Shown: positions 1 through 55,924 of the stretch, piece after piece
Layout: each line of letters starts with the position of its first letter
Position numbering within the stretch: position 1 is the stretch's first letter
Source: Maribacter sp.
GTDB lineage: Bacteria; Bacteroidota; Bacteroidia; Flavobacteriales; Flavobacteriaceae
Reading direction: 5' to 3'
DNA: 55,924 nt
Assembly (NCBI RefSeq): GCF_016744255.1
Contig: NZ_JADGES010000006.1
Coordinates: 1-55,924 of the forward strand
Notes under the pieces: model-generated
Databases searched by the model: none
Seen by the model: the letters and a program-made list of their open reading frames with translations, nothing else
Told to the model about the DNA's origin: nothing
Program-made: the position numbers and the translations under genes

Positions 1-1
1 A

Positions 2-178
2 TACATCATAGAAAGAGCAAAAAACAAACTTTTAAATTCAAAAGAAAATGCTAGTGAAATTGCATATTCTTTAGGGTTTGAATATCCGCAGTATTTCAGC
101 AAAATATTCAAGAAAAACACTACAATGAGCCCTAACGAATATAGACATAATTTAAACTATAAAAAGCCCAGTGCCTAA
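2..178 (+). CDS. AraC-family transcriptional regulator, C-terminal fragment
   Basis: This is the 3' end of a gene that begins before the window; 58 codons are readable up to a TAA stop. The peptide contains the second helix-turn-helix of an AraC/XylS DNA-binding domain. The pattern SEIAYSLGFEYPQYFSKIFK followed by MSPNEYR is the family signature (A..LGF....FS..FK...G.TP..YR). The sensor domain is not visible, so the ligand cannot be inferred. The gene probably ends at the weak terminator-like sequence near 237-278. Confidence 0.85.
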   Translation, partial: YIIERAKNKLLNSKENASEIAYSLGFEYPQYFSKIFKKNTTMSPNEYRHNLNYKKPSA

Positions 179-236
179 CAAAGAACCGAGATAAAAAACA
201 AACAAATTATTTCTTAATTTGATACATTATTATTCT

Positions 237-278
237 AGGCTCATAGATTTAAAAATTAGATTCTTAGAGCTTTTTTTT
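237..278 (+). terminator. Weak terminator-like hairpin after the AraC-type gene
   Basis: GGCTC near 238-242 can pair with GAGC(T) at 267-271 through an AT-rich imperfect stem, and eight T residues follow at 271-278. The position, about 60 bases after the regulator's stop codon, suits a rho-independent terminator. The stem is imperfect, so the call is tentative. Confidence 0.35.
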
Positions 279-518
279 GTATTTAACTTCTGTTTATCTG
301 GGCAATATTGAAACGTAAGTTTCGTCGTATGGCCTTCTTTGTTTTGCAATAGAAAAATTGCTTAAGAAGAACTAGGCTAAAATTAATACGGGTTTTGGAG
401 TTTTGGCAAAAGATTGCATATATTTAAGAAGTCCGCAAATTTTTTTGAATTTTGCTAAGGGCTTAAACGGAAAGGTCATCGCTTATCACTTACCATATTC
501 GAAACATTATCCATAATT
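279..518. other. Non-coding stretch upstream of the lipoprotein gene
   Basis: No convincing ORF is visible on either strand. A short hairpin, GAAAC-gtaa-GTTTC, lies at about 310-323. The segment about 395-515 has interrupted complementary GCAAAA and TTTTGC words and is less uniformly AT-rich than typical intergenic sequence here. It may be a recombination or cassette-boundary sequence, but the window has no second copy for comparison. Confidence 0.3.
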
Positions 519-956
519 ATGAAAAAACACTTTGTAATACTATCAATCCTATTTTTTATTTCATGTTCAGAGAAAAAATCAGACTGTGATGATTATTCTG
601 AAGCATATTGGTCAGGAACTATTTCAGGAAAAATGCATAATACTAGAATTAAAGGCGAGAATATTACAATCCGAAAAGCATTTGAAAAAATCAAAAAAAC
701 CGAAACCAATATTGAACCAAAAAACGGATTTATAACGTTAAAACTGCATATAGATAAATATGGCTTTTTTTGTAGCCAAAAAAAATTTCAGATAGACACC
801 AACTATGAACCTATCCAATTTAACAATGGTAAATTAATTAAAAAGCTAGAACTAGTTGCTAGTGATTTAAAAGGTTGGAGTAATGACACCGAAACAAAAA
901 CTTATTATTTAATTAGATTAACAATAAAAGATGGTCGGATTGAAGAAATTTTTTAA
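519..956 (+). CDS. Small hypothetical lipoprotein
   Basis: The 145-residue product starts with a lipoprotein signal: a lysine-rich n-region, a hydrophobic core (residues 5-14) and a lipobox ending at Cys16 (FFISCS). It is therefore probably a lipid-anchored envelope protein. The remainder is lysine-rich and polar with no motif I recognise. The ending of the form YLIRLTIKDGRIEEIF resembles small beta-rich secreted proteins of Flavobacteria, but no function can be assigned. The downstream TPR gene starts 26 bases before this stop codon, so the two are probably translationally coupled. Confidence 0.7.
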   Translation: MKKHFVILSILFFISCSEKKSDCDDYSEAYWSGTISGKMHNTRIKGENITIRKAFEKIKKTETNIEPKNGFITLKLHIDKYGFFCSQKKFQIDTNYEPIQFNNGKLIKKLELVASDLKGWSNDTETKTYYLIRLTIKDGRIEEIF

Positions 957-1701
957 GATATCAGGTTTAATTATTTTGGTTTTAATAATAGCGATTGCTA
1001 TTTATGGTTATTTCAAAGGAAAAGTAATAACTGATGTTAGACAAGAGCTATCTCGTAAAATTGAGAATTTTGAATCTAAAAACAGTGACGAATATATGGA
1101 GTATTCAGTTATTAAATTCAATAAAGCTGGTGATTTTCACACAGGTTTTATTTACCTAAATAAAGCAGTTGAATTAAATCCTTTAGCCCATTTAGGTTAC
1201 AGAGGTTGGATAAGATTAAGAAAAATACGTGATTACGACAATGCATTAGATGACTTTGATAGACTAGATGATTTAACCCCAGATGTTGTAGATGCACCTT
1301 GGGGAGAAGATATTGACTTTTTGAGAGGAGAATGTTATTTTGGGAAAAAAGACTTTCGAAAAGCTATTGAAATGTTTAACCGCAATATTAAAAACCAAAA
1401 AGAGGATTGGGCAGATATTAATTCTTTTGTTTATCTAGGACTTTGTGAATACGAACTTGGTAATTATGAGAAATCGATTTCAGAATTTCAACGAGCATTA
1501 GCTCAATCCGAAAGTGTATGTGAGGCTCATTTTGGACTTGCCAAAGCGTACCGAAAATTAGGTAATACTACATTAGAAAAAATACATATTAAAAAAGCCG
1601 AGACTAATATTTTTTACAAAAGAGATGACCCCTATAACGAGTATTTGAATGAAATCTACTTGTCCGAAATATTAGAATTTAAACAGCAATCTAGAGAATA
1701 A
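931..1701 (+). CDS. Membrane-anchored TPR-repeat protein
   Basis: The product has 256 residues. One hydrophobic segment at residues 8-27 is followed by a soluble domain with tetratricopeptide units. One unit includes HTGFIYLNKAVELNPLAHLG and another is the helix pair YLGLCEYELGNYEKSISEFQ; they span about residues 70-230. TPR domains scaffold protein-protein contacts, and the N-terminal anchor would place this one on the periplasmic face of the inner membrane. The ATG at 931 overlaps the lipoprotein gene in another frame. The partner is unknown; the lipoprotein is the obvious candidate. Confidence 0.7.
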   Translation: MVGLKKFFKISGLIILVLIIAIAIYGYFKGKVITDVRQELSRKIENFESKNSDEYMEYSVIKFNKAGDFHTGFIYLNKAVELNPLAHLGYRGWIRLRKIRDYDNALDDFDRLDDLTPDVVDAPWGEDIDFLRGECYFGKKDFRKAIEMFNRNIKNQKEDWADINSFVYLGLCEYELGNYEKSISEFQRALAQSESVCEAHFGLAKAYRKLGNTTLEKIHIKKAETNIFYKRDDPYNEYLNEIYLSEILEFKQQSRE

Positions 1702-1735
1702 TAGAATACCAACTTAGGAAACCTATAATTAATAT

Positions 1736-1927
1736 ATGTACCAACAATATATCTTAATTTTAAAAGAGAATGGTACTTTTCTATTTAACCAGTATTGGAA
1801 ACAGCAAACCAAGCAACATTGGAAAGACTATGAGGGAATTCAATCTATTGGAAATGAGAAAGGAAAGGGCAGGTGGGTTTATAGGAACTGTACTTTGCCA
1901 TTTTGGCACAAGCATCGGAGGTATTAA
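1736..1927 (+). pseudogene. Probable gene fragment of a small secreted beta-rich protein
   Basis: A 63-codon ORF contains LKENGTF followed later by GKGRWVYRN. This strand-turn-strand pattern is common in small secreted or lipocalin-like proteins of Bacteroidota. There is no signal peptide. The reading frame seems to degrade after WVYRN, where the next residues become cysteine-, histidine- and tryptophan-rich. I interpret it as a decayed remnant rather than a working gene. A short genuine ORF or chance cannot be excluded. Confidence 0.3.
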
Positions 1928-2105
1928 ACCCACTAGTAGCAAATGCTAGAACAAAAAGCTTAAGCATAGAACCAAAACATAAATCGCAACTATCTATTAA
2001 AATGTCAAATTAGTTTCATTTTAAACGCTACATAGTTAATATACAAGTTAGCTACTTTTCCTTGGCACAATCTCTTAAAAGGCTTCCTTTTTATTTACTA
2101 GCTTG

Positions 2106-2867
2106 TTAATACTTTTTAAATTTTTTAATATCTTTTTCTTTATTCTTTACAAAAACTAACTTGTTTTTACTCTTAGGATTCTCTCGCCGTTCTAGTTCAA
2201 AGTTTCCTATAGATTTTATTAAGGGTGTTAGCTTTTCAAAGCCATAATTTCTAGAATCAAAATTAGGTTGCTTCTTTTGTAATAGACTACCAACATCTCC
2301 AAGAAAAGCCCAACCATCGTCATCCGAAACATCGGAGATTGTGGTAGAAATTAATTTAATTTCCTTTTGTGTTATTTTATCTACATTGGTTTTGTTTACA
2401 TCTTTATCGTCATCATTTTTCTTTTCTACTTGGCTTTTTAGAACCTCTATATAAACAAATTTATCACAAGCAACAATAAAAGGGTTTGGGGTTTTCTTTT
2501 CTCCAATACCTATTACTTGCATGCCAGCTTCTCTTAATCTAGTAGCTAAGCGAGTAAAATCGCTATCGCTAGAAACTAAACAGAAGCCGTTTACTTTACC
2601 ACTATAAAGAATATCCATTGCATCTATAATCATAGCAGAATCTGTTGCATTTTTACCCGTAGTATAACCATATTGCTGAATAGGGGTAATGGCGTTTTCT
2701 AATAAAAGGTTTTTCCATTTGGTCAGATTAGGTTTCGTCCAATCGCCATAGATTCTCTTAATAGTAGGGTTTCCATACTTTGCAATTTCCTCCATCATTT
2801 CTTTTACATGGGCAGATGGAATATTATCGCCATCTATAAGTACAGCTAAATTTATATTAGTATTCAT
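2106..2867 (-). CDS. NYN-domain (LabA/DUF88-type) putative ribonuclease with C-terminal OST-HTH/LOTUS domain
   Basis: The N-terminal part (about residues 5-145) is a NYN/PIN-like nuclease fold. It carries the acidic motifs LIDGDNIP, ATDSAMIIDAMD and VSSDSDFTRLATRLREAG, which in the family bind the metal for RNA cleavage. The C-terminal part (about 165-240) fits an OST-HTH/LOTUS domain, a probable RNA-binding module, with the pattern GWAFLGDVGSLLQKKQPNFD and NYGFEKL. It is probably a cytoplasmic RNA-processing enzyme with unknown substrate. I use the ATG at 2867; an in-frame TTG lies 14 codons upstream at 2909 but adds an atypical leader. Confidence 0.85.
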   Translation of the reverse strand: MNTNINLAVLIDGDNIPSAHVKEMMEEIAKYGNPTIKRIYGDWTKPNLTKWKNLLLENAITPIQQYGYTTGKNATDSAMIIDAMDILYSGKVNGFCLVSSDSDFTRLATRLREAGMQVIGIGEKKTPNPFIVACDKFVYIEVLKSQVEKKNDDDKDVNKTNVDKITQKEIKLISTTISDVSDDDGWAFLGDVGSLLQKKQPNFDSRNYGFEKLTPLIKSIGNFELERRENPKSKNKLVFVKNKEKDIKKFKKY

Positions 2868-2965
2868 ATTTTGAGTATTATTTAATGCAGCATTTATTAT
2901 AGCATACAACTTACAAAGAAAAATGTAAGCTAATGGTATAGGAATAGATTAATAAAAAATAAAAT

Positions 2966-3069
2966 CTAGTAAACTACCTCGGGGCAATCCCACGAGGCAT
3001 TCGTAAGAAAAAAATTTTAAAATTTCAGGGCAAGTCTCGGAGTATTTAAATCTCGATTATCGAGTGAAA
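2966..3069. repeat. 104-bp hairpin-rich dispersed repeat, intergenic copy
   Basis: This copy matches the reverse complement of 19811-19914 over 104 bases with about 12 differences and no gaps. It contains CCTCG...CGAGG, a degenerate version of a CGAGGC/GCCTCG palindrome, and CTCGAT-t-ATCGAG. The central hairpin is damaged here (CAGGGCAAGTCTCGG), whereas it is perfect in the copy inside the SDR-like gene. Neither copy encodes a recognisable transposase, so it resembles a non-autonomous palindromic element. Confidence 0.85.
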
Positions 3070-3205
3070 TCAGCTTTATCTGGCTTAACAGCTATTAGTA
3101 ATCCATAAAAAAATAAATCCTTAAAAATTACAATTAACAATGCTTTTTCTGTAACAGCCGAACAGCTTCTATGTATTTGCAAGGCTTATTAATCCTCTTT
3201 GTTCA

Positions 3206-5422
3206 TTATTCTACCAACTCTGCAAGTTCGGTAGAGCCAAGGTTTCCTTTTATCACATCTAAATCGAGCTCATTAAAATTATTTGCTGCTTTTACCAATA
3301 GGGTAGAGCCAATACTCTCGAATAGATTACTTGTTTTTAGCACAAATTCTGCTTGCTTTTCTATTCTGTAGTTTGGAATACCTACCAGCGTTAAATCTGT
3401 AGTACAAGATTCCTCCTCTATAATAGTATAGAAGGGTCTTTGTTCTACTGCATTATTAATTATTTTTATAGTTACATTAACTCTTAAATCATCTACCAGA
3501 GCGGCTATTTTAGATTCAATTATAGTTATGTCTACATTGTTATTATTTACAAAAAGGACCCGAATATTAGTGCTATTCCATTTTGGAGAAGCGATGATAA
3601 ACCGTGCAATATTCAGCATCATTTCCGCATTTTTACTATCGGTTTCTCGCCACCACAAATCTACAGTACTATAAGTTCCAAATTTGGTTTTCTTATCAAA
3701 ATCCAAGTAAAGCAAATTATAATCTAAATGCAGCAAAGTTTCGGTCATTTTAAAATACTCCGAAGAGTTCTCTAACCCTTTGGGCCACCCCATCATAATA
3801 GTATTTGGTTCTACGCCAGAAAACCCAAAAGTAGAAGCAATATTGGTTATTCCTGTATAAATATTATCCACCTTTATCTGCCTTGCAAAAATACCTAGCT
3901 CTTTATAGGTATGATTCCTAATAGTTTGTTCTGCTTTTTTTAGTGGTTTATTATTCTTTTTATCTAGTATTAGTTTAAAGTTTGTTACGATTCCCGTTCT
4001 ACCAGATACTGTTTTCCCTAGTTCTAATAAATAAGATTGATGGTCACTTTTTCCACTAAATAGAATAATATTAGGATTCCAATTGGCATTTTCATCTACC
4101 TTATCATCGATTCTTTTTAAACCTTTATTCACTATATTTTCCCATACACTACGCCAAACGTCGTTAGATTGTATTTTAACTTCTTTTCGTTGTAAGCCAA
4201 AGTATAACAAACCTATTACGGCAAAAGCGCCAAGCATAGCTACCATATCTAATTTAAACATAACCGAAAAACATGCAATAAACCCAACAAGACCTATCCA
4301 GCGTTTTATTTTAAATGTGGGTTGAAAATCTGGATTTGCCCAGCTTTCTAGAAAGTAAGAAATATTTATAAAGCCATAGGCCGCTAAATAGAACATAGAA
4401 ACTACGCGTGCAATAACATCTAATTCTCCTATTAGTATACCGGCTTCTGCAATTATAAAGACTAAAAACAAAGCATTTACAGGCTCATTACTAGCTCCAC
4501 GACCCTTACCAAAAAATTTTGGAGTCACTTTATCCATAGACATTGCTTGTAGTATTCTAGGTCCACCAAGAATACCTCCTAAAGCAGAAGATAACGTTGC
4601 TCCCCATATACCTGCTGCAACAGCAGGAGCAAAGAAGGCTATTTTCATAAGAAAATTATAATCGTTTTTAAGAACCTCGCTATTTACATTATAAGCAAAA
4701 AACACTGCCAGAATTATATAAACTACCAACCCTACTGCTATGGCTAATAAAGTACCTACTGGAATAGATTTTTTAGGGTCTTTTAAGTCCCCACTCATTG
4801 CAATACCAGCGGTGAAACCAGTGACTGCAGGGAAAAAAATAGCAAAAACCACTTCTAAAGAGGCTCCGCCCTCTGTAGATAACATAGAAACCGATTGTGG
4901 TGCAAATTCTGTGCTACCTAAAAAAATAGAAATTAAAGATAGAACTATAGCCCCTAGAATAAAAAATTGTGTCTTTAATGCAAATGAAGTACTTATTAAA
5001 GCAAGAGCAGTAAGCGATACAAGAGCTATAGTTCCTGTAATTCTAAAATCGTTAACAGACATTCCATATCCAAAAAATGAATTAAAACTCTCTGCAAAAC
5101 CAATTAAATACAAGGCAATAGAAAAAGCGGTTCCTACATATAGAGCAATCCCTATAGAGCCTCCAATAGGAATACCCATACTCCTAGAGAGCACATAATA
5201 GATACCACCTGCACCAATTTTTTTATCGGTTGCTACGGAAGAAACACTTAGACCTGTAGTAATTGCAATAACATGGGCAATAATAATAATTGCAATAGCG
5301 CCAATAAGTCCTGCATTACCAACTACCCAACCAAGTCGCATATACATTATAACCCCTAAAATGGTTAATATCGAAGGGGTAAAAACTCCAGCAAAAGTGC
5401 CAAATTTGTTCTTTTCTGCCAT
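3206..5422 (-). CDS. SLC12-type amino acid permease / cation-chloride cotransporter-like protein
   Basis: The product has 738 residues. An APC-fold membrane domain occupies roughly residues 15-410 with about 12 hydrophobic helices. It opens with FGTFAGVFTPSILTILGVIM, close to the first helix of Na-K-Cl cotransporters, and carries FFPAVTGFTAGIAMSGDLKD, the conserved SLC12 hallmark. The soluble C-terminal half (about 440-730) resembles the SLC12 regulatory domain (ILFSGKSDHQSYLLELGKTV; NTIMMGWP). The family moves ions or amino acids across the inner membrane; the substrate here is unknown. A TAnnTTTG element lies 43 bases upstream of the start, and the helicase gene diverges from it. Confidence 0.88.
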   Translation of the reverse strand: MAEKNKFGTFAGVFTPSILTILGVIMYMRLGWVVGNAGLIGAIAIIIIAHVIAITTGLSVSSVATDKKIGAGGIYYVLSRSMGIPIGGSIGIALYVGTAFSIALYLIGFAESFNSFFGYGMSVNDFRITGTIALVSLTALALISTSFALKTQFFILGAIVLSLISIFLGSTEFAPQSVSMLSTEGGASLEVVFAIFFPAVTGFTAGIAMSGDLKDPKKSIPVGTLLAIAVGLVVYIILAVFFAYNVNSEVLKNDYNFLMKIAFFAPAVAAGIWGATLSSALGGILGGPRILQAMSMDKVTPKFFGKGRGASNEPVNALFLVFIIAEAGILIGELDVIARVVSMFYLAAYGFINISYFLESWANPDFQPTFKIKRWIGLVGFIACFSVMFKLDMVAMLGAFAVIGLLYFGLQRKEVKIQSNDVWRSVWENIVNKGLKRIDDKVDENANWNPNIILFSGKSDHQSYLLELGKTVSGRTGIVTNFKLILDKKNNKPLKKAEQTIRNHTYKELGIFARQIKVDNIYTGITNIASTFGFSGVEPNTIMMGWPKGLENSSEYFKMTETLLHLDYNLLYLDFDKKTKFGTYSTVDLWWRETDSKNAEMMLNIARFIIASPKWNSTNIRVLFVNNNNVDITIIESKIAALVDDLRVNVTIKIINNAVEQRPFYTIIEEESCTTDLTLVGIPNYRIEKQAEFVLKTSNLFESIGSTLLVKAANNFNELDLDVIKGNLGSTELAELVE

Positions 5423-5464
5423 TAGTATAGGATATTTTTAAATAGTACTAGAAAAAATGCATCA

Positions 5465-5472
5465 CAAATATA
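5465..5472 (-). promoter_or_regulatory. Putative -7 promoter element of the permease gene
   Basis: Read on the minus strand this is TATATTTG, an exact match to the Bacteroidota -7 consensus TAnnTTTG. It lies 43 bases upstream of the permease ATG. No clear TTG -33 element was found at the expected distance, so strength is uncertain. Confidence 0.5.
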
Positions 5473-5791
5473 CATGCATTTCTTACAGGTTATTGATTGA
5501 TTATTTCATATCTAAAAGTAATTTGTATTGATGTGGTGTAAAATGTTTGTTTAAACATAAAATATATCATTTAAATTAGATTGATTAGCTCCATATTAGT
5601 TAATCGGCTTCTTTCATTACCATCTTCTTGGTATATTGGTAGTATACATCTTCTTATTAATTAAATGAAGTATAGCCTATAATGTAAAGCAACCAAATAT
5701 TTTTTTTTGCATAAACGTGCCTTAATAAGGAATCTCTTTTCTATTTATTTGAATAAAAACCAATCTAACGTATTCCCAAGAATAGTGTACT

Positions 5792-5799
5792 TATCTTTG
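5792..5799 (+). promoter_or_regulatory. Putative -7 promoter element of the helicase pair
   Basis: TATCTTTG is an exact match to TAnnTTTG and lies 14 bases before the ATG of the first helicase gene, which implies a very short 5' leader. A clear -33 TTG was not seen. Confidence 0.5.
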
Positions 5800-5813
5800 T
5801 CAAAATTTATTTT

Positions 5814-7139
5814 ATGGTAAAGCGGTTTTCAGATTTAGGAATTAATACCCAATTGGAACAAAGTTTAGAGGAATTACAAATTTCTAAGCCCACAGATATA
5901 CAGAAAAAGACGATTCCGCTTATTCTAAATGCGAAGAAAGATATTGTTGCCTTAGCGAAAACGGGAACCGGAAAGACCGCAGCTTTTGGATTGCCATTAT
6001 TGCAATTAATAGATGTAGAAAGCTCCAAAATACAAGCCGTAGTTTTAGCTCCTACTAGAGAATTAGGACAGCAAATTTACAGCAACCTAGTTTCTTATTC
6101 ATCAAACAGTAATGCTATTTCCATCACATCTATATGTGGAGGCGTACCTGTAAAACCACAAATAGAAAGGCTACAAGAAAAAACACATATTGTGGTTGCT
6201 ACACCAGGTCGTTTGGTAGATTTAATAAATAGAAAGGCTATAAACCTTAAAAATGTAGATTTTTTAGTTTTAGATGAAGCCGATGAAATGGTAACAAGTT
6301 TAAAGGAAGACTTAGATCCTATTGTAAATGAAATTCCTAAAACAAAAAGAACCTTTTTGTTTACGGCTACCATGCCAGGAGCTATTAAACAATTAGTTCA
6401 GAATTATTTAACCAAACATGCCACTCATATAGAAGTAGATATGGCTACTATGGGGCATAAAGGTATTGACCATCAATATATAGTAGTAGAACCTATTGAA
6501 AAGTTAGAAGTATTACTTCACTTTTTAAGTACTAAGGATGGCGAAAGAGGGGTTATTTTTTGTAAAACAAAAGCTGCGGTTAACAAACTAGCTAAGAATT
6601 TGGCTATTAATAAGTTCTCCTCAGGTTCTCTTCATGGTAGTTTAACACAAGGGATAAGAGATCGTGTTATGGGACAATTTAGAGAAGGGCAAATAAACAT
6701 TCTAGTTGCTACAGACTTAGCGTCTCGTGGAATAGATGTAAAAGAAATAACCTATGTGGTAAATTATCATTTACCAGATACGTACGATGCCTATGTGCAC
6801 AGAAGTGGTCGTACGGCTAGAGCAGGAGCCAAGGGGCTTTCTCTTACTATTTTACAAAAAGAAGAGGAAGTAGACATTGCTGATTTTGAAAAAGAATTAG
6901 GTATTGTTTTTCAAAAATCTAAAAAAGCAGATGCGCAAAGTATAGAAGAGAACAATAGTTTATTATGGGCAAAAAAGATTTTCAAAACCAAACCGAATAG
7001 AGAAGTATCCGATTCTTTTAAGGACAAAATAAAAACTATTTTTCATCACCTAACAAAAGAAGAGTTAATAGAAAAAGTATTAGCAAATCACCTAGAACAA
7101 ACCAATAAAGAAGCTTCTCTACCTAAAAAAAAGAACTAG
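5814..7139 (+). CDS. DEAD-box ATP-dependent RNA helicase
   Basis: The product has 441 residues and a complete two-RecA-domain helicase core. Visible motifs in order are the Q motif (KPTDIQKKTIPLI), Walker A AKTGTGKT, PTREL, TPGR, DEAD in VLDEADEMV, and TAT in place of SAT in FLFTATMP. They continue with FCKTKAAV, LHGSLTQGIRD, ATDLASRGIDV and HRSGRTARAG. Such enzymes unwind short RNA duplexes in ribosome assembly or mRNA turnover. The C-terminal tail (about 370-441) is lysine-rich and lacks a DbpA RNA-binding domain, so a RhlE- or CsdA-like role is more likely. A second helicase gene begins 4 bases after the stop. Confidence 0.93.
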   Translation: MVKRFSDLGINTQLEQSLEELQISKPTDIQKKTIPLILNAKKDIVALAKTGTGKTAAFGLPLLQLIDVESSKIQAVVLAPTRELGQQIYSNLVSYSSNSNAISITSICGGVPVKPQIERLQEKTHIVVATPGRLVDLINRKAINLKNVDFLVLDEADEMVTSLKEDLDPIVNEIPKTKRTFLFTATMPGAIKQLVQNYLTKHATHIEVDMATMGHKGIDHQYIVVEPIEKLEVLLHFLSTKDGERGVIFCKTKAAVNKLAKNLAINKFSSGSLHGSLTQGIRDRVMGQFREGQINILVATDLASRGIDVKEITYVVNYHLPDTYDAYVHRSGRTARAGAKGLSLTILQKEEEVDIADFEKELGIVFQKSKKADAQSIEENNSLLWAKKIFKTKPNREVSDSFKDKIKTIFHHLTKEELIEKVLANHLEQTNKEASLPKKKN

Positions 7140-7143
7140 TTTA

Positions 7144-8457
7144 ATGGCAAACCATATTAAAGCGCAACAAGACATTCTTAAGAAATTGCAGATAGATGCT
7201 TTGCATCCTATGCAAGAAGAAGCCATTGCTACTATAGAATCTAGCAGGAATACTATTATTCTATCTCCTACAGGGACAGGAAAGACTTTAGCTTTTCTTT
7301 TGCCTGTAATTAATACTTTAAATCCTGAAAATCCAGAGATACAAGCCTTAATTGTAGTACCTACTAGAGAGTTAGCCATACAAATAGAGCAAGTTGCTCG
7401 TAATATGGGTACTGGTTTTAAAGTGAATGCAGTCTACGGCGGAAGACCCATGTCTAAAGACAAGATAGAGATAAAGCACAAACCTGCTATTTTAATAGGA
7501 ACTCCAGGTAGAATTTTAGACCATATGGATAGTGAACGTTTTTCTACAGCTACTATTAAAACATTGATTTTAGATGAGTTTGATAAGTCTTTAGAAATAG
7601 GTTTCGAGGAAGAAATGAGTGCTATTTTATCGGAACTTCCTAATTTAAATAAACGCATATTAACATCTGCTACACAGGGAGTTAAGATTCCAAAATTTGT
7701 AAGATTAGACGATCCAAAAATTATTAATTATCTAGATAAAAAGAAAAGTTCTCGTTTAGAAATTAAAACGGTACTTTCTCCTAGTAAAGACAAATTAGAT
7801 AGTCTATTAAGTTTAATACTTCACTTAGGCAATAAGCCAGGTATTATTTTTTGCAATTTAAAAGATAGTATAGCTGTTGTGAGTTCTTTTCTAGAAAAAA
7901 GTAATATCTCTCACGGATGTTTTTCTGGAGGTATGGAACAAAAAGACAGGGAACGCGCCTTAATAAAATTCAGAAATGGTAGTAGTCAAATATTGCTTGC
8001 TACAGATTTAGCAGCAAGGGGAATAGACATACCGGAACTGAAATTTATTATTCACTATGAACTTCCTTTACATGCAGAAGAATTTACGCATAGAAATGGT
8101 AGAACAGCTAGAGTAAATGAAAAAGGAACGGCCTATATTCTAAAATGGAAAAATCAAAAATTACCTGATTTTATTACAGATGTTACGGAAGCCAATATTT
8201 CTACCCCAACTAAAAGGGAACCACAATTTTGGCAAACTCTATTTATATCGGGAGGTAGAAAAGATAAAATTTCTAAAGGAGATATTGCTGGTTTGTTTTT
8301 TAAACAAGGAAATATCAGCAAAGAACAATTAGGAGTTATAGAGCTAAAACAAGATTGTGCTTTTGTTGCTGTACCAATTACCTTAGCGCAAGAATTGGCA
8401 AACACACTAAACAACAGTAGACTTAAGAAAAAGAAAGTACGTATCTCGGTGCTTTAA
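7144..8457 (+). CDS. DEAD-box-like RNA helicase with variant motif II (DEFD)
   Basis: The product has 437 residues and the same core layout as its upstream neighbour: Walker A SPTGTGKT (Lys47), PTRELA, TPGR, ATDLAARGIDI and HRNGRTARV. Motif II reads DEFD at residues 144-147 and motif III is TSATQG. The catalytic Asp-Glu pair is intact; the usual Ala and the context are altered (ILDEFDKSLEIGF). The tail (about 370-437) may be a small RNA-binding extension ending in basic residues (LKKKKVRISVL). The gap to the first helicase is only 4 bases, so the two are cotranscribed and may act on the same ribonucleoprotein. Confidence 0.9.
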   Translation: MANHIKAQQDILKKLQIDALHPMQEEAIATIESSRNTIILSPTGTGKTLAFLLPVINTLNPENPEIQALIVVPTRELAIQIEQVARNMGTGFKVNAVYGGRPMSKDKIEIKHKPAILIGTPGRILDHMDSERFSTATIKTLILDEFDKSLEIGFEEEMSAILSELPNLNKRILTSATQGVKIPKFVRLDDPKIINYLDKKKSSRLEIKTVLSPSKDKLDSLLSLILHLGNKPGIIFCNLKDSIAVVSSFLEKSNISHGCFSGGMEQKDRERALIKFRNGSSQILLATDLAARGIDIPELKFIIHYELPLHAEEFTHRNGRTARVNEKGTAYILKWKNQKLPDFITDVTEANISTPTKREPQFWQTLFISGGRKDKISKGDIAGLFFKQGNISKEQLGVIELKQDCAFVAVPITLAQELANTLNNSRLKKKKVRISVL

Positions 8458-8534
8458 TAAAAAGTAAAACACTATGTAATATTTCTTCCAAGGTCACATT
8501 CTGTAACCGTGAATTTTAAAATTGAACCTGTGGA

Positions 8535-9293
8535 TTAAAATCCAAAATGTTTGTTAATCGATTCGCCAAGCCACCATTTTGGTTTAACTTGTTTTTTAAC
8601 TAAACCGAATTTTTTAATGGAATGTGTTTCAATATGCGTAATTACATCTTCTACAGAATCGGTTACAAATAGTAGTTTCATGTCTTCTGGACTGATACTT
8701 TCATTTTCAGCCATTAAATATATATGTTCACATAGTTTTTTATGATATTCCGAATCAAAAATGACCACAGGAAAATCTTGGATTACCTTGGTTTGCATTA
8801 AAGTTAGTGCTTCAAACAATTCATCTAAAGTACCAAAGCCACCGGGCATTACCACAAAGGCGTAAGAATATTTCACAAGAATTACTTTTCTTAAAAAGAA
8901 GTATGGAATGTTTATCCATTTATGCAGATACGGATTTGGCTTTTGTTCAAAAGGTAAAATAATATTGCATCCGACCGAGTTTCCACCAGCTTCAAAAGCA
9001 CCTTTATTGGCAGCTTCCATAATGCCTGGACCACCACCTGTCATTACTGTAAATCCTGTTTTTGCTAAGGCTGCTCCAATTTTTTTGGCATTTTTGTAAT
9101 GTTCAGAATCTTCCGTAAATCTTGCCGAACCAAAAACTGTAACACAAGGCCCAATAAAGTGCATTTTTCTGAAGGCTTTAATAAAATTGAAAAAGACTTT
9201 AAAAGCAAAAGTCAATTCTTTAAAACGAGATAAAGGACCTCTTACAAATAAAGATTCATCTTTAGATAATTCGACGTTTTTCTCTGTTTTCAT
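8535..9293 (-). CDS. LOG / TIGR00730-family Rossmann-fold protein
   Basis: The product has 252 residues with the two family signatures: GGGPGIMEAANKGAFEAGG and PGGFGTLDELFEALTLMQT. The PGGxGTxxE motif forms the active site of nucleoside 5'-monophosphate phosphoribohydrolases (cytokinin-activating LOG enzymes). In bacteria the substrate is usually unproven. It is a soluble cytoplasmic protein, somewhat longer than plant LOG enzymes because of a 50-residue N-terminal extension. It lies 10 bases downstream of the second ABC permease and so is probably the last gene of the TetR-headed efflux operon. Confidence 0.9.
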   Translation of the reverse strand: MKTEKNVELSKDESLFVRGPLSRFKELTFAFKVFFNFIKAFRKMHFIGPCVTVFGSARFTEDSEHYKNAKKIGAALAKTGFTVMTGGGPGIMEAANKGAFEAGGNSVGCNIILPFEQKPNPYLHKWINIPYFFLRKVILVKYSYAFVVMPGGFGTLDELFEALTLMQTKVIQDFPVVIFDSEYHKKLCEHIYLMAENESISPEDMKLLFVTDSVEDVITHIETHSIKKFGLVKKQVKPKWWLGESINKHFGF

Positions 9294-9303
9294 ACCTCAT
9301 ATT

Positions 9304-10425
9304 TTAAGTCGTCTTTTTATAACTCCAAACGGCTAATCCATTCATAATTATAGCATAAAGCAATGTTTTTAATAACTGCGGAAGAATATCCATAAAGCCA
9401 GAGCCCTTAAGCATTACCATACGCATAACTTCTACAAAGTATTTAATTGGATTAAACTCTGTAAGAATTTGAGCCCATTTTGGCATACTTTCTATAGGAG
9501 TAAACAAACCGCTCATTAAAATAAAAATAACCGTAAAAAACCAAGCGATAAACATAGCTTGTTGTTGCGTATCTGTAAAATTTGAAATGAATAATCCTAT
9601 CCCTAAAACCACTAAAATATAAATAGAAGTATAGAAATACATGAGTGGTAAACTACCTAACATAGGAACATTAAAAATGAGTTTGGCAATAATTAAACCT
9701 ATGGTCAATAACCCCATACCAATTACCCAAAACGGAAAAAGTTTCCCTATTATAAACTGACTTTTTTTAATTGGGGTAACATTAATTTGCTCTAAAGTTC
9801 CAATTTCTTTTTCTCGTACTATATTCATTCCAGACAGAAATAAAGTAATCATGGTTACCAGTAAAACTAATATACCTGGAACCATAAAGGTTTTATAGTT
9901 TAGCGTTTGGTTATACCAAAATAGAGGAATGGTCTCGATCCTTGTTGGCTGTACTTGTTTGTCTGAAGGTTTTAATAAATCGACTTTTAAATTTGAATTA
10001 AAACGTTGAATAATCTGTGTTACATATACATTTTCTACACCTGCTGCTGCACCATCTATAGCATTAATAGTAACGCCTAAACGATTATATTTTTCTTTAT
10101 ATAAATCGCGCTCAAAATAGTTTGGAATTTCTAATAAAACATCTACTTCTCCTTTAAGCATTGCAGAGCTTGCCAATCTTTCTGAAGAAAAATCTGTTAA
10201 AACATTAAAATAAGTGGAAGCATTAAATTTTTCTATTAACGCTCTAGATGTGGTGGTATGGTCCATATCTACATACCCAAATTTGATGTTTTTAACTTCA
10301 AAAGTAGCTGCATTAGACAAGATAACTAGTTGCAATAAAGGCAAAACAAAAATTATAGGAAGCATACCTTTGTTTCTAAAAATCTGCTTAAACTCTTTTT
10401 GTATGATGTATATAATTGTTTTCAT
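9304..10425 (-). CDS. ABC-2 type multidrug transporter permease
   Basis: The product has 373 residues: an N-terminal helix (about 20-40), a large periplasmic domain (about 45-180), then five helices from about residue 180 to the end. MNIVREKEIGTLEQINVTPI is the ABC-2 coupling-helix signature, and FMVPGILVLLVTMI precedes it. This is the YhhJ/YbhR class, in which two permeases pair with one or two ATPases and a HlyD/TolC conduit. The paired permease lies upstream across a 108-bp gap that contains small repeats. Confidence 0.9.
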   Translation of the reverse strand: MKTIIYIIQKEFKQIFRNKGMLPIIFVLPLLQLVILSNAATFEVKNIKFGYVDMDHTTTSRALIEKFNASTYFNVLTDFSSERLASSAMLKGEVDVLLEIPNYFERDLYKEKYNRLGVTINAIDGAAAGVENVYVTQIIQRFNSNLKVDLLKPSDKQVQPTRIETIPLFWYNQTLNYKTFMVPGILVLLVTMITLFLSGMNIVREKEIGTLEQINVTPIKKSQFIIGKLFPFWVIGMGLLTIGLIIAKLIFNVPMLGSLPLMYFYTSIYILVVLGIGLFISNFTDTQQQAMFIAWFFTVIFILMSGLFTPIESMPKWAQILTEFNPIKYFVEVMRMVMLKGSGFMDILPQLLKTLLYAIIMNGLAVWSYKKTT

Positions 10426-10432
10426 ATAACTT

Positions 10433-10505
10433 CCTGCGCAGGCAGAAATCTTTTTTAATTGACATTATATCTATTAGGTTTTAGCTTCGACTTCGCTCAG
10501 CAACC
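10433..10505. repeat. Short palindromic intergenic repeats between the permease genes
   Basis: CCTGCGCAGG at 10433-10442 is a perfect 10-base palindrome. CTTCGACTTCGCTCAGCAACC lies at 10485-10505. Both are GC-rich relative to the surrounding sequence and resemble short interspersed words I associate with Flavobacteria genomes. They separate two genes that should be cotranscribed, so they may form an mRNA hairpin that tunes the downstream permease. Confidence 0.5.
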
Positions 10506-10533
10506 ATAAAACCTCGTAGGATAACTAACTTTT

Positions 10534-11640
10534 TTACTCTAATCTAATTTTATATTTCTTAATACTCAATGCAATAAAAAATACGGTCATTCCAAATAAA
10601 ACTAAAGTTTCTTTCCAAATATATTGCAGTCCAACTCCTTTAAGCATTATCCCTTTTATAATGATTATGAACCATTTAGCAGGAATAATATTACTAATAA
10701 CTTGCAATGGTATTGGCATACTTGAAATAGGGAATATAAACCCAGACAATAAAATTACCGGGAGCATTAATCCCATTAAAGAAATCATCATTGCAGTTTG
10801 TTGCGTTGCAGAAATGGTAGAGATTAATATACCCAATGCTAAAGCACTTATTATAAAAAGAACACTTTCTAATGCCAATAACAACAAGCTACCTTGAATA
10901 GGCATATTAAAAATAAAAATACTCAACACTACAATAACTACAGCGTTAATGACGGACAGAAAAATATAAGGAAACACTTTTCCTATAATTACCTGAAATG
11001 GTTTTAGTGGCGATACCAAAAGAATTTCCATAGTACCTAATTCTTTCTCTCTAGTGATAGAAATAGAAGTCATCATTGCAGACACAAGCATAAGAATAAT
11101 AGTCATTACACCAGGAACAAACATATAAACACTTTTTAATTCTGGATTGTAAACCATACGTGTTTCGGTAACTATTTGATAGGCTATTATTATTTCTTTG
11201 TTTACTTCTTTTTGATATTGCTGCAGAATGGCATTTACATAATTACTGATGGTATTTGCGGTATTTGGGTCGGTAGCATCTGTAATAATCTGAATCGTAG
11301 CTTTGTGTTCTTTAATGAGGTTTTTACTAAAATCTTTTTCAAAATTTAAAACAGCTTTCACATGTCCTTTTTGAAAAACAGAAGCAATATCTGCTTCACG
11401 GGTAACCATTTGTTTGATGCTAAAATATTTTGAAGCGGCTATTTTGTTGATGATTTCTTTGGTTGTAGCGTCTTTGGAATGGTCTAAAATAGCAATGTCT
11501 ACATTATTAATTTCATTGGTAATAGCAAAACCAAACAATAAAATTTGGGCAATTGGCATTCCAAAGAGAATAAACAACGAACGCCTATCTCTAAATATAT
11601 GGTAGAATTCTTTCTTTACAAAGCCTATAAACCTTTTCAT
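10534..11640 (-). CDS. ABC-2 type multidrug transporter permease
   Basis: The product has 368 residues and the same topology as the downstream permease: one N-terminal helix, a periplasmic domain and a C-terminal block of helices. The signature MTSISITREKELGTMEILLV precedes the membrane block. It is a paralogue of the other permease and the two probably form a heterodimer. Its start overlaps the end of the second ATPase gene by 4 bases (ATGA type), indicating tight translational coupling. Confidence 0.9.
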   Translation of the reverse strand: MKRFIGFVKKEFYHIFRDRRSLFILFGMPIAQILLFGFAITNEINNVDIAILDHSKDATTKEIINKIAASKYFSIKQMVTREADIASVFQKGHVKAVLNFEKDFSKNLIKEHKATIQIITDATDPNTANTISNYVNAILQQYQKEVNKEIIIAYQIVTETRMVYNPELKSVYMFVPGVMTIILMLVSAMMTSISITREKELGTMEILLVSPLKPFQVIIGKVFPYIFLSVINAVVIVVLSIFIFNMPIQGSLLLLALESVLFIISALALGILISTISATQQTAMMISLMGLMLPVILLSGFIFPISSMPIPLQVISNIIPAKWFIIIIKGIMLKGVGLQYIWKETLVLFGMTVFFIALSIKKYKIRLE

Positions 11641-12365
11641 CCTCTTGCTAATTTTAAGAATACATCGTTCATATTCGCCGCATTAAACTGTTCTTTCAGC
11701 TTTTTCGGAGTACCTAATGCTTCTATTTTACCGTTAACCATAATAGACACACGATCGCAATATTCTGCTTCATCCATATAATGCGTGGTTACAAAAACAG
11801 TAGTTCCTAAATGAGCCGCTTTGTAAATTAGTTCCCAAAATTGACGCCTTGTAATGGGATCTACACCTCCCGTAGGTTCATCTAAAAACACAATTTTAGG
11901 GTCGTGAAGCAAAGACACGGAAAACGATATTTTTTGTTTCCATCCCAATGGTAAAGAGCCTACTAATTGATTAGCAATTTCATCAAGCCCCAATTCCTTA
12001 ATCAAAGCATCCGATTTTTCTTTTATTTTTTTTCGAGACAAACCATAGATACCTCCAAAAAATGTTATGTTTTCTTTAACCGTTAAATCGTCATACAAAG
12101 CAAATTTCTGACTCATATAACCAATATTCCTCTTAATATTTTCTGCCTCTGTAAACACATCGAAACCTGCAACTTTAGCTTTTCCAGATGTGGGATTAGA
12201 AATGCCAATTAGCATTTTCATAGCCGTAGTTTTTCCAGCACCATTAGCCCCTAAAAATCCAAATATTTCGCCTTTTTCCACCTCGAAAGTAATGGCGTTT
12301 ACTGCTGTAAAATCCCCAAACATTTTGGTTAACCCTTCTACTTGTATGACTTTGTTATCGCTCAT
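11637..12365 (-). CDS. ABC transporter ATP-binding protein
   Basis: The product has 242 residues and is a complete nucleotide-binding domain: Walker A GANGAGKTTAMK, Q-loop region MSQKFALYDDLTV, Walker B IVFLDEPTGGVDP and H-loop TTHYMDEAEYCD. The ABC signature is atypical: SLPLGWKQKISFSVSLLHDP stands where LSGGxxQ is expected. It pairs with the 300-residue ATPase immediately upstream (1-base overlap) in a heteromeric pump. Confidence 0.92.
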   Translation of the reverse strand: MSDNKVIQVEGLTKMFGDFTAVNAITFEVEKGEIFGFLGANGAGKTTAMKMLIGISNPTSGKAKVAGFDVFTEAENIKRNIGYMSQKFALYDDLTVKENITFFGGIYGLSRKKIKEKSDALIKELGLDEIANQLVGSLPLGWKQKISFSVSLLHDPKIVFLDEPTGGVDPITRRQFWELIYKAAHLGTTVFVTTHYMDEAEYCDRVSIMVNGKIEALGTPKKLKEQFNAANMNDVFLKLARG

Positions 12366-13267
12366 TATTTTGCTAATTCCATAAAAGTATCTTCTATGGT
12401 TGGTTGCGTTGTTGCAATAGTAATATCCGTAAGCCCTTTGGTCTTTAAGTAATCCTTTAAGCTTTCCGTATCAAAATCTGTTCTATGGTCTGTATAGTGT
12501 ACAAATTCGCCAAAAGGATACACGCTGTATTGGTGCTCGTATGCCTTTAGACTCTCTATAAGTTTGTACATATTATCTCCTCTTACGTTATACATCTTTT
12601 TAGGATAGTGTTTAACAATCTCTGCAGGGGTATCTATCTCTAGAATTTCACCGTTTTGTATGAGAGCTATTCGGTCACATAATTCGGCTTCGTCCATATA
12701 TGGTGTAGACACCAAAATGGTAATATCCTTTTGTTGCAGTCGTTTTAGCATTTCCCAAAATTCTTTTCTAGAAACTGGATCAACTCCTGTTGTTGGTTCA
12801 TCTAAAAACAAGACTTTAGGTTTGTGAATTAAAGCACAACACAAAGCCAATTTTTGTTTCATACCACCAGACAATTTTCCGGCTCTACGATCCTTAAAGG
12901 GCTCTATTTGTACGTAAATCTCTTTTATTAAATCGTAATTCTCTGCAATCGTAGTTCCAAAAATAGTAGCAAAGAAATTTAAATTTTCTTCGACCGTTAA
13001 ATCTTGATATAAAGAGAATTTTCCAGGCATATAGCCAACACTATTTCTTATGTTTTTATAATCCAACACCACATTAAAACCTGCAACTGTTGCCGTGCCT
13101 TCATTAGCTATTAAAAGCGTGGTTAAAATTCTAAAAAGCGTTGTTTTGCCTGCTCCATCCGGACCAATAAGTCCAAAAAGCTCCCCTTCTTTTACTTCAA
13201 AAGAAATGTTTTGTAACGCTTTTACGTTTTTGTAAGATTTACTGATATGTTGAACGGATATACTCAC
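12365..13267 (-). CDS. ABC transporter ATP-binding protein
   Basis: The product has 300 residues. It shows Walker A GPDGAGKTTLFR, signature KLSGGMKQKLALC, Walker B VLFLDEPTTGVDP, and a switch region reading VSTPYMDEAELCD in which Pro replaces the usual switch His. An extra C-terminal domain (about 225-300) follows. The start codon is GTG. The intact signature here complements the degenerate one in its partner, consistent with asymmetric ATP sites in a heterodimer. A hairpin in the 85-bp gap upstream separates it from the DUF2202 gene. Confidence 0.92.
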   Translation of the reverse strand: MSISVQHISKSYKNVKALQNISFEVKEGELFGLIGPDGAGKTTLFRILTTLLIANEGTATVAGFNVVLDYKNIRNSVGYMPGKFSLYQDLTVEENLNFFATIFGTTIAENYDLIKEIYVQIEPFKDRRAGKLSGGMKQKLALCCALIHKPKVLFLDEPTTGVDPVSRKEFWEMLKRLQQKDITILVSTPYMDEAELCDRIALIQNGEILEIDTPAEIVKHYPKKMYNVRGDNMYKLIESLKAYEHQYSVYPFGEFVHYTDHRTDFDTESLKDYLKTKGLTDITIATTQPTIEDTFMELAK

Positions 13268-13310
13268 AAATATGTTTCTTTTTTTATTTTATTGCAATTC
13301 ATAAAATTAC

Positions 13311-13338
13311 CAACAGCACTCAAAAAGAAGTGCTGTTG
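13311..13338 (-). terminator. Perfect 10-bp hairpin inside the efflux operon
   Basis: CAACAGCACT at 13311-13320 pairs perfectly with AGTGCTGTTG at 13329-13338 across an 8-base loop. On the minus strand it is followed by an AT-rich run but no strong T tract. It may act as an attenuator or RNA-processing site between the DUF2202 gene and the ATPase genes. Confidence 0.55.
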
Positions 13339-13352
13339 TATATTGTCTTTGA

Positions 13353-13967
13353 TTAATTACCACAACCACCACCTGTTTCACTTAAAATAGAATTGTAATA
13401 ATCTATTGAAATATATTGTGGTGTATAAATTATATCGTTATTGTATAGCTGGTTGGTGTAAGAGCGGATATGATTTTTTGAGCCACAGGTAAGTTTATCA
13501 TAAACACTTAATAAATCGGGCTTAATTGTATTATTAATAAAATCCTTAATGTCATTAATATCTAAATCTTCAATGATTGCTCCAACGATTAGAGCTTCTA
13601 CCAATGAAATATCGGATTGAATAATTAAGTTGTCGTAAATTGTTTGTATTTCCTGGTTATTAAAAACACCTATCTCTGCATTGGCCGAATCTGGAATATT
13701 ATATTTTTTCATTACTGCTAATACATTATCCATATGCGATTGTTCGCTCTTTGCAATATTGTTAAAAATTGCTATGTTATATGTATTAAAAGAGTGCAAA
13801 TAAACATCTCTTGCCAGTTTTTCTTCTTCTCTTAAAAAAATTAAATCATTTATTTCATCTTGAGTTAATTCTTGTGTTTCTGCCTCTGTAATATCATTAT
13901 TGTCATCCGAAGAACAATTACTGAGCAACAGAACACTTAGTACTGTTAAAATTATTGTTTTTTTCAT
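13353..13967 (-). CDS. DUF2202 ferritin-like lipoprotein
   Basis: The product has 204 residues with a lipoprotein signal (lipobox LLSNCSS, Cys18). The mature part carries the DUF2202 core LREEEKLARDVYLHSFNTY and SEQSHMDNVLAVMKKY, a ferritin-like helical bundle in which the Glu and His residues could bind metal. The function of this family is not established. Its place between the HlyD gene (20 bp upstream) and the ABC ATPase genes is unusual for an efflux operon and suggests an accessory envelope role. Confidence 0.85.
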   Translation of the reverse strand: MKKTIILTVLSVLLLSNCSSDDNNDITEAETQELTQDEINDLIFLREEEKLARDVYLHSFNTYNIAIFNNIAKSEQSHMDNVLAVMKKYNIPDSANAEIGVFNNQEIQTIYDNLIIQSDISLVEALIVGAIIEDLDINDIKDFINNTIKPDLLSVYDKLTCGSKNHIRSYTNQLYNNDIIYTPQYISIDYYNSILSETGGGCGN

Positions 13968-13987
13968 CTCTAGATTATTTTATATTA

Positions 13988-14884
13988 TTAATCCTCTAAT
14001 TGCATCCACATTTCTGCAGGCATTCCTATTTTTAGACTTCCATCATTAATCACATTTATTTTTAGAGCATAAACTAAGGCAACACGCTCTTCTTTGGTTT
14101 GTATTATTTTTGGGGTAAATTCAGCCTCGGAAGCAATCCAACCAATAGTTCCTTTATAGCTTTTCATGGCATCCCCATTATCTACTTTAACCGTAACAGC
14201 TTCCCCAATTTTTAAATTAACCAATTGGGTTTCGCTCACGTATACACGTAATTGCATGCTGTTTAAATTGGCAATTTTATAAAGCGGTTTGGCAAAAGCA
14301 GTAATTTCGTTTGGTTCCGCGTATTTAGTTAAAACGGTTCCGTTTACCGGATTAATAATTTTACTTTTCTGAATTTGATCCTCTATTTGTTTAAGCTGTA
14401 CATCCAAATTCTTTAACTCATTAACAACAGGAGCATTTTGCGTTTCCACACTTCGGACACGTTGTTTAATAATATCTATTTCACCAGTAACGTCATCTAA
14501 CTGTTTTTGAGTTCCTGCATTGTCTTTAATTAAGTTTTCTACTCTGTTTTTGTTTATGTTGGCTGTTTTTAGCTGTGCATTTAATACATTAATTTGGGAT
14601 AAAACACCTCTAGATTTGGATACAATTACACTTTTAGACACTACTAATTGCTCTCGTTTTAAGGATAATGGAATAGTATCTATATACCCGACAAAGGCTC
14701 CTTTTTTTAGTTTTTGGCCTTCTTCAATGGTAAAAGACATTAGTTTTCCATTATTTTCTGCAGAAATAGTAATCTCTGTAGCTTCAAAATTGCCATAACC
14801 ATCTGCTTTTCCATTAGAATCACTACAAGAAAAAATGCTTGCAGTAATAATACTTAGTGCTACTGTATAATTAAGGTATTTCAT
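13988..14884 (-). CDS. HlyD-family membrane fusion protein of the efflux pump
   Basis: The product has 298 residues and a lipoprotein-like signal (IFSCSDS, Cys20). A biotinyl-lipoyl half-motif (GKLMSFTIEEGQKLKKGAFVG) is followed by a helical hairpin (about 80-165), the second lipoyl half (VNGTVLTKYAEPNEIT) and a beta-barrel domain. Such adaptors link the inner-membrane ABC pump to a TolC channel. It matches the YbhG/YhiI type by length and by genetic position next to tolC and the ABC genes. The gap to the tolC stop is 11 bases. Confidence 0.9.
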   Translation of the reverse strand: MKYLNYTVALSIITASIFSCSDSNGKADGYGNFEATEITISAENNGKLMSFTIEEGQKLKKGAFVGYIDTIPLSLKREQLVVSKSVIVSKSRGVLSQINVLNAQLKTANINKNRVENLIKDNAGTQKQLDDVTGEIDIIKQRVRSVETQNAPVVNELKNLDVQLKQIEDQIQKSKIINPVNGTVLTKYAEPNEITAFAKPLYKIANLNSMQLRVYVSETQLVNLKIGEAVTVKVDNGDAMKSYKGTIGWIASEAEFTPKIIQTKEERVALVYALKINVINDGSLKIGMPAEMWMQLED

Positions 14885-14895
14885 ACTCTTCTTTA

Positions 14896-16146
14896 TTATT
14901 GTCCTTTAATAACATTGTAATTTGCTTTTGCCAGTTGTAACTGAATTTTATGCCTTACCAAAGTGTTTTCATCCTCATATAAATTGGTGAGCTCTGTAAT
15001 ATAAGCGGAGGAGGTAATTACACCATTTTTAAGCTGCGAATCTGCGGTTTGCAACACCTCTTTTCTAAGGGTAATAATATCGGCATCCGAAGCGATTATA
15101 GCCTCCATTTTCGTAATGTCTTTTTGTTGCTTATTCAGCTCTATGTTGGTATTCAGTTTAAAAATTTCGGTCTCGTTATCTACAATATCCTTGTGGATTG
15201 CTAAAGATTTACGTTTGTTTTTATTCGTATTCCAATCGAATACATTCCAATGCAATTTAACACCAACGGTATAAAAGGATTGAAAAGAATTATCGAGCAT
15301 GTTTAATCCTGGGTTTCCGTAACCACCAGAGGCAAAACCAAGTAATTTAGGTGCGTTTTGTTTGGATATCCGTATTTCGGAACTTTCAATTTCTTCTTTT
15401 TTAAATTGAAACAACTCCAACTCAGGTCTGTTTAAATTTTCTTGTAATTGTATGTCTACCAAAGGGTTTTTAAATAGGGTAGAAGCGTCTAATCTTTTAT
15501 TTACTAAACTAGAAAGCGTTTCTATATGTGTTGTTTTATTACTCTCTAATTCCAGAAACTGTTGTTCTATCTTTAGCAATTCTGCTTCTAGAACTTTGTC
15601 TGAAGACGCTAAAAGGATACCGTATTTAATACCAGATTGCACTTCCTTGAGCTTTGCTTGTAGTTGTGTCTGTTTTGCATTTAATAATAACTCCGATTCT
15701 TGTACTAATAAAACAGAAAAATAAAGTTGATTAATTTGCTGTTTTAGTTGGTATAAACTAACCTCTATCTGTTTTTGCTTTGTTTTTAACTGTGCCGAAT
15801 TTACCTTCAAAGAAGCATTGGTAATACCCCCATTATAAATGAGCTGATTAACAGATAGTGTTGCTTTATATTGGTCTTTGTTTAAGGGTTCAATAGCAGC
15901 GTTGGGAATAGGGATTTCTATTACATCGGATTGATAAGTGGCTTGGGCATCCAAACTAAATTGAGGCAATTTTGCATTTGCAATAACACCAGCATCTAAT
16001 TTGTTTTGGGAGTCTAACAGTTGCGACTGTTTTACCAATGGGTAGTTTTTAGCCACTAAACGGTAACATTCTTCTAGTGTTATGCTTTGTTGCGCAATAC
16101 ACGGAAGTGTAATTAATAGGATGAAAAAAATTAATAAGCGTTTCAT
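14896..16146 (-). CDS. TolC-family outer membrane efflux protein
   Basis: The product has 416 residues and a signal peptide ending near AQQS (residues 18-20). The pattern SITLEECYRLVAKNYP is the characteristic start of the first OEP repeat. Long alpha-helical coiled coils (about 100-215 and 310-400) alternate with short strands, as expected for the trimeric channel-tunnel. It provides the outer-membrane exit for the ABC pump encoded downstream. The gene starts 1 base after the TetR stop codon. Confidence 0.9.
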   Translation of the reverse strand: MKRLLIFFILLITLPCIAQQSITLEECYRLVAKNYPLVKQSQLLDSQNKLDAGVIANAKLPQFSLDAQATYQSDVIEIPIPNAAIEPLNKDQYKATLSVNQLIYNGGITNASLKVNSAQLKTKQKQIEVSLYQLKQQINQLYFSVLLVQESELLLNAKQTQLQAKLKEVQSGIKYGILLASSDKVLEAELLKIEQQFLELESNKTTHIETLSSLVNKRLDASTLFKNPLVDIQLQENLNRPELELFQFKKEEIESSEIRISKQNAPKLLGFASGGYGNPGLNMLDNSFQSFYTVGVKLHWNVFDWNTNKNKRKSLAIHKDIVDNETEIFKLNTNIELNKQQKDITKMEAIIASDADIITLRKEVLQTADSQLKNGVITSSAYITELTNLYEDENTLVRHKIQLQLAKANYNVIKGQ

Positions 16147-16147
16147 T

Positions 16148-16762
16148 TTATGTATTCTTTATGGAATGGATGATAAAATTGGCTACTTCGGCTTTTCTAT
16201 CTTCCATAAGTTTATTATAAGCAGCTTTATCTGTATTTATAAATGTCATAATTAGCGGTCTAGCCACAAATGGGAAAATATTGAGTGCTAGAATATTAAT
16301 AAATAATTGTTCCGCACTTATGGGCTTTATAATGCCTTTTTTAACTTCAATAGCAACCTGTTTACGGAACTTTTCTAGATTAGGAAAGCCTTTATTATCT
16401 TTTAGATTTAAAATAAAATCTGGATTCCTGTTCAATTCTTGGATAATAAAATTGGGTAAGTAGGGATGCTTTATTACAAAGGATATATAATTAGAAGTGA
16501 AGTTCTTAACCTTATCTTCTATGTAAGAGTCATCATTTAAAATAGCATTTAATTGAGGCGCTAGTAAGGAAAATGCATTTTTAAATACAGCCTCGAAAAG
16601 TAGTTGTTTACTTCTATAATAGTAATGCAGCATAGCTTTATTAATACCTGCCTTGTCCGCTATCTCTTGCATACGGGCACCATCCATGCCTTTTGCTTGA
16701 AATACATTTTTTGCTGCATCTAATATTTGCCCTTCTGTATTTTCATCTTTCGCTTTTTTCAT
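16148..16762 (-). CDS. TetR/AcrR-family regulator of the efflux operon
   Basis: The product has 204 residues. A TetR_N helix-turn-helix occupies residues 8-55 (ILDAAKNVFQAKGMDGARMQ; INKAMLHYYYRSKQLLFEAV), followed by an all-helical ligand-binding domain. I chose the ATG at 16762 because the TAnnTTTG promoter and the palindrome lie just upstream. The in-frame TTG at 16795 would sit inside the promoter. As the first gene of the operon it probably represses itself and the pump until an efflux substrate binds. Confidence 0.9.
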   Translation of the reverse strand: MKKAKDENTEGQILDAAKNVFQAKGMDGARMQEIADKAGINKAMLHYYYRSKQLLFEAVFKNAFSLLAPQLNAILNDDSYIEDKVKNFTSNYISFVIKHPYLPNFIIQELNRNPDFILNLKDNKGFPNLEKFRKQVAIEVKKGIIKPISAEQLFINILALNIFPFVARPLIMTFINTDKAAYNKLMEDRKAEVANFIIHSIKNT

Positions 16763-16776
16763 ATCAACCAAACAGT

Positions 16777-16792
16777 TTAACCATGTGGTTAA
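16777..16792. promoter_or_regulatory. Candidate TetR operator
   Basis: TTAACCATGTGGTTAA has perfect 6-base arms (TTAACC/GGTTAA) around a 4-base centre. It sits directly downstream of the -7 box and 15 bases before the regulator's ATG, so bound TetR would block initiation. Its location supports autoregulation; binding is inferred. Confidence 0.65.
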
Positions 16793-16800
16793 CAAATATA
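16793..16800 (-). promoter_or_regulatory. -7 promoter element of the efflux operon
   Basis: On the minus strand this reads TATATTTG, an exact TAnnTTTG match. Transcription would start near 16786, inside the palindrome, leaving a short leader of about 24 bases before the ATG at 16762. Confidence 0.6.
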
Positions 16801-16917
16801 CATATTTATTAGTTTATAAGGATATAAACTATAGAAATATAATTCTAATAGGATCAAACATAAGCACATACATTATCATGGAATATATAATAAATTGAAA
16901 ATAAGTGGAATAAAATG

Positions 16918-16947
16918 TTGTATTCTAAAAAAATGGCACCATCTTTG
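16918..16947 (+). promoter_or_regulatory. Promoter of the cold-shock gene
   Basis: TTG at 16918-16920 is followed after 19 bases by CATCTTTG at 16940-16947, close to the Bacteroidota -33/-7 pair (TTTG and TAnnTTTG). Transcription would begin about 30 bases before the ATG. Confidence 0.55.
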
Positions 16948-16985
16948 CACTTTAACAAGTATTATAAATTTTTAATTACATTACA

Positions 16986-17177
16986 ATGAATAAAGGAACA
17001 GTAAAATTTTTCAACGAGTCTAAAGGATTTGGATTTATCACTGAAGAAGGAGTTGAGAAAGATCACTTTGTACACATTTCAGGTTTAGTTGACGAAGTTC
17101 GTGAAGGCGACAAAGTTGAGTTTGATCTACAAGAAGGAAACAAAGGATTAAATGCAGTAAACGTAAAAGTTATCTAA
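16986..17177 (+). CDS. CspA-family cold-shock protein
   Basis: The product has 63 residues and is one OB-fold cold-shock domain. RNP1 reads KGFGFIT and RNP2 reads HFVHIS; both bind single-stranded RNA or DNA. The start MNKGTVKFFNESKGFGFI is canonical. Such proteins act as RNA chaperones in the cytoplasm. It is a monocistronic gene flanked by a good promoter and a strong terminator, consistent with high expression. Whether it is cold-induced cannot be judged from sequence. Confidence 0.96.
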   Translation: MNKGTVKFFNESKGFGFITEEGVEKDHFVHISGLVDEVREGDKVEFDLQEGNKGLNAVNVKVI

Positions 17178-17200
17178 TACATATACTTCAAGTTTTACAA

Positions 17201-17229
17201 AAGCCCATCCATACGGATGGGCTTTTTTT
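17201..17229 (+). terminator. Rho-independent terminator of the cold-shock gene
   Basis: AAGCCCATCC and GGATGGGCTT form a perfect 10-bp GC-rich stem around ATAC, followed by a T run. It lies 23 bases after the stop codon. Confidence 0.92.
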
Positions 17230-17428
17230 GTGGCCTTTTCTTAACAATAAAAGGAAAAGATAGAGCATATCTGTATTAAATTTATACAGCAAGTAAATTA
17301 TAGAAAAGTAAGGTATGCAAACTAATACCTAATTTTAGTTTTTTAATAATCCAATCTCTTTATAATTTGAGTAATATAAAGGGGCTATAGGAACCTTAAT
17401 AAGTTTTCATGTTTTGTGCAATCTAAAT

Positions 17429-18589
17429 TTAATACGCCATTTTCACAATTTCTTCTACCTTATCCGGAGATAAAGATTGGTGTTCCCCTAATCCTAACCA
17501 GCCACGATCTGTAAAACGTTGTGCTATTTTCTCCGCAGTCCCTTCATAATCCTTAGTATAATCCGATAGTTTGGTATCTATTCCTAAATCATGGAAAAAG
17601 GCCACTGTTTTTTTAATAGCTGCATGGGCTTTATCATCTATACTTCCTTCGGTTATATTCCAAACACGCTCCCCATACTGTGCTAATTTTTCTTTTTTGG
17701 CTTCAAAATTAAATTGGTAATGACTTGGAGCAATTACTGCCAAAGTACGTGCATGGTCTATACCAAATAAAGCGGTTAATTCATGCCCCATGGCATGAAC
17801 AGCCCAATCTGATGGCACCCCTTTTTGTATTAACCCATTTAATGCCATGGTGCAACTCCACATAAAATTAGAGGTTGCTCCATAGTCCGTAGGGTCTTTT
17901 AATACCTTAGGAGCCACTTCTATTAGGGTTTGTAAAATGCTTTCTGCAAAACGGTCTTGCAATAAAGCGCCAATAGGGTAGGTCATGTATTGCTCTAAAA
18001 CATGGGTAAAAGCATCGGCTAATCCATTTGCTAATTGACGTTCTGGAATAGAGGCAATCACCTGAGGGTCTAATATGGAAAATATAGGAAATAAACCAGG
18101 ACCACCCATGGTTCGTTTTTCTTTGGTTTCTTTTCTTGTAATTACTGCACCAGAGTTCATTTCTGATCCTGTAGCTGGCAACGTTAAAACAGTTCCAAAA
18201 GGCATTCCTTTTTCCGTCTTTATGTTTTTTGCTAAAATATCCCAAGGAGTATCGCCTGTAAATACTGCTGCAGCCGATAAAAATTTAGTTCCATCAATAA
18301 CAGAACCACCACCAACAGCTAATAAATAGGTAATATTTTCGTCTTTAATAACTCTTAAAGCTTGCAACAACACCGCGTATTCTGGATTTGCAGGAATACC
18401 ACCAAACTCCACAACATCTACTTTAGATAATGCAGTTTTTACTTGATCATAAATTCCGTTTTTCTTAATACTTCCTCCACCATAAAGCAGTAATACTTTG
18501 GCATGGCTAGGAATTTCTGTTTCTAATTTATTTATGGTATCCTTTCCAAAAATAATCTTGGTCGGATTTTTAAATTCAAAATTGTTCAT
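17429..18589 (-). CDS. Iron-containing alcohol dehydrogenase, YqhD/butanol-dehydrogenase type
   Basis: The product has 386 residues. The NAD(P)-binding half contains YGGGSIKKNGIYDQV and AVGGGSVIDGTKF. The metal-binding half carries Asp and His ligands in LADAFTHVLEQY, AVHAMGHELTALFGIDHA and the signature GHEL...DHARTL. This group reduces short-chain and reactive aldehydes with NADPH. It is the last gene of the TetR-headed operon with a nitroreductase and an SDR-like protein, which points to detoxification of aldehydes or other electrophiles. Confidence 0.92.
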   Translation of the reverse strand: MNNFEFKNPTKIIFGKDTINKLETEIPSHAKVLLLYGGGSIKKNGIYDQVKTALSKVDVVEFGGIPANPEYAVLLQALRVIKDENITYLLAVGGGSVIDGTKFLSAAAVFTGDTPWDILAKNIKTEKGMPFGTVLTLPATGSEMNSGAVITRKETKEKRTMGGPGLFPIFSILDPQVIASIPERQLANGLADAFTHVLEQYMTYPIGALLQDRFAESILQTLIEVAPKVLKDPTDYGATSNFMWSCTMALNGLIQKGVPSDWAVHAMGHELTALFGIDHARTLAVIAPSHYQFNFEAKKEKLAQYGERVWNITEGSIDDKAHAAIKKTVAFFHDLGIDTKLSDYTKDYEGTAEKIAQRFTDRGWLGLGEHQSLSPDKVEEIVKMAY

Positions 18590-18636
18590 CTTCTTTTCTT
18601 TTATTCGTTCTTAATTTCTTCTGTTTGTTAGGCCCA

Positions 18637-19269
18637 CTATTCTATTACTGTTACTAAATCTTCCATTGGTTTTCTTACCTTTTTAAGGTTTACTAACCAA
18701 TCTTTATCTTCTTCTCTGTAACCAATAGGAAGTAACACAGCACTACGTAATCCTTTTTCTCGAAGACCTAAAATTTTATCTACAGCATCTGGCTCAAAAC
18801 CTTCTAAAGGAGTAGCATCTACACCTTCATAAGCAGCAGCAGTAATAGCATTTGCAAATGCTATATACGCTTGTTTAGCAGCATGATTAAAGTTTTCTTC
18901 TGCATCTTTTTGAGGATATAATTTTAATAACATCTGGCGGTAATTTTCCCAACCTTCGTTTTTAAATCCACGAATATCATTTGTTAGATCGAACATATAA
19001 TTAATTCGGTCTGCTGTATATGTATCCCATGCTGCAAAAACAAGTAGGTGAGAGCAGTCTGTAATTACAGATTGGTTCCAAGCTACAGGTCTAATTTTTT
19101 CTTTAATCTCTTGATTTTTAATTACAAAAACCTCAAAAGGTTGTAAGCCGCTAGATGTAGGTGATAAACGTGCCGCTTCTAAAATACGCGCTATTTTATC
19201 TTCTGCAACTTTTTTACCATTCATTGCTTTTGCTGCATATCTCCATTTTAATTTGTCTAATAATTCCAT
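18637..19269 (-). CDS. Nitroreductase-family NAD(P)H oxidoreductase
   Basis: The product has 210 residues with the FMN-dependent nitroreductase fold. The region around residues 30-42 (ARLSPTSSGLQPFEVFVI) contacts FMN, and GLREKGLRSAVLLPIGYRE near the C-terminus is the matching conserved segment. NfsB/YfkO-like enzymes reduce nitro compounds, quinones or enones in the cytosol as dimers. The gene lies between the SDR-like and alcohol dehydrogenase genes (gaps of 22 and 47 bases) and shares their probable TetR control. Confidence 0.92.
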   Translation of the reverse strand: MELLDKLKWRYAAKAMNGKKVAEDKIARILEAARLSPTSSGLQPFEVFVIKNQEIKEKIRPVAWNQSVITDCSHLLVFAAWDTYTADRINYMFDLTNDIRGFKNEGWENYRQMLLKLYPQKDAEENFNHAAKQAYIAFANAITAAAYEGVDATPLEGFEPDAVDKILGLREKGLRSAVLLPIGYREEDKDWLVNLKKVRKPMEDLVTVIE

Positions 19270-19291
19270 ATTTTAATCTTATTTTTAATTC

Positions 19292-20041
19292 CTATTCTGC
19301 TATCTGTTTTATATCATCCGATGTAATAATAACATTGGCATTACTGATACTGTTTGCTAAATTTAGCATCGCTTGCGCTATACTCTCTGCATTAATTATC
19401 TTGTATTTTTTTAAGCTCCCTATAAATAATGGTTGTATTATTTTAAAAACTATTAATCCTATTTTTTCCAAAACTCTACGTTCTTTGCGTTCCCCACCAA
19501 TTAAGGAAGGCCTTAAAAGAAAGGTGTTTTTTATGTTTTGTTGCAATACACCCTGTTCCATTTCGCCTTTGGTTTTATTATAAAATACGCTGCTATTTTT
19601 ATTGGCAGCCATTGCCGACACCACTAAAAAGGTAGGTATGTTGTTTTCTTTGGCAAGCTTGGCTGCAGCTACAGGGATACCGTAATCTATCTGTTTATAA
19701 AGTGTTTTATCTGGTGTTTTTTTAGATGTTGTTCCTATGCAACAATACACTTCATCTGCCGTAAAATCCGCTTTAAAGGTGTTCAGCTCTAACAAATTCC
19801 CAACAAACTGTTTTACTCGATAATCGAGATTTAAATGCTCCGAGGCTTGCCTCGAAATTTTAAGGCTGTTTTCCTCCGAATGCCTCGTGGGATTGCCCCG
19901 AGGTAGTTTGCTAGGTACACCTTCTAATTTAGAACGCGAGAACAGTTTTATAGTATCATACCTATCATCCTTTATTAATTTTTGAAGTAAAATATTCCCT
20001 GTTAAACCCGATGCTCCTAATATAATCGCTGTTTTCTTCAT
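19292..20041 (-). CDS. NAD(P)-binding SDR-like protein carrying an in-frame repeat insertion
   Basis: The product has 249 residues. An atypical-SDR Rossmann motif starts at residue 7 (ILGASGLTGNILLQKL). Later conserved segments are DEVYCCIGTTSKKTPDKTLY, DYGIPVAAAKLAKEN and FLLRPSLIGG. Relatives of the YbjT/NmrA-like group are usually about 215 residues long. Residues 42-75 (from VPSKLPRGNP to EHLNLDYR) are encoded by the 104-bp repeat and have no place in the fold; they fall in the loop after the second beta strand (IKLFSRS). The rest of the gene is intact, so the insertion is probably tolerated. The gene starts 1 base after the TetR gene ends. Confidence 0.85.
   Translation of the reverse strand: MKKTAIILGASGLTGNILLQKLIKDDRYDTIKLFSRSKLEGVPSKLPRGNPTRHSEENSLKISRQASEHLNLDYRVKQFVGNLLELNTFKADFTADEVYCCIGTTSKKTPDKTLYKQIDYGIPVAAAKLAKENNIPTFLVVSAMAANKNSSVFYNKTKGEMEQGVLQQNIKNTFLLRPSLIGGERKERRVLEKIGLIVFKIIQPLFIGSLKKYKIINAESIAQAMLNLANSISNANVIITSDDIKQIAE
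19811..19914 (-). repeat. 104-bp hairpin-rich repeat, copy inside a coding sequence
   Basis: This is about 88% identical (12 differences, no gaps) to 2966-3069 in inverted orientation. It contains CCTCG...CGAGG, the perfect palindrome CGAGGC-AA-GCCTCG and CTCGAT-t-ATCGAG. It is fully open in the frame of the host gene, adds about 34 residues and introduces no stop. The second palindrome is better preserved than in the intergenic copy, which suggests a more recent insertion or selection on the frame. Confidence 0.88.
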
Positions 20042-20042
20042 A

Positions 20043-20627
20043 TTACTTACAAACCTTTATACTGCTCCAAGCAGATTGATACGCTTCTTCTATATGTGTT
20101 TTATCCAAGGTAAATGCACCCCGTTTTTGGACAATCATTAAAAACGATAACGGATTTATAGCATAGGCATACAAAAGGTAATCGGACAAGGGTTTAATAA
20201 TGCCTTCCTTTTTACCGCGATTCCAAAGGTCGAGTAGGGGTTGCAAATGCTTAATACCTTCTTTTCTGCTAGTTTCACTAATCATTGGCGTATTATCACA
20301 CTGCACTAAAAACATAGCGTTTTCGCTCTCCTTAAGCTTAAAATCTGCAATACGTTTCCATACTATTTTAAAACCTTCTTCTACCGACATCTTTTCATTA
20401 TAGGTAGCAAAGGCATAATGTGTGTACGCAGCCTTTACTTCTATATAGGTTTTGTCTACCAAATCTTGTTTATTATCAAAATACAAATAAATGGTAGCAG
20501 GCGAAACATTAGCCATTTTAGCAATTTTACTCATAGGAGTAGCGTGGAAACCATTATTGTTCACCAGTTCTATAGTTGCTTTAATAAGCGCATTACGCTT
20601 GTCTATGCTTTTTTGAAGTTTTGCCAT
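20043..20627 (-). CDS. TetR-family regulator of the oxidoreductase operon
   Basis: The product has 194 residues. The N-terminal helix-turn-helix (ALIKATIELVNNNGFHATPM; VSPATIYLYFDNKQDLVDKT) is typical, followed by a helical effector domain. The ATG at 20627 is chosen because a perfect -7 box lies at 20647-20654; the in-frame TTG at 20657 would lie upstream of transcription start. It heads an operon with SDR-like, nitroreductase and alcohol dehydrogenase genes, an arrangement reminiscent of nemR-nemA and of yqhD regulons in other bacteria. It probably senses an electrophile. Confidence 0.9.
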   Translation of the reverse strand: MAKLQKSIDKRNALIKATIELVNNNGFHATPMSKIAKMANVSPATIYLYFDNKQDLVDKTYIEVKAAYTHYAFATYNEKMSVEEGFKIVWKRIADFKLKESENAMFLVQCDNTPMISETSRKEGIKHLQPLLDLWNRGKKEGIIKPLSDYLLYAYAINPLSFLMIVQKRGAFTLDKTHIEEAYQSAWSSIKVCK

Positions 20628-20646
20628 ATTATTTCCATTTGCAATA

Positions 20647-20654
20647 CAAACATA
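20647..20654 (-). promoter_or_regulatory. -7 promoter element of the oxidoreductase operon
   Basis: On the minus strand this reads TATGTTTG, an exact TAnnTTTG match. The implied start of transcription is about 10 to 15 bases before the regulator's ATG. Confidence 0.65.
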
Positions 20655-20660
20655 CAAAAA

Positions 20661-20674
20661 AATGAATGTTCATT
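20661..20674. promoter_or_regulatory. Candidate TetR operator
   Basis: AATGAATGTTCATT has 6-base inverted arms (AATGAA/TTCATT) around a 2-base centre. It lies between the -7 box and the expected -33 region of the TetR-headed operon, where a bound repressor would exclude RNA polymerase. Confidence 0.65.
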
Positions 20675-20825
20675 CTTTTTTAACATGGATTTATAATACC
20701 ACATGTTAAATTAGAAGGGAACAACTAAGAGAGAGCCAGCACTACTACAGTAAGAGTTTCTTATAATTGCGTATAACTTATCACAATTTCATATACCAAA
20801 GACTCGTATTAGAAAAATGTTTAAT

Positions 20826-20833
20826 TAATTTTG
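20826..20833 (+). promoter_or_regulatory. Putative -7 element of the phospholipase gene
   Basis: TAATTTTG matches TAnnTTTG exactly and lies 40 bases before the phospholipase ATG. No convincing -33 partner was found. Confidence 0.45.
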
Positions 20834-20873
20834 CCTTATTAAAGTAACACGCCTTAAACGCATAGAATACCTT

Positions 20874-21767
20874 ATGAAAGTATTTAGTTCCATCATTTTA
20901 TTTCTTTTTAGCCTTGCTTATTCCTTTGGGCAAAATTTAATTCAGGATCCAGGAGGTAAACTTTCTCAACGGTGGCAAATTCAGGACGATACCACAAAAC
21001 TATTTAAAATTGTTCCTTATAAACCTGTATATTTTTTAGTTGCAAATTATACGTCCAATATAAACAACCAACCAACTAGCAGTAATCCCCTTAATTCTGC
21101 AACCGAATACTATGATTATTTAGACACCGAATTTAAATTTCAATTAAGTTTTAAAGCAAGAATAGCTAAAAATCTATTAGGCAACAAGTTAGGTGGCGAT
21201 TTATGGACTGGTTATACGCAATCTTCTAGATGGCAGTTATATAGCACAGACATTTCTAGACCTTTTAGAGAAACTAATTATGAACCCGAAATAATTTTTG
21301 TCCTCCCCGTTAAGTATTCCTTTTTGGGACTAAAAGGCGTGTATACTGGTATTGGTATAAATCATCAAAGTAATGGCAAAGCAAACCCTTTATCTAGAAG
21401 CTGGAATAGGGTTATTTTACAAATAGGATGGGAGAGCCCCTCTTGGAGTTTTGTTCTTAGCCCATGGTGGCGCATACAAGAAGAAAGTGTTGAAGATAAC
21501 AACCCTAACATAGAAAATTATATAGGCAGAGGAGAACTTTTATCTGCTTATGCCCACGGAAGACATAATGTAAGTTTATTATTAAGACATTCTCTACGCG
21601 GAGGAAACAACAATAAAGGGAGTGCAAAAATAGATTACGCCCTTCGGGTTTTTGACCTTCTAGAAGTGCATGCACAACTATTCTATGGGTATGGAGAAAG
21701 TCTTATAGATTACAACCATAAACAAACCACTTTTGGTTTAGGAGTATCTCTTTTACAATGGAAATAA
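20874..21767 (+). CDS. pldA: Outer membrane phospholipase A
   Basis: The product has 297 residues with a signal peptide ending near SFGQ (residues 17-20). It is an OMPLA-type 12-stranded barrel. The catalytic segment GINHQSNGKANPLSRSWNRV contains the conserved His-x-Ser pair, and YDYLDTEFKFQLSFKARI and YTQSSRWQLY match the early strands of the family. OMPLA hydrolyses phospholipids in the outer leaflet when the outer membrane is disturbed and needs calcium and dimerisation. It is a single gene with its own promoter. Confidence 0.9.
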   Translation: MKVFSSIILFLFSLAYSFGQNLIQDPGGKLSQRWQIQDDTTKLFKIVPYKPVYFLVANYTSNINNQPTSSNPLNSATEYYDYLDTEFKFQLSFKARIAKNLLGNKLGGDLWTGYTQSSRWQLYSTDISRPFRETNYEPEIIFVLPVKYSFLGLKGVYTGIGINHQSNGKANPLSRSWNRVILQIGWESPSWSFVLSPWWRIQEESVEDNNPNIENYIGRGELLSAYAHGRHNVSLLLRHSLRGGNNNKGSAKIDYALRVFDLLEVHAQLFYGYGESLIDYNHKQTTFGLGVSLLQWK

Positions 21768-21857
21768 AGGGGGTATTCCTATTTATCTAAATAACCTAAT
21801 AAGCTTCCTCTTTCTTTATTATTGCTTTACCCACTGGTTAACCTAATATTATTAAGG

Positions 21858-21992
21858 CTACTTTTTATACGTAAGGTTCCCCAAGGAAAAGTCACCTAAT
21901 TTTTCGATTAAACGTACATCATTAAACACCTCTACAGTTTCGCTGGCAAAATGATAGTTATAAGATGCAAAAGCTGTACTAATTTGATACAT
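21858..21992 (-). CDS. Small ORF or gene fragment, unknown
   Basis: A 44-codon ATG-to-stop ORF on the minus strand encodes a normal-looking globular sequence (VFNDVRLIEKLGDFSLGNL). It has no signal peptide and no motif I recognise. An in-frame stop lies a few codons upstream, so the ORF cannot be extended. The natural amino-acid composition suggests either a short real protein or the C-terminal remnant of a lost gene. It converges on the phospholipase gene. Confidence 0.3.
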   Translation of the reverse strand: MYQISTAFASYNYHFASETVEVFNDVRLIEKLGDFSLGNLTYKK

Positions 21993-22029
21993 ATACAGGC
22001 ACAGCACAAATTAAACGAAAGAAATATTA

Positions 22030-22057
22030 GGGTTATGATGGTACTTTACCATAACCC
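22030..22057. other. Intergenic hairpin
   Basis: GGGTTA and TAACCC, with inner arms TGGTA and TACCA, form a stem with a small bulge. There is no adjacent T run. It lies in the roughly 500-bp gap between the phospholipase gene and the small plus-strand ORF at 22283; apart from the fragment at 21858-21992 nothing else is recognisable there. Confidence 0.35.
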
Positions 22058-22264
22058 ACACATTCTCTTTCTAGATTCGTGTTTTGGTTAATGCATTTAC
22101 TAAAAAATAGTACAACCAAAAGACCCTCTTTTTTTAGAAAAAGACATTCATTTATGCATAACCGTTAGTAGGGTACTATATGGTAGGTGAAATGGTATTT
22201 TACTACATTTTTTTAATATCCTAACGGATTTACGTAATGGATAAAACGAGCATTTATTTACTTT

Positions 22265-22272
22265 TATTTTTG
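22265..22272 (+). promoter_or_regulatory. Putative -7 element of a small ORF
   Basis: TATTTTTG is an exact TAnnTTTG match, 10 bases before the ATG at 22283. This predicts a nearly leaderless transcript. Confidence 0.4.
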
Positions 22273-22282
22273 AATATTTAAA

Positions 22283-22432
22283 ATGAGAATTATGATAAAA
22301 GTAGAGGCAATTAAACCTGGTCCAAAACCGAAGAAAGAAGATGGTACTCCGGATGAAAGGAGAAGGGTAAATCCTGAGAATAAGCCAAAATACCCAAAAC
22401 TAAAGCCACACAATCATAAACGTAATGATTAA
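22283..22432 (+). CDS. Small basic proline/lysine-rich protein
   Basis: The 49-residue product is dominated by Lys, Pro, Arg and Asn (IKPGPKPKKEDGTPDERRR; PKYPKLKPHNHKRND). It has no hydrophobic segment, so it is probably a cytosolic, disordered, strongly basic peptide that could bind nucleic acid or ribosomes. A consensus -7 promoter lies directly upstream and supports expression. A second in-frame ATG occurs at codon 4. No function can be assigned. Confidence 0.45.
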   Translation: MRIMIKVEAIKPGPKPKKEDGTPDERRRVNPENKPKYPKLKPHNHKRND

Positions 22433-22568
22433 AATATTAATTCTTTAGTTATTTTATACAATGATGTTTTTATAGGGATTATAATGTCTGGTAGAATGGA
22501 AATAAATAAGCAAAAAAACGAATAGTGAAAGGTTTTTCTTATATAAATTTTTGCTAAGTTTACTATAT

Positions 22569-22796
22569 TTAAATTTGCTTTTTACTAAGAATTTTTATAC
22601 TATTTATTGATTTTATTCCTCCTCCATATAATGATTCACTCTCTAGTTCGCCGCATAATGCAGTTATCTCTAAGTAAACGCCATGTACTACATTGTTACG
22701 ATCATTAAACTCTATATAATCGTCAGTATCTTACGCATTACCTATGCCAATAAAACCCAATAGATATACAAGTAATACTAGGTGATTTTTTTTCAT
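22569..22796 (-). pseudogene. Decayed, internally deleted duplicate of the adjacent outer membrane protein gene
   Basis: Translated in one frame, 76 codons start with a signal-like MKKNHLVLLVYLLGF. An in-frame TAA follows at codon 22, then DDYIEFNDRNNVVHGVYLEI, which matches DGDYIEFNDRKNVVHGVYLG of the intact gene at 22968-23630. The end (GGGIK...SKKQI, stop) resembles the C-terminus of the intact protein (AGVGIK...YKKKL, stop). About 140 internal residues are missing. It is a remnant of a tandem duplication. Confidence 0.8.
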
Positions 22797-22821
22797 TTTA
22801 ATTATTATTAGAATCTTACCA

Positions 22822-22968
22822 TTAAACAGAAATCCATTGAAGAACTACGGGTTGCCACTCTTCAGAACGATTGGAATCGCTTTTGTTTTTTCTAAAAAAA
22901 ACTTCATTATTTTTAACAAAAACAGCCTGTGTTTCTATTGCTTTTCTTTTTTTCTTTTTTCGTAACAT
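22822..22968 (-). CDS. Small basic ORF coupled to the outer membrane protein gene
   Basis: The 48-residue product starts with a very basic stretch (MLRKKKKRKAIE) and ends with EEWQPVVLQWISV. Its ATG overlaps the stop codon of the upstream gene by one base (TAATG), a classic coupling arrangement. There is no signal peptide. I do not recognise the family. The overlap and normal composition support a real coding region, but conservation is untested. Confidence 0.45.
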   Translation of the reverse strand: MLRKKKKRKAIETQAVFVKNNEVFFRKNKSDSNRSEEWQPVVLQWISV

Positions 22969-23630
22969 TATAACTTCTTTTTATAACGGTTTCTACCCAT
23001 ATTAAAAACACCGACTTTTATACCTACTCCTGCAGAAAACCCATTTATTCTTTTCAGAGTGGCAGGCTCTAGATTCGTCTTGCTAGAAAAACGATATTTA
23101 ACACCAGCTTCTAATTGTAAATAACGCGATACATTAAACAAGGCGTTAATTCCTGGTTCTACAACAGCAAAAGCATCAGATTCTCTATAGTCTTTTTTAT
23201 CTACCTCTTTATTATCATAATCAAAATCGGAGTCAATAACTCCCAAACCACCAGCTCCAATTAATAAAGGGAAAGATAAATTCACTATAGATTTACTAAA
23301 AAGAATAGGTTCTATATGTAAACCTCCATAAGCACCAACAATATCTTCATTAATTCCTTCTGTTGCATTAAAATAATTTTGTTGAGAGTAAAAGAAAGTC
23401 CCTACAAAACCAACTTCAACTTGTCTGTTGGCAACATATGCCACCTTAAAACTTGGTAAGAAAGTATCTTTATTATCCATTTCTCCATAGTGCATAGAAA
23501 TACCTAAATAAACGCCATGCACCACATTTTTGCGGTCATTAAATTCAATATAATCCCCATCATCTTGCGCGCTACTTAAAAAGCCAAATCCAAGTAAGAT
23601 TATAATGAATAAAGTATTTTGATTTTTCAT
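22968..23630 (-). CDS. Predicted outer membrane beta-barrel protein
   Basis: The product has 220 residues with a cleavable signal peptide (LGFGFLSSAQ, residues 13-22). Alternating amphipathic strands follow, for example VEVGFVGTFFYSQ, LQLEAGVKYRFS and FSAGVGIKVGVF, typical of an 8- to 10-stranded barrel. Function is unknown. It follows the DUF4097-type gene by 81 bases and may belong to the same sigma-factor-controlled operon. A decayed partial copy lies just downstream. Confidence 0.75.
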   Translation of the reverse strand: MKNQNTLFIIILLGFGFLSSAQDDGDYIEFNDRKNVVHGVYLGISMHYGEMDNKDTFLPSFKVAYVANRQVEVGFVGTFFYSQQNYFNATEGINEDIVGAYGGLHIEPILFSKSIVNLSFPLLIGAGGLGVIDSDFDYDNKEVDKKDYRESDAFAVVEPGINALFNVSRYLQLEAGVKYRFSSKTNLEPATLKRINGFSAGVGIKVGVFNMGRNRYKKKL

Positions 23631-23711
23631 TTCTAGATGTTTTTTTGATTGTTATTTAGTAGACTATTGTGTAGGATGTTTTGTTACAATAAACATTGTT
23701 AATTTTTACAT

Positions 23712-24809
23712 TTAATTCTCCTTTATAAGGATTAGTCCTTTTTTTCCTTGGATAGTTACCCTACCTAGCTTTTCTTTACCGTAGGTTGCATTAATTTTTC
23801 TAATTCTATTTCCTTTATCTAATATGTCTGAAGAAACATTATCAAAAGATTTAGGTAAACGTAATAGTCCCTCTTCTAAAGTAGCATTGAACTTTAAAGA
23901 GGTGTTTTCTACGTTAATATTTATTTCAGAAGATTCTTGCGTTAATTTTATATTTGGTTTTTTTGTGCTTATTTCTTTAATCGTTAAATCAGATATTTTA
24001 AGCACTAGATTAGCTTCATTATTTAACGTGTTAATATCAATATCAGTAAACTTAATGTCTCCCTTTATCTTATGTACAACATCTATCTTAATTTCATCTT
24101 TACTAGAATATAGCTCCAAAGCTTTAATAGTCTCCATATTTAGGGTAGAACCAGAGCTGTTGACTCTTAACTCTTCTGCATTTTCCACAATAAACTTTCC
24201 GTTTTTTAAACGGATATTCCCGTAGGTAATAGTTTCGGCCTTAATCTTTCCATATTTCATGGTAATATCTGCAAAGTTCAAATTTCCATTAAGCCATAAA
24301 TCACCATGTTGTATATCGGTTTTAAATTTACCTGCCCAATCTTCAACAATAACATCTCCAAATCTATTCGTAATATCTAGCTCTGCATTTTTGGGAAGAT
24401 ATACGGTATAATTAATTTTAAGATTGCTCCTGTCGTAATCAAAAGAATTTACTTTACTCCAATATTTAGTAATAAAACCAGTGTTTTTCTCCGCTATTGC
24501 TGTTTTAAAAATGATATAATCTTTATTCTCATTAATATTGGTACCAATACGCTCCAAGAGGTTTTGTGCATTTTCCTTTTTTTTATGGATAACTTCTATC
24601 TCCATTTTTATCACTAAGCTCTCTTTGTTCCATCCATGAACAGAAATTTCTCCATAATTGTTCTCTAAATAAAGTTTTCCCGAATTCGTCATAGAAAATG
24701 TTTTTTCTATAGTTTTAGATACTTTATTCTGTCCTATAAGACTAAGGTTCCATGTGATTGCTATAAGGAATAGCAGCAGTTTTTTATAGTGTATAACCAT
24801 AATCATCAT
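23712..24809 (-). CDS. DUF4097-type secreted beta-helix/adhesin-like protein
   Basis: The product has 365 residues. A signal-like segment (about residues 8-26, ending SLIGQ) is followed by repetitive short beta strands: LYLENNYGEISVHGWNKES, DITNRFGDVIVEDW and IKLTQESSEINI. This pattern is typical of the DUF4097/DUF2807 families of predicted surface or periplasmic proteins. The start overlaps the anti-sigma-like gene by 26 bases. In Bacteroidota this domain often follows ECF sigma and anti-sigma genes, and it may serve as an envelope sensor or effector. Confidence 0.8.
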   Translation of the reverse strand: MMIMVIHYKKLLLFLIAITWNLSLIGQNKVSKTIEKTFSMTNSGKLYLENNYGEISVHGWNKESLVIKMEIEVIHKKKENAQNLLERIGTNINENKDYIIFKTAIAEKNTGFITKYWSKVNSFDYDRSNLKINYTVYLPKNAELDITNRFGDVIVEDWAGKFKTDIQHGDLWLNGNLNFADITMKYGKIKAETITYGNIRLKNGKFIVENAEELRVNSSGSTLNMETIKALELYSSKDEIKIDVVHKIKGDIKFTDIDINTLNNEANLVLKISDLTIKEISTKKPNIKLTQESSEININVENTSLKFNATLEEGLLRLPKSFDNVSSDILDKGNRIRKINATYGKEKLGRVTIQGKKGLILIKEN

Positions 24810-25326
24810 TTATTTTTTTAGAAGAATTTATTTGTTTCAATAAATTCTCTATAAGTTCTATTCTCTTCTTATAATTACCGATAAGAGCTTCTAGAATAAG
24901 CTCATTATCCAAGTTCTTTCTCATTTCTAGTTTTAATAAGTAATATTCATCATCTAATTCTTGCATAAAAGATAAAAACTCTACTTTGTCATCTTTCGTT
25001 AATACCGGATGATTCTGTACTAATTTTACTTGGTAGGCAACCAAACCTTCGTAATGAGATTCAATGTCTAAAATTTCTTTATTGGCATAACTAGTCTCTA
25101 TACCAGCATTATTTAATACCAAAGGACCTGTTATAGTAAAGAGTCCTACAATCAAAAGAATACTAGCAGCAACTTTAAAAATTGGGAATTTCCAAAAAGG
25201 AATTACTTTCGTTGGCTCTGTTTCTAATTCCATAGAAATGGCATCCCACATTTTTTTTCTGTCCGCTTTTTTATCGTCAAAAAACTCTTTATTATCTCTG
25301 ATTTTCTTTTCAAAATTATCCATCAT
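24784..25326 (-). CDS. Membrane-anchored anti-sigma-factor-like protein
   Basis: The product has 180 residues. A cytoplasmic N-terminal part (residues 1-46) is rich in Asp and Lys with MWDAISMELE near its middle. One transmembrane helix (about 47-68, FKVAASILLIVGLFTITGPL) is followed by a periplasmic helical part. The topology and the 4-base overlap with an ECF sigma gene suggest an anti-sigma factor, although no zinc-binding HxxxCxxC motif is present. It probably tethers the sigma factor to the inner membrane until an envelope signal releases it. Confidence 0.75.
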   Translation of the reverse strand: MMDNFEKKIRDNKEFFDDKKADRKKMWDAISMELETEPTKVIPFWKFPIFKVAASILLIVGLFTITGPLVLNNAGIETSYANKEILDIESHYEGLVAYQVKLVQNHPVLTKDDKVEFLSFMQELDDEYYLLKLEMRKNLDNELILEALIGNYKKRIELIENLLKQINSSKKINDDYGYTL

Positions 25327-25862
25327 AATTGCTTAATAATTTCAATTAATTTCTTTTTTGCTCTATGATACTGGGATTTAGAAGTAGAAGTGCTTATCTC
25401 TAATATTTCTCCAATTTCATTATGATCATATCCTTCAATTAAGTAAAGACTAATTATCTGTTTGTAGCCATTTGGTAATGTTTCTATCCCTTTTTTCGCC
25501 TTAAATAAGTCAATATCCTCCTTAGGTACTATTACCTCTTCTTGCAAGTGATATTCGTGATTCTCAATAGGCGTTAAGGATATTCGTTTTACTTTTAAAT
25601 GATTAATACTCTTATTAATAACAATTCGTTTTAACCAAGAACCAAATGTACTCTGGTATTTAAAAGTGTCTAGTTTTTTAAATGCTTCAATAAAGCTATC
25701 TTGTACTACATCTTCGGCATCTTCTTTTATACCTACCATTCGGAAACTAATATTATACATAGCATCTACATAGAGCTCATACAATTGGTATTGTGAGCTC
25801 CGGTCGCCAGTCTTGCTTTTTTTAACAAGGTCGTTATGTATATTTTGGATATTACCTTCCAA
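25323..25862 (-). CDS. ECF-type RNA polymerase sigma factor
   Basis: The product has 179 residues. Region 2 includes YNISFRMVGIKEDAEDVVQD and STFGSWLKRIVINKSINHLK. Region 4 has the helix-turn-helix YNEIGE-type pattern (GYDHNEIGEILEISTSTSKS). It directs RNA polymerase to a small envelope-related regulon. The start is TTG because an in-frame TAA sits immediately before it; no ATG is available at the N-terminus. A TAAATTTG box lies 66 bases upstream. Confidence 0.9.
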   Translation of the reverse strand: MEGNIQNIHNDLVKKSKTGDRSSQYQLYELYVDAMYNISFRMVGIKEDAEDVVQDSFIEAFKKLDTFKYQSTFGSWLKRIVINKSINHLKVKRISLTPIENHEYHLQEEVIVPKEDIDLFKAKKGIETLPNGYKQIISLYLIEGYDHNEIGEILEISTSTSKSQYHRAKKKLIEIIKQL

Positions 25863-25927
25863 TTATAATAGTTACGTACTTAATTTATGTTCTTTTTGTA
25901 TTGGTCTTCTATCTCTAAAGACAACAA

Positions 25928-25935
25928 CAAATTTA
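25928..25935 (-). promoter_or_regulatory. Putative -7 element of the sigma-factor operon
   Basis: On the minus strand this reads TAAATTTG (exact TAnnTTTG). A TTG lies 17 bases further upstream, close to the -33 spacing seen in Bacteroidota promoters. Confidence 0.55.
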
Positions 25936-26084
25936 AAAGGTTGCATCTCAATCAAAAAATATTTATTTTTTTAAGTTTAAATACTTTTAAACGTCTAACA
26001 ATAGACCTAAACCTATACTTTAAAAGAAAAGTTAAGTTTTCATAAAATCTATTTTAGCTATGGTTATTGTATTATTTTTATAAA

Positions 26085-27230
26085 ATGACTTTACAAACAA
26101 GAAAAGGATTTCGCTTCTCTAATTATGAAGCTCCCGACCAAACACCTTTTGAAAAGTTGTTTGATATTTTTCAGGAATTAATTACACATACTTCTGGTGA
26201 TGTGGACGAAGCTTTAGATTGGCTTAGAGAATTAGATAAAGAATATGAACTAACAACAGAAGATTATACTATTGCCGATTTTATTGCCGATTTAAAGAAT
26301 AAAGGATATTTAAAGGAAGATATAAATACTGGTGAAGTAGGAGGTAAGGACGGCCCTAATGAAGAGAAGAAGTTAAGTATCACTGCCAAAATGGAAAGAA
26401 TTATTCGTCAGCGTGCTTTAGAGCAAATTTTCGGTAAACTCAAACGAAGTGGCAACGGTAATCATAAAACAGGTAAACCTGGCAGAGGAGATGAGCATAC
26501 CGGAAACTTAAGGAACTATACCTATGGTGACGGATTAGAACATATTTCTATGACGGAAAGTATAAAGAATGCCCAGATAAATAATGGCATTGGAGATTTC
26601 ATTTTAAATGAAGAAGATTTAGTAGTAGAAGATACAGAGCATAAAGCTCAAATGAGTACCGTACTAATGATAGACATAAGCCATAGCATGATTTTATATG
26701 GTGAAGACCGTATAACTCCCGCTAAAAAAGTGGCTATGGCATTGGCAGAGTTAATTACCACTAGATACCCTAAAGACACATTAGATATTCTTGTTTTTGG
26801 TAACGACGCATGGCCCATACCTATTAAAGATTTACCCTATTTAAAAGTTGGTCCTTACCATACCAATACAGTTGCAGGGTTACAGTTAGCCATGGACATG
26901 CTCCGAAGAAAAAGAAATACCAATAAGCAGATTTTTATGATTACGGATGGTAAGCCTAGTTGCTTAAAATTATCCGATGGTTCCTATTATAAAAACAGTG
27001 TTGGTTTAGACGAACATATTGTGGAAAAATGCTATAATATGGCTAGGCAAGCTAGAAAATTACATATTCCCATAACTACCTTTATGATTGCACAAGACCC
27101 GTATTTAATGCAATTTATAAAACAATTTACAGAAGCCAATAAAGGTAAAGCCTTCTTTACAGGATTAAAAGGATTGGGCGAAATGATTTTCGAAGATTAC
27201 GAAGCTAATAGAAGAAAAAGATTAAAATGA
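26085..27230 (+). CDS. VWA-domain protein partnered with an AAA+ ATPase
   Basis: The product has 381 residues. The N-terminal 190 residues are helical and polar. A von Willebrand A domain occupies about 195-370, with the MIDAS motif DISHS in MIDISHSMILYGED and the later Thr/Asp positions in MITDGKPSC. It resembles the CobT/ChlD-like or MoxR-associated VWA proteins that bind metal and recruit clients to an AAA+ partner. I start at the ATG at 26085; the longer frame begins with TTG. The AAA+ gene overlaps by 4 bases. Confidence 0.88.
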   Translation: MTLQTRKGFRFSNYEAPDQTPFEKLFDIFQELITHTSGDVDEALDWLRELDKEYELTTEDYTIADFIADLKNKGYLKEDINTGEVGGKDGPNEEKKLSITAKMERIIRQRALEQIFGKLKRSGNGNHKTGKPGRGDEHTGNLRNYTYGDGLEHISMTESIKNAQINNGIGDFILNEEDLVVEDTEHKAQMSTVLMIDISHSMILYGEDRITPAKKVAMALAELITTRYPKDTLDILVFGNDAWPIPIKDLPYLKVGPYHTNTVAGLQLAMDMLRRKRNTNKQIFMITDGKPSCLKLSDGSYYKNSVGLDEHIVEKCYNMARQARKLHIPITTFMIAQDPYLMQFIKQFTEANKGKAFFTGLKGLGEMIFEDYEANRRKRLK

Positions 27231-28696
27231 TAGACAAAATTAAAAATATAAATACCCTAGGCGATTTAAAAAATACGGGCTACAAGGTTAAAAGTATTAA
27301 AGATGAGCTTAGAGATAATTTAATAGATAAGATTAAAAAAGGAGAAACTACTTTTGAAGGAGTTTGGGGTTACGAGAATACGGTAATTCCAGAATTAGAA
27401 AGAGCCATTCTCTCTAGGCATAATATTAATTTATTAGGACTACGTGGACAAGCAAAAACAAGATTAGCAAGACTTATGGTTCGTCTGTTAGACGAATGGA
27501 TACCGGTGGTTAAAGGCTCTGAAATTAATGACGACCCCTTAAAGCCTATATCTCGTTATGCCATAGAATTAATTAAAGAAAAAAAAGAACAAACCCCGAT
27601 TACTTGGTTACATAGAGATGATCGTTTTTATGAAAAGCTAGCAACTCCAGATGTTACTGTGGCCGATTTAATAGGAGATGTAGACCCTATAAAAGCAGCG
27701 AATTTAAAATTGTCTTATGCGGATGACCGTGTATTACACTTTGGAATGATTCCACGCGCTAATCGCTGTATTTTTGTTATCAATGAATTACCAGATTTAC
27801 AGGCAAGAATACAAGTTTCTTTATTTAATATTCTTCAAGAAGGAGATATTCAAATTCGAGGATTTAAATTACGCTTGCCCTTAGATTTACAATTTGTATT
27901 TACTGCAAATCCGGAAGATTACACCAATAGAGGAAGTATTGTTACACCTTTAAAAGATAGAATTGGATCCCAAATATTAACCCATTACCCAGAAGATATA
28001 CAAACAGCTCGTAAGATTACAGAACAAGAATCTAATTTAGACTCTAGACAAACCAATGCGGTTTATGTGCCTAGTTTAGCCAAAGACATTTTGGAGCAAA
28101 TTAGTTTTGAAGCCAGAAAAAGTGAATACGTAGATGCAAAAAGTGGTGTAAGTGCAAGAACGAGTATTACTGCTTTTGAAAACTTACTCAGTACTGCAGA
28201 AAGAAGAACGCTACTAAGTGGTGCCGATAGTACCACGGTAAGATTAAGTGATTTTATTGGTGTTATACCTGCCATAACTGGAAAAATTGAATTGGTTTAT
28301 GAAGGAGAGCAAGAAGGTGCAGACGGGGTTGCTGCCCTATTAATAGATGATGCCGTAAAAACTATATTTAACTCTTATTTTCCAAAAATAGAAAAACTAG
28401 AACGTAAAGGAGAAGAAACTCCGTATGATGAGCTAATTCAATGGTTTTATAATGGAGAAGGGTTTGAATTAGAAGATGATTATACAGACAAAGAATACCA
28501 TAGAGCTTTAAATGATGTGCCGCCCTTAGCTCAATTAATAAAAGAATATCAACCAGATATTCCAACTGAGGATACAAATTTTTTAAAAGAGGTTTTACTT
28601 TGGGGGTTAGTAGCTCATAAAAAATTAAGTAAGCACCGATTTTCGGAAGGTTATCAATTTAAAGACTTATACGGGAGCTATATTAGCGGATTATAA
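27227..28696 (+). CDS. MoxR/Mg-chelatase-like AAA+ ATPase
   Basis: The product has 489 residues. Walker A reads GLRGQAKTR (about residues 67-75), Walker B reads CIFVINELPD with sensor-1 FTANPEDYTN, and an arginine-rich segment follows (SARTSITAFENLLSTAERR). The overall layout matches magnesium-chelatase-like AAA+ proteins (ChlI/MoxR clade), longer than classic MoxR because of a C-terminal domain. It overlaps the VWA gene by 4 bases; the two probably form a chaperone-like complex that activates a metalloenzyme or envelope protein. The client is unknown. Confidence 0.9.
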   Translation: MIDKIKNINTLGDLKNTGYKVKSIKDELRDNLIDKIKKGETTFEGVWGYENTVIPELERAILSRHNINLLGLRGQAKTRLARLMVRLLDEWIPVVKGSEINDDPLKPISRYAIELIKEKKEQTPITWLHRDDRFYEKLATPDVTVADLIGDVDPIKAANLKLSYADDRVLHFGMIPRANRCIFVINELPDLQARIQVSLFNILQEGDIQIRGFKLRLPLDLQFVFTANPEDYTNRGSIVTPLKDRIGSQILTHYPEDIQTARKITEQESNLDSRQTNAVYVPSLAKDILEQISFEARKSEYVDAKSGVSARTSITAFENLLSTAERRTLLSGADSTTVRLSDFIGVIPAITGKIELVYEGEQEGADGVAALLIDDAVKTIFNSYFPKIEKLERKGEETPYDELIQWFYNGEGFELEDDYTDKEYHRALNDVPPLAQLIKEYQPDIPTEDTNFLKEVLLWGLVAHKKLSKHRFSEGYQFKDLYGSYISGL

Positions 28697-28776
28697 AGTA
28701 AGCTCAAGGCATTAAAAGGAACTAATTGTATATATTTTGAAGTAAACTTCGAGGTAATAAACCCACTGGAAGGAAC

Positions 28777-28809
28777 AAAAGAGCCATACTTTAACAGTAT
28801 GGCTCTTTT
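28777..28809 (+). terminator. Strong bidirectional terminator
   Basis: AAAAGAGCCATACT and AGTATGGCTCTTTT form a perfect 14-bp stem around TTAAC. A and T runs flank both sides, so it can end the AAA+ transcript and the convergent membrane-protein gene. Confidence 0.9.
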
Positions 28810-28842
28810 ACATAAAAACATTATTTTTAGAACTACTTAAAG

Positions 28843-29325
28843 TTATTCCCAAGTATCTATTTGCTCATTAAGGATATCTATATTATATGCTCCAACATAT
28901 TTTTTTCTGTAATAGAAGGATAATAATGTTAACCCTAATAATAGGATATAAAAAGCAATAATTAAACCTCCAACAGGAAAAAATGTAGCCGGTAATTGGT
29001 GACTTTCAAATTCTTTATACGTAGAGAGAACATATAGAGTATCTATTAATTTAAATATGTAAATAAAGGAGACCACATATAAACTATATTCTAAATTTCG
29101 CATCTGAGGATCACTTATTTCACTTTCTTTTATTTTAAACCATAGAACATATAAAAAAATAAAATGTACCAAAGAAAGGATAGGGAATATGTAATTGTCT
29201 ATTTTAAAAAAATAAAACATATTAGTATATAAACCATAAAAGCTTAATACAATTAGTGCAACTAAGATTGTTAAAGTAGCGTACAGAGTCCGTTTCCATG
29301 GAATAATTTTAGAAATTAAATACAT
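28843..29325 (-). CDS. Hypothetical four-helix membrane protein
   Basis: The product has 160 residues with four hydrophobic segments at about 12-34, 45-63, 80-100 and 115-140. The loops are short and the tail is cytoplasmic and polar (YNIDILNEQIDTWE). There are no catalytic motifs. It resembles small uncharacterised inner-membrane proteins of Flavobacteria. It is separated from neighbours by a terminator on one side and about 170 bp on the other. Confidence 0.65.
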   Translation of the reverse strand: MYLISKIIPWKRTLYATLTILVALIVLSFYGLYTNMFYFFKIDNYIFPILSLVHFIFLYVLWFKIKESEISDPQMRNLEYSLYVVSFIYIFKLIDTLYVLSTYKEFESHQLPATFFPVGGLIIAFYILLLGLTLLSFYYRKKYVGAYNIDILNEQIDTWE

Positions 29326-29498
29326 ATAAAGTAGGTTGTGAGTCTTTTGGGAAACTCATATTTCAAAATTAAAACGGCACCTTATTTTGTTTATTTTAAA
29401 AAATTCGATGAACAGCATTCAATGTTGAGTATGGTCTAAAATCTGTGGTGAAAAATTGTAATTAGTACCATTCAACGATATTTAGATTCCTAGTAAAT

Positions 29499-29924
29499 CT
29501 AATTTTTATCTGTAGATTTTCTTGCAAAAAATACTAAGGCTATAGAAATGATCAGAACCATTATAGGCATTATCACAGCTCCTGAGCCATATACTTCAAA
29601 AGAATTAGATATAAAAAAGGAATGCGCCATTTGAGCTAAAACTCCTAATAAAGATATGAGTAATACAGGTTTCGCCCATTTTTTCCTTAATAAAAGCGCT
29701 ATACACCCTAAAGTTCCTCCCCACACAGCTATTGCAAAAGCAGCTGTAACCCAAGAAGGCTGGGGTTCGTAAAGAAACTTTTCTACTTGTGGTAAAGCCT
29801 CTAAATCTTGCATAGTCATATAGGCATGCTGCAAATATGCTCCTGCACCTGCTATATTCCATACTAAAGCTATAGCACTAACAATCCAGAACCAAACCGG
29901 TGGTTTTAGGTTGTTTTTAGTCAT
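29499..29924 (-). CDS. Hypothetical four-helix membrane protein
   Basis: The product has 141 residues with four transmembrane helices. The first begins near residue 10 (VWFWIVSAIALVWNIAGAGA), and a conserved-looking loop (YMTMQDLEALPQVEKFLYE) follows. The last helix ends in a basic tail (FFARKSTDKN). The family is widespread in Bacteroidota but I know no function. The ATG at 29924 is used because the upstream in-frame start is TTG and would place a charged leader before the first helix. Confidence 0.7.
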   Translation of the reverse strand: MTKNNLKPPVWFWIVSAIALVWNIAGAGAYLQHAYMTMQDLEALPQVEKFLYEPQPSWVTAAFAIAVWGGTLGCIALLLRKKWAKPVLLISLLGVLAQMAHSFFISNSFEVYGSGAVIMPIMVLIISIALVFFARKSTDKN

Positions 29925-30053
29925 AATATGTATTTTTGGTTGCTTAAAGTTCTTATCAAATTGCAAAAAAATATTAAATTTATTTTGCTTAGTTATATCC
30001 GGAATAGGTAGTCCTTAAAAAATCATTTATTTTTAGTGTTGAAATAAGGGGTA

Positions 30054-30839
30054 ATGCAAAAGAAGAGATTTTATTATTTAATAAAAATACAGTACTTAGG
30101 TTTTCGTTTCAGTGGCTGGCAAAAACAACCAGGACAAAAGACCATTGAAAGCATGGTAACTAAAACCTTAAAGTATATTCTACCAGATGTGTCTTTTAAA
30201 ATTTTAGGAGCAGGCAGAACAGATGCCAAGGTATCTGCCTTAGATGCTGCTTTTGAACTTTTTGTTAATGAGGAACCTATTGGTAATTTGGTAGATTTTA
30301 AAATACTCTTCAATAAAAATTTACCTTCAGATATCCGTATTCTTACTATAGAAGAAACTACGAAAGATTTTAATATTATACAAAATAGTAAGCTTAAGGA
30401 ATACGTTTATTTATTTTCTTTTGGAGAAAAAAACCATCCCTTTTGTGCGCCTTTTTTAACTAATATTCAAGAGAATTTGGATATAGGTTTAATGAAAGAA
30501 GCAGCTACCTATTTCACCGGCACCCATGATTTTTCTAGTTACACTGCCAGACTACAAGAAAATACGATAGTAGAGCGAGAAATTGTTTCTTCCTTTATTA
30601 AGGAAAATGAAATAATTACAGCTAGTTTTCTTCCTAATACATCTTATGCTTTTCATGTAAAAGGAAAAGGTTTTATTCGGTACCAAATTAGAATGATGAT
30701 GGGTGCACTATTACAAATAGGGCTTGGAGAATTTAGCATAGAACAGCTTAAAAGCAGCCTAACAAAAGAAGATTATACACTATTAAAACATGTTGCTCCA
30801 GGTTCTGGATTAATACTAAATAGCTTAGAATTTAATTAA
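30054..30839 (+). CDS. TruA-family pseudouridine synthase, divergent
   Basis: The product has 261 residues with the TruA fold. FRFSGWQKQPGQKTIESMV starts the first domain and GAGRTDAKVSALDAAFEL carries the catalytic Asp. Canonical TruA reads GRTDAGVHA here, so the residues after Asp differ (AKVSA). GTHDFSSYTARLQENTIVE and FIRYQIRMMMGALLQIGLGE match the second domain. TruA modifies U38-40 in tRNA anticodon arms. The altered motif suggests a paralogue with shifted substrate, so I leave the symbol empty. Confidence 0.82.
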   Translation: MQKKRFYYLIKIQYLGFRFSGWQKQPGQKTIESMVTKTLKYILPDVSFKILGAGRTDAKVSALDAAFELFVNEEPIGNLVDFKILFNKNLPSDIRILTIEETTKDFNIIQNSKLKEYVYLFSFGEKNHPFCAPFLTNIQENLDIGLMKEAATYFTGTHDFSSYTARLQENTIVEREIVSSFIKENEIITASFLPNTSYAFHVKGKGFIRYQIRMMMGALLQIGLGEFSIEQLKSSLTKEDYTLLKHVAPGSGLILNSLEFN

Positions 30840-30847
30840 TTATTTAC

Positions 30848-31645
30848 ATGAAGAGATTAAAAAAAATTATTCTTATTATTGGTGTTTTATACATTGCTAT
30901 TGCTGCCTTAGCGTACTATAACCAAGAGAAATTGGTTTTTATGCCTTCTAAAATGCCCATGAACCATACCTATGATTTTTGCCAACCTTTTGAGGAATTT
31001 TGGATAGACACAGAAGATGGTAGTAAACTTAACGCAGTGCATATTAAAAATGAATCTGACAAAGGTGTAGTTCTCTATTTCCATGGAAATTCAGGAAATA
31101 TTTCGCACTTAGGACATGTAGCAAATAGAATAACAGAAAAAGGGTATGATGCAATCTTAATTGATTATCGAAAATTTGGAAAGAGTAGTGGTGCTTTAAG
31201 TGAAAATGCTATTTATGAAGATGCTAAATTGGCCTACGACTATACACTATCTAAGTATTCCGAAGATAAAATAGTTTTATACGGTAGATCCTTTGGTACT
31301 GGTGTAGCCTCTTTTTTGGCTGCGAATAAAAAGCCTTCTAAATTAATATTAGAATCTCCTTTTTATAGCGCTGTATCGTTGGGTCAACATAGGTTTCCAT
31401 TTCTACCAATAGATTGGTTATCTAATTTTAAGTTTCCTTCCAATGAGTTTGTTCAAAACATAAATTGTCCGGTATTTGTCTTTCATGGTACAGAAGATAG
31501 AGTCATACCTTTTACTTCCGGAAAGCAACTATTTGACGAAATACCAGGGAATAACAAAAAGTTCTACGCTATAAAAAACGCAGGGCATAATTACCTTCAA
31601 GATTTCAACACCTTTAAAATAGGATTAGCAGAGGCTTTAAATTAG
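30848..31645 (+). CDS. Alpha/beta hydrolase, membrane-anchored
   Basis: The product has 265 residues. An N-terminal hydrophobic helix (about 5-24) anchors an alpha/beta hydrolase domain. The oxyanion region is YFHGNSGNISHLGH, the nucleophile elbow is YGRSFGTGVAS (Ser in GRSFG), the acid is in FHGTEDRVIPF and the histidine is in NAGHNYLQDF. Esterase or lipase activity is likely on the periplasmic or cytoplasmic face; the substrate is unknown. It begins 8 bases after the TruA-like gene. Confidence 0.88.
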   Translation: MKRLKKIILIIGVLYIAIAALAYYNQEKLVFMPSKMPMNHTYDFCQPFEEFWIDTEDGSKLNAVHIKNESDKGVVLYFHGNSGNISHLGHVANRITEKGYDAILIDYRKFGKSSGALSENAIYEDAKLAYDYTLSKYSEDKIVLYGRSFGTGVASFLAANKKPSKLILESPFYSAVSLGQHRFPFLPIDWLSNFKFPSNEFVQNINCPVFVFHGTEDRVIPFTSGKQLFDEIPGNNKKFYAIKNAGHNYLQDFNTFKIGLAEALN

Positions 31646-31646
31646 C

Positions 31647-32534
31647 TTAATTATCGAACAAATTAGAAGACAAATACCTATCACCGCGATCGCAAATAAT
31701 AGAAACTATAACACCACTTTCTAGAGTAGAGGCCAACTTTAGGGCGGCATAAGCTGCACCGCCACTGCTCATCCCTGAGAATATGCCTTCTTCCTTAGCA
31801 AGTTTAATTGCTGTTTGGGTTGCTTGTTCGGCATTTACTTCCATAACGGTATCTACCTTAGAAGCATCAAATATTTTGGGTAAATATTCTTTAGGCCATT
31901 TTCTTATTCCTGGAATTTTGGCACCGTCCATAGGTTGCACCCCAACTATTTGTATTTCAGGGTTTACTTCTTTTAAGTAGGTAGAAGTTCCCATAATAGT
32001 ACCTGTAGTTCCCATTGCAGAAACAAAGTGTGTCACTTTTTGGTCCGTATCTCTCCAGATTTCAGGGCCAGTGGTTTTATAATGCGCTTTCCAATTGTCT
32101 TCATTAGCAAATTGATTGAGCATTACATACCCATCATTAGCAACCTTGCTATCTGCATAATCCCTAGCTCCTTCAATACCAACATCAGCACTAGTCAAAG
32201 TAACTTTAGCTCCATAAGCTCTCATGGTTTGCACTCTTTCTTTTGTAGAATTTTCGGGCATTACCAATTCTATATCTAAGCCATAAATACCAGCAATCAT
32301 TGCAAGAGCTATACCTGTATTACCACTAGTTGCTTCTATAAGTTTATTCTCTTTTTTTATAGACCCAGACTCTAATCCGTTCTTTATCATATTTAGTGCG
32401 GCACGGTCTTTTACACTTCCTCCTGGATTATGACCCTCCATTTTAAAATATAATTTTACATTCGGATTTTGGTTTAATACTCTCGCTTCTACCAATGGGG
32501 TATTGCCTATTAAATCTAATATTGTTTTAGACAT
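31647..32534 (-). CDS. cysM: Cysteine synthase B (O-acetylserine sulfhydrylase)
   Basis: The product has 295 residues. The PLP-binding Lys lies in NPGGSVKDRAALNM, the phosphate-binding loop is EATSGNTGIALAMI and the glycine-rich segment is SAMGTTGTIMGTSTY. CysM-type enzymes make cysteine from O-acetylserine (or O-phosphoserine) and sulfide or thiosulfate. The serine acetyltransferase gene lies directly upstream and overlaps by 8 bases, giving a two-gene cysteine-synthesis unit. Confidence 0.94.
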   Translation of the reverse strand: MSKTILDLIGNTPLVEARVLNQNPNVKLYFKMEGHNPGGSVKDRAALNMIKNGLESGSIKKENKLIEATSGNTGIALAMIAGIYGLDIELVMPENSTKERVQTMRAYGAKVTLTSADVGIEGARDYADSKVANDGYVMLNQFANEDNWKAHYKTTGPEIWRDTDQKVTHFVSAMGTTGTIMGTSTYLKEVNPEIQIVGVQPMDGAKIPGIRKWPKEYLPKIFDASKVDTVMEVNAEQATQTAIKLAKEEGIFSGMSSGGAAYAALKLASTLESGVIVSIICDRGDRYLSSNLFDN

Positions 32535-33318
32535 TCGGAAGTGTTTTTATTTTTATTTCTGGTGTATGATAAACTGTTGAATTAGCTGGCACAGATGCTG
32601 TAATCCAAGCATTTCCGCCAATAATACTATTTTCTCCTATAATTGTATTCCCACCAAGGATTGTAGCATTAGCATAAATAGTTACATTATTTTCTATAGT
32701 AGGATGTCTTTTCGTTTTTTGAAGATTTTTGGCAACATACAAACCACCTAAGGTAACTCCTTGGTATATTTTTACATGGTTTTTAATTATTGCCGTTTCT
32801 CCTATAACAATTCCTGTCCCATGATCAATATGAAAAGCACCTCCTATAGTTGCTCCTGGGTTAATATCTACACCAGTTTGTCTATGTGCATATTCCGTCA
32901 TTAATCTAGGTACAAGAGGAAAACCATCTTTGTACAACTCATGGGCAAGTCTGTATATAGCAATGGCATAAAAACCTGGATACGCCATATACACTTCTTC
33001 AATAGAAAGAGATGCTGGATCACATTCTACAGTAGCTTCTGCATCAATATTCAGCTTCTCTAAAATTTGAGGTAATTTTTCTACATAATTCTCCCAAACT
33101 TTTTTGCAAGGTTTATTTACTTCCCAACAAGCTAAATTCACTAAAGCATCAAAATCTTCCTCTAACGTTTTAAGGTTTTCGGTTACTGGTGTGTCGATAT
33201 CAAAAAGTGTATAGAACAATCTATTGGTAAATTCTTCTACTTTTTCTTTTAAGCGATACCTTAAATTAGGGTGCTTTTTATGTTGGATAATTTTATGGAT
33301 AACGGATTCCAGTTTCAT
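32527..33318 (-). CDS. cysE: Serine O-acetyltransferase, EpsC type
   Basis: The product has 263 residues. The N-terminal helical domain is followed by left-handed beta-helix hexapeptide repeats (IGGAFHIDHGTGIVIGETAI; VKIYQGVTLGGLYV; ATILGGNTIIGENSIIGGNA). HIDHG holds the catalytic histidine and the active-site Asp. It acetylates serine with acetyl-CoA to feed CysM. I start at the ATG at 33318; an in-frame TTG occurs 8 codons upstream. Length fits the longer plant/EpsC-like class. Confidence 0.92.
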   Translation of the reverse strand: MKLESVIHKIIQHKKHPNLRYRLKEKVEEFTNRLFYTLFDIDTPVTENLKTLEEDFDALVNLACWEVNKPCKKVWENYVEKLPQILEKLNIDAEATVECDPASLSIEEVYMAYPGFYAIAIYRLAHELYKDGFPLVPRLMTEYAHRQTGVDINPGATIGGAFHIDHGTGIVIGETAIIKNHVKIYQGVTLGGLYVAKNLQKTKRHPTIENNVTIYANATILGGNTIIGENSIIGGNAWITASVPANSTVYHTPEIKIKTLPNV

Positions 33319-33425
33319 ATTACATGAATTTATAAGTTTCAAAATTAACCAATAATTAAAAAGGATTATATTTCAAATGGTTAACTTTAGCAAAATTACA
33401 ACACCTAAGTCGAATGTTACATTCC

Positions 33426-34094
33426 ATGATTACAAAATCTACACTTGATTTTCTAAAAAAATTAGAACAGAATAATAATAGAGAATGGTTTACTGAGAAT
33501 AAACCAGAATTTAAGGAACACCAAACTGTTGTAAAAGGATTTGCTACACAAATCATGGATAATCTTAATAAACATGACGAGATAGAAAAAATGAAACTAT
33601 TTCGTATTTATAGAGATGTACGTTTTTCTAAGGATAAAACACCTTATAAAGCTCATTTTTCTATTTCTTTTGCAAGAGTAGGAGCTAAACTAAGAGGAGG
33701 GTATTATTTACAAATAAAACCTGGAGATAGTTTTGTTGCTACTGGTTTTTGGGCTCCAGAACCTGCCGATTTACTAAGGATTAGAAAAGAATTTGAATTA
33801 GATTCAACTGAGATTAGAGAAGTTATAGAGGATAACAACTTTAAAGAAATTTGGGGTGATATAGTAGGAGACTCTGTTAAAACTTCTCCTAAAGGTTTTG
33901 ATAAAACAGACCCAAATATTGATTTAATTAAGCGCAAGCAATTCATTTTTGTAAAAAAATTTACAGACAAGCAGGTTTTATCTAAAAATTTCAGCTCTGA
34001 TATAGATATTGCATACCAGTCCATTAGACCATTTTTTGATTTAATGAGTAGCATACTTACTACTAATTTAAATGGAGAATCCTTAGTGGATTAA
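33426..34094 (+). CDS. DUF2461-family protein
   Basis: The product has 222 residues. The DUF2461 opening is clear: TLDFLKKLEQNNNREWFTEN, then IYRDVRFSKDKTPYKAHFSI and YYLQIKPGDSFVATGFWAPE. The family is widespread, cytosolic and of unknown biochemical function. An in-frame ATG 4 codons upstream (33414) is also possible; I prefer MITKSTLDF because family members begin at this point. The stop overlaps the convergent gene by 12 bases. Confidence 0.9.
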   Translation: MITKSTLDFLKKLEQNNNREWFTENKPEFKEHQTVVKGFATQIMDNLNKHDEIEKMKLFRIYRDVRFSKDKTPYKAHFSISFARVGAKLRGGYYLQIKPGDSFVATGFWAPEPADLLRIRKEFELDSTEIREVIEDNNFKEIWGDIVGDSVKTSPKGFDKTDPNIDLIKRKQFIFVKKFTDKQVLSKNFSSDIDIAYQSIRPFFDLMSSILTTNLNGESLVD

Positions 34095-34493
34095 TACTTC
34101 TGGTTCAAAAAGTTGTATTTGATCTTGAAGTCTTTTTATTACTAAGCTCATTATACGTTTGTTAAGTGCTGAAGAATTTTGAGTATAGGTTTGGTATTCT
34201 TCTTCTGTAAAAAGGCCTACAACCATTCCTTTTAAAAAACTTCTAAATTTAACATCTCTTTGAATAGTATTTTCTATGTATTCTATTCGCTTTTCTAAAG
34301 AAAGCTTGTAAAATTTATTTTTATGTTTTGTAATATAATTACGAAAAGCATCTATTAGTATTAAATTTTGAAATTTCAATACCGGTCTAAGTGTTTGGTT
34401 TTGAAACTTTTCACTAGGACTCATGGAATCATTTACAATTTTAGGTAAAATTTCTGGGCGGAATTTTAAAAGATACTGGGACCTATGATTCAT
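34083..34493 (-). CDS. Uncharacterised cytosolic helical protein
   Basis: The product has 136 residues, mainly helical and charged, with no signal peptide. I recall close relatives in Flavobacteria with the same segments (FQNQTLRPVLKFQN, FRNYITKHKNKFY, FLKGMVVGLFTEEEY), sometimes labelled glyoxalase, but none of the metal-binding residues of that fold are evident. No function is assigned. It converges on the DUF2461 gene. Confidence 0.7.
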   Translation of the reverse strand: MNHRSQYLLKFRPEILPKIVNDSMSPSEKFQNQTLRPVLKFQNLILIDAFRNYITKHKNKFYKLSLEKRIEYIENTIQRDVKFRSFLKGMVVGLFTEEEYQTYTQNSSALNKRIMSLVIKRLQDQIQLFEPEVLIH

Positions 34494-34575
34494 AACGAAA
34501 GTATTTTACTAAAGGTAGAAATATAGGGCGCTATTTTTTTAAACATAATTAAATACTTTTAAACAGGTTTTAAAC

Positions 34576-34603
34576 AAAAAGAGCCTTCACATAATGAAGG
34601 CTC
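34576..34603 (-). terminator. Terminator of the BNR-repeat protein gene
   Basis: GAGCCTTC and GAAGGCTC form a perfect 8-bp stem around a 7-base loop. The minus strand continues into a five-T run, placed about 20 bases after the stop codon. Confidence 0.88.
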
Positions 34604-34624
34604 CTTTACTAATCCTAAAACTAA

Positions 34625-37600
34625 TTATTTACTTTCCAAAAAGTCTTCAAAACTCATTAAATGGAGTGTCTCTATATTTTTAAACTTCTTTTTCAACTTA
34701 TTAAAACTCTCCTTAGCTGTATTAAATCTAGTAGAAATAACTTCTAAATTAGTCCGCTCAGATGAAGTTGGTTTGTCATAATTATTCGCCAACTTACTAA
34801 ATAAATCGGTCATTTTTTCTCTTAATTGTGGTTCTGCAGAACCCACATAATTATCTCCCGTGGTAATTACTAATGTCTCTTTAAGAGCATTTAGTTTGGA
34901 TACCATTTTCTTATTTTTTTCTATGGTAGCTTTATCTAACATCGCATCTAGCTCATAAACTACATATGCCAATTCTTCTGTCATATTATACAGTTGCATG
35001 GTTGTTTCATTTTTTAATTTACGATCAGCTTCTGTTAATGTAGATTTAGAATCATAAACCAAATCAAACGTATGCTCAAAGGTTTCTTTTCCTTTCTTAA
35101 TAATAGCTTTATAAGTACCGGCAGGAACAGTAGGAGAGGTGAAACCACCAAACGTAAATGTTTTTCCTTTGGCCACTTTGGGTTGTTTTCTAGAATACCC
35201 CCAATTAACAATATTTATTCCTTTAGATTTTCCTGGGCCTAATTCTACAATTTTATTGCCCTGCATATCTTGAATTTCTAGGCTCATTTTACCAAAAGTG
35301 TGTCTGCTTTTTAAATAATATTTAATTTGTGCATTTTTAGTTTTATTGCTTCCTACGAACTGCGTTTCATTACCAAAATTGCCAGAGAAACTAGTTTCTT
35401 CATTGATTACAGTTGGTTTATTTTTAAAGAAATGAAGTTTTTTACTCATAATTTCCTCGTTCAACTCTCGTAAAGGAGAAATATCATCGATTATAATAAC
35501 ACCTCTACCGTGTGTACCCATTACCAAGTCATTGGTAGCCTTTTGTAGTTCTATATAGTGAACCGCTACGGATGGCATATTGTTTGTGAATTTTTTCCAA
35601 TTGCTACCACCATCCATGGTTATATATAATCCAAACTCTGTTCCTAAGAAAAGAAGGTTTGGGTTTTCGTAGTCTTCTTGAATATTTCTCACAAAGCCAT
35701 TAACATCTTCCGTAATAATATTAGTCCATGTTTCACCAAAGTCTGTTGTTTTATAGGCATACGCATTCATGTCATTCATAGTATGACCATCAAAAACAGC
35801 ATAGGCAGTTCCTTTGTTAAAAACACTAGCCTCGATATGAGAACACCATGTATTTTTTGGAAGCCCTGAAATATTAGCAATGGTATTATTCCATGATTTA
35901 CCGCCATCTTTACTTACTTGCACATTTCCATCATCGGTCCCTACCCAAAGTATATTTTGGTCTAAGGTAGATTCTGCAATAGTGAAAATAGTAGTATGGT
36001 TTTCTGCCCCAGAATTATCTTTAGATAACCCTCCGGAATTCTCTTGTGCTTGTTTCGTTGGGTCATTAGTGGTTAAATCTGGAGAGATTATTTTCCATGT
36101 ATCTCCCATATCTTCAGATTTGTGAAGAAACTGACTTCCCATATAAAACCTATCTGGCTGGTGAGAACTAGTAGTCATAGGAGCATTCCAATTAAAACGT
36201 AATTTTGTATCCTCATCGATAACTAAAGGTTGAATAGTTTTGGATAGGTTTCTGTCCACATCAAACCTCCATACATTTTCTGCACCTTGCATTTCGGAAT
36301 AAATAATATTCTTAGTTGGGTGTTTTAACACTCTAAAACCGTCTCCATAACCTACAGAATTCCAGTCTCTTGCCTCTACACCACCAGGAGAAGAAGAAGG
36401 GCCATACCAAGAACCATTATCTTGTAAACCTCCATAAACATTATAAGGAGTAGCATTATCAACACTAATATGATAAAATTGAGATAATGGTAAATTTTCT
36501 ACAATCTCCATATTTGTTCCGCCATCCCAAGAGCGATATACACCACCATCTGTACCAACATACATAATATCGGAATCTTTTATACTAAAAGCAATATCAT
36601 GAATATCACTGTGCATTCTTCCCAAAGATTTAAACGTTTTTCCTCCATCTCTAGAAATAGAACCACTTAGTCCGCCTTTAACTATTACATTTTCATCTTT
36701 AGGATCTACTACAATTCTTGAAAAATAAAATGGTCGTACTGTAATTCCAAAATCATTGTTTAACTGTTCCCAGCTACCACCAGAATCATTACTTCGGTAT
36801 AAACCTTTACGCTCGTCTTTCTCCGCTTCAATTACAGTATAAAGAACATTAGGGTTAGAAGGAGCTATAGCAACCCCTAAACGACCTAATTTACCAGCAG
36901 GGAATCCTTTGTGAATTTTATTCCAACTTGCGCCTCCATCGATGGATTTATACAATGCACTATTACTACCTCCAGACTCAAAACCCCAACCAGATCTTCT
37001 AAATTCCCACATAGAAGCATAGAGAATATTTGGATTAGTAGGATCCATGACTAAATCGGCACATCCTGTTTTTGCATCTACATATAGTAATCTATTCCAT
37101 GTTGTTCCACCATCCATAGATTTATAAACACCGCGTTCTTCACTATCTCCCCAAAGTGCGCCTAAAGCTGCAACATAAATTTCTTTGGAATTTTCTGGGT
37201 TTACAATTACGTTTGCTATGCGCTCGGATTTTTCTAATCCAATTTTTTTCCAATTAGAGCCACCATCGACAGATTTGTATAATCCATCTCCAATAGACAC
37301 ACTATTTCTAGGCCAAGTCTCTCCCGTTCCTACATAAATTGTATTATCTGGATCATTTGGATCTAGAGTAATTGCCCCAATAGATTGGCAATAGTCATCA
37401 AAAATTGGATTGAATGAAGTTCCTGCATCATTAGATTTCCATACTCCACCGCCAGCTGCGCCAGCATAGATGATTCTACTGTTGGTAGGGTGTATTTCTA
37501 AATCGTTTATACGACCACTCATTAGAGCAGGCCCTATATGTCTTGCAGTAAGGTCTCCAAAAATTTCTTTTCCGTTATTTTTTTTACTGTTTTGGGCATT

Positions 37601-37657
37601 ACCTGAAAAAGAAAATGCCATTGCAACCAAAGTTGCAGATATAATTAGTCTTTTCAT
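34625..37657 (-). CDS. Secreted VPS10/BNR-repeat protein
   Basis: The product has 1010 residues. A signal peptide (residues 1-21) ends near SGNAQ. From about 35 to 740 many sortilin/BNR-like repeats form a beta-propeller; units read VWKSNDAGTSFNPIF, LYKSVDGGSNWKKIG, VYKSMDGGTTWNRL and LYITMDGGSNWKKF, with repeated SxDGGxxW. The C-terminal 250 residues include a helical segment that may interact with a partner. Database labels such as glycosyl hydrolase for this family are by fold only. A secreted or surface propeller is well supported; catalytic activity is not. Confidence 0.88.
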   Translation of the reverse strand: MKRLIISATLVAMAFSFSGNAQNSKKNNGKEIFGDLTARHIGPALMSGRINDLEIHPTNSRIIYAGAAGGGVWKSNDAGTSFNPIFDDYCQSIGAITLDPNDPDNTIYVGTGETWPRNSVSIGDGLYKSVDGGSNWKKIGLEKSERIANVIVNPENSKEIYVAALGALWGDSEERGVYKSMDGGTTWNRLLYVDAKTGCADLVMDPTNPNILYASMWEFRRSGWGFESGGSNSALYKSIDGGASWNKIHKGFPAGKLGRLGVAIAPSNPNVLYTVIEAEKDERKGLYRSNDSGGSWEQLNNDFGITVRPFYFSRIVVDPKDENVIVKGGLSGSISRDGGKTFKSLGRMHSDIHDIAFSIKDSDIMYVGTDGGVYRSWDGGTNMEIVENLPLSQFYHISVDNATPYNVYGGLQDNGSWYGPSSSPGGVEARDWNSVGYGDGFRVLKHPTKNIIYSEMQGAENVWRFDVDRNLSKTIQPLVIDEDTKLRFNWNAPMTTSSHQPDRFYMGSQFLHKSEDMGDTWKIISPDLTTNDPTKQAQENSGGLSKDNSGAENHTTIFTIAESTLDQNILWVGTDDGNVQVSKDGGKSWNNTIANISGLPKNTWCSHIEASVFNKGTAYAVFDGHTMNDMNAYAYKTTDFGETWTNIITEDVNGFVRNIQEDYENPNLLFLGTEFGLYITMDGGSNWKKFTNNMPSVAVHYIELQKATNDLVMGTHGRGVIIIDDISPLRELNEEIMSKKLHFFKNKPTVINEETSFSGNFGNETQFVGSNKTKNAQIKYYLKSRHTFGKMSLEIQDMQGNKIVELGPGKSKGINIVNWGYSRKQPKVAKGKTFTFGGFTSPTVPAGTYKAIIKKGKETFEHTFDLVYDSKSTLTEADRKLKNETTMQLYNMTEELAYVVYELDAMLDKATIEKNKKMVSKLNALKETLVITTGDNYVGSAEPQLREKMTDLFSKLANNYDKPTSSERTNLEVISTRFNTAKESFNKLKKKFKNIETLHLMSFEDFLESK

Positions 37658-37677
37658 TTTTAGTTAGATTAATTAAA

Positions 37678-37704
37678 AAGACCCTTTAAAAAAGGGTCTT
37701 AAAA
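37678..37704 (-). terminator. Hairpin terminator after the LolA-like protein gene
   Basis: AAGACCCTTT and AAAGGGTCTT form a perfect 10-bp stem. The minus strand then runs into TTTT, about 10 to 15 bases after the stop codon of the gene at 37715. Readthrough into the BNR gene would depend on its efficiency. Confidence 0.85.
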
Positions 37705-37714
37705 TTATTAGTAA

Positions 37715-38494
37715 TTATTTTTTTTCTGTTTCTGTTTCTGTTTCCATTTCATCTGGAAAAGCAAAAGCACTTTCTTCTACTTCAGGATTAAGAACTATAG
37801 ATTCTATAGTAAGAGGGCTTCCAGGTTGCCCTTTAACCCCTTGGGTCATAGAAAATGGAAAATAAATTCCGTCTACTTCTTGGTAATCACTAAAGGTTAC
37901 TTCAGATGTCATTCCTTTACCAGGACCAGATTTCACTTCGGTTTGAACAGCAATGGGAACAAAGTTTTCACTATCAAAAAAGTAAAAAGAAATATCTTCC
38001 TCTTCTTTACCATCTACCGTTACAGGTTCTTTAATTAGTTTTATTTTAAAAGTTTCTGCTCCATCAATAGTTTCTTTTCCTATTAGTTCTACGGTGTACC
38101 CTTTATTTTTATAGTCCAAAAAAGAATCTGGAAAATCGTTAGCGTTTAATTTAAAGTTACTTGTAGCTTCCGCATCGCTCTTTTCTGCTTTCATGGTCAT
38201 AAAGTTATGACTCCATAAAGTTTCACCATCGAAAACACCTTGTTTAATTTCTTTTCCTTGAAAGTTAATAAGAGTCATTTGTCGTCCGTCTTTTAACTGT
38301 ACTATTTCTAAAGGTATTTCCATTCCTTGTTGGTTCACTTTAGCAATCATTTTAACTCCCAATACGGTTTTTATTTTTTCTAAACCTCCAATGTTTTCAA
38401 AATATGAATTAATAATTTCATCAGCTGTTTGGCCTTGAGTAGGCGTAACGAAAGCTAAGGTTAATACTGCAATACAAAGTTTTAGTGTTTTCAT
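37715..38494 (-). CDS. Periplasmic LolA/LolB-like lipoprotein-sorting-type protein
   Basis: The product has 259 residues with a signal peptide (residues 1-21). The mature domain resembles the outer-membrane lipoprotein-sorting fold: an initial helix (ADEIINSYFENIGGLEKIKT) and then strands with paired Asp/Asn turns (GVFDGETLWSHNFMTMKAEK; FYFFDSENFVPIAVQTEVKS). It probably carries lipid or a hydrophobic ligand in the periplasm. The C-terminus ends in a short Glu-Thr repeat (ETETETEKK) encoded by a simple GTTTCT-type DNA repeat. It follows the DUF72 gene in divergent orientation. Confidence 0.82.
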   Translation of the reverse strand: MKTLKLCIAVLTLAFVTPTQGQTADEIINSYFENIGGLEKIKTVLGVKMIAKVNQQGMEIPLEIVQLKDGRQMTLINFQGKEIKQGVFDGETLWSHNFMTMKAEKSDAEATSNFKLNANDFPDSFLDYKNKGYTVELIGKETIDGAETFKIKLIKEPVTVDGKEEEDISFYFFDSENFVPIAVQTEVKSGPGKGMTSEVTFSDYQEVDGIYFPFSMTQGVKGQPGSPLTIESIVLNPEVEESAFAFPDEMETETETEKK

Positions 38495-38528
38495 AAGTGT
38501 TTCTTTATTGTTATTAATGGATTAGTAT

Positions 38529-38536
38529 CAAATTTA
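38529..38536 (-). promoter_or_regulatory. Putative -7 element of the LolA-like gene
   Basis: On the minus strand this reads TAAATTTG, an exact TAnnTTTG match, 35 bases before the ATG. No obvious TTG -33 partner is present. Confidence 0.5.
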
Positions 38537-38598
38537 CATATATTGTTACATACTTATGAAGTATTTTTCTTTCAAAAAAATATTTAAAAACATTTAGC

Positions 38599-39495
38599 AT
38601 GAAGTTTGGAAAAGTAGAACACCCCGAAATTATAGATTTTTCTATTCCTACAGATCACTTAGAAACAAAAAAAATATTATCTAAAAGCAGAACAAAAGAC
38701 CCAGTAAACGTATATGTTGGCTGTGCTAAATGGAACAAACAAGATTTAAAAAACTTTTACCCAAGAGGAACAAAAGATGAATTGGTATATTATTCTTCGC
38801 AATTTAATGCCATAGAATTTAATGCAACTTTTTATAGAATTTTCCCTACAGAACAATACCAAAATTGGTATAACAAAACACCTTCATATTTTAAATTTTT
38901 CCCAAAAATTACGCAAAGCGTTAGTCATTTAAGACGTTTAAATGATAAAGCATACCCCATTTTAGATGAATACTTGAATGTTACTTCTAATTTAAAAGAA
39001 AAACTTGGAACTATCTTTTTACAAATGCACAGCAATTTTGGACCAAAAAATTGGGAAAGGGTAGTGCGTTTTGTAGAGTATTGGCCTAAAGAATTTCCTT
39101 TATCTATGGAGTTTAGGCATACAGATTGGTTTAACAATGAAAAAGTAGCTAATGAATTATACCATTTGTTAGAAGAAAACAATATAAGTAATACACTGGT
39201 TGATACTGCAGGTAGGAGAGATATTATGCACATGAGGCTAACAAATAATGAGGCATTTATTAGGTATGTAGGCGCTAACCATGAAAGTGATTATTCTAGA
39301 TTAGATGATTGGATTGATAAACTTGTAGATTGGAAAGATAAGGGATTAAAGAATATACATTTTTTTGTTCATCAAAATATGGAACTAGAGTCTCCATTAT
39401 TATCCGCTTATTTTATTACCAATTTGAATAAAAAACTAGGTTGTAATTTAATAATTCCTAAAACAAACTTTAATTCTAGCCCAAAGTTATTTTAA
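38599..39495 (+). CDS. DUF72-family protein (YecE-like)
   Basis: The product has 298 residues with the TIM-barrel-like DUF72 layout: VYVGCAKWNKQDLKNFYPRG at the start, then YYSSQFNAIEFNATFYRIFP and FKFFPKITQSVSH, and later MEFRHTDWFN. The function is unknown; structural relatives suggest a metal-binding barrel. It is transcribed divergently from the LolA-like gene and ends at a 22-bp inverted repeat. Confidence 0.9.
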   Translation: MKFGKVEHPEIIDFSIPTDHLETKKILSKSRTKDPVNVYVGCAKWNKQDLKNFYPRGTKDELVYYSSQFNAIEFNATFYRIFPTEQYQNWYNKTPSYFKFFPKITQSVSHLRRLNDKAYPILDEYLNVTSNLKEKLGTIFLQMHSNFGPKNWERVVRFVEYWPKEFPLSMEFRHTDWFNNEKVANELYHLLEENNISNTLVDTAGRRDIMHMRLTNNEAFIRYVGANHESDYSRLDDWIDKLVDWKDKGLKNIHFFVHQNMELESPLLSAYFITNLNKKLGCNLIIPKTNFNSSPKLF

Positions 39496-39496
39496 A

Positions 39497-39547
39497 ACTA
39501 TTTTCTAGTATAAAACTTCATTTTTAAGTTTTATACTAGAAAATAGT
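39497..39547. repeat. Perfect 22-bp inverted repeat between convergent genes
   Basis: The arm at 39497-39518 (starting ACTATTTTCTAG) pairs perfectly with 39526-39547 around a 7-base loop. It begins one base after the DUF72 stop codon. The stem is AT-rich and has no T run, so it is unlike a standard terminator, but it separates two convergent genes and may act as a bidirectional barrier. Confidence 0.8.
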
Positions 39548-39600
39548 CCTGAGAAAATCAAAATAGAATATGTAAAAGACTGTTTAGCAGGTTCTGATAA

Positions 39601-40884
39601 TTAATTGTAAGACCTAGCTATTTCTTGAACTTGGTCTAATACGCGTAATAAATTGCCTCCCCATAATTTAGCTATGTCTTCTTCGGGATAGTTTCTTTTA
39701 ATTAATTCTCTGGTAACGTTACTAGTTTCAGAAGCATCTGACCATCCTTCGATACCGCCACCGCCATCAAAATCAGAGCTAATGCCTACATGGTTTATTC
39801 CTATTAGATTTACCATATAATCGATATGATTTACAAAATCGGAAACATTAACTCCTGTAGGAGCTTGTTTATCTTCTTTAGCTATAGTTTTTCCGATTTT
39901 AAGAATTTTAGGGTAATTCTCCATAAAATGAGCTCTCTGATGAGCGGATAAAGCAGAAAACTGAGATCTGTCATACCATTCTATTTCTAGAGAATCTGCC
40001 ACTTTTTTATATATAATACGCATATAATCGGCCCTTTTATTATGTTTCTCTGTATCTAAATAAGAACTAAAAGCTACTGTTTGTACCACACCACCGTTAT
40101 CTCTCATTAATAAAAGTTGTTCATCATCTAAATTTCTACTATGATTACATAATGCTCTTGCAGATGAATGAGAAGCTATAATGGGCGCTTTAGATAAAGC
40201 TATCATTTGTTTCATAGATTCTTTAGAAGGATGAGAAACATCAATCATAATACCCAATCTATTCATTTCTTTTACAGCTAATTTACCTAGATCACTTAAG
40301 CCATTATGCAACCAAACACTATCTTTTTCTCCGGTATTAGAATCGCAAAATTGACTATGACCATTATGGGATAGCGAAATATACCTAGCTCCCAAATCAT
40401 AATATTTTTTAAAATTTCCTAAATCTTCTCCAATAGGATATGCGTTTTCAACCCCAATCATTGCTACTTTTTTACCCTTTTTGGTAATACTTCTAACATC
40501 TTCAGAACTCAGTGCAAGCTCTATTTTATCGGGTGCAATTTCATTACACAATTTATGGATGGCATTAAATTTACTTACCGCATTTTCTTTTGCTCTTTTA
40601 TACCCATTTACGCTTAAAGAATCTTGACCAGTATAAACAATAAGCCAAGAAACGTCTAGACCTCCTTCTTCCATTTTAGGAAGATTCACTTGAGAATCTA
40701 ACCGCTGTGTATAATTGATGCTATCCGTAAAATTAGCAACATTTATGTCGTTATGCGTGTCTATCGTAATTACTTGTTGATGTACTCTTTGCACTTTCTC
40801 TTCTAATGTTTCTTCCTTATTACTAGGGGATTCACCACATGAAAAAATAGGTAAAATGCAAAAAATATAGATAAAACGTTTCAT
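39601..40884 (-). CDS. M19-family membrane dipeptidase lipoprotein
   Basis: The product has 427 residues. A lipoprotein signal (IFSCGES, Cys16) places it on the periplasmic side of a membrane. The zinc ligands and active-site segments of renal dipeptidases are present: TIDTHNDIN (HxD-type), IGVENAYPIGEDL, GARYISLSHNGHSQ, MIDVSHPSKESM, PIIASHSSARALCNH and HVGISSDFDGGGGI. The substrate is probably a dipeptide or D-amino-acid peptide from cell-wall recycling. It converges on the DUF72 gene. Confidence 0.9.
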   Translation of the reverse strand: MKRFIYIFCILPIFSCGESPSNKEETLEEKVQRVHQQVITIDTHNDINVANFTDSINYTQRLDSQVNLPKMEEGGLDVSWLIVYTGQDSLSVNGYKRAKENAVSKFNAIHKLCNEIAPDKIELALSSEDVRSITKKGKKVAMIGVENAYPIGEDLGNFKKYYDLGARYISLSHNGHSQFCDSNTGEKDSVWLHNGLSDLGKLAVKEMNRLGIMIDVSHPSKESMKQMIALSKAPIIASHSSARALCNHSRNLDDEQLLLMRDNGGVVQTVAFSSYLDTEKHNKRADYMRIIYKKVADSLEIEWYDRSQFSALSAHQRAHFMENYPKILKIGKTIAKEDKQAPTGVNVSDFVNHIDYMVNLIGINHVGISSDFDGGGGIEGWSDASETSNVTRELIKRNYPEEDIAKLWGGNLLRVLDQVQEIARSYN

Positions 40885-41081
40885 TTATAAGAATTTTAGA
40901 CCTACAATTTAGGCAATTTGACAACACTTTTTTACCCTTAGGGAACATTTTATTGCCTACTAGGCTTTAATAATGGAGTTTTAATGGATGCATAATAAGG
41001 TAAAAATAGGTTTTAGAAAGCGTTAACATAAAAAAAACAGCAAAAAAGAACCACTTATTATATTAATAAAAACACAAACCA

Positions 41082-42866
41082 TTGAAAGCAAAAAGCCTAC
41101 TAAACCAAATTTCTCGTTTAGAATCGTCATTACGTGAATTTTCATTCGATGAATTAAGTTCAGAAGAAGCTTCTAAACTCAAAAAATCTTTCTCTTCGTT
41201 TAAGAAAAACTTAGAAACTAAGATTTTTAACCCGCTTATTCCTGCATATTATGAAGATGTAATTATGCAAGAAGCATCTGGAGGATCTATAGGAGAAGTA
41301 CCTCTAGAAAATACAAGTTCTGATGCCAATAAATTAATTGCAAATGTTAGCCATGAAATAAGAACTCCTTTAAACGGTATTATAGGTTTTGCAGATTTAT
41401 TAAAAGAAAGTAAGCTTAAAGAGAAGCAGCTAGAGCAAGTAAATGCTATACAGTCTGCATCGTACTCTTTAATGGAAATCATTAATGAATTATTAGAATA
41501 TTCTAAACTATCTGCAGGATTAGAGGAGTTTGAAAGTATTGATTTTAATTTTCATAGCCTCGTTAAAGACGCCACCTATCTATGCCAAACACTTATTGTT
41601 GACAAGAACATAAAATTACATACCAAATTAGATGAAGCAATTCCTGAAACACTCATAGGAGACCCATCGAAATTATCTCAAATCCTATTGAATATAATAG
41701 GTAATGCAATAAAATTTGTAGAAAAAGGAGAAATATGTTTAGAAATAACACTAAAAGAATTAATAAATAAAAAAGAATATGTAATTGAGTTTACTATTGC
41801 AGATACCGGTATTGGTATGTCTCAAAAACAATTGAGTCACATCTTTGACTCATATAAACAAGCAGAGCACGATACATTTACCAAGTATGGTGGTACTGGT
41901 TTAGGGTTAAGTATTGTAAAACAGATTATAGAAAAATTAGAAGGTAATATTCAAGTAGAAAGTAAAGAGGGTAGAGGTACCACTTTTAATTTTACACTTC
42001 CTTATATGGAAGGGGATGATTCTAAAGTCGTTAATAAAAATAAAAATACCATAAACCTTGAAAAAGGAAAACAACTGGTGAATGGCACCGGTATTTTAGT
42101 TTTTGAAGACAACCTATTAAATCAAAAATTGATTGAACAACGTCTAGGTTCATGGAATTGTAAAACTTACATAACAGATGATGCTAAATACGGACTTGAA
42201 ATATTAAAAACCAAGAAAATTGATGTTGTTTTAATGGACCTTAAAATGCCTGTAATGAATGGATTTGAGGTTACTGAAAAAATAAGAAATAGTAAGAGAA
42301 AAGATATTAATCAAGTACCAATAATTGCCCTATCAGCAGACTTTAGCGCAAGAGATGAACAGCTCTGTAAAGAATACGGAATTAACGATTTTATATTAAA
42401 ACCGTATAGTCCAGATGAATTATTAATAAAACTAGTTAAAAATAAAAATATGAAAGCAGTCTTAGCAGAAGAACCGCAGGTCTTTATTGAAGTACAGAAA
42501 GATTTAAATACTAAAAAGGATATAGACCTAACCCCAATCTGGAAAGAATGTATGGGGCAAATAGAATTATTAGATGAATTAATTCGTCTTTACAAGCAAA
42601 ACGCATTAGAATTTATTGGTGTTGTAAAAGTACATTTAACTAATAATTCTTTTGACGACGTTTCTCTTGCCGCACATAAAATAAAGGCAGGCTTAGCCAT
42701 GTTAGAAACAGAAAGCTTACTTGAAATTATTGTGCAAATTCAGAATAGTTGTAAGAACAATGTTGATAAAAAACATGTGGAGTTTTTATACAGCCGTTTT
42801 TTAATTGAGTATCCTAAAGTAGAACAAGAACTAGACGTTGCTTTAAATAAATTAAGAAAACAATAG
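41082..42866 (+). CDS. Soluble hybrid histidine kinase with receiver and HPt domains
   Basis: The product has 594 residues. No transmembrane segment or PAS domain is visible; an N-terminal helical region (1-80) precedes the kinase. HisKA has NVSHEIRTPLNGI with His91. The HATPase domain contains NIIGNAIKF, ADTGIGMS, YGGTGLGLSIV and GRGTTF. The receiver domain (about 335-455) has Asp386 in LMDLKMPVMNG. An HPt domain near the C-terminus has His532 in AAHKIKAGLAML. A His-Asp-His relay can therefore run within one protein to the separate receiver encoded next. The start is TTG; an in-frame stop lies just upstream. Confidence 0.92.
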   Translation: MKAKSLLNQISRLESSLREFSFDELSSEEASKLKKSFSSFKKNLETKIFNPLIPAYYEDVIMQEASGGSIGEVPLENTSSDANKLIANVSHEIRTPLNGIIGFADLLKESKLKEKQLEQVNAIQSASYSLMEIINELLEYSKLSAGLEEFESIDFNFHSLVKDATYLCQTLIVDKNIKLHTKLDEAIPETLIGDPSKLSQILLNIIGNAIKFVEKGEICLEITLKELINKKEYVIEFTIADTGIGMSQKQLSHIFDSYKQAEHDTFTKYGGTGLGLSIVKQIIEKLEGNIQVESKEGRGTTFNFTLPYMEGDDSKVVNKNKNTINLEKGKQLVNGTGILVFEDNLLNQKLIEQRLGSWNCKTYITDDAKYGLEILKTKKIDVVLMDLKMPVMNGFEVTEKIRNSKRKDINQVPIIALSADFSARDEQLCKEYGINDFILKPYSPDELLIKLVKNKNMKAVLAEEPQVFIEVQKDLNTKKDIDLTPIWKECMGQIELLDELIRLYKQNALEFIGVVKVHLTNNSFDDVSLAAHKIKAGLAMLETESLLEIIVQIQNSCKNNVDKKHVEFLYSRFLIEYPKVEQELDVALNKLRKQ

Positions 42867-42875
42867 AAACCAAGC

Positions 42876-43241
42876 ATGACCAAAAAAATATTGCTTGCAG
42901 ATGATGACCAACTACTTGTTTCTTTACTTCAATTTAGACTTAAAAAAGAGGGTTACCAAGTAACCTTTGTTAGTAACGGAAAGGAAGTAAAAGAATATTT
43001 AAGTAAAAGTATTCCAGATATTATTGTAAGCGATATAATGATGCCTTATTTCTCCGGAATTGAATTAGTAGATTTTGTGAGAAATGAACTTAAACTAAAC
43101 ATACCTATTATTATAATTTCCTCAGCAGGAAATGAAGAAAATGTTCTAAGTGCTTTTGAATTAGGAGCCAATGATTTTGTATCGAAACCTTTTAGTCCAA
43201 CCGAATTATTATTAAGAATTACTAAAGAATTGAATAAATAA
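42876..43241 (+). CDS. Single-domain response regulator
   Basis: The product has 121 residues and is only a receiver domain. LLADDDQLL gives the acidic pocket, Asp53 in VSDIMMP is the phosphoacceptor, ISSAG supplies the switch Ser, and Lys lies in VSKPFSPTE. With no output domain it must act through protein contact. It starts 9 bases after the hybrid kinase and ends 3 bases before the HEAT-repeat gene, so that protein is the most obvious target. It is probably the terminal acceptor of the phosphorelay. Confidence 0.93.
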   Translation: MTKKILLADDDQLLVSLLQFRLKKEGYQVTFVSNGKEVKEYLSKSIPDIIVSDIMMPYFSGIELVDFVRNELKLNIPIIIISSAGNEENVLSAFELGANDFVSKPFSPTELLLRITKELNK

Positions 43242-43244
43242 ACA

Positions 43245-45794
43245 TTGTTAAGTACAATTACGCGATATAGCCCCCAAGCGTTAATTACTGCGCCAAAAAT
43301 ACACACAGATCTACTATGGGACCTTTCCATATTATTTGTGAGCTTGGCAGCACTATATTTTATCGGTATATTCTACTTTAGGAACAAATTATCCTCTCAG
43401 AACAAAATTATAGACCAGAAAAAGAAAGATTTATCACCTATAATAAGTGAGTTTTTATTTTTTGAAGAAAATAGTTCTAAGGATGAAAAAACAAGCTATA
43501 TAAAGCTTAAAATAGAAATTAGACAATTTTTAAAGGATACATTTAACCGAAGAATTCTTTCCGAAGTCTTATTGGATCTTGGTAAAGATGTCAGTGGAAA
43601 AATACAAAAATCTCTTTTTACGCTTTACAAAGAATTAGAACTACATAAAGACGCTTATAAAAAATTAGAAAGTTGGCGTTGGCAACTTATATCGAAAGGT
43701 ATTTTTGAGCTTACACAAATGCATGTTGTAGAATCTTATGGGTTTATTACCAAATTTATTAATGATAAACGTGGTACTATCCGTAAACAAGCAGAGATAG
43801 CAACTGTTACCTTAAAACAGGAAGGTATTTCACATTTTCTAGACACAACCAAATATAGAATATCGGAGTGGCAGCAATTAAAACTGTTAGAAGTTCTTCG
43901 TAACCAAAAAGATTTTCAACCTCCAAAGTTTAAACAATGGCTAACATCTGGGAATAAACATGTGGTTCTTTTTTCTCTACGTTTAATTAAGCATTATAAC
44001 CAAAACGATGCAGAGTTATCTATTATAGAATTGGTGAAACATAAAAACATCCAAATAAGAGAAGAAGCTATACAATGTATAAAAGAATTTGCATTCCTAA
44101 ATGCTACAGAGACCTTAAAACTAGTTTTCTGGAACTCTTCGGCGAATACAAAAATTGCAATTTTAAGTGCATTAGCCGTAATAGGTACGGAAGACGATTT
44201 ACCATTTTTAAGTCAAATAGAATTCAAAGAGCGTAATTTTTCTGTTAAGAGCAAAGCTCTAAGTACCATTAATGCTATTGCTCCAGAAAGTATATTACCT
44301 ACAGAAGATATAGAAACTAATATACACCATAATATTCCGGAAGATCTAGAAACAGCGATTATGGAGGATAAAACTATAGATTCTAGTACCAAAACTATAC
44401 AAAATATGGATACCGATAAAAAAGGGCAAGAGGCTATAGAAATAGAAAACGTAAAAGAAGTCATTCAAGAAATTAGAAAAGAAGAACTAAAATCTACTAT
44501 TAAAGACCCCAACCCTAAAAAGGAGGATACTATAAATCTAGGTTTTCTTCCTATTATATCTAGCGAAGAACCTAAAGTTATCGAAAAACACAAGCCCTTA
44601 GATAATAATACAAGTAATGTTAAGGATATTATTGTAAACTTTCAAAAAGTAGTAGGTAAAAATATGAATGATTTAGAGGTGGTTTTTGAAATAGTAAAAC
44701 CTCTCCTAAACACAAGCGATACAAAAGAATTTAAATTAGATTTTCTTCCTCTTGTTACTCTTAAGAAAAAAGAAAACACTCCAAGTTTAGATAATTTCTA
44801 TAAACAAGTGCCAGATATAATTTATGATAATGAATTTTCTAAAGAGACAAAGAAAGAAACTGTAGTAAGCTTTATACCTGTTGTTTATGAAGAAGTAGCG
44901 TCCGTTAATAAACCCGTATCTATAGATGATATCGATGTTCTAAATATTAAAGAAATAGAAACTATTTATGAAGAAATAAAGATTACACCTAAGGAACCTG
45001 AAAAATCTAATAGTCATCCAGAAGTAATTAATTTAATGGAGTATGATGTAGATTTTACTACTGTATTACCTAAAAAAGAGGATAAGGAGGTTGTAAATAA
45101 GGACACCACTACGAATATTCTAAATAGTATTCCTAAACCCATTTTTTATAGTGATAAAGATTTAGAAATGATGGTAACCCTTGAAGATATGGTAACCTTT
45201 GGAGATGCAAGAGAAATTCCATTGTTACAAGAATTTTTAATAGAAGAAAACAATGATTCTATTAAAGAAAGAATTTTAGAAGTATTAGAAAAAATTCATC
45301 AAAAAAATGTTCAAAACATAGATGTTGATATGAAAGTAAAAGAAGAAGAATATATAAGTGAGGTAAACCTAATTGAAGAGTTATTTAGTAATTCTGATTC
45401 AGAGTCCAAACTTATATTACTAGATGAAATTGTTGCTGTCGGAGATAAAAAAGAGCTTAAACTTTTAAATAAGTTGTTAGGTGATCCAGATAATAATGTT
45501 CGACAAAAAGCTTTAATATGTATTGCTCAACTTCAAAATCAAATAAACATTAAAGAAGAAAAAGTGCTAAATCTAGTGTCTACAGAAGACACCCAGAGTA
45601 CGGAACCTATTCCTTTGGAATATGCTTTTTTAAACGATTATGAAACAGAATTAAAGAAAAACAATATACAAGCTGCTAAAACAATAGAAGAGTCTATGCC
45701 AATTGCTATTGATACCGTAAATAAGAAAGAAGCTTCTTTCTTGGAGCAATTTTATACCTTCTCCTCTAAACTGTTCGAAAGACTAAATGGATAG
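43245..45794 (+). CDS. Membrane-anchored HEAT-repeat protein
   Basis: The product has 849 residues. A transmembrane helix at about 24-46 (LLWDLSILFVSLAALYFIGI) is followed by a cytoplasmic region. HEAT-like helix pairs lie at about 175-350 (IRKQAEIATVTLKQEG; IREEAIQCIKEFAF) and again at about 640-780 (DNNVRQKALICIAQLQ). The middle (about 360-640) is acidic and of low complexity. HEAT arrays are protein-binding scaffolds. The TTG start is forced by the adjacent stop. I infer that it connects the receiver to the synthase encoded next. Confidence 0.82.
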   Translation: MLSTITRYSPQALITAPKIHTDLLWDLSILFVSLAALYFIGIFYFRNKLSSQNKIIDQKKKDLSPIISEFLFFEENSSKDEKTSYIKLKIEIRQFLKDTFNRRILSEVLLDLGKDVSGKIQKSLFTLYKELELHKDAYKKLESWRWQLISKGIFELTQMHVVESYGFITKFINDKRGTIRKQAEIATVTLKQEGISHFLDTTKYRISEWQQLKLLEVLRNQKDFQPPKFKQWLTSGNKHVVLFSLRLIKHYNQNDAELSIIELVKHKNIQIREEAIQCIKEFAFLNATETLKLVFWNSSANTKIAILSALAVIGTEDDLPFLSQIEFKERNFSVKSKALSTINAIAPESILPTEDIETNIHHNIPEDLETAIMEDKTIDSSTKTIQNMDTDKKGQEAIEIENVKEVIQEIRKEELKSTIKDPNPKKEDTINLGFLPIISSEEPKVIEKHKPLDNNTSNVKDIIVNFQKVVGKNMNDLEVVFEIVKPLLNTSDTKEFKLDFLPLVTLKKKENTPSLDNFYKQVPDIIYDNEFSKETKKETVVSFIPVVYEEVASVNKPVSIDDIDVLNIKEIETIYEEIKITPKEPEKSNSHPEVINLMEYDVDFTTVLPKKEDKEVVNKDTTTNILNSIPKPIFYSDKDLEMMVTLEDMVTFGDAREIPLLQEFLIEENNDSIKERILEVLEKIHQKNVQNIDVDMKVKEEEYISEVNLIEELFSNSDSESKLILLDEIVAVGDKKELKLLNKLLGDPDNNVRQKALICIAQLQNQINIKEEKVLNLVSTEDTQSTEPIPLEYAFLNDYETELKKNNIQAAKTIEESMPIAIDTVNKKEASFLEQFYTFSSKLFERLNG

Positions 45795-47217
45795 TGGTTT
45801 TTTTAATATCATTTTAGAATATATAAACATTGTTTTTTTCTTGTTTACGGTTATCCTATTCACTTTTTTTATTGCGATGGGATATTTATCTACAAGAAAT
45901 ACCATACACTACAAGAATAAAAATAGCTTCGGAGACATGTCTAAACTAATGGCATCTCCTTTGGCTCCAAGTATTACCATAATTGCGCCAGCATACAATG
46001 AAGGAATGACCATTGTAGAGAATATTAGATCTCTAATGTCATTAAAATATGTGAATTACGAAGTCATGGTGGTTAATGATGGTAGTAAAGATGATACCTT
46101 ACAAAAAATGATTGATGCCTATGACTTGGTTAAAATTGACCAAGAAATAGATCCCAATTGGAAGTCCAAACCTATACGTGGTATTTATAAATCTCCCCAA
46201 AGAGCATTTTCTAAACTTACCGTAATAGATAAAGAAAATGGGGGTAAGTCTGATGCCTTAAATACTGGTATGGCTCTATCTACCAATAAGTATGTTGGTT
46301 GTATAGATGTAGATTGCCTTTTGTTACCAGATGCCTTATTACATGTTGTAAAATCTTTTTATCAGCGTTCCGAAAAAAAGGTTATTGCTGTTGGTGGTGT
46401 TATTAGAGTAGCCAATTCTTGTGTCATTCAAGGTGGGCAATTAGAAGAAATTAAATTACCAACCAATTGGTTAGCAAGGTTTCAGTTATTAGAATATACA
46501 CGTTCTTTTATCTTAGGAAGAATGGCGTGGGGAAGAATAGATAGCTTGTTAATCATCTCGGGTGCTTTTGGTTTTTTTGACCGTGAATTAGCATTAGCTG
46601 TAGATGGTTATGATACCAATACCGTAGGAGAAGATATGGAAATTGTCTTTAAAATGAGAAGGTATATGCACGATCGTAAAATACCTTATACCATAGAATA
46701 TATTCCTGATCCTTTATGTTGGACCGAGGTTCCCGAAGATTTAAAAATACTTGTAAATCAAAGAGACAGATGGGCTAGAGGTAACCTAGAAACTCTTTTT
46801 AAGCACAAAGACATGTTCTTTAATCCAAAATACGGAAGATTGGGTATGCTTAGTTATCCGTATTGGTTTTTCTATGAATGGTTAGCTCCTATGTTAGAAT
46901 TTTTTGGAATGTTAACTATTTTCCTATTTTTTTATTTAGGTATAATTAATTGGGATTTCTTCATTGCTATTACTGCGACAATTTACGTGTTTTCTATTAT
47001 GTTTTCATTTTATGCTATTCTGTGGGATGTATACGCGTACAACGAATACAAAAAAACAAAAGACATTTTAATTCTAATGTTTTGTGCTATTGTAGAACCT
47101 ATAACTTTTCATCCAATAGTAGTATTTGCTGCTATTCGTGGTAATTATAAAAAACTATTTAAAATTAAATCTGGTTGGGGATCCCAAGTACGAAAAGGAT
47201 TCGCAAAAACAGCGTAA
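45787..47217 (+). CDS. Processive-type GT2 glycosyltransferase (polysaccharide synthase)
   Basis: The product has 476 residues. An N-terminal helix (about 8-33), a GT2 catalytic domain (about 60-345) and C-terminal helices (from about 355) match PgaC/hyaluronan-synthase topology. Motifs are APAYNEGMT, VNDGSKDDT, KENGGKSDALN, CIDVDC (Asp174 and Asp176), GED (Asp283) and QRDRW from Gln325 to Trp329, the QxxRW hallmark. It probably polymerises a beta-linked polysaccharide and translocates it across the inner membrane. It overlaps the HEAT gene by 8 bases. Confidence 0.92.
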   Translation: MDSGFFNIILEYINIVFFLFTVILFTFFIAMGYLSTRNTIHYKNKNSFGDMSKLMASPLAPSITIIAPAYNEGMTIVENIRSLMSLKYVNYEVMVVNDGSKDDTLQKMIDAYDLVKIDQEIDPNWKSKPIRGIYKSPQRAFSKLTVIDKENGGKSDALNTGMALSTNKYVGCIDVDCLLLPDALLHVVKSFYQRSEKKVIAVGGVIRVANSCVIQGGQLEEIKLPTNWLARFQLLEYTRSFILGRMAWGRIDSLLIISGAFGFFDRELALAVDGYDTNTVGEDMEIVFKMRRYMHDRKIPYTIEYIPDPLCWTEVPEDLKILVNQRDRWARGNLETLFKHKDMFFNPKYGRLGMLSYPYWFFYEWLAPMLEFFGMLTIFLFFYLGIINWDFFIAITATIYVFSIMFSFYAILWDVYAYNEYKKTKDILILMFCAIVEPITFHPIVVFAAIRGNYKKLFKIKSGWGSQVRKGFAKTA

Positions 47218-47218
47218 A

Positions 47219-49561
47219 ATGCAAGTAGAACAAAACATACCAAAAAATAATACTCCAAAAAAGCTAAAGGATTTTATTCCTTTAGTACTTACTTTTTTTG
47301 GGGCATTAATTGTATTGTCATTCTACCAAAATTTGAGCCTTTATTTAAGTGGGGTTTTAGATACTGTAATTAATAAAAGCTTCTTTTTACTATTATTAAA
47401 CCATACTGGTTATGTTGCTATAACCGCTCTTATTCTTTCCTTTTTGTTCAATTTTTTAGAGAATAAAAAACCGGAATTAGGCTATAAATCGGTGAAAATT
47501 ATTTTAGTCTTTTTAATCATTGTTGAGGCTCTTTTAATACAATATTATGTGCAGAATTATGAAATATTAGGAACCGATATTCTTAGCCTTTCTAAATCGG
47601 ACACAGTACTATTCTCTATAGCACCAGTAATTGGTCTTTTACTAATTTGCTTTAGTCTAAGTTATTACCTGCATAAGGTAACTTCTAGAGCGTATAGTAT
47701 TATAAGTAGAATGTACCCTTTTACCATAATACTCTTCAGCTTATTTCTTGCAACCTTATATGCCAGTAAAAAACCTGTTAATGAAAATAAAACCAACCAT
47801 TTAATTATTAGCTTAAAAGATTACATCTTAGAAAATAACACCTACGAAGGAACTTTAGAATACCCATTATTAAAAAGTAAATTGCCTAAAGATGTGTTAA
47901 CTCCATTATTAAACTCAGCTCCTAGAAAACCAAATATTCTATTTATAATTATAGAAGGTTTAGGCTCCGATTTTGTGGGTGCAAATGCAAAATACAAAGG
48001 GTTTACACCTTTCCTACAAAGTTTAACAACCAAAAGTATCTATTGGGAGAACCATTTAAGTAATAGTGGCGAAAGTTTTGCTACTATTCCAAATATCGTT
48101 GGCTCTCTACCCTTTGGAAAAGAAGGTTTTACGAATTTAGAGAACTATACTCACAGAAATACATTATATAGTGTTTTAAAGAAAAACGGTTATATAACTT
48201 CTTTTAATTATGGAGGAAATAGTGCTCTTAATTACATGGATAAATTTTTAGATGAAGAACGTGTAGATCGTATTATTGATAAACAAGATTTTGGTAAAAA
48301 TTATACGTTACAAGAGGAAGATGCTGCGGGTATTTCTTTGGGATATCCAGATACTGAAATGTATAAAAAATTTAATACAAGTTACTTTTCTAGTAAAAAA
48401 CCAAGATTCGATGTTTTACTAACACTCAGTTCTAAAAACCCTTTTTTAATTCCTGGTCAAGATATATGTATAGAAAAGGTAGAGAAAAAATTAGAACAAC
48501 TAAACCTAGATAAACGAGCAAAAAAACTGATTTCTAAAAACAAAGAATTATTAGCAAGTATGCTTTATACAGATAAAGCGTTAAAAGCTTTTATGGAATC
48601 TTACAAAAGTAAATCAGAATATAAGAATACCATCTTTATTATTACTGGTAGTCATAACACTACAGATCTTCCACAATCTAATAATTTACAGCGTTATAGA
48701 GTGCCTTTGCTTATTTATAGCCCATTACAGAAAGAGGCTAGAACAATACCATCTTTAACCTCGCATGCAGATATAGCTCCGAGCATACTGTCGTACCTAA
48801 ATGCAAATTATAAATTAAACGTACCGAATCAAAATGCTTGGCTTGGAGATGCTTTAATACACAAAAGTACTTTTAGTACTTCCAAGCAGATACCACTTAT
48901 TAAAAGACGTAATGCTATTGTAGATTATATTAAAGGTTCACATTTTATAAGTAAAAATAAGGTCTATGCATTAAATGAGAAATTAAACCTACAGATAGAA
49001 GAAGATGCCAACCTATCCAAAAAAATAGAACAAGATTTTAGTTTTTTTAAATCTGTAAATAACTACGTTACTAAAAACAATAAAATTATTCCAGATTCTT
49101 TATCCCTATACAACACAACTATAGCAGAATTATCTAAACAAGATAAAATATGGATAGAAAGTGTATTTAATGGAAAAGATTATGACAATGCATATATAAC
49201 AGCTAGAAACCTTTCTTTTAATAAGGATTGGGATCGTTCTTTATTATTATGCAATCATATTTTATCTAAAATACCAAGGCACTCGGATACAGAAATTTTG
49301 GTTGGCAGGTTGCACGCTTGGAAAAAGGAATACACTACTTCTATGTTGTTGTTAGAAGAAGTAGTACGAAAATACCCAACCTACGATGATGGCTATTCTG
49401 CACTGTTAGATACTTACTACTGGTCTAATGAAAATGAAAGAGCCATAGAACTTAAAGAAAAAATAGAAGAAAACAATATTGATTCTAAAGAAGTAATTTC
49501 CAAAGTATTAAGAGCAATTACCCTAGTCTCTAAACAAAAAAATGTAGAAACCCAATTCTAA
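47219..49561 (+). CDS. LtaS/sulfatase-like membrane protein with C-terminal TPRs
   Basis: The product has 780 residues. About five N-terminal helices (to about 190) are followed by an alkaline-phosphatase-superfamily domain (about 235-560). Glu246 (FIIIEGLGSD) fits the first metal ligand. Where relatives carry a nucleophile Thr and an Asp-His pair, this protein has Ser286 (SGESFATIP) and Ser478-His479 (TGSHN). TPR-like helices occupy about 680-775. Relatives transfer phosphoglycerol or similar groups to envelope polymers. The ATG at 47219 is 1 base after the synthase stop codon; the longer ORF upstream overlaps it. Confidence 0.85.
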   Translation: MQVEQNIPKNNTPKKLKDFIPLVLTFFGALIVLSFYQNLSLYLSGVLDTVINKSFFLLLLNHTGYVAITALILSFLFNFLENKKPELGYKSVKIILVFLIIVEALLIQYYVQNYEILGTDILSLSKSDTVLFSIAPVIGLLLICFSLSYYLHKVTSRAYSIISRMYPFTIILFSLFLATLYASKKPVNENKTNHLIISLKDYILENNTYEGTLEYPLLKSKLPKDVLTPLLNSAPRKPNILFIIIEGLGSDFVGANAKYKGFTPFLQSLTTKSIYWENHLSNSGESFATIPNIVGSLPFGKEGFTNLENYTHRNTLYSVLKKNGYITSFNYGGNSALNYMDKFLDEERVDRIIDKQDFGKNYTLQEEDAAGISLGYPDTEMYKKFNTSYFSSKKPRFDVLLTLSSKNPFLIPGQDICIEKVEKKLEQLNLDKRAKKLISKNKELLASMLYTDKALKAFMESYKSKSEYKNTIFIITGSHNTTDLPQSNNLQRYRVPLLIYSPLQKEARTIPSLTSHADIAPSILSYLNANYKLNVPNQNAWLGDALIHKSTFSTSKQIPLIKRRNAIVDYIKGSHFISKNKVYALNEKLNLQIEEDANLSKKIEQDFSFFKSVNNYVTKNNKIIPDSLSLYNTTIAELSKQDKIWIESVFNGKDYDNAYITARNLSFNKDWDRSLLLCNHILSKIPRHSDTEILVGRLHAWKKEYTTSMLLLEEVVRKYPTYDDGYSALLDTYYWSNENERAIELKEKIEENNIDSKEVISKVLRAITLVSKQKNVETQF

Positions 49562-50784
49562 TGCACCTATTAAAAACATACATTACTTTATTACTATACT
49601 TTTTTTGCATGTGTATTTCTGCACAAGAAAGTGCATACTCGGGAGACCCAGATACTTCTTTCATTACTGCTAGAGATTTGGCTTTCGCAGGAAACCGTAC
49701 CGAAGCAAGAGATACATTATATCATATTTTAAGTGTTTACCCCGATTATACGGATGTTCGTATCCTTTTAGCCAAAACGTATACATGGGATGCAAAATAT
49801 GATGATGCTAGAAAACACTTTAATAAAATAACCACCAAAGAAAAGGGAATTAAAGAAGTTTGGGTTGCTGCGATTAATAATGAGTTGTATTCCGAAAATT
49901 ATGCCACCGCTTTAGGTTTATCTAACAAAGCATTAAATTATATAGAAGAAGACATAGACCTTCTAAAACAGAAGCAATATGCTATGGATGGAATAACCGG
50001 TGAATCGAGTATAGAAGAAGATACGTCCGAAGCAAAACAGGAAGAACCATTGCGTAACCAAATTGGTATTTCTAATAGTTTCGAGATTTTCGATGTGGCA
50101 TATGACCCCATGTTTTATTCCAGTATAGAATATAAAAGAGAAACGCTTTCAGGACCTATTATTCCTAGAATTAATTATAGTAACAGGTTTAACACGCATG
50201 GTTTACAATACGAGTTAGATTTTTACCCCAAGCTATCCAAAATGTTTTATGGGTATTTAAATTATGGTTTTTCTAACGCTTCTATATATTCTAAGCACAG
50301 GGCAGGAGTAGAGGTATATGCAAATTATCCTAAAAATATGGAGCTATCTTTAGGAATACGATATATGGATTTTAAAACTATAAAAGCCACTATTATGACA
50401 GCTAGTGTAGGTTTATATAAAGGTAACTATTACTTTTCAGCTCGTCCATATATTACATCTATAAGCGGTAAAAATTTAGGGTTTTCAGGAACAGCACTTG
50501 CTAGAAAGTATCTTAGAGATAAGCAAAACTATCTTGGAGTAACTGCCGTAGTTGGATACTCATCAGAATTAAAACAATTACGTAATGCACAAGACACCTT
50601 ATTGGCTGAAACCGTATTTTATGTAGAGTCGCAACAACTGTTATTCGAATATCAATTCACAGGAAAAAAGAACCCTAATATTTATAAGGCAAACTTAGGA
50701 ATTGCGCATCAAGAACTTGTTTTTAACCCTGGGAAATTCTTTTGGTCTGTGTCGGCAGGTATAACATATCAGGTCAAATTCTAA
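49561..50784 (+). CDS. YaiO-family outer membrane barrel with N-terminal TPRs
   Basis: The product has 407 residues. A signal peptide (to about residue 21, ISAQ) precedes TPR-like helices (about 30-130: DLAFAGNRTEARDTLYHIL; DARKHFNKITT). From about 160 to the C-terminal Phe there are alternating strands typical of an outer-membrane barrel (ELSLGIRYMDF; FFWSVSAGITYQVKF). YaiO and PgaA-type proteins combine TPRs and a barrel to export polysaccharide. The start overlaps the upstream stop (TAATG). It is the last gene of the operon. Confidence 0.88.
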   Translation: MHLLKTYITLLLYFFCMCISAQESAYSGDPDTSFITARDLAFAGNRTEARDTLYHILSVYPDYTDVRILLAKTYTWDAKYDDARKHFNKITTKEKGIKEVWVAAINNELYSENYATALGLSNKALNYIEEDIDLLKQKQYAMDGITGESSIEEDTSEAKQEEPLRNQIGISNSFEIFDVAYDPMFYSSIEYKRETLSGPIIPRINYSNRFNTHGLQYELDFYPKLSKMFYGYLNYGFSNASIYSKHRAGVEVYANYPKNMELSLGIRYMDFKTIKATIMTASVGLYKGNYYFSARPYITSISGKNLGFSGTALARKYLRDKQNYLGVTAVVGYSSELKQLRNAQDTLLAETVFYVESQQLLFEYQFTGKKNPNIYKANLGIAHQELVFNPGKFFWSVSAGITYQVKF

Positions 50785-50987
50785 AAAATTCGATGAACTG
50801 CATAAGTCAATAAAAGCTTATAAACACAAGGCTTAACGTGGCTTTTTGTCTAAACAAACACAAATTAGCAGCTTCACAACAAGTTTTGCTTAATACACCA
50901 CAATTAATTGGTCTAAAGAAACGTTATAATTATGTTTACGTAGAAATTAAAACCCAAGTCTTAATACTAATTTTAACCATTTTTAAT

Positions 50988-51086
50988 ATGCTTTATGACA
51001 CCTACGGAGAGGAATACTTAGCATTCCTTCAAGATTTAAACGAAATATTAAGTATTAATGAATTGGTAGAATTAGACTTTATGTAG
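50988..51086 (+). CDS. Micro-ORF 1 of a tandem paralogous pair
   Basis: The 32-residue product contains EEYLAFLQDLNEIL, predicted to be an amphipathic helix. It is clearly related to the next small ORF (YLSFIQNLNEIL), showing a tandem duplication. The ATG at 50988 is preferred; a longer ORF starting with GTG at 50838 adds an implausible leader. The family is unknown. Small helical peptides of this type could be membrane- or protein-binding regulators. Confidence 0.5.
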   Translation: MLYDTYGEEYLAFLQDLNEILSINELVELDFM

Positions 51087-51132
51087 TCTTATTAAACAAA
51101 AACTAATTTACCCTCTAAACCCCCAAATAATT

Positions 51133-51234
51133 ATGGCAAACAAAAATCAAGACAACACAGCTTACTTAAGCTTCATTCAAAATTTAAATGAAATTTTAGT
51201 AGATTATAATATCAATAAACTTACATACTCTTAG
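51133..51234 (+). CDS. Micro-ORF 2 of a tandem paralogous pair
   Basis: The 33-residue product contains TAYLSFIQNLNEIL, which aligns with YLAFLQDLNEIL of the previous ORF. Third-position and conservative differences between them (GAT/AAT, AAC/AAT, ATA/ATT) suggest coding-level constraint. A terminator follows at 51264. Function is unknown. Confidence 0.55.
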   Translation: MANKNQDNTAYLSFIQNLNEILVDYNINKLTYS

Positions 51235-51263
51235 TTATAGGGTACAAATCAATAATAATATAA

Positions 51264-51295
51264 GAGGCTGTCTAAAAAGGCAGCTTCTTTTTTTT
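51264..51295 (+). terminator. Terminator after the micro-ORFs
   Basis: GAGGCTG and CAGCTTC pair (with one G-T) around a 10-base loop and are followed by eight T residues. The same sequence also serves as the left terminal repeat of the possible insertion element. Confidence 0.7.
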
Positions 51296-51326
51296 GATTT
51301 AAATTTAGAGGTTCGTAACTTTAGTT

Positions 51327-51584
51327 ATGATCAGAAAAGTAGTATGGAAGACCAATAATCAAGACCAGTTGAGTCCGCTTCCACCCAGTTATGATGATTT
51401 GGCACCCAAGAATCATCCCGTACGTATAGTTAATTAATTTTAGATTCGGTTAGATTTAAGCGTTTTAGAGAAGACCCATGGCTCACAACCTAAAAAAGGT
51501 AACCCTAAGAGCGTAAAAATTTCCTTGCTTTTTTACTCAATCTATTAATTGAAAACCAGAATTTATCTAATAAGCCAAAACTAA
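51327..51584 (+). pseudogene. Degenerate IS1182-family transposase N-terminus
   Basis: The frame opens with KVVWKTNNQDQLSPLPPSYD and LAPKNHPVRIVN, the typical beginning of IS1182 transposases (NQ.QL..LPPSLD.LIP..H.VR.VN). It then has stops at 51435 and soon after, followed by RLDLSVLEKTHG, matching the next conserved segment. The catalytic domain is absent. Confidence 0.75.
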
Positions 51585-51611
51585 AAAAACCGCCTAAATG
51601 TTTTTAGACGG
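51583..51611 (-). terminator. Terminator of the TlpA-like gene
   Basis: On the minus strand CCGTCTAAA and TTTAGGCGG form a stem (one G-T pair) followed by seven T residues. It lies 25 bases after the stop codon of the gene at 51636. Confidence 0.8.
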
Positions 51612-51635
51612 CCTCTTTTTATAGCAGTAAAATTA

Positions 51636-52766
51636 CTAGTTAAGTAATTCGGCTACTTTTTGTTCTAAAGCATCTCCTCTTAGGTTCTTAGCTATGATTA
51701 CGCCATTCTCATCTAATAAAAATGCAGCAGGAATAGCATCTACATTGTATAATTTAGCAATTTCATCATTAAAATAAGCTAGGTTAGATACTTGGTTCCA
51801 TTCTAACTTGTCATCTAAAATAGCTTTTTTCCATTGTTCGCCATCTTTATCTAAAGAAACACCAATAATGTTCAAACCTTTCTTATGGTATTTTTTGTAA
51901 ACAGCAAGAACATTAGGGTTCTCAGCTCTACAAGGCTTACACCATGCAGCCCAAAAATCTATTAAGGTAACTTTGCCTAGAATATCATTTAAAGCAATTT
52001 CTTTACCTTCTGGAGATTTTGCACTAAAGTTAGGTGCTTTTTTACCTACTGTTGTATTTTGTCCATTAGAAGCTTTTTCTTCTAAAAACGAAATGCGTTG
52101 TAAAACATTTTCGGCAACTTTGTTACTTTTAATTTCAGGAGATAAACCTTCATATAGCGCTTTTAGGTCTTCTGTAGGTACAACTCTAGAAGCTATTGCT
52201 TTATCAATTAATAATGCGGATATTAGCCCATTTGGATTTGCTTTTATATAATCAATTTCAAAATCCTTGTGTTCCTCTTGTAGTTCCTTCATTTCATCAC
52301 TTAACGCGCTAATAACAGCATCATTCTTTTCTATATTAGCTTTCTGAAGGTCTTTTTGTATAGACATGGCTCTGTTAGACATTGCTAATGATTTTTCCAT
52401 ATAGTCAGAAAAAATATCATTCTGAATAGTTCCTTTTATTTTAGCAAGGTTTAAGCTGTCTTTTTGGGCTGAGATTTCAATTTCGCCATTTTCTAAAACA
52501 ACAACAGTATAACCTGGAAGTTTATCTACGAAGATATAGTGAAGTTCTGGAGTTGTTGGTTTGCCAGAAAAAGTATAGGTGCCGCCTGTAGTTAAAACAG
52601 TATCTATGGCAACTGGTTGATTATTCTCTCCAATTTTTTTAAGTATAACTTGTGTGCCATCAGCAACGTCTCCTCTTAGAGTACCATTTATAACATAGCC
52701 CTCTGGTTTTTGGTTGCAGGCTATTAAGGTTATAATTAAAACTAGTGGCAAAAGAATTCTTTTCAT
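51636..52766 (-). CDS. TlpA-like thiol-disulfide lipoprotein with DUF4369 domain
   Basis: The product has 376 residues with a lipoprotein signal (LIACNQK, Cys17). A DUF4369 domain (about 20-120: YVINGTLRGDVADGTQVIL) precedes a helical linker and a thioredoxin/AhpC-TSA domain with the redox pair WCKPC in FWAAWCKPCRAENP (about residue 280). It probably reduces or oxidises periplasmic protein thiols. The ATG at 52766 is supported by a -7 box at 52791-52798; the longer frame starts with TTG inside that box. Confidence 0.9.
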   Translation of the reverse strand: MKRILLPLVLIITLIACNQKPEGYVINGTLRGDVADGTQVILKKIGENNQPVAIDTVLTTGGTYTFSGKPTTPELHYIFVDKLPGYTVVVLENGEIEISAQKDSLNLAKIKGTIQNDIFSDYMEKSLAMSNRAMSIQKDLQKANIEKNDAVISALSDEMKELQEEHKDFEIDYIKANPNGLISALLIDKAIASRVVPTEDLKALYEGLSPEIKSNKVAENVLQRISFLEEKASNGQNTTVGKKAPNFSAKSPEGKEIALNDILGKVTLIDFWAAWCKPCRAENPNVLAVYKKYHKKGLNIIGVSLDKDGEQWKKAILDDKLEWNQVSNLAYFNDEIAKLYNVDAIPAAFLLDENGVIIAKNLRGDALEQKVAELLN

Positions 52767-52790
52767 AATGTTTTTTATTTTTAGATGTGG

Positions 52791-52798
52791 CAAATGTA
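52791..52798 (-). promoter_or_regulatory. -7 element of the TlpA-like gene
   Basis: On the minus strand this reads TACATTTG, an exact TAnnTTTG match. It sits 24 bases before the chosen ATG and therefore decides between the two possible starts. Confidence 0.6.
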
Positions 52799-52819
52799 CT
52801 TATATATAAGAAATAAAAA

Positions 52820-52848
52820 AAGCCCTTAACATTTAGAGTTAAGGGCTT
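52820..52848 (-). terminator. Terminator of the outer membrane barrel gene
   Basis: AAGCCCTTAAC and GTTAAGGGCTT form a perfect 11-bp stem around a 7-base loop, flanked by A and T runs. It separates the barrel gene from the downstream TlpA-like gene. Confidence 0.92.
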
Positions 52849-52869
52849 GTTTTTTATGAGGTTAGTAGA

Positions 52870-53382
52870 TTAAAATTGATAGCGAACCCCTAAGGCTATA
52901 TCAAAATCAAAATTATCAGAAAACCCGTTATAGCCAAGAATGCCAATTTCTGGTCTAAAGTCTAAAGAGAGTAGCAAGGGGAAATCAAAGTTGTATTCTA
53001 TGCCTACATCTCCTGCCGCAAAAATAAAAACACCATCATTGTCATCATCACCATCATAATCGATATCATAATACCTATATCTAAAATCTACACTTCCAAG
53101 GCCACCACCAGCACCATAGTACCAATTAAAACCCTGGTCAATAGGGAATACCCATTGGTATAATCCTGCTAATTTAACAGCGTCGTAATTACGACTGTCT
53201 CTAAATCCTAAATCTAGTTCTAATCTATTGCTTCTAGATAGTAATTTTTGATAGGATATTTCAGCACCGAAACCATCGCTATCTCCTAAACGTAAACCAA
53301 GGGCATGGTCCGAAATTTCTTGAGCTTTTAAACTCAAGGTACTAAGGCAAAGTATTGCCATAAATAATTTGAACATTTTCAT
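52870..53382 (-). CDS. Small outer membrane beta-barrel protein
   Basis: The product has 170 residues with a signal peptide (ending LKAQ, about residue 20). The mature part consists of alternating strands (LELDLGFRDSRNYDAVKLAG; LLLSLDFRPEIGIL) and ends IALGVRYQF, the aromatic C-terminus expected by the BAM machinery. An Asp-rich loop (DIDYDGDDDNDG, about 105-117) might bind calcium. Function is unknown. Confidence 0.82.
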   Translation of the reverse strand: MKMFKLFMAILCLSTLSLKAQEISDHALGLRLGDSDGFGAEISYQKLLSRSNRLELDLGFRDSRNYDAVKLAGLYQWVFPIDQGFNWYYGAGGGLGSVDFRYRYYDIDYDGDDDNDGVFIFAAGDVGIEYNFDFPLLLSLDFRPEIGILGYNGFSDNFDFDIALGVRYQF

Positions 53383-53443
53383 AGTATTTTATTTTCTATT
53401 AAAAAATGAGCTCTTGTGTAATGGGGCTCATACAATAAAAACT

Positions 53444-53451
53444 TAAATTTG
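53444..53451 (+). promoter_or_regulatory. -7 element of the FAD/Fe-S oxidoreductase gene
   Basis: TAAATTTG matches TAnnTTTG exactly, 19 bases before the TTG start codon at 53471. This implies a short leader and supports that unusual start. Confidence 0.5.
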
Positions 53452-53470
53452 TTATCAAAATTGTACTGCT

Positions 53471-55924
53471 TTGGATAAAATAATTTTAGAGGAATTAGGA
53501 GATAGATTAAAGGGGGAATTACAGATCGATAATTTAAGCAGAACATTGTATGCTACAGATGCTTCTGTTTATAGGAAAATTCCAATGGCAGTCGCTTTTC
53601 CAAGTTCAGTACCCGATATAAAAGAGCTAATACATTTTGCAAATACACATAAAGTGGGATTAATTCCTAGAACGGCAGGAACTTCTTTGGCGGGGCAATG
53701 TGTGGGAGACGGAATTGTTGTAGATGTATCTAAAAACTTTACAAAGATTGTTTCTTTAGACAAAGAGAAAAAGCAAATAACGGTGCATCCAGGTGTAATT
53801 CGAGATGAATTAAACTTATATTTAAAACCTTATGGTTTATTTTTTGGACCAAATACATCGACTTCTAATCGTTGTATGATTGGTGGTATGGTTGGTAACA
53901 ATTCTTCAGGGACTACATCTATACAATATGGTGTAACTAGAGATAAGGTAGTTTCTTTAAAAACCATTCTTTCAGACGGCTCAGAAGTGGAGTTTAAAGC
54001 GCTTTCTAGTGCTGAATTTCAAAAAAAAATGGAATCAGATTCACTTGAAGCATATATTTACAAGAATATATATAAAGAGCTGAATAATAAAAGTATACAA
54101 AAAGAAATAAACAATGAGTTTCCCAAAAAATCTATTCACAGAAGAAATACAGGGTATGCTGTAGACGAGTTGTTAAATAATGCAGTTTTTGGAGATGCAC
54201 AGGATGATTTTAATTTGTGTAAATTATTAAGTGGTAGTGAAGGGACACTTGCTTTTACGACAGAAATAACGGTTAAATTGGACGATTTGCCGCCTCCATT
54301 GTCGGCTATGGTTATAACGCATTATAATTCCTTAGAAGACTGTTTAACAGATGTCGTTCCTGTAATGGATTGTAATTTGCACCTCTGCGAAATGATGGAT
54401 AAGGTTATTTTAGATTGCACTAAGAGTAACCGAGCACAATTAGTTAATCGGTTTTTTGTAGAAGGCGATCCAGAAGCTTTGCTTATGCTGCAGGTAAATG
54501 CCTATTCGGAAGAAGATTTAGATGAGCAAGTGAAAGGTGTACTTAGAAAAGTAAAAGAATCTAATTTAAGTTATGCGGAAGCTGTATTAAAAGGTGCAGA
54601 TATAGCTAAGGCAGTTGCTTTGCGAAAAGCAGGACTTGGGCTTTTAGGAAATATAGTAGGAGACAAGAAAGCGGTTGCATGTATAGAAGATACGGCAGTT
54701 GCTTTAGAAGATTTAAAAGAGTTTATAGGGGAGTTTACTCTAATAATGAAAAAGCACAAGCAGCAAGCAGTATATTATGCGCATGCTGGTGCTGGGGAAT
54801 TGCATTTAAGACCTATTCTTAACTTAAAGAAAAGCGAGGATGTAGGCTTGTTTAGGGCAATCACTACCGATGTGGCGGTTCTTACAAAAAAATACAAAGG
54901 TTCTTTTAGTGGGGAACATGGAGATGGTATAGTTAGAGCAGAATTTATTCCTTTAATGATAGGGGACAAAAATTATGAGTTATTACGAAGAGTAAAATCT
55001 TATTTTGACCCTAGTAACATTTTTAATCCAGGGAAAATAGTAGACGCTTATCCTATGGACGAATCTCTACGCTATGAAATAGGAAGAGAAGAGCCTCAGA
55101 TTAAAACTCTTTTAAATTTTTCGGATAGTGAGGGTATTTTAAAAGCTGCAGAAAAATGTAATGGTAGTGGGGATTGTCGTAAAACACATCATATGTCTGG
55201 GGCTATGTGTCCAAGCTACCAAGCTACCAAGAACGAAAAAGATACTACACGTGGTAGAGCAAATGCTTTACGTGAATTTTTAACCACTTCGGATAAGAAA
55301 AATAAGTTTGATAGTAAAGAATTAAAAGAAGTATTCGATTTATGTCTCAGTTGTAAAGCCTGTTCTAGCGAATGCCCTAGTAATGTAGATGTGGCAACCC
55401 TGAAAGCGGAATTTTTGTACCAATACCAAGAGGTAAATGGGTATCCATTCCGTGCAAAATTGTTTGCGCATAGTACTAAGATGAATCGTTTGGGTAGTAA
55501 GGTTGCGAGACTTACAAATGCTATGTATGATTCTAATTTTATTAGTGGTTTAATAAAGAAAACCTCTGGGGTAGCTAAAGAAAGAACGCTTCCTAAAGTT
55601 TCAAGTTTTAATTTTAATAATTATCTTCAACTATTTAAAAATAAGACTACTATGTCTAAAAATGAGGTTGTCGTTTATGTAGATGAGTTTACGAGTTATT
55701 TGGATGTAGAATTAGGAAAGGATGCTATCGAAGTATTGACAAGATTGGGATATAATGTATCTCTTTTTTATGGCGAAAGCGGTAGAACGTATATTTCTAA
55801 AGGGTTCTTAAAGCAAGCCAAAATTTTAGCTTTAAAAAATATAGAAAAACTAAAGCCAATTGTTGCTAAGAATATCCCAATTGTTGGTTTAGAACCATCT
55901 GCTATTTTAACTTTTAGAGATGAA
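53471..55924 (+). CDS. FAD-linked oxidase with Fe-S domain (D-lactate/glycolate dehydrogenase-like), 3' truncated
   Basis: At least 818 residues are read to the window edge. An FAD-binding type-4 domain (about 30-210: IPRTAGTSLAGQCVGDGIVV; FGPNTSTSNRCMIGGMVGNN) is followed by the FAD-oxidase C domain (about 250-530: GEHGDGIVRAEFIP). A 4Fe-4S part has cysteines in CNGSGDC, MCPSY and CLSCKACSSECPS. The combination matches D-lactate or 2-hydroxyacid dehydrogenases that feed electrons to the respiratory chain. The start appears to be TTG at 53471; an upstream in-frame stop leaves no ATG. Confidence 0.9.
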   Translation, partial: MDKIILEELGDRLKGELQIDNLSRTLYATDASVYRKIPMAVAFPSSVPDIKELIHFANTHKVGLIPRTAGTSLAGQCVGDGIVVDVSKNFTKIVSLDKEKKQITVHPGVIRDELNLYLKPYGLFFGPNTSTSNRCMIGGMVGNNSSGTTSIQYGVTRDKVVSLKTILSDGSEVEFKALSSAEFQKKMESDSLEAYIYKNIYKELNNKSIQKEINNEFPKKSIHRRNTGYAVDELLNNAVFGDAQDDFNLCKLLSGSEGTLAFTTEITVKLDDLPPPLSAMVITHYNSLEDCLTDVVPVMDCNLHLCEMMDKVILDCTKSNRAQLVNRFFVEGDPEALLMLQVNAYSEEDLDEQVKGVLRKVKESNLSYAEAVLKGADIAKAVALRKAGLGLLGNIVGDKKAVACIEDTAVALEDLKEFIGEFTLIMKKHKQQAVYYAHAGAGELHLRPILNLKKSEDVGLFRAITTDVAVLTKKYKGSFSGEHGDGIVRAEFIPLMIGDKNYELLRRVKSYFDPSNIFNPGKIVDAYPMDESLRYEIGREEPQIKTLLNFSDSEGILKAAEKCNGSGDCRKTHHMSGAMCPSYQATKNEKDTTRGRANALREFLTTSDKKNKFDSKELKEVFDLCLSCKACSSECPSNVDVATLKAEFLYQYQEVNGYPFRAKLFAHSTKMNRLGSKVARLTNAMYDSNFISGLIKKTSGVAKERTLPKVSSFNFNNYLQLFKNKTTMSKNEVVVYVDEFTSYLDVELGKDAIEVLTRLGYNVSLFYGESGRTYISKGFLKQAKILALKNIEKLKPIVAKNIPIVGLEPSAILTFRDE

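Follow-up and report, generated by a model that had tools for sequence, protein, structure and literature searches.

A receiver-HEAT-GT2 triad in a candidate exopolysaccharide operon of Maribacter and its relatives in Bacteroidota

Known synthase-dependent systems and the Maribacter locus

The pgaABCD system of E. coli combines a processive family 2 glycosyltransferase (GT2), PgaC, with a TPR-plus-barrel exporter layout and an accessory inner-membrane regulatory subunit, PgaD. Its synthase is controlled post-translationally; c-di-GMP acts as the switch for PgaCD as well as for BcsA (PMC8461298). In the bcsABC systems with BcsG, solved BcsA-BcsG complexes pair an alkaline-phosphatase-superfamily membrane protein with the synthase. 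The yaiP/yaiO locus of E. coli holds a GT2 and a YaiO barrel together, and proteins of the LtaS/VP1736 family join a TM bundle to a sulfatase-fold domain. An operon survey of biofilm machineries makes no mention of HEAT, YaiO or Bacteroid- (PMC7112194), and a search of openly accessible journal papers returned no description of the receiver (REC)-HEAT-GT2 module reported here.

The window analysed, a stretch of 55,924 nucleotides from Maribacter sp., carries six plus-strand ORFs at 41082-50784, separated by successive gaps of 9, 3, -8, 1 and -1 bases, exactly as the first-pass annotation had it. The first (41082..42866, TTG start) encodes a soluble hybrid histidine kinase of 594 aa with HisKA (His91), HATPase, REC (Asp386) and HPt (His532) domains, the first three well above their Pfam cut-offs. 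It is followed by a stand-alone receiver of 121 aa (42876..43241; PF00072, 95 bits) with a single REC domain, no output domain, and Asp53, Ser82 and Lys104 in place. The third gene (43245..45794) encodes a membrane HEAT protein of 849 aa, recognised by repeats above cut-off (HEAT_2, 49.5 bits) and by an alpha-solenoid in its predicted structure. Next come a processive GT2 synthase of 476 aa (45787..47217) with DxD, GED and QRDRW motifs and a channel-forming TM layout, an LtaS/sulfatase-fold membrane protein with C-terminal TPRs (47219..49561; PF00884, 89.8 bits), and a YaiO-type outer-membrane barrel of 407 aa with N-terminal TPRs (49561..50784; PF19413, 209.9 bits, and TIGR04390, 191.1 bits, both above cut-off). 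Pfam and NCBIfam thus bear out the earlier domain calls for the kinase, the receiver, the HEAT protein, the GT2 with QxxRW and the YaiO barrel; the description of the LtaS-like protein as an enzyme did not stand. Pfam calls no TPRs in the latter; they are recognised by the homology of its C-terminus to the N-terminal TPRs of YaiO (E 3e-10).

The locus differs from each of its described relatives. Its GT2 is 29% identical to E. coli PgaC over 300 residues and scores 145.2 bits, far below the PgaC/IcaA equivalog cut-off of 422.3. Neither a PgaB deacetylase nor a two-TM PgaD is found among the six genes, the exporter is unrelated by sequence, REC and HEAT genes adjoin the synthase, and the genome is without GGDEF. 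The GT2 model (pLDDT 88.8) resembles BcsA (Z ~25), but PilZ is absent from the GT2 and from the genome, there is no BcsB or BcsC, and the LtaS-fold partner, comparable in its pairing to BcsG, is degenerate. The closest membrane-synthase fold is that of hyaluronan synthase (Chlorella virus, Xenopus; 8snc, Z 28.6, 397 residues, rmsd 3.3), at an identity of 16-19%, and this likeness of fold does not imply the product. E. coli YaiO (257 aa) has no BLASTP similarity to the YaiO of the window, and its locus contains no REC or HEAT gene but a putative deacetylase, YaiS. Compared with LtaS and VP1736, the window protein has lost the catalytic His and Asp, has gained a TPR tail and is linked to an exopolysaccharide-type synthase. 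We class the locus as a variant of the synthase-dependent polysaccharide systems.

The REC-HEAT-GT2 triad and its probable phosphorelay

The sample comprised 160 loci, all from Bacteroidota and picked by GT2 or HEAT similarity: 80 from whole genomes and 80 from named genome contigs of Maribacter, Zobellia, Cellulophaga, Eudoraea, Pricia and their kin. The HEAT gene lies directly 5' of the GT2 gene, with a gap of at most 15 bases, in 151 of the 160 loci. In 148 of 161 systems a REC gene lies no more than four genes away from the GT2 (at position -2 in 131), and in the whole-genome set it accompanies 72 of 81 systems and 17 of 19 families. No neighbouring REC is found in 13 systems; a contig end could account for about five of them, but not for the other eight or so. 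Since the window's genome contains 36 REC domains in 3.6 Mb, finding one next to HEAT-GT2 so regularly is far beyond chance. Likewise, all six genes are present in 71 of the 80 named relatives, so the six-gene set is not a chance assembly. The conserved unit, however, is not the six genes proposed earlier. It is a triad of stand-alone REC, one-TM HEAT solenoid and processive GT2, whose synteny recurs across the phylum, well beyond close strains, whereas the kinase, LtaS-like and YaiO genes are accessory: they vary among systems and may stand apart or be fused. No natural fusion of REC with HEAT was seen. In Maribacter litopenaei HL-LV01 (L177) the operon is in fragments, with split kinase, LtaS-like and YaiO genes and no intact REC listed; the operon may have decayed there, or the chromosome sequence may contain errors.

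The phospho-Asp of the receiver (Asp53) is conserved in 140 of 144 sequences, Ser/Thr82 in 98% and Lys104 in 99%; among the four RECs without the Asp, one adjoins a PAS-GGDEF-EAL gene and one, located downstream, may not be cognate. In a tree of the cognate RECs and 20 RECs that the window's genome encodes, one group of 33 rows (support 96/86) unites 30 cognate RECs from divergent families with three others that also lie at HEAT-GT2 loci, and none of the 20 own-genome paralogues falls inside it. In most of the sample, the REC has thus been passed on together with the module. Cognate RECs from the deepest lineages branch outside this group, with poor resolution. Partial correlations of distance matrices give 0.57 for REC-HEAT versus -0.14 for REC-GT2 among near relatives, and 0.22 versus 0.24 among far relatives, so that a REC-HEAT-GT2 chain fits the near relatives only.

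The first-pass annotation had also proposed a phosphorelay as input, and this proposal gained strength from the relatives. In the window all phosphorelay residues are present: HisKA His91, internal REC Asp386, HPt His532 (codon 42675..42677, motif AAHKIKAG) and Asp53 of the terminal REC. Within the Maribacter/Zobellia clade, 69 loci have a complete HisKA-REC-HPt kinase gene 5' of REC. An HPt-only gene takes its place in 17 loci (136-252 aa, some keeping an N-terminal segment) and a REC-HPt gene in five, four of them in this clade (one cut by a contig end) and the fifth, L064, elsewhere. On a GT2+HEAT+REC tree, the Fitch count gives at least four losses of the kinase core in the clade. The HPt domain of the window copy falls under the Pfam cut-off (19.4 versus 24.6 bits), yet the HPt His is kept in 90 of the 90 upstream genes that cover the site; of the 91 aligned, 22 show a gap at HisKA. 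The retention of HPt beside REC after kinase loss argues that selection keeps it there, as expected of an HPt that feeds the REC and can be served by kinases in trans. As read from these sequences, the steps of the phosphorelay up to the REC appear well supported.

The HEAT protein was modelled from 92 sequences. A long TM/juxtamembrane helix (residues 21-71) leads into an alpha-solenoid that extends to 345; residues 21-345 are very confident (pLDDT of the N-domain 95-98), 345-630 are disordered and a second HEAT block occupies 637-778. The short form of other families (about 355 aa, some with an extra N-terminus) corresponds to the first part alone. Fold searches brought up designed armadillo and alphaRep proteins and importin-alpha, all of them generic solenoids, and nothing functional, and the modelled N-domain looks like a pure binding solenoid. 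In one relative the HEAT protein (L071:10176-11618) has an N-terminal extension with a weak, sub-cut-off LysM match, and other HEAT copies of that family (f8) have extensions resembling signal peptides. Some scaffolds may therefore also sense the periplasm.

Taken together, these observations make it somewhat probable, in our judgement, that the locus encodes an exopolysaccharide machine of the synthase-dependent kind and that the phosphorelay controls its synthase through REC and HEAT. The soluble hybrid kinase, or in some relatives other kinases in trans, would pass phosphate from His to Asp to His through the HPt to the stand-alone REC. Phospho-REC would then dock on the cytoplasmic solenoid of the one-TM HEAT protein, which would sit beside the GT2 and switch or assemble it, in the way that PilZ or PgaD mediates control by c-di-GMP in other systems. 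The GT2 would make and extrude a beta-linked polymer. The passage of this polymer through the periplasm and the outer membrane would fall to the YaiO barrel with its TPRs and to the LtaS-fold protein with its TM bundle and TPRs, the latter acting in the window's clade as a scaffold that has lost polymer modification. The REC-HEAT contact, the gating of GT2 and polymer export are steps that we infer.

The leading alternative, which we regard as unlikely, gives the REC a different target, such as a regulator whose gene is not in the operon, and explains its position here by co-expression only, with HEAT as a constitutive assembly factor for GT2 and the synthase under transcriptional control. Single-domain receivers often shuttle phosphate, and changes in expression could suffice to regulate the operon. 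Against this, the RECs are orthologous and stand directly 5' of HEAT in most of the phylum. Moreover, in some lineages the REC is exchanged for GGDEF beside HEAT-GT2, so that the regulators recurring at this place are signal-level ones and not transcription factors.

The synthase product, the LtaS-like partner and the operon end

The nature of the product bears on a second and quite unlikely alternative, namely a cell-attached glycan or glycolipid, with a GT2 that adds one or few sugars and a YaiO with another role. To our knowledge, the export function of the YaiO family has not been settled experimentally, which leaves room for such a role. However, the QxxRW motif is present in all 161 GT2 copies, together with a channel-forming TM layout and a HAS/BcsA fold. 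The TPR-barrel partners also speak for export of a polymer, and one lineage has a 941-aa TPR-YaiO protein with a PgaA-like layout. Nine sampled systems encode the LtaS-like protein and the GT2 as a single fusion (1134-1270 aa), which is Rosetta-stone evidence that the two act together. Members of a family of about 395 aa are encoded next to the synthase, YaiO or LtaS-like gene in further families of Bacteroidota (L064:5343-6530, L131:11865-13049, L079:11270-12460 and other loci); the two members scanned have no Pfam match, and the family may contribute another component for export or modification.

The first-pass annotation had taken the LtaS-like protein to be an enzyme. Its sulfatase-fold domain follows a TM bundle and aligns to VP1736 (3lxq) and LtaS (2w5q), but the metal-binding and catalytic residue set of LtaS (Glu, Thr/Ser, His, Asp-His) is incomplete in the window copy, where the motifs are IEGLGS, GESF, SKNPF and TGSHN versus VEGLGR, GRTF, THEPF and TGDHR in active relatives. 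Glu246 and His479 are kept; GES replaces GRT at 284-286, Lys406 replaces His and Ser478 replaces Asp. We take the roles of these residues, including the catalytic His and Asp, to be those known for LtaS. In a tree of 103 copies, 36 degenerate ones including that of the window form one clade (support 100) nested among active copies, and two more degenerate rows lie outside it. The degenerate catalytic domain evolves under purifying selection (dN/dS 0.10-0.22, with dS near saturation). In Kriegella sp. EG-1 (L204) and a Cellulophaga MAG (L214) the catalytic domain is gone, while the TM bundle and TPRs are kept. Loss of the catalytic residues, purifying selection and these domain deletions suggest that the LtaS-like protein is probably a scaffold or export subunit, an enzyme turned scaffold.

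Alternatively, the transferase could still be active after a rearrangement of its active site and could add phosphoglycerol or phosphoethanolamine to the polymer. That range of dN/dS would fit such a reading, as would the remaining Glu246, the His of the Asp-His pair and the Ser at the nucleophile site. Nevertheless, we consider it improbable. His, Asp and GRT were lost together in the 36-row clade, where the nucleophile position varies (S, T, G, N, D), and two relatives lack the catalytic domain altogether. The window's genome contains no LtaS-like paralogue. A GDPD-like gene follows yaiO in 30 of 39 loci with an active copy versus none of 34 with a degenerate one (few independent events), which hints at a glycerophosphodiester added to the polymer in the active relatives. 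This gene (L112:3920-5467 and 33 other loci) lies on the opposite strand and has a sub-cut-off ILEI match.

Downstream of yaiO, two plus-strand microproteins lie in tandem and share the core YLxFxxxLNEIL: A (50988..51086, 32 aa), found in 82 of 94 clade loci with a median dN/dS of 0.041, and its paralogue B (51133..51234, 33 aa), found in 43 clade loci with a median of 0.113. Neither has a Pfam or NCBIfam match. Microprotein A occurs in the 12 of 60 relatives with a long HEAT gene (plus one weak match) and is a probable additional gene of the operon unit. In some relatives a gene is inserted after yaiO and the microproteins stay beside a sigma-factor gene, so they may form a unit of their own. 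That sigma-factor gene, which adjoins the operon in relatives, is not next to it in the window. Just 3' of microprotein B, a terminator-like hairpin followed by a T run is found on the plus strand (51262..51289; one found in the consensus scan, 0.5 expected). No Rfam element was detected in the region. A short ORF at 51327-51450, between the operon and a TlpA-like gene, presumably represents the start of an IS1182-type transposase, to judge by eye.

Receiver and GGDEF genes beside HEAT-GT2 across Bacteroidota

The earlier annotation had assumed that c-di-GMP signalling is scarce in these bacteria and that the receiver acts instead of it. The premise holds for the window's genome, where neither GGDEF nor PilZ was found (assembly 99.88% complete). 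GGDEF occurs in 157 of 296 sampled Bacteroidota genomes; among the matches listed, only two are in the window's class, where GGDEF is thus nearly absent and the triad is common. It does not hold for deep relatives, which carry GGDEF genes beside HEAT-GT2. In one deep family a GGDEF protein with two receivers replaces the lone REC, in two others PAS-GGDEF-EAL or GGDEF-EAL genes lie 5' of REC, and in another the REC is missing and a CHASE3-GAF-PAS-GGDEF gene stands 3' of GT2. The receiver proteins of 520-595 aa in one deep family are not PorX, since they combine REC and GGDEF domains. These associations speak against a clean, phylum-wide replacement of c-di-GMP. At the same time, the swapping of signal sources beside a constant HEAT-GT2 pair supports this pair as the regulated core.

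It is very improbable that the module responds to c-di-GMP in general (bound by HEAT or GT2, with the REC as a modifier and an unrecognised nucleotide route in Flavobacteriaceae), for although GGDEF or EAL genes adjoin the HEAT-GT2 core in four deep families, the triad is common in a class where GGDEF matches are nearly absent from the 296-genome sample, and it is present in a genome that has neither GGDEF nor PilZ.

Returning to control through REC and HEAT, we tentatively extend it to the phylum: a phospho-receiver would bind a dedicated HEAT adaptor and gate the GT2 after translation, in place of the c-di-GMP receptors (PilZ, PgaD) of Proteobacteria, and the same adaptor would take receiver or diguanylate-cyclase input depending on the lineage. 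The module also offers two natural experiments, a deletion series in which the kinase is lost and the HPt kept, and a conversion of enzyme to scaffold in the LtaS-like partner. REC-HEAT-GT2 is a concrete, conserved candidate for the control of biofilm or surface polymers in Bacteroidota without c-di-GMP. Its conserved co-inheritance suggests that in much of this phylum a surface polysaccharide is switched on by direct phosphorylation signalling, as opposed to c-di-GMP elsewhere.
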